From a bacterium (GTDB taxonomy: Bacteria; Eremiobacterota; Eremiobacteria; Baltobacterales; Baltobacteraceae), in assembly GCA_021781095.1 (NCBI GenBank), contig JAJXXM010000151.1, positions 1-14,312 on the forward strand: DNA of 14,312 nucleotides, read 5' to 3'. The notes beneath the pieces were generated by a model. The model saw only the letters and a list, made by a program, of their open reading frames with translations. It searched no databases and was not told the DNA's origin. A program made the translations under genes and the position numbers. Below, piece after piece: positions 1-14,312 of the stretch (the stretch's first letter is position 1; every line of letters starts with the position of its first letter).

Positions 1-603
1 TTCAATGATCTGTTCGACGCCTTTTTTCATGAGTTCGAAGGACATCGAGGGATGCGTCTCCGGGCCCGCCGCAATCGCTTGCGCCGGCAGGAACGGAAGA
101 TGAACGAGCCCCACGAGAACCGGGGGCGTCGAGGTTTCGGTGAGTGCGAGCAGCTCGTAGAGTGCCTGGTTGCAGATATACGTGCCGGCCGAATTCGAGA
201 CATATCCCGGCACGCCGATCTCCGCCCACGCCGCAACGATTTTCTCGAAAGGAAGATTGGAGAGCCGGGCATCGGGGCCGCCGCGGGCGATCGGTTCGTT
301 TTTGCGAAGGACGCCGACGTTATCGGGGATCTCGAAGTCGAGCACGTTGACCGCGACGCGTTCGAGCGCCAGAGCGCTTCGACCGCCGGCCTGACCCAAC
401 ACGATGATGATCTCGGGCTCTTCTTCCAGGCGAAGAAGTTCGAGACGATCGTGCAGCGACCGGGTCTCCACCGGGAGAATCGCAACGGAGAGCGGACGCC
501 CCGCGATGAGGCGGCCGTCCAGGCTGCGGGCGACCAACTCGCTCGGATTGACTTTTTCACCGCCAAAGGGCTCGAAGCCCGTGACGAGCACGCGATTGCT
601 CAC
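1..603 (-). CDS. pcp: Pyroglutamyl-peptidase I (pyrrolidone-carboxylate peptidase), C-terminus cut by window edge
   Basis: Cytosolic cysteine peptidase of family C15 that removes N-terminal pyroglutamate from peptides. The reverse strand reads MSNRVLVTGFEPFGGE from a GTG at 603, the typical family N-terminus. The GQAGGR motif lies near residues 71-76. The catalytic triad falls at Glu81, Cys144 (in AGTYICNQ) and His168 (in VHLPFLP), exactly the numbering known for the Bacillus enzyme, which supports the GTG start. 201 codons are visible; the family is about 215 aa, so roughly 10-15 residues lie outside the window. No clear Shine-Dalgarno sits before the GTG. It follows the anti-sigma/alkyltransferase gene after 57 bases on the same strand and could be the last gene of that run, although nothing links it functionally. 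Confidence 0.93.
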   Translation of the reverse strand, partial: MSNRVLVTGFEPFGGEKVNPSELVARSLDGRLIAGRPLSVAILPVETRSLHDRLELLRLEEEPEIIIVLGQAGGRSALALERVAVNVLDFEIPDNVGVLRKNEPIARGGPDARLSNLPFEKIVAAWAEIGVPGYVSNSAGTYICNQALYELLALTETSTPPVLVGLVHLPFLPAQAIAAGPETHPSMSFELMKKGVEQIIE

Positions 604-660
604 GGCATTGTAGGTTAGCGCCGGGCGCGCCGTTCCCTGGTTTTTACGCGTGCGACGCTC

Positions 661-1401
661 TCAGTGCGCCGGGTGGTAGCCTTCCATTGCGAGCAGGCGG
701 GCTTTGAATTCCACGCCGTACCCGTAGCGATGCAACGCGCCGGTTGAATCGACCACGCGATGGCAGGGCACCAGGATGGGAATGGGGTTGCGCGCCATGA
801 CGCGTCCGACCGCTCGCGCCGCGCTGGGGCGGCCGATTTGTTTGGCGAGCCACCCGTAGGAGCGGACCTCCCCCGGCGGGATCTCGACGGTCGCACGCAG
901 GGTCGCTTGTTCGAAGGGCGTCAGGTCGCTCACGTCAACTTGCGACGTGTCAACATGCCAGGTGGTGAAGAATTTCTCGATCGTCGCGCGGAGGGTCGGC
1001 GGGAGTTCGGCGCGATCGACGGGGCGACGCAGGCGCCGTTCGACGCGAGCGACGACTTCCTCGAACGCCTCTCCCAGATCGATGCCGATATAGGCGATGC
1101 GTGCTTCGCGGTGCCCGACGTAGAGCCGGCCGATCGGCGAATCGACGAGCGCGAGGTGTACCGGGTCGAGCCGCTCGCGGCGCTGGAGCTGCGCGATATG
1201 CTCGACGACTTTGCGGGCGAGGTCGCAGGTCGGTTCGGGATCGGGAAGCGATTCGAGCGTATGCGCGAGCGCCTCGTATTGGCGGTAGGCCTCGTTGCAG
1301 GTCGGGCAGGCATCCACGTGCGTGTGGACCGCCTCGTTCAGCGTTGCCGTCCCCTCGCCGCGGACTTCGTCCCACATCGCGTCGACATCACGACAACGCA
1401 T
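661..1401 (-). CDS. Zinc-binding anti-sigma domain fused to O6-alkylguanine-DNA alkyltransferase
   Basis: A 246-aa two-part protein. Residues 1-50 resemble a zf-HC2 anti-sigma domain: Cys3, then His28-x3-Cys32-x2-Cys35, the zinc-binding signature of ZAS anti-sigma factors. Residues about 83-246 are a complete Ogt/AGT alkyltransferase, with the N-terminal subdomain starting at SPIGRLYVG and the active site PCHRVV at 212-217. Relative to human AGT, the residues line up without gaps: Tyr182 (Y114), Arg196 (arginine finger R128), Asn205 (N137), acceptor Cys213 (C145), His214 (H146) and Glu240 (E172). The repair half therefore looks active, transferring alkyl groups from guanine to Cys213 irreversibly. 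There is no membrane segment, so it should be cytosolic. The ATG at 1401 has a GAGGAG ribosome site 7 bases upstream, inside the sigma gene, and overlaps it by 14 bases. That overlap argues that it is the cognate anti-sigma factor. The alkylation-sensor role is inference. Confidence 0.9.
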   Translation of the reverse strand: MRCRDVDAMWDEVRGEGTATLNEAVHTHVDACPTCNEAYRQYEALAHTLESLPDPEPTCDLARKVVEHIAQLQRRERLDPVHLALVDSPIGRLYVGHREARIAYIGIDLGEAFEEVVARVERRLRRPVDRAELPPTLRATIEKFFTTWHVDTSQVDVSDLTPFEQATLRATVEIPPGEVRSYGWLAKQIGRPSAARAVGRVMARNPIPILVPCHRVVDSTGALHRYGYGVEFKARLLAMEGYHPAH

Positions 1402-2071
1402 CGGTCAACTCCTCATCGGTCTCTTGAACGAAACGGCCCAACTGTGGGCCGAGAATCCGGCGGAGAATGCGCACCGCGCGGTGGACGTGCGATTTCACGG
1501 TCCCGATCGGTTGGCCGAGAATCTCGGCGATCTCGGGGTGGCTGCGCCCGTCGATAAAGCGCAGCGTTGCAGCCGCGCGTAAATGGGTCGGTAGCGAGAG
1601 CAGCGCCCGTTCGACCATCGCGACTTCGTCGTTCCGTTCGACGACGGTCTCGGGCTGCACCGGCTTGTCACCGGCATCGCGGAGGAGCGCGTCGGGATCG
1701 GCGAGCGCGTCGATCGCAACGCTCGGAGGTTTCTTACTCCGGAGACGATTCCGCGTGACGTTGAGGGCGATGGTATAGAGCCACGGCTGCAAACGCAGAT
1801 CGCGCCGTTGTTCCTCGCCCATCTTTCCGAGAGCACGAAACGCACGAACGAACGCATCTTGGACGATCTCCTCGGCGTCCTCGCGATTGCCCGTCATGCG
1901 CAGGGCGAAGCCGTAGAGGCGTCGCTGGTAATCGCTGACGATGCGATCGAAGGTCGAGGTGCTCGGGATGAATGCCGACGCCGTCGCAGGCGAGCCATCG
2001 CCCGAAACTCGCGCCCTCCCGACCGCAGGTAGCAACGGAATCTCCCTCATCGGCGGCGCGTAGGCAATCAT
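1388..2071 (-). CDS. ECF-family RNA polymerase sigma factor
   Basis: A 227-aa group IV (extracytoplasmic function) sigma-70 factor. Region 2 spans about residues 41-115 and includes a NREDAEEIVQDAFVRAF stretch plus the WLYTIALNVTRNRLR segment used in promoter -10 recognition. Region 4 spans about 155-208, with a helix-turn-helix around PEIAEILGQPIGTVKSHVHR for the -35 element. Region 3 is absent, as expected for ECF factors. The first 40 residues are a poorly conserved extension. The ATG at 2071 is preferred because a G-rich ribosome site (GGGGGG) lies a few bases upstream; an ATG at 2050 lacks one. The 3' end overlaps the anti-sigma/alkyltransferase start by 14 bases, the usual arrangement for a sigma/anti-sigma pair. 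It starts 36 bases after the secreted-protein gene and may be co-transcribed with it. The target regulon cannot be read from the sequence. Confidence 0.94.
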   Translation of the reverse strand: MIAYAPPMREIPLLPAVGRARVSGDGSPATASAFIPSTSTFDRIVSDYQRRLYGFALRMTGNREDAEEIVQDAFVRAFRALGKMGEEQRRDLRLQPWLYTIALNVTRNRLRSKKPPSVAIDALADPDALLRDAGDKPVQPETVVERNDEVAMVERALLSLPTHLRAAATLRFIDGRSHPEIAEILGQPIGTVKSHVHRAVRILRRILGPQLGRFVQETDEELTDALS

Positions 2072-2107
2072 ATGATCCCCCCAACCGCCGCGGCCCGAAC
2101 GACGGTT

Positions 2108-2887
2108 TCACGGCAAGCGGGTCGGTTTCCCTCGTTTCGGTGTTGGTGAGGCCGAGGTGGCCGGTACGGGCAAACAATCGGGTGCGAAACGTCGCACGAA
2201 AAGAATTTCGATCGGGCCGCTCTGCCCCGAGGCGGCGAGCACGCCGTGAATCTGCAGGCGGCTACGCAGGCGGACGAGGGCCCCGGTCGCGTCGTACTCG
2301 GCGGTCCCGACGAGCGAGATCGTGCCGTCGATACTCGCGGTCGGGAGCTCCGGCAATGGCCCGCGCATCGGGCCCGACGCGGTAAATGCAACGCGTACGC
2401 CGCCGGCTGGAGCGCGCTCGGGCATGCCGGCGCCGCGCAGGGTACCGTGAAGCGGCGCCCCACCCAGCGGCGAGGACGCGGTAAACGGAATCGCTTGTTG
2501 GAGTGCGGCGAGTGCGGCCAGGGTTTTCGCATCGATGCGCGCCGCGAACGGTTGGTCGAGCAACGAGAGCGAGTCTTCGTCTTGGTTGAGCGAGGTCCGA
2601 ATCTCGCGAAGGTCGGGGGTGAGCAGGCGAACGACGCGCGCGGTTTTCCGGCGGACGTGCGTGCCGAGCCGCTTCGTGTAATGGATGACGTTTTCGAAAC
2701 GGAGGTCGGCCCCGTCGGGGCGGACGCGCAGGCTCTGCGTGCCGTCGTAGAGCACCGTCATCACGTTGCGCCCGTCGATCGTATAGGCGTCTTCACCGTG
2801 GAAACGCGAGATCGGCGAGGAGCATTGCGTGCCTACGTTTGCGCCGAGCAGCAGAACCGAGAAAAGCGCGGCGACGATTCGTTTCAT
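2108..2887 (-). CDS. Secreted or periplasmic protein of unknown function
   Basis: A 259-aa protein I do not recognise. The N-terminus MKRIVAALFSVLLLGANVG is a clear Sec signal peptide (basic n-region, hydrophobic core). The Cys just after it (GTQC) does not fit a lipobox, so a lipoprotein is unlikely. The mature part alternates short polar and hydrophobic stretches suggesting beta structure (residues about 25-110 and 140-230) and ends in a Pro/Thr/Lys-rich tail. The ATG at 2887 is chosen over more upstream codons because it begins the signal peptide and overlaps the stop of the preceding membrane-protein gene by four bases (ATGA), so the two are probably translationally coupled. The sigma factor gene follows after 36 bases. 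A cell-envelope role is inferred only from the signal peptide and neighbours. Confidence 0.75.
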   Translation of the reverse strand: MKRIVAALFSVLLLGANVGTQCSSPISRFHGEDAYTIDGRNVMTVLYDGTQSLRVRPDGADLRFENVIHYTKRLGTHVRRKTARVVRLLTPDLREIRTSLNQDEDSLSLLDQPFAARIDAKTLAALAALQQAIPFTASSPLGGAPLHGTLRGAGMPERAPAGGVRVAFTASGPMRGPLPELPTASIDGTISLVGTAEYDATGALVRLRSRLQIHGVLAASGQSGPIEILFVRRFAPDCLPVPATSASPTPKRGKPTRLP

Positions 2888-3558
2888 GGATGCGAGGAAG
2901 ATGCTTCGACGAACGTACGCGCGGTCACTGCCGCTAATGCGACCTGCGCGATGACGCCGAGCACCAACGTTCCGGGGGCACGCGTGCCGTGCGGCAGCAG
3001 AACGGCGATCTCTAAGAGGATTGCTTGCAGGCCGAATTGCGCTGCGAGCAACAGGCACATTCGCCCGAAGTTCCGCGGCTGCATCGCCAGCGAGAACGTG
3101 CGTGCGACCGCATGGGGGAGGAGGGCGAGGGCCGGAATATCGTCATCGAGCGTTGCGGCGACGTCGGCGTAGATCGTCGCGGCGAGCAGTGGTACGAGGA
3201 GCAGATCCCAGAGGATCATACTCGGCGCGGTGGTCAGCGCTTGAACGAGCGAGAGGATGAGATCGATCAGCAGCACGCTCCACGAGCGCTCGAGCAGGCG
3301 TTCGAGCGCATTCTTCAAGGGGCGAGGCGATCCGTCGGGGAGATCGGTGACCCAGAGGTAGATGAAGCTCGCGACCAGCGGAAGCGCGATCAGTGGCGCC
3401 GCGCTCTCGGCGACGAGCGGGCGCATCGGCGCGTAGGAGATCGCCAACCCCAGGGCACAGGCGATCGCGGTTGCGACGAGCGTGCCGCGCCATCGTTCGC
3501 GCAAGCGTTCGAATGCCTCGCGCAGCAGTGCCGAGAGCGCGATGCGTTGTTGGTGCAC
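2884..3558 (-). CDS. Polytopic membrane protein of unknown function
   Basis: A 224-aa protein with about six predicted transmembrane helices, near residues 25-45, 53-73, 93-112, 114-136, 167-188 and 197-217. An amphipathic N-terminal stretch rich in Arg/Glu/Leu (residues 7-24) precedes the first helix. Between helices 4 and 5 is a loop with an Asp cluster (DDD near 138-140). I see no transporter, protease or enzyme motif. The start is a GTG at 3558, six bases after the stop of the upstream 114-aa gene; its ribosome site is weak, so coupling to upstream translation is likely. The 3' end overlaps the secreted-protein gene by four bases. The three genes look like one envelope-related operon. Confidence 0.78.
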   Translation of the reverse strand: MHQQRIALSALLREAFERLRERWRGTLVATAIACALGLAISYAPMRPLVAESAAPLIALPLVASFIYLWVTDLPDGSPRPLKNALERLLERSWSVLLIDLILSLVQALTTAPSMILWDLLLVPLLAATIYADVAATLDDDIPALALLPHAVARTFSLAMQPRNFGRMCLLLAAQFGLQAILLEIAVLLPHGTRAPGTLVLGVIAQVALAAVTARTFVEASSSHP

Positions 3559-3564
3559 GCGAGG

Positions 3565-3909
3565 TTAGCGGAACAACGCTGCGATCGACGAGAGGCGCGC
3601 GCGGCTGAGGAAAAATCTCACCGAGGCATTCGTTTCGCACACGACGACCTCGTCGAGCCGCCGACATTCGCGGCCGTCGACGGTGACGGTAATCTCCCCC
3701 GAGTCGAGGGCAGCAAGCGTGCGCTCGAAATTTCTTTCGAAAAGATCGCGCGGGGCGCGTTCGCCGATGCTCTGTCGCACCGCGAGTGCGAGGATCTGCA
3801 CGAGCGAGAGCGGCGTCGCCAGAGCAAACGCGCTCGCATCGCCGTCGGCAATGGCATGGAGATCGAGCGGAACCCTCACGTGGATCACGCGGGAATACTT
3901 CGCCGTCAA
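3565..3909 (-). CDS. Small protein of unknown function
   Basis: A 114-aa soluble protein I do not recognise. Its start is most likely the TTG at 3909, because the frame is open from there and the next gene follows by six bases; a GTG seven codons in (3888) is an alternative. The sequence has a short beta-like N-terminus (SRVIHVRVPLDL), a Leu/Ala-rich middle helix (about residues 31-75), a Glu/Asp-bearing strand and an Arg-rich C-terminal helix. It begins only 47 bases from the divergent plus-strand gene at 3957, so both promoters would have to lie in that short gap or inside the genes. Being first of the run ending at the sigma factor, it might be part of the regulated unit; this is inference. 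Confidence 0.6.
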   Translation of the reverse strand: MTAKYSRVIHVRVPLDLHAIADGDASAFALATPLSLVQILALAVRQSIGERAPRDLFERNFERTLAALDSGEITVTVDGRECRRLDEVVVCETNASVRFFLSRARLSSIAALFR

Positions 3910-3956
3910 ATCGAGGATCAGCCTGCCCGTAGCGCGTACTTCCGCAACACAGCGTC

Positions 3957-4700
3957 ATGAACGATCTATCAAACCGTCGCCGTCGCGAACAGCCTCCGGA
4001 GGGAGGCGGTTGGATGCCGGTCCTACTTCTCGGGCTTTTGGTCGTGCTCGCGGGCCTCGCTATCGGCGGGTTCGCCGGGCGGCTCACGGCGATGCACGCG
4101 CATCTTCCGACGAGCGTTCCGAGTATTTCGCCGATTCCCACGGTGACGCCGACGCTCGCGCCGGTCGCAACGCCGACCCCGAAAACCACGCCAAGCCCGA
4201 AACCCACGCCCTCGCCGAAGACGAGCCCAACGCCGAAGGCGACGCCGAGCCCGGCACCCACGTTGACGCCGAGCGCTCCGCCCTCGCCGACCGAGCCTCC
4301 CTCGCCCGCTCCGGCGATCGTTCGGACGCCGAAGGCGGCGCTCCACTCACCGCGGCCATCGGTCGAGAAGACGGCACGGCCGAGCCCGGTGCCTTCGACG
4401 ACGATCGCGGGTTCGGCGGCACGTGCGTTGGTACGCGTCTATCTCGCCGATCTCGCGCGCGGCGATTCAGCGGCGGCGAGCGCGTTACTCGCTTCGGGGA
4501 GCCCCGACACGTTTATCGACGGGACGCTCCAAATGGGCACGGTAACGAGCGTGCCGACGACGGGCGGAGCGCAGAGCGTGACCGCGCACATTATCGTCGG
4601 CGTGAAGCATTACGTGATGTCGTTTCTCGTCGCGGAACGTGCCGGACACGCCCGCATTCTCTCGCACCAGGCGAGTTCGACTATTCCGAGCCCGCCTTAG
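3957..4700 (+). CDS. Membrane-anchored protein with long Pro/Thr/Ser/Lys linker
   Basis: A 247-aa protein with three parts. Residues 1-19 are charged (RRRR near 7-10). Residues 20-42 form one transmembrane helix, probably with the N-terminus inside. Residues about 51-150 are a low-complexity linker built from TPSPKP-like units, expected to be extended and outside the cell. Residues 151-247 are a small folded domain starting ARALVRVYLADLARGD, whose helix-then-strand pattern is loosely like NTF2/SnoaL-type folds; that resemblance is weak. The architecture resembles a wall- or peptidoglycan-spanning stalk. The start is the first ATG, without a good ribosome site. The final 20 bases overlap the end of sufU on the other strand. 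The function is unknown. Confidence 0.72.
   Translation: MNDLSNRRRREQPPEGGGWMPVLLLGLLVVLAGLAIGGFAGRLTAMHAHLPTSVPSISPIPTVTPTLAPVATPTPKTTPSPKPTPSPKTSPTPKATPSPAPTLTPSAPPSPTEPPSPAPAIVRTPKAALHSPRPSVEKTARPSPVPSTTIAGSAARALVRVYLADLARGDSAAASALLASGSPDTFIDGTLQMGTVTSVPTTGGAQSVTAHIIVGVKHYVMSFLVAERAGHARILSHQASSTIPSPP
4107..4400 (+). repeat. Low-complexity Pro/Thr/Ser/Lys-coding repeat tract
   Basis: This stretch encodes residues 51-148 of the membrane-anchored protein with degenerate units such as TPSPKP, TPSPKT and SPTPKAT, from recurring ACG-CCG and AGC-CCG codon pairs. The repeat is at the protein level, and the codons vary enough that it is not a perfect DNA repeat. Opposite frames are open only because of this composition. 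Confidence 0.8.
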
Positions 4701-5070
4701 CGAGGCCGGCGAGCGCCGCGCTCTTCAGAACGCTGAGCCCGAGCATCGCACATTTCATCCGCGTCGGGCTGATATCGATGCCCACGTTCTCCAGCACGTT
4801 CGCTTCGCCGAGCGCGATGAGGCTTTCGAGCGATTTTCCCTTGGCGCTCTCGACGAGCATCGAGGCTGACGCCTGTGAGATCGCGCAGCCCTTCCCCGAA
4901 AAACGAATATCGGCGACGTTCCCCGCATCGTCGACCTCGATCTCCACGCGCATTTCATCGCCGCAGAGCGGATTGCGATCCTCGGCTACCGCATCGGGTG
5001 CCGGCAAATGACCGAAATTCCGGGGGTTCCGGTAGTGGTCGAGGATGAAATCGCGGTAAAAATCGTCCAT
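4681..5070 (-). CDS. sufU: Iron-sulfur cluster assembly protein SufU
   Basis: A 129-aa U-type protein. In Gram-positive-type SUF systems SufU is a zinc-dependent sulfurtransferase that accepts persulfide sulfur from SufS. Three conserved cysteines are visible: Cys36 in NPLCGD (with Asp38), Cys62 in GKGCAIS and Cys107 in RMKCAML. The 44-residue spacing between the second and third Cys, and the Arg-Met-Lys before the last Cys instead of the IscU His, mark it as SufU rather than IscU. The N-terminus (DDFYRDFILDHYRNPRNFG) is typical of the family. It lies 23 bases after sufS and is the last gene of sufC-D-S-U. Its end overlaps the convergent membrane-protein gene by 20 bases. Confidence 0.95.
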   Translation of the reverse strand: MDDFYRDFILDHYRNPRNFGHLPAPDAVAEDRNPLCGDEMRVEIEVDDAGNVADIRFSGKGCAISQASASMLVESAKGKSLESLIALGEANVLENVGIDISPTRMKCAMLGLSVLKSAALAGLAKAGSE

Positions 5071-5093
5071 CGTTCGTTCCTAAGATTTCTCGG

Positions 5094-6353
5094 TTATGAA
5101 ATCCGAAAGATCGTCGCCGCTTTTTCTAAACCGGCGACGAGGGCATCGACGTCACGACGATCGTTGTAGAGGTAGAACGAAGCGCGGGCGGTTGCGGCGA
5201 GGTCGAGGCGTCCCATCAACGGCATCGTACAATGATGCCCCGCTCGTATGCAAATGCCTTCGGTGTCGAGAATCGACGCGAGATCGTGGGCGTGGATGTC
5301 GGCGAAATTCATCGATATGACGCCCGAGGAACGCTCCGGGTCGTGAGGGCCGTAGATCGCGAGGCCGCGCGCTTCGAGCGGCGCGAGCCGTTCGAAGGCA
5401 TAGGCGAGCAGGGCACGTTCGTGCGCCCGAACGTTCTCCATCCCGTAGGCGTCGAGATAGTCGATCGCCGTACCGAACGCGATCGCATCGGCGATATTCG
5501 AGGTGCCCGCCTCGAATTTCCACGGGAGTTCGTTGAAGGTCGCCCGTTCGTAGGAGACGCTGCGAATCATATCGCCGCCCGACAAAAACGGAGGCATCGC
5601 TTCGAGCAGGCGCCGCTTTCCATAGAGCACGCCGATGCCGGTCGGGCCGAGCATCTTGTGTGCCGAGAGTGCGTAGAAATCGGCGTCGAGCGCGCGCACG
5701 TCGACCGCGAGGTGCGGCGCGGCCTGCGCGCCGTCAACGAGAACGAGCGCTCCGGCGGCATGCGCGCGTGCGACGATCTCGGCGATAGGAAGGATCGTTC
5801 CCAGCGTGTTGCTGACGTGGGTGACGGCGACGAGCGCGCAGCCCTTCAGCAGGGTATCGAGATCGTCGAGGATCGGCTCGCCGCGGTCGTCGACTGGAAT
5901 GTACCGCACGTGTGCCCCGGTGCGCTCGGCGAGCAACTGCCAAGGGACGAGATTCGAATGATGTTCGAGTTGGGTGAGCAGAATGACGTCACCCGCACGC
6001 AGGTTGGCCCCTCCCCAGCTCCACGCGACGAGGTTGATCGCTTCGGTCGCATTTCGCGTCCAGATGATTTCGGCGGGCTCGCCCGCGTTGAGAAATCGAG
6101 CGACTTTCGCGCGCGCATCTTCGAAGGCGTCGGTCGCGCGAGCGGCGATTTCGTAGACGCCGCGATGGATGTTCGCATTGTATTCGCGATAGTAGCGATC
6201 GATCGCATCGATGACGACCTGGGGTTTCTGCGAGGTCGCGGCCGAGTCGAGATAGATCAGCGGCTTTCCGCGCGACGTGCGTTCGTTGAGAATCGGAAAA
6301 TCCGCTCGAACGTCGAGATCGGGCGTCACGGTCGCACTCGCTCCGCGGGTCAT
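5094..6353 (-). CDS. sufS: Cysteine desulfurase SufS
   Basis: A 419-aa PLP-dependent group II cysteine desulfurase that takes sulfur from L-cysteine and passes it as persulfide to SufU. The PLP-binding lysine is Lys233 in SAHKMLGPTG. The persulfide-carrying cysteine is Cys375 in RAGHHCTMPLM, the short-loop form typical of SufS. The N-terminal IYLDSAATSQKP and the NATEAINLVAWSWG segment also fit. Translation starts at the ATG at 6353, which overlaps the sufD stop by four bases (ATGA); an upstream extension in the same frame would lie inside sufD and is not family-like. Length is normal for the family. SufU follows, giving the SufS-SufU pair used in SUF systems without SufE. Confidence 0.96.
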   Translation of the reverse strand: MTRGASATVTPDLDVRADFPILNERTSRGKPLIYLDSAATSQKPQVVIDAIDRYYREYNANIHRGVYEIAARATDAFEDARAKVARFLNAGEPAEIIWTRNATEAINLVAWSWGGANLRAGDVILLTQLEHHSNLVPWQLLAERTGAHVRYIPVDDRGEPILDDLDTLLKGCALVAVTHVSNTLGTILPIAEIVARAHAAGALVLVDGAQAAPHLAVDVRALDADFYALSAHKMLGPTGIGVLYGKRRLLEAMPPFLSGGDMIRSVSYERATFNELPWKFEAGTSNIADAIAFGTAIDYLDAYGMENVRAHERALLAYAFERLAPLEARGLAIYGPHDPERSSGVISMNFADIHAHDLASILDTEGICIRAGHHCTMPLMGRLDLAATARASFYLYNDRRDVDALVAGLEKAATIFRIS

Positions 6354-7558
6354 GAGAGCGTTTCGACGATTCGCTGCGTGAGGGCGTCGCGCAGTGCGGC
6401 GGTGGGGAACGCATCGACGGTCGGTTCGAAAAAGCCCAGCGCGATCGTCCTGCGTGCTTCGCTTTCGTCGAGACCGCGCGAACGGAGGTAGAAGATTTGT
6501 TCGTCGTCGATCGCTCCGACCGTCGCGCCGTGATAGGCCTTCACATCGTTGCACGCGATCTCGAGTGCGGGAACCGAATCGATGTGCGCGCGCGGCGCCA
6601 AGATGAGCGCGTCGTCGCGCAACGAGGCGTCGCTCCCCGCCGCGTGCGGAAGGATGACGATGTTGCCGAGAAAGCGCGCGATCGCGCTATCGCCGGCGGC
6701 GGCCTTCACGACGGTCTGCGACGTCGTATGGCCGGCAACGTGACGTACGCTCGCCGTGACGTCGAGATGTCCGGCGCCGGTCGGCAGAAAGAGCGCGCTC
6801 TGTTCGAGGCGTGCGCCCGGAGCGTCGAGCGAACTTTCGCGGTCGCGAAGGATCAACCCGGCGCCGAAATCGGCGGTAGCGAGGACGGCCGATCCGTCGC
6901 GGCCGACGCGCGCGACGGCACTTTCCAACGCGACGCTATGGGCGTCGACGCGCTGCGCGGTTGCGAAGTGCAGGTGGGCGCGCTCTTCGACGATGAGTTC
7001 GCTGCTGGCGGCGACGAACGAACCGTCATCGCACTGAAATTCTACGATCACCGTCGCGCGGGCGCCCGCTTCTAACAGGACGAGCGTGCGCGGAAACGCC
7101 GACGACGCGCCGATGCGATAGGTGATGAAGATCGGTTCGGCGACGTCGTAATCGGCGGGGACGTGAACGAGCGCGCCAAAGGAGCTCAGCCCCATCGTGA
7201 GCGCGCCGAATTTCCAGCGTTCGATATCGACGAGCCGCGTGATGCGAGCGAGCGTTTCGGAATGCTCGCGCGCTGCGGTCGCGAGCGGAAGGGCGATCGC
7301 ACGGCCGAGCGAGCCCGAGAAGCGTACGCCCTGCTCTGCATCGACTCCCGAGATCGGATCGAAGGCGAGTGCGTCGAGGTCAACCTTCCAGCGACGGTTC
7401 GGGCGGGTGCGCCCGGAGCCGCTCGTTAGGTAGAGGTCGATCGCGCGCGAGCGCGCGGCGTGCGAAAGAATGCGCGCGTCGGCGAGAGCGGCGGCACTAT
7501 GAAGGCGGTCGCGGGTCGGCGGGGCAAGGACGCCTTCAGGCACGCGCACCGACCTCAT
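6350..7558 (-). CDS. sufD: Fe-S cluster assembly protein SufD (SufBD family), with Cys-to-Ala at a key site
   Basis: A 402-aa SufBD-family protein from the ATG at 7558; a GTG at 7582 or GTGs just downstream are alternatives, and the true start is uncertain because it overlaps the end of sufC. The C-terminal part matches SufD rather than SufB: the DVK-x2-HGATVG block followed by DDEQIFYLRSRGLDE. In E. coli SufD this block carries Cys358 and His360, and His360 is needed for cluster assembly in the SufBC2D complex. Here the Cys position is Ala341 and the His is kept (His343). A cysteine (Cys337) sits four residues earlier. SufD normally pairs with SufB, and no sufB lies in this window. It overlaps sufC upstream and sufS downstream, so it is surely in the same operon. 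Confidence 0.9.
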   Translation of the reverse strand: MRSVRVPEGVLAPPTRDRLHSAAALADARILSHAARSRAIDLYLTSGSGRTRPNRRWKVDLDALAFDPISGVDAEQGVRFSGSLGRAIALPLATAAREHSETLARITRLVDIERWKFGALTMGLSSFGALVHVPADYDVAEPIFITYRIGASSAFPRTLVLLEAGARATVIVEFQCDDGSFVAASSELIVEERAHLHFATAQRVDAHSVALESAVARVGRDGSAVLATADFGAGLILRDRESSLDAPGARLEQSALFLPTGAGHLDVTASVRHVAGHTTSQTVVKAAAGDSAIARFLGNIVILPHAAGSDASLRDDALILAPRAHIDSVPALEIACNDVKAYHGATVGAIDDEQIFYLRSRGLDESEARRTIALGFFEPTVDAFPTAALRDALTQRIVETLS

Positions 7559-8309
7559 CGCGAATGCCGTCGTACCCTTCACGTTCGATACGCTCGGCGA
7601 GGTCGTGGGCGCCGGTGAGGACGATGCGCCCGTCCATCATGACGTGGACGACATCGGGCGTGACGTGTTTGAGAATGCGGGGATAGTGGGTGATGATCAG
7701 CATGCCGGCCTGCCGTCCCTCATCGCTCGCGCGCAGCGCGGAGATGGAATCGCCGACGGCGCGCAACGCGTCGACATCGAGCCCGGAATCGGTCTCGTCG
7801 AGGATCGCGTATTTCGGTGCGAGCATCGCCATTTGGAGCATCTCGAGGCGCTTCTTTTCGCCCCCGGAGAAACCGTCGTTGAGGTAGCGGCCCATGAAGG
7901 ACGGGTCCATCCCCAAAATCTCCATTTTTTCGACGAGCATCGCTCGGAACGCCGCCGGAGCGAGCGAACCCGGGCGAACCGCCTGGCGGGCGGCGTGAAG
8001 GAAGTTGGCGACCTTCACTCCGGGGATCGCGGCCGGATACTGGAAGGAGAGGAAGAGCCCCGCGCGAGCCCGCTTCTCCGGGGTGAGATCGAGCAGCGAG
8101 GTGCCGTCGAGCGTCGCACTTCCGGCCGTGACCTGGTAGTGTGGGTGCCCGGCCAACGAGAGGGCGAGCGTGGATTTCCCGCTGCCGTTCGGGCCCATGA
8201 GGGCGTGAATCTTCCCCGGCTCGACGACGAGGTCGATTCCCCGGAGAATCTCGGTGTTTTCAACGGTCGCGCGCAACCCTGCGACGCGTAAACCCATCGT
8301 TTCGCTCAC
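7536..8309 (-). CDS. sufC: Fe-S cluster assembly ATPase SufC
   Basis: An ABC-type ATPase that works as a soluble dimer with SufB/SufD scaffold proteins. From a GTG start at 8309 it has Walker A GPNGSGKST (about 39-47), the Q-loop SFQYP (Gln90), signature FSGGEKKR (147-154), Walker B AILDETDSGLD with catalytic Glu172, and the H-loop His208 in ITHYPRI. The LDETDSGLDVDAL stretch is typical of SufC. Three starts are possible: TTG at 8315, GTG at 8309 (AGG six bases upstream) and ATG at 8297, which begins closest to the family consensus. It is the first gene of the minus-strand suf operon and has a good promoter about 40 bases upstream. The end overlaps sufD. Confidence 0.95.
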   Translation of the reverse strand: MSETMGLRVAGLRATVENTEILRGIDLVVEPGKIHALMGPNGSGKSTLALSLAGHPHYQVTAGSATLDGTSLLDLTPEKRARAGLFLSFQYPAAIPGVKVANFLHAARQAVRPGSLAPAAFRAMLVEKMEILGMDPSFMGRYLNDGFSGGEKKRLEMLQMAMLAPKYAILDETDSGLDVDALRAVGDSISALRASDEGRQAGMLIITHYPRILKHVTPDVVHVMMDGRIVLTGAHDLAERIEREGYDGIRDEVGARA

Positions 8310-8356
8310 TACCAACCTGCTCCCGATCTTGAAAAATGTGTGCTTGCTCTCGGGAT

Positions 8357-8385
8357 ATCGTAGCCGCGCTTTCCTAGAAAGTCAA
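8357..8385 (-). promoter_or_regulatory. Housekeeping-type promoter of sufCDSU
   Basis: On the minus strand a -35 TTGACT (8380-8385) and a -10 TACGAT (8357-8362) are separated by exactly 17 bases. Transcription would begin near 8350, giving a leader of about 40 bases before sufC. The -35 lies inside the inverted repeat that may bind the SufR-like regulator, so binding there would block it. Confidence 0.65.
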
Positions 8386-8406
8386 GGAAAAACTTTACTA
8401 TCTAGG
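8373..8406. promoter_or_regulatory. Candidate operator: nested inverted repeats between the suf promoters
   Basis: Outer arms CCTAG (8373-8377) and CTAGG (8402-8406) enclose inner arms AAAGT (8378-8382) and ACTTT (8392-8396); the two pairs are off-centre by about 2.5 bases. The element covers the -35 of the sufC promoter and the candidate -35 of the regulator. SufR proteins bind inverted repeats in such intergenic regions, so autoregulation plus control of sufC is plausible. The motif differs from the cyanobacterial CAAC-N6-GTTG, so it is only a candidate. Confidence 0.4.
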
Positions 8407-8422
8407 TCGCACGTGCTAGAAT
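8394..8422 (+). promoter_or_regulatory. Candidate promoter of the SufR-like regulator, near-leaderless
   Basis: TTTACT (8394-8399) and TAGAAT (8417-8422) are separated by 17 bases. The -10 matches consensus at five of six positions. Transcription would start near 8429, only two or three bases before the ATG at 8432, and there is no Shine-Dalgarno, so the mRNA may be leaderless. Confidence 0.45.
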
Positions 8423-8431
8423 CCGCGGTAG

Positions 8432-9076
8432 ATGCACGCAGATCGTTTCTTCCAGAGTACCCGAGGGCGGATCGTCGAAGAACTGCGCCGGCGCGGAAGC
8501 GCCTCGGCGGCGGATCTTGCGGCCTCGTTTAACCTTTCGCCGAATGCGGTGCGCCAGCAGCTCATCGTCCTCGAACGCGACGGGCTGGTCGTCGAGCGCT
8601 CGGTCCGGCGCGGCCCCACCAAACCGACCCTGGAATTCTCGCTGACCCCGCTCGCCGACCGGTATTTCCCTCAGGCCTATGACCGGATGCTCTCCGCCGT
8701 GCTGCGGGAGCTGCGCGAGCAGCATGGTCCCGAGGCGGTCGAGCGTCTCTTCGACGGTATCGCGGAGCGGACGCTCGCGAAGGTCCGCGAGCGCATCACC
8801 GGCGACGATACGCACGAGCGCGCCGCGCAGCTCGGCGACGTGTTACGCGAGCAGGGAGTATCGGCGACCGTCAACCTCATCGAGGGCGGCGTCGAACTGC
8901 GCGAGCATCATTGCCCCTACTCCGAGGTCGCGAAAGAGAACCCCGAGGTCTGCAGCGTGATCCATCGCGTCATCGACGAAACCATCGGCGAGCACGCTCA
9001 GACGGAGTCGATCGCAACCGGTGGGCGCGAGTGTCGGTTCGAAGTGCGAACGGCCTCGGCCGTCGCCGCCCCGTAA
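8432..9076 (+). CDS. sufR: SufR-like iron-sulfur transcriptional regulator
   Basis: A 214-aa winged-helix regulator. Residues about 9-62 hold the DNA-binding domain (ADLAASFNLSPNAVRQQLIV as the helix-turn-helix, then a wing with RRG near 59-61). The C-terminal part has Cys161-x12-Cys174 in a HHCPY...VCSVIHR context and Cys201 in GGRECRFEV. SufR proteins hold a cluster through such cysteines and repress suf genes when it is present; C-x12-C is the signature spacing, and three Cys are visible here. Divergence from sufC across a 122-base gap with an inverted repeat supports control of both units. The ATG at 8432 has no ribosome site, consistent with a leaderless transcript. Confidence 0.88.
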   Translation: MHADRFFQSTRGRIVEELRRRGSASAADLAASFNLSPNAVRQQLIVLERDGLVVERSVRRGPTKPTLEFSLTPLADRYFPQAYDRMLSAVLRELREQHGPEAVERLFDGIAERTLAKVRERITGDDTHERAAQLGDVLREQGVSATVNLIEGGVELREHHCPYSEVAKENPEVCSVIHRVIDETIGEHAQTESIATGGRECRFEVRTASAVAAP

Positions 9077-9097
9077 GAGAAAGCGAATAGATCGATC

Positions 9098-9598
9098 ATG
9101 GATTTTCCAAAATTTCAACGACTCGTCGAAGAACGCCGCGGCTTCCGCACGATGGACGACGCGACCGCGAGCGGCGAGTATTTCAGTGACTCCTGCGGCG
9201 ACATGTACAATTTCTTTCTCAAGGTCGCGCCGGGTGCGGTGATCGAGGATATTACCTATTTTACGACCGGGTGCGGATTCGGAACCGCGACCTGTAGTTT
9301 GGTCGTCGATCTCGTGCGCGGGCGTACGATCGACGAAGCCGAAGCGCTGAATACCGAAGAGATCGAAGCCGCGCTCGACGGATATCCGGAGAAGAAGAAA
9401 GATTATCCGCAGCGAGCGATCGAGGCGCTCCAGGTGGCGATCGCCGATTATCGTGCGAAGGTTGCCGCGGGAACGATCCCCGACTACGCCGCGATGCCCG
9501 CGCAGCCCCGCGCCGCTCGCGATCTCGCGCCCGCCGCGTCGGTGCCCGCCGCTCCGGCCGCTTCTGCCGACGAAAAAGTTTTAATCCGACTGCATTAG
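9098..9598 (+). CDS. Divergent NifU/IscU-like scaffold lacking the third canonical Cys
   Basis: A 166-aa U-type protein 21 bases downstream of the SufR-like gene and probably co-transcribed. The fold signature is clear: SCGDMYNFFLKV with Cys33 and Asp35, TTGCGFGTATCSLV with Cys59, and a C-terminal helix RAIEALQVAIADY like that of IscU. Where IscU has His-Cys (105/106), this protein has Asp102-Tyr103, so the third cluster ligand and the nearby His are missing. An extra Cys66 lies seven residues after Cys59, at the position of an IscU serine. The last 35 residues are an Ala/Pro-rich tail. It could bind a cluster in a different way, carry sulfur, or act as a regulatory partner. The end overlaps the convergent gene by four bases. 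Confidence 0.85.
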   Translation: MDFPKFQRLVEERRGFRTMDDATASGEYFSDSCGDMYNFFLKVAPGAVIEDITYFTTGCGFGTATCSLVVDLVRGRTIDEAEALNTEEIEAALDGYPEKKKDYPQRAIEALQVAIADYRAKVAAGTIPDYAAMPAQPRAARDLAPAASVPAAPAASADEKVLIRLH

Positions 9599-10740
9599 CG
9601 CTGGGCTGGTGGATTGGGAAGTGGTCCGGGCCTTGGATGGTAAACGTACGCTCCATCTGCATCGACTGCCGCGCAGAATGTGATCGTCGGGCAAGAGAGC
9701 GTCGAGCCGCTCGGGGCGAACCCCTCACTGTCGAGCATGCCGAGATCGCTCCACGTGGGGCTCGTCGCGTTCCCACCCAACGCGAGCAACTCTCCATCGT
9801 TATAGACGACATCGCAGATATGCGGAGCCGGACACGAGATCGAAGCGGGGCCACCCGCTCGGACGATTTTCATGGGAACGGGGCGGCCCCACGAAGTGCC
9901 GTCGAACGTCAATGCGCGCCCGATTTCATCGACGGCAACGCAGAAGGTCGTCGCAGCACACGAAACGGAGAGAAGCGCCAAGTGCGAGCCGCGATAGCGG
10001 TCGATGCGCGTTGGAGAGTTCCATGCGCCTCCGGAGTAGATCGCTGCCCGTCCACCGGTGTCGACGGCGGCGCAGAATGCGGCGGAGACACATGAGACCG
10101 ATGTGAGTTCTGCGCGAGATGATTTTTTTTCGATCGAGATCGGCTGCCAACTGCCCCCGGAGTAGATCATCGCGTCCCCATGAAAACCCATCTCGCCGAC
10201 CGCGACGCAAAAGGTCGATGTCGCGCACGAAACTCTGTCGAGCATCACGGGCTGCTCGGCCGGAGCGCCCCATATGCCGTCTATATATGTCACGATTCCG
10301 AGCACACCAACAGCGACGCAGAATGTCGGGTGCGCATCGTTGATGATCGGGGGGCATGAGATCGAGGCGAGCCCGGCAGGATCGATTTTTTGTGGCCCAG
10401 ACCACGTGTCGTTGTTGGTGATAAACGTCAACGCGTGTCCTTCGCTATCCACGGCAAAGCAAAACCACATCGACGGGCACGATATCGACTCGAGTTCTCT
10501 CGTCACGTCTATCCGCGTCGGCGTCGTCCAGCCGGCGATTTTTCCCCAGAAGGGAGTATACGTCGTCGTGGTCTGTGCGGAAGCGGCGAAGGTACCCGTG
10601 CCGACCGCAACGGCCGCGACGAGCGCCGCAAGACATTTTTTAAAAAGAACGATCGTGTCGTCACCCGCTGAGGAGAGCGAGGCCGATCGAGCGGCGGCCG
10701 GGCAGCGATGACGAGAGATAAAAAAAACAAAACGTGTCAC
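9595..10740 (-). CDS. Secreted seven-repeat, Cys-paired beta-propeller-like protein
   Basis: A 381-aa exported protein. Residues 31-56 form a signal peptide (FKKCLAALVAAVAVG, ending near ASAQ) after an unusual 30-residue N-region. The mature part has seven repeats of about 40-45 residues with the pattern SxSCxxxxFCxAVDxxGxAxxYxGxxW. Cys pairs are 88/94, 129/141, 172/178, 217/223, 261/267, 303/309 and 350/356, spaced C-x5-C except the second (C-x11-C). Seven such units suggest a seven-bladed propeller with one disulfide per blade. No catalytic motif is visible, so a binding or adhesion role is a guess. The GTG at 10740 is supported by a strong ribosome site and a promoter. Two runs of eight A in the coding strand are unusual for this GC-rich region. 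Confidence 0.82.
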   Translation of the reverse strand: MTRFVFFISRHRCPAAARSASLSSAGDDTIVLFKKCLAALVAAVAVGTGTFAASAQTTTTYTPFWGKIAGWTTPTRIDVTRELESISCPSMWFCFAVDSEGHALTFITNNDTWSGPQKIDPAGLASISCPPIINDAHPTFCVAVGVLGIVTYIDGIWGAPAEQPVMLDRVSCATSTFCVAVGEMGFHGDAMIYSGGSWQPISIEKKSSRAELTSVSCVSAAFCAAVDTGGRAAIYSGGAWNSPTRIDRYRGSHLALLSVSCAATTFCVAVDEIGRALTFDGTSWGRPVPMKIVRAGGPASISCPAPHICDVVYNDGELLALGGNATSPTWSDLGMLDSEGFAPSGSTLSCPTITFCAAVDADGAYVYHPRPGPLPNPPAQR

Positions 10741-10744
10741 GATA

Positions 10745-10752
10745 CACCTCCC
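10745..10752 (-). promoter_or_regulatory. Strong ribosome binding site that fixes a GTG start
   Basis: On the minus strand GGGAGGTG ends four bases before the GTG at 10740. It is the best Shine-Dalgarno in the window and decides the start, since no other start codon lies between it and the signal peptide core. Confidence 0.75.
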
Positions 10753-10796
10753 TCGACCGTGGGCGCATACATGTGGTACTCCGTCCCGTCGCCGGT

Positions 10797-10826
10797 AGTA
10801 TAATATGGGCTCGTCCCCCCGCGCAA
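10797..10826 (-). promoter_or_regulatory. Promoter of the beta-propeller gene
   Basis: On the minus strand TTGCGC (10821-10826), an 18-base spacer and TATACT (10797-10802) form a plausible sigma-70 promoter. It lies just after the stop of the upstream metallo-hydrolase gene, and the predicted leader is about 50 bases. The gene is therefore probably transcribed on its own. Confidence 0.5.
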
Positions 10827-10839
10827 GGGCGAACCTTTT

Positions 10840-11475
10840 TCAGCGGGTGAGGTATGGGTTCGTGCGGCGCTCGGTGCCGATCGTCGTCGACGGTCCATGC
10901 CCGGGAACGACGAGCGTACCATCGGCAAAAACGAGCAGCTTCCGCTCGATGGAATCGACGATATCCTCCATCGAGGTTCCGCCGAGATCCCAGCGCCCGA
11001 TCGAACCCGCGAAGAGCGTATCGCCGGAGAAGATGGTCGCGTCATTCCCATGTGCGAGAGCGAAGCTCACGCTTCCGGGCGTGTGTCCGGGCGTGTGGAG
11101 CACCTCGAGCGCGACCGATCCGACGACGAGACGATCTCCATCGAGTAGGTCGCCGTCGAGTATCACCGGTTCGGGCATCGAAAAGCCGAAGGCGCGAACC
11201 AATGCGGGTTGTGCGTGGTAGATCGGCAGATCCGCAGGATGTAAGAGCGCGTTCGCGCCCGTGCGTTCGCGGAGCCCGCCGACGTCGGCGATATGATCGA
11301 AATGCGCGTGCGTGTGCACGAGGTAGCGAGCGCGCAAGCCGTGTGCGGCGAGGCGCTTCAGCACCTCGTCGCGCCCGTCGCCGCCATCGATGACGATCGC
11401 CTCGCCGGTTTTTTCATCACCGAGGATCGTCGCGTTGCACGAGAGCGCGCCGACCGGAAAGCTTTCCACGATCAC
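10840..11475 (-). CDS. Metallo-beta-lactamase-fold hydrolase (glyoxalase II-like)
   Basis: A 211-aa soluble MBL-fold enzyme. The metal-binding set is complete: His56-x-His58-x-Asp60-His61 (HTHAHFDH), His131 in HTPGHTPGS, Asp152 in FSGDTLF and His193 in VVPGHGP. The layout matches small hydroxyacylglutathione hydrolase-like proteins of the YcbL type, acting on a thioester or related substrate, but the substrate cannot be read. The GTG at 11475 is chosen because it overlaps the flavin reductase stop by four bases (GTGA) and gives a family-like N-terminus; open frame upstream belongs to a shadow frame. It is third in the operon after the methyltransferase and flavin reductase. Confidence 0.92.
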   Translation of the reverse strand: MIVESFPVGALSCNATILGDEKTGEAIVIDGGDGRDEVLKRLAAHGLRARYLVHTHAHFDHIADVGGLRERTGANALLHPADLPIYHAQPALVRAFGFSMPEPVILDGDLLDGDRLVVGSVALEVLHTPGHTPGSVSFALAHGNDATIFSGDTLFAGSIGRWDLGGTSMEDIVDSIERKLLVFADGTLVVPGHGPSTTIGTERRTNPYLTR

Positions 11476-11972
11476 GACGTTCGCTCCAGCGCGAAGCTGC
11501 GAAAGGCGCCATCGAAGTATCCGAGCGGTTCCCCCGCTCGGTGCGTGGCTCGTTCGACCTCGGCGATGAAGATGGAATGCGAGCCGACCGCGTGCTCTTG
11601 CGAGACCGCGCATTCGAAGTGTGCGATCGCTTCGGCGATGAGGGGGATCCCTTCGAGTCCGCGTTCGATCGCGAGGCCTTCGAACTGCATCTCGCGGCGC
11701 TTGCCCGAAAAACGCTCCGCGATTTCGCGTTGCTCGGCGGCGAGGACGCTGAGCGCGAAGCGTCGAGAGTGTGCGATGTAGAGATAACTGCGCGCCTGTC
11801 GGTTCACGCAGATCAGCAGGGTCGGCGGCTCGAGCGAGACGCTGGTAAAGGCGTTGATCGTGATGCCACGCGCCTCGCCCTCGCGGACCGCCGTGACGAC
11901 GGCGACGCCGGTCGGAACGCGCCGCAGGGCCGCACGCGTCGCATGCGCGAGCTCCAGCTCGCGGTCGTTCAC
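11472..11972 (-). CDS. Flavin reductase-like FMN-binding domain protein
   Basis: A 166-aa protein of the flavin reductase-like family, which binds FMN in a split-barrel fold and often uses NAD(P)H to supply reduced flavin to a partner oxygenase. Visible family blocks are PTGVAVVTA (20-28), the GITINAFTSVSLEPPTLLIC stretch (37-55), a SYLYIAHSRRFALSVLA segment, and the GSHSIFIAEVE and PLGYFDGAFR blocks near the C-terminus. The start is a GTG at 11972 overlapping the methyltransferase stop by four bases (GTGA). No monooxygenase is adjacent, so the reaction is open; a flavoredoxin or FMN-binding electron carrier is an alternative. Confidence 0.92.
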   Translation of the reverse strand: MNDRELELAHATRAALRRVPTGVAVVTAVREGEARGITINAFTSVSLEPPTLLICVNRQARSYLYIAHSRRFALSVLAAEQREIAERFSGKRREMQFEGLAIERGLEGIPLIAEAIAHFECAVSQEHAVGSHSIFIAEVERATHRAGEPLGYFDGAFRSFALERTS

Positions 11973-12595
11973 CGAATGCGCGCCCCGATACCGATACCGT
12001 TTCCGAGCGCGAGAATCGTCGCGTCGAGATCGGGGTGATTGAGAAAACGTTCGTTAAAGGTGCGAATCGCCAGTACGTCCTCGCTATCGCCGCTCGTCGG
12101 CGCTTCGGCGACGTTATCGAGCAAGCAGTCGTCAACCACGATCAGCCCCGAACGCTTGAGCATCGGCACCACGAGGTCGAGATAGTCGACGTACTCGGAT
12201 TTGCGAGCATCGAGGAAGACGATATCGAGATTCCGATGGCCGAAATTCGGGAGCAGCTCGAGGGCGCTCTGGTTGAAGAGGGTGATGTAATCGCCTTCTC
12301 CGGAGCGTTGGAAATATGAGAGTGCGACTTCGGTCCGGTCGACATCGGTATCGAGCGTCCAGATCTTCCCCATCGGCGGTTGCGCGAACGCCATCCAGAG
12401 CGTCGCGTATCCGTAGCCGGTGCCGATCTCCAAGATGCGATTTGCTTGCATCGCATGGACGAGGGTGGAGAGCAGCCGCCCGGTGTCACGGGAGACGAGG
12501 GGGACGCCATCCTTGCGCGCGTGTTGCTCGAGTTCGAGCAAGAGCGCGTGGATCGGAGGGTGCACGCTTTCAAGATAGGTAATCGCATCAGCCAC
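11969..12595 (-). CDS. SAM-dependent O-methyltransferase (class I, catechol-type family)
   Basis: A 208-aa methyltransferase from the preferred GTG at 12595. Motif I is EIGTGYGYAT (56-65), binding S-adenosylmethionine. An acidic block LDTDVDR follows (81-87), then FLDARKSEYVDYL with Asp129 and VVDDCLLDN with Asp155/Asp156, which are the positions of the divalent metal ligands in the catechol/caffeoyl-CoA O-methyltransferase family. The usual DN after the metal strand is DD here. An ATG at 12688 would add 31 low-complexity residues and collide with the divergent gene start at 12687, so it is less likely. The end overlaps the flavin reductase start by four bases. The acceptor is unknown. Confidence 0.9.
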   Translation of the reverse strand: MADAITYLESVHPPIHALLLELEQHARKDGVPLVSRDTGRLLSTLVHAMQANRILEIGTGYGYATLWMAFAQPPMGKIWTLDTDVDRTEVALSYFQRSGEGDYITLFNQSALELLPNFGHRNLDIVFLDARKSEYVDYLDLVVPMLKRSGLIVVDDCLLDNVAEAPTSGDSEDVLAIRTFNERFLNHPDLDATILALGNGIGIGARIR

Positions 12596-12657
12596 CCCGC
12601 AACGCTTCGCGCTACATGCCGAATCGGCCCGCTTCGCCGCGCCGGCGGAAGGCGGTG

Positions 12658-12671
12658 CGCCCCCGGGGGCG
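12658..12671. promoter_or_regulatory. Perfect GC-rich palindrome in a divergent promoter region
   Basis: CGCCCCCGGGGGCG is a perfect 14-base palindrome in the 91-base gap between the methyltransferase operon and the LON-domain gene. It could be an operator shared by the two units, though such palindromes also arise by chance in GC-rich DNA. I could not pick out convincing -35/-10 elements in the gap. Confidence 0.25.
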
Positions 12672-12686
12672 AACGCCCTCTCACCC

Positions 12687-13397
12687 ATGATTGCGAGGCT
12701 GCGCCTCTTTCCGCTTCATGCGGTGCTCTTTCCGGGGGCAGCGCTCAACCTTCATATTTTCGAACCGCGCTATCGGCAGATGATCGCTGAGTGCCTCGCG
12801 ACCGGCGAAGGGTTCGGCGTGGCGGCGATCGCCGACGGCGCCGAGGCCGGCGATCCCGAGGTCACACCGCACGATGTCGGCACGATCGCCGAAATCGCCA
12901 TCGCGCACGAATTGCCGCTCGGCCGGTACTTCATTCAGACGATCGGGACCGAGCGCTTCCGCATTCTCGACATTCTCGAACGCGAGCCCTATCTCGTCGT
13001 ACGCGCCGAGATCATCGAAGAAGCGCCGCCATCGCGCGGCCTCGACGCTCTCGCCGAACGCCTGCACGTTGCGTTCGAAGAATATCTCGCACTGATCGTC
13101 GAATACTCCGGCAACGAAGTTGCCGCCGATCCTCCCGAGGATCCCGCCGCGCTCTCGTTTTTCGTCGCCGATGCATTGCGCGTCTCCGAGAATATCAAGC
13201 AACGATTGCTCGAACTCACCGAGACGGAGATTCGTTTGCGTGCCGAGATCGACGTTCTCGAACGTCTGCTGCCGCAGCTTCGTCGCGTCGTAGATCGTCG
13301 CCGCGCCGAGATCGAGTTGCGTCGGTCGCGTGGCGAAGATATCGTCCACCGCACCGCTCCCGACCCGTTATTGGGCACGTACTTCAGCTTGAACTAG
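12687..13397 (+). CDS. Stand-alone LON substrate-binding domain protein
   Basis: A 236-aa protein made of the LON N-terminal (PUA-like) substrate-binding domain without the AAA+ or protease parts of Lon. The family opening is clear: LRLFPLHAVLFPGAALNLHIFEPRYRQM (residues 5-32), then GFGVAAI and the IGTERFRILDI strand (85-95). Residues about 120-236 are helical and highly charged, with a coiled-coil-like stretch near 180-215. Such proteins are common and their roles are not well fixed; protein quality control is usually assumed. The ATG at 12687 fits the family start but has no obvious ribosome site. It ends three bases before the convergent folD stop. Confidence 0.93.
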   Translation: MIARLRLFPLHAVLFPGAALNLHIFEPRYRQMIAECLATGEGFGVAAIADGAEAGDPEVTPHDVGTIAEIAIAHELPLGRYFIQTIGTERFRILDILEREPYLVVRAEIIEEAPPSRGLDALAERLHVAFEEYLALIVEYSGNEVAADPPEDPAALSFFVADALRVSENIKQRLLELTETEIRLRAEIDVLERLLPQLRRVVDRRRAEIELRRSRGEDIVHRTAPDPLLGTYFSLN

Positions 13398-13400
13398 TTT

Positions 13401-14255
13401 TTAATTCGTCGCCGATTCCGCGGCTTCGATGACGTTGTGTAACAACGTCATATTCGTTACCGGGCCGACCCCTCCGGGAACCGGAGTGATCGCGCCGGCA
13501 ACCTGGAGTGCGCTCTCGTAGTCGACGTCGCCCCGTAGCACGCCGTCGACGACGGTCGTGCCGACATCGATCACGGTCGCACCCGGTGCGATATCCGCGC
13601 CGCCGATGAGCCCGGGCACCCCGGTCGCGACGACGACGATCTCGGCGAGTGAAAGAAATGGCTGAAGACTCGCCGATTCCTTGTGCAAGACGGTGACCGT
13701 CGCGTCGGCGGCGAGCAGCAACATCGCGACCGGGAGCCCGACGACGATCGAACGCCCGATGACGACGGTGCGCCGTCCGAGCGGCGGCCAGTGAGGGCTG
13801 CGTTCGAGCAGGCGCATCACTGCGGCGGGAGTCGCCGGGACGAATCGCGTGCCGCTGCCGAAGGCGAGATGCCCCTGATTGGTGGGGTGGGCGCCGTCGA
13901 CGTCCTTTTCGGGGGGGATGGCATCGGCGATTTGCCGGATCGAGAGCGAGGGCGGCAGCGGTTGCTGCAGCATGACGCCGTGAACGCGAGGGTCGGGGCC
14001 GAGGCGCTCCAGGCTCGCGCGAACCTGTGCCGTATCACTGCTTTCGGGGAGACGCTCGACGCAGACGTCGATTCCGCAGCGCTCGCCGCTGCGCACGAGA
14101 TTGCGGACGTAGGCGATGCTCGATTCGTTCTCGCCAACGAAAACGATCGTGAGGCGGGGTTCGGTCCCCTTGGCGCGCAATGCCGATGCGCGTGCCGTTA
14201 AGTCGGCGCGCATCTCGGAAGCAAGGGCACGGCCGTCGAGAATGTGAGCGGGCAT
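13401..14255 (-). CDS. folD: FolD, methylenetetrahydrofolate dehydrogenase/cyclohydrolase, with catalytic Lys replaced by Leu
   Basis: A 284-aa FolD-family protein that normally interconverts methylene-, methenyl- and formyl-tetrahydrofolate using NADP. The start is the ATG at 14255, giving the usual opening MPAHILDGRALA; a GTG at 14267 would add four residues. Compared with E. coli FolD, Tyr50, Gln98 and Asp121 are kept (Tyr49, Gln97, Asp120 in KDVDGAHP), and the NADP-binding GRSIVVGLP and C-terminal TPVPGGVGP are present. The catalytic Lys54 is Leu53 here (YVRNLVRS, codon CTC). In this family Lys54 is essential for the cyclohydrolase step, so the protein may be a dehydrogenase only. The 3' end faces the LON-domain gene with a 3-base gap. 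Confidence 0.93.
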   Translation of the reverse strand: MPAHILDGRALASEMRADLTARASALRAKGTEPRLTIVFVGENESSIAYVRNLVRSGERCGIDVCVERLPESSDTAQVRASLERLGPDPRVHGVMLQQPLPPSLSIRQIADAIPPEKDVDGAHPTNQGHLAFGSGTRFVPATPAAVMRLLERSPHWPPLGRRTVVIGRSIVVGLPVAMLLLAADATVTVLHKESASLQPFLSLAEIVVVATGVPGLIGGADIAPGATVIDVGTTVVDGVLRGDVDYESALQVAGAITPVPGGVGPVTNMTLLHNVIEAAESATN

Positions 14256-14312
14256 GAGCGAGCCCACGATTCGTTTTCACGGAGTCTCGCACCTGGAGCG
14301 AGTTCCTTGGCA
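14256..14312. other. Upstream region of folD, no feature seen
   Basis: The remaining 57 bases precede folD on the minus strand. I see no convincing promoter or ribosome site. A short open frame is present, but it is too short to judge whether a gene ends here. Confidence 0.3.

Follow-up and report, generated by a model that had tools for sequence, protein, structure and literature searches.

Among proteins that detect DNA alkylation by becoming alkylated themselves, Ada has been the standard textbook case. Zinc is held by four cysteines of the E. coli protein, one of which, Cys38, accepts the methyl group that switches Ada on (in excerpts of PMC10779285). Passages of a 2022 review (PMC8999054) give O6-methylguanine methyltransferase genes as conserved neighbours of the ECF122 sigma factors. 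The same passages place ECF122, whose model protein comes from Cellulomonas, among the groups that have no anti-sigma factor and whose mechanism is unknown.

The window analysed here is the whole stretch of DNA from position 1 to 14,312 of contig JAJXXM010000151.1 (assembly GCA_021781095.1; Baltobacteraceae, Eremiobacterota). It contains an ECF sigma gene and, 3′ of it, a gene for a predicted fusion of an anti-sigma (ZAS-like) domain with an O6-alkylguanine-DNA alkyltransferase (AGT). An earlier note on this DNA knew of no described system of this kind. That statement has to be narrowed: an AGT gene beside an ECF122 sigma gene already appears in the 2022 review (excerpts of PMC8999054), whereas the fusion of an anti-sigma domain to an AGT was not found described in the portions of the literature searched. 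The window sigma factor shares one feature with ECF122, an AGT gene nearby.

The predicted anti-sigma/alkyltransferase fusion and its sigma gene

The fusion gene (positions 661–1401, reverse strand, as are all features of this operon) encodes 246 residues. It begins with an anti-sigma-like domain (residues 1–77; 1171–1401) that contains an H28-x3-C32-x2-C35 zinc motif (1297–1320), and continues into a complete AGT domain (residues 79–246; 661–1167, including the stop codon) with the acceptor-cysteine motif P212-C213-H214-R215 (757–768). Its 5′ partner is the gene of a 227-residue ECF sigma factor (1388–2071), the 3′ end of which overlaps the start of the fusion gene by 14 nt (1388–1401). The sigma protein matches Sigma70_r2 (E = 4.1e-16) and Sigma70_r4_2 (E = 9.8e-14) in Pfam. 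The earlier description of a one-frame fusion overlapping an ECF sigma gene by 14 bases was correct in coordinates, strand and all cited residues.

The AGT part of the fusion is recognised by PF01035 (E = 1.1e-29, residues 162–241; Pfam). Fusion residues 174–242 align with human AGT residues 106–174 (1eh6, 1qnt) in equal lengths and at an offset of 68, which bears out the mapping already proposed to human Y114, R128, N137, C145, H146 and E172. Neither of the other parts of Ada was detected: the Pfam scan of the fusion found no PF02805 (Ada_Zn_binding), and no AraC-type helix-turn-helix matched at E ≤ 1.

The N-terminal part was previously assigned as a zf-HC2 zinc domain. On the single-sequence score this assignment falls short, as zf-HC2 reaches only E = 0.1 with the whole window protein and 0.0025 with its first 80 residues, both below the Pfam cut-off; it holds up in the zinc ligands, which are invariant across the family, and in a profile match to RsiW. 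Sixteen of 34 fusion family members match zf-HC2 at E ≤ 0.1 (best 7.6e-7), and a profile of the N-terminal part built from 34 sequences has RsiW (5wuq, E = 1.3e-4) as its top PDB match. The second match, chain B of 3hug (E = 0.094), is labelled 'probable conserved membrane protein' and is, we assume, the anti-sigma factor RslA; the third (E = 0.78) is unrelated. The AlphaFold2 model predicts four helices in this domain (residues 4–13, 21–31, 33–50 and 61–76), of which helix 4 runs into the first AGT strand (81–88) through a four-residue link. A structural search with the whole fusion model returned matches to the AGT half only. By its ligands, its RsiW profile match and its adjacency to a sigma gene, the N-terminal part is likely a ZAS-like anti-sigma domain.

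A protein search with the fusion gave 1892 relatives at E ≤ 1e-5. The 120 matches listed are all of whole-fusion length (242–252 residues, coverage 98–100%); among them the names are chiefly Candidatus Eremiobacterota and Baltobacteraceae, and the few named Dormibacteraeota, Acidoferrales or Verrucomicrobiae are perhaps misassigned bins. Within one phylum (that of genome G008), 93 of 149 genomes carry a full-length fusion, one per genome, so a chimeric assembly is ruled out as its origin. The alignment of these 93 distinct sequences with that of the window (94 in total) shows that the zinc ligands C3, H28, C32 and C35, the entire acceptor motif, and Y182, N205, C213, H214 and E240 are identical in 94/94, and R196 in 93/94. 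W10, D11, L49, L52 and H68 are likewise invariant (94/94). Invariant residues thus lie in both domains, indicating that both halves of the fusion have been kept.

The pairing with the sigma gene is equally strict. An ECF sigma gene lies directly 5′ of the fusion in 91 of the 93 genomes, that is, in every evaluable case (91/91), the contigs of the other two breaking off 64 and 103 nt 5′ of it; the proposed check, that an ECF gene always accompanies the fusion, thus came out positive in these genomes. The two genes are separated by −14 nt in 75 loci, −11 nt in 5 and 0 to +8 nt in 11. Searching from the other side, we found the sigma protein (E ≤ 1e-60) as a single copy in 92 of 149 genomes, with the fusion 3′ of it in 92/92, although a contig end cuts the fusion in G062 (contig C22) and G091. 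None of 14 other AGT-family loci, used as a control set in which eight offer only 0.8–1.5 kb of upstream sequence, has an adjacent ECF gene; two have one at 2.2 and 3.3 kb, on the opposite strand. These 14 come from a list of 15, of which L023 gave no BLAST hit. We infer that the adjacent ECF gene encodes the cognate sigma factor of the fusion.

In the wider surroundings of 52 ZAS-AGT loci, a pyroglutamyl-peptidase-like gene is near in 24 and a PHP-like gene in 51 (names assigned by eye), and none of the 25 neighbour gene clusters listed (at least 12 loci each) contains a recognised repair gene. Elsewhere in the window, positions 4681–9076 resemble, by eye, what we take to be a SUF iron–sulfur cluster operon, with 8432–9076 presumably its divergent SufR-like regulator.

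The putative promoter of the sigma/fusion operon

Upstream of the sigma start codon (ATG, 2071–2069) the window contains a putative −35 element, GTGAAACC (2104–2111, reverse strand), identified by its recurrence, and a putative −10 element, GCGGTT (2083–2088), 15 nt past it. A similar −35-like element recurs across relatives about 32 nt before the sigma ATG. The pattern TGAAAC[CT]-N30-33-ATG occurs in 60 of 91 sigma upstream regions (91 of 92 were used, one being too short) versus 0 of 1741 control windows from the same loci, and the expectation from 100 Markov resamplings is a mean of 0.05. A looser TGAAAC pattern is found in 74/91 sigma regions versus 8/1741 control windows. Within 1.08 Mb of sequence from loci that partly overlap, a stricter pattern that takes in the ATG has 25 separate matches, each just 5′ of a sigma gene. 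Such a recurrent element is the trace expected if an ECF sigma factor drives transcription of its own operon, and its statistics suggest that this sigma factor does so; autoregulation is therefore likely.

Two pattern variants were also scanned genome-wide, each in a set of 20 genomes, with G046, G047, G057 and G061 common to both sets. The scans gave 38 and 31 matches. The sigma-operon site was recovered in 14/20 and 17/20 genomes, and 7 and 10 of these genomes, respectively, had no other match. Matches away from the sigma operon numbered 24 and 14, versus 19 and 5 for reversed-pattern controls. These scans of two sets of 20 genomes revealed no convincing wider regulon, and the excess of 14 over 5 in the second set leaves room for a few further targets. 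Ten non-sigma loci were inspected, and several of their sites lie within long open frames. One site shared by G083 and G085 (L189, L197) lies, by eye, within an oppositely oriented NRAMP-like frame or just 5′ of it, and was not counted as a target.

Two further features of this region were noted. The putative −35 element contains the stop codon of the upstream frame (window 2108–3058, reverse strand). In many relatives (e.g., L048 and L064), the sequence just past the sigma ATG shows, by eye, a short inverted repeat (ACTCC...GGAGT) and then a GTG; this GTG could be the true sigma start, with a hidden Shine–Dalgarno site.

Other sigma/alkyltransferase pairs and AGT genes

The same phylum contains a second architecture. 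We refer to the pair of an ECF sigma factor and a ZAS-AGT fusion as type A, and to that of an ECF sigma factor and an AGT with an Ada-type zinc domain (AGT-AdaZn) as type B. In nine type B loci (L099, L124–L130 and L132), the ECF sigma gene overlaps or abuts a gene for an AGT that is devoid of the zinc motif and ends in a C-terminal Ada-type zinc domain. Eight of the nine genomes also carry type A; in one (G080, contig C154, L099) both are on the same contig, on opposite strands and about 8 kb from each other. PF02805 scores above the cut-off in 4 of 7 scanned type B proteins of the phylum and weakly (E about 0.002–0.004) in the other 3. It is also above the cut-off in type B loci of Nonomuraea (L201) and Rubrobacter (L202), making 6/9 scanned, and all 11 loci (the nine plus L201 and L202) have the four Ada-type cysteines, as C-x3-C...C-x2-C, together with PCHRV.

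Type B sigma factors are 38–48% identical to that of the window, and in the sigma tree they share one side with those of type A, with support of 94/90 (43 rows, excluding the truncated contig-edge row bg_L232 and the long rows bg_L226 and bg_L228). In the 46-row tree with those three rows, the truncated bg_L232 falls inside the A+B group. L232, at the start of contig C3 of G080, is an ECF sigma fragment at a contig edge that groups, by a long branch, with the sigma factors linked to AGTs; the gene downstream of it is missing from the assembly. The AGT domains of the two types also come together in the AGT tree, with support of only 80/76 (35 rows), and the profile alignment between types A and B reaches back to fusion residue 49 and takes in the helix 4 region of the anti-sigma domain. 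One type B protein, used as a query, had at least 7181 matches at E ≤ 1e-20 among 7996 candidates; 119 of the 120 listed have both PF01035 and PF02805, and a few of those listed are named Chloroflexota, Dormibacteraeota or Vulcanimicrobiaceae. This count is of relatives of the protein, with or without a neighbouring sigma gene.

Near the nine type B loci we found an Oxygenase-NA gene (PF09859) at three and a methyladenine glycosylase gene (PF03352) at three, with either present at five. Repair genes also accompany sigma/AGT pairs among five Actinobacterial plasmid records, which were picked for long or strong matches from 390 with a match (60 listed; L203 is from Embleya). An ECF gene adjoins the AGT gene in four of them (L199–L202; L200 and L201 by reading frames). 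The plasmid of Arthrobacter sp. StoSoilB13 (L200) has the order ogt–ECF sigma–AGT–AlkB (PF13532, 5e-51)–Tag (PF03352, 2e-67), its AGT having a short N-terminal extension, and Tsukamurella (L199) has ogt–sigma–AGT–Oxygenase-NA (PF09859, 9e-80)–AlkB. A link to an Ada-type alkylation response, as had been suggested for the window, gains support from such pairs, which carry the Ada sensor domain or adjoin AlkB/Tag. In both sigma trees the sigma factors of L199 and L200 fall outside the A+B clade, and these operons are therefore parallel to the fusion system and not proven kin. We suspect that these two sigma factors are of the ECF122 type.

Host genomes differ in their further AGT genes. In all five of the relatives G001–G004 and G008, which have a full-length fusion, a second AGT-family gene has Ala in place of the acceptor Cys (VPAHR). 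Small proteins of this kind, with VPAHR and not PCHR, are encoded at L021–L025 and L028 (G001–G004, G007 and G008) and resemble alkyltransferase-like proteins. In G005 the fusion is the only AGT-family gene found. By these motifs the fusion would be the only competent AGT found in G001–G004 and G008, whose genomes are incomplete. A further AGT with PCHR is present in the close relative G007 (L011), in which a contig end cuts the fusion, and in 11 of 12 more distant fusion genomes; G102 is the only exception, and its L257 has VPWHR at the acceptor motif. PF02805 was found in 5 of 18 scanned fusion genomes and in 0 of 6 close relatives by a scan not sensitive enough for weak matches (that of the type B gene of G078, for example). 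The sigma/fusion pair may thus do the work of Ada where Ada is missing.

Proposed mechanism, alternatives and comparison with known systems

We propose, as the reading that we favour with some reserve, that sigma factor and fusion form a cytoplasmic pair and that the fusion, as the anti-sigma factor, is at once a sensor of DNA alkylation and a repair enzyme, and replenishes itself. Sigma binding, zinc binding, alkyl transfer and sigma release by the fusion are functions that we infer from sequence. The overlapping operon would allow sigma factor and fusion to be co-translated, and the N-terminal domain, judging by homology and pairing, would keep the sigma factor inactive. The AGT domain, with its intact fold and residues, would repair O6-alkylguanine by moving the alkyl group irreversibly onto C213. 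The alkylated AGT domain might then loosen and disturb helix 4 of the anti-sigma domain, thereby freeing the sigma factor; alternatively, the alkylated fusion might be degraded, with the same result. Alkylation is reported to destabilise AGT, with loss of contacts between its N- and C-terminal domains (passages of PMC10779285 and PMC4605297), and class I anti-sigma domains touch sigma region 2 with their helix 4 (excerpt of PMC7406223). The freed sigma factor would fire the TGAAAC promoter of its own operon, a motif that does recur there, and restore both brake and repair enzyme. As alkylation would use up the fusion and the sigma factor would then restore it, the suicide enzyme would in effect count damage by its own consumption. 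The system would act like Ada, with an ECF sigma factor replacing the DNA-binding domain of Ada.

The strongest rival to alkylation sensing, though in our view an unlikely one, is a redox or zinc switch at the zinc site, in which oxidised, nitrosated or demetallated ZAS thiolates free the sigma factor, as in RsrA, and the AGT is a co-delivered repair output. It draws on the invariant zinc ligands, on a weak match of the fusion to the RsrA model TIGR03988 (E = 0.0083, below the cut-off), and on further cysteines at positions 48, 51 and 59 in 77, 74 and 64 of the 94 fusions. In addition, the gene of a putative methylated-DNA-protein-cysteine methyltransferase is tabulated among those changed when the anti-sigma gene rshA of C. 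glutamicum is deleted (1.91; excerpt of PMC3489674). The window fusion, however, is without cysteines 48 and 51, the AGT-AdaZn proteins that pair with the sister sigma factors have an AGT but no such zinc motif, and a mere output would not need to be fused into one chain.

Less probable still is direct chemical sensing, by which methylating agents or methylphosphotriesters would modify the anti-sigma zinc cysteines, like Cys38 of Ada, leaving C213 for repair only. Ada does sense through a zinc-bound cysteine (excerpts of PMC10779285), and the sister type B systems bear the Ada zinc domain, but the ZAS ligand set (Cys3, one His and two Cys) differs from the four-cysteine domain of Ada, and the fusion has no PF02805. 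We also give little credence to the idea that lesion or DNA binding by the AGT domain, without alkyl transfer, draws the anti-sigma factor off the sigma factor. AGTs bind DNA, and in the predicted model the AGT domain follows helix 4 after only four residues; against this, the invariant residues include catalytic ones beyond those needed for DNA binding alone, and the fused copy keeps its Cys even in close relatives that possess a Cys-to-Ala alkyltransferase-like paralogue. That the N-terminal domain is no anti-sigma factor and that sigma factor and AGT merely share an operon is the least probable reading. In its favour are a window zf-HC2 score below the cut-off and a weak structural match; against it are the RsiW profile match, invariant ZAS ligands and strict sigma adjacency.

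Beyond this locus, a wider proposal seems to us evenly balanced: that suicide alkyltransferases, in the place of Ada, control a class of ECF sigma factors found in several phyla, and that alkylation of the enzyme itself releases the sigma factor. The AGT would bear an anti-sigma zinc domain (as in the window), an Ada methylphosphotriester domain or a short helix alone, and the window fusion would unite a repair enzyme with a damage counter and a brake, its consumption triggering resynthesis.

If alkylation sensing by the fusion is the true reading, the chemistry of Ada has been coupled, by way of an anti-sigma fusion, to an alternative sigma factor, in a compact, irreversible and self-resetting switch that could be rebuilt in laboratory strains as a damage reporter. 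It would also suggest a way in which alkylation repair may be induced in bacteria that lack Ada. Like the fusion, Ada has an AGT domain and unites repair enzyme and regulator in one chain; autoregulation and alkyl transfer onto the protein as the proposed signal would be further likenesses. Unlike Ada, the fusion has neither the Ada zinc domain nor an AraC-type DNA-binding domain and, if our reading is right, acts by release of an ECF sigma factor. With ZAS or class I anti-sigma factors (RsrA, ChrR, RsiW and RslA) it shares Hx3Cx2C plus an upstream Cys, a helical domain (predicted here) and an adjacent ECF gene. Its C-terminal part, in contrast, is a DNA-repair suicide enzyme and not a membrane segment or a cupin, the latter being the C-terminal part of ChrR. 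AGT domains within larger proteins are also found in AGT-EndoV of Ferroplasma and in C. elegans AGT-2, whose partners are an endonuclease and a histone-like domain (excerpts of PMC10779285), whereas the partner here is a likely regulatory domain. The ECF122 systems (Casas-Pastor 2021, via passages of PMC8999054) resemble the window in having an ECF sigma gene beside an AGT gene and differ in that they are described there without an anti-sigma factor, whereas the AGT of the window bears an anti-sigma-like zinc domain. For the association of ECF sigma factors with methyltransferases that those passages of the review leave unexplained (PMC8999054), the fusion would offer a concrete and testable mechanism.
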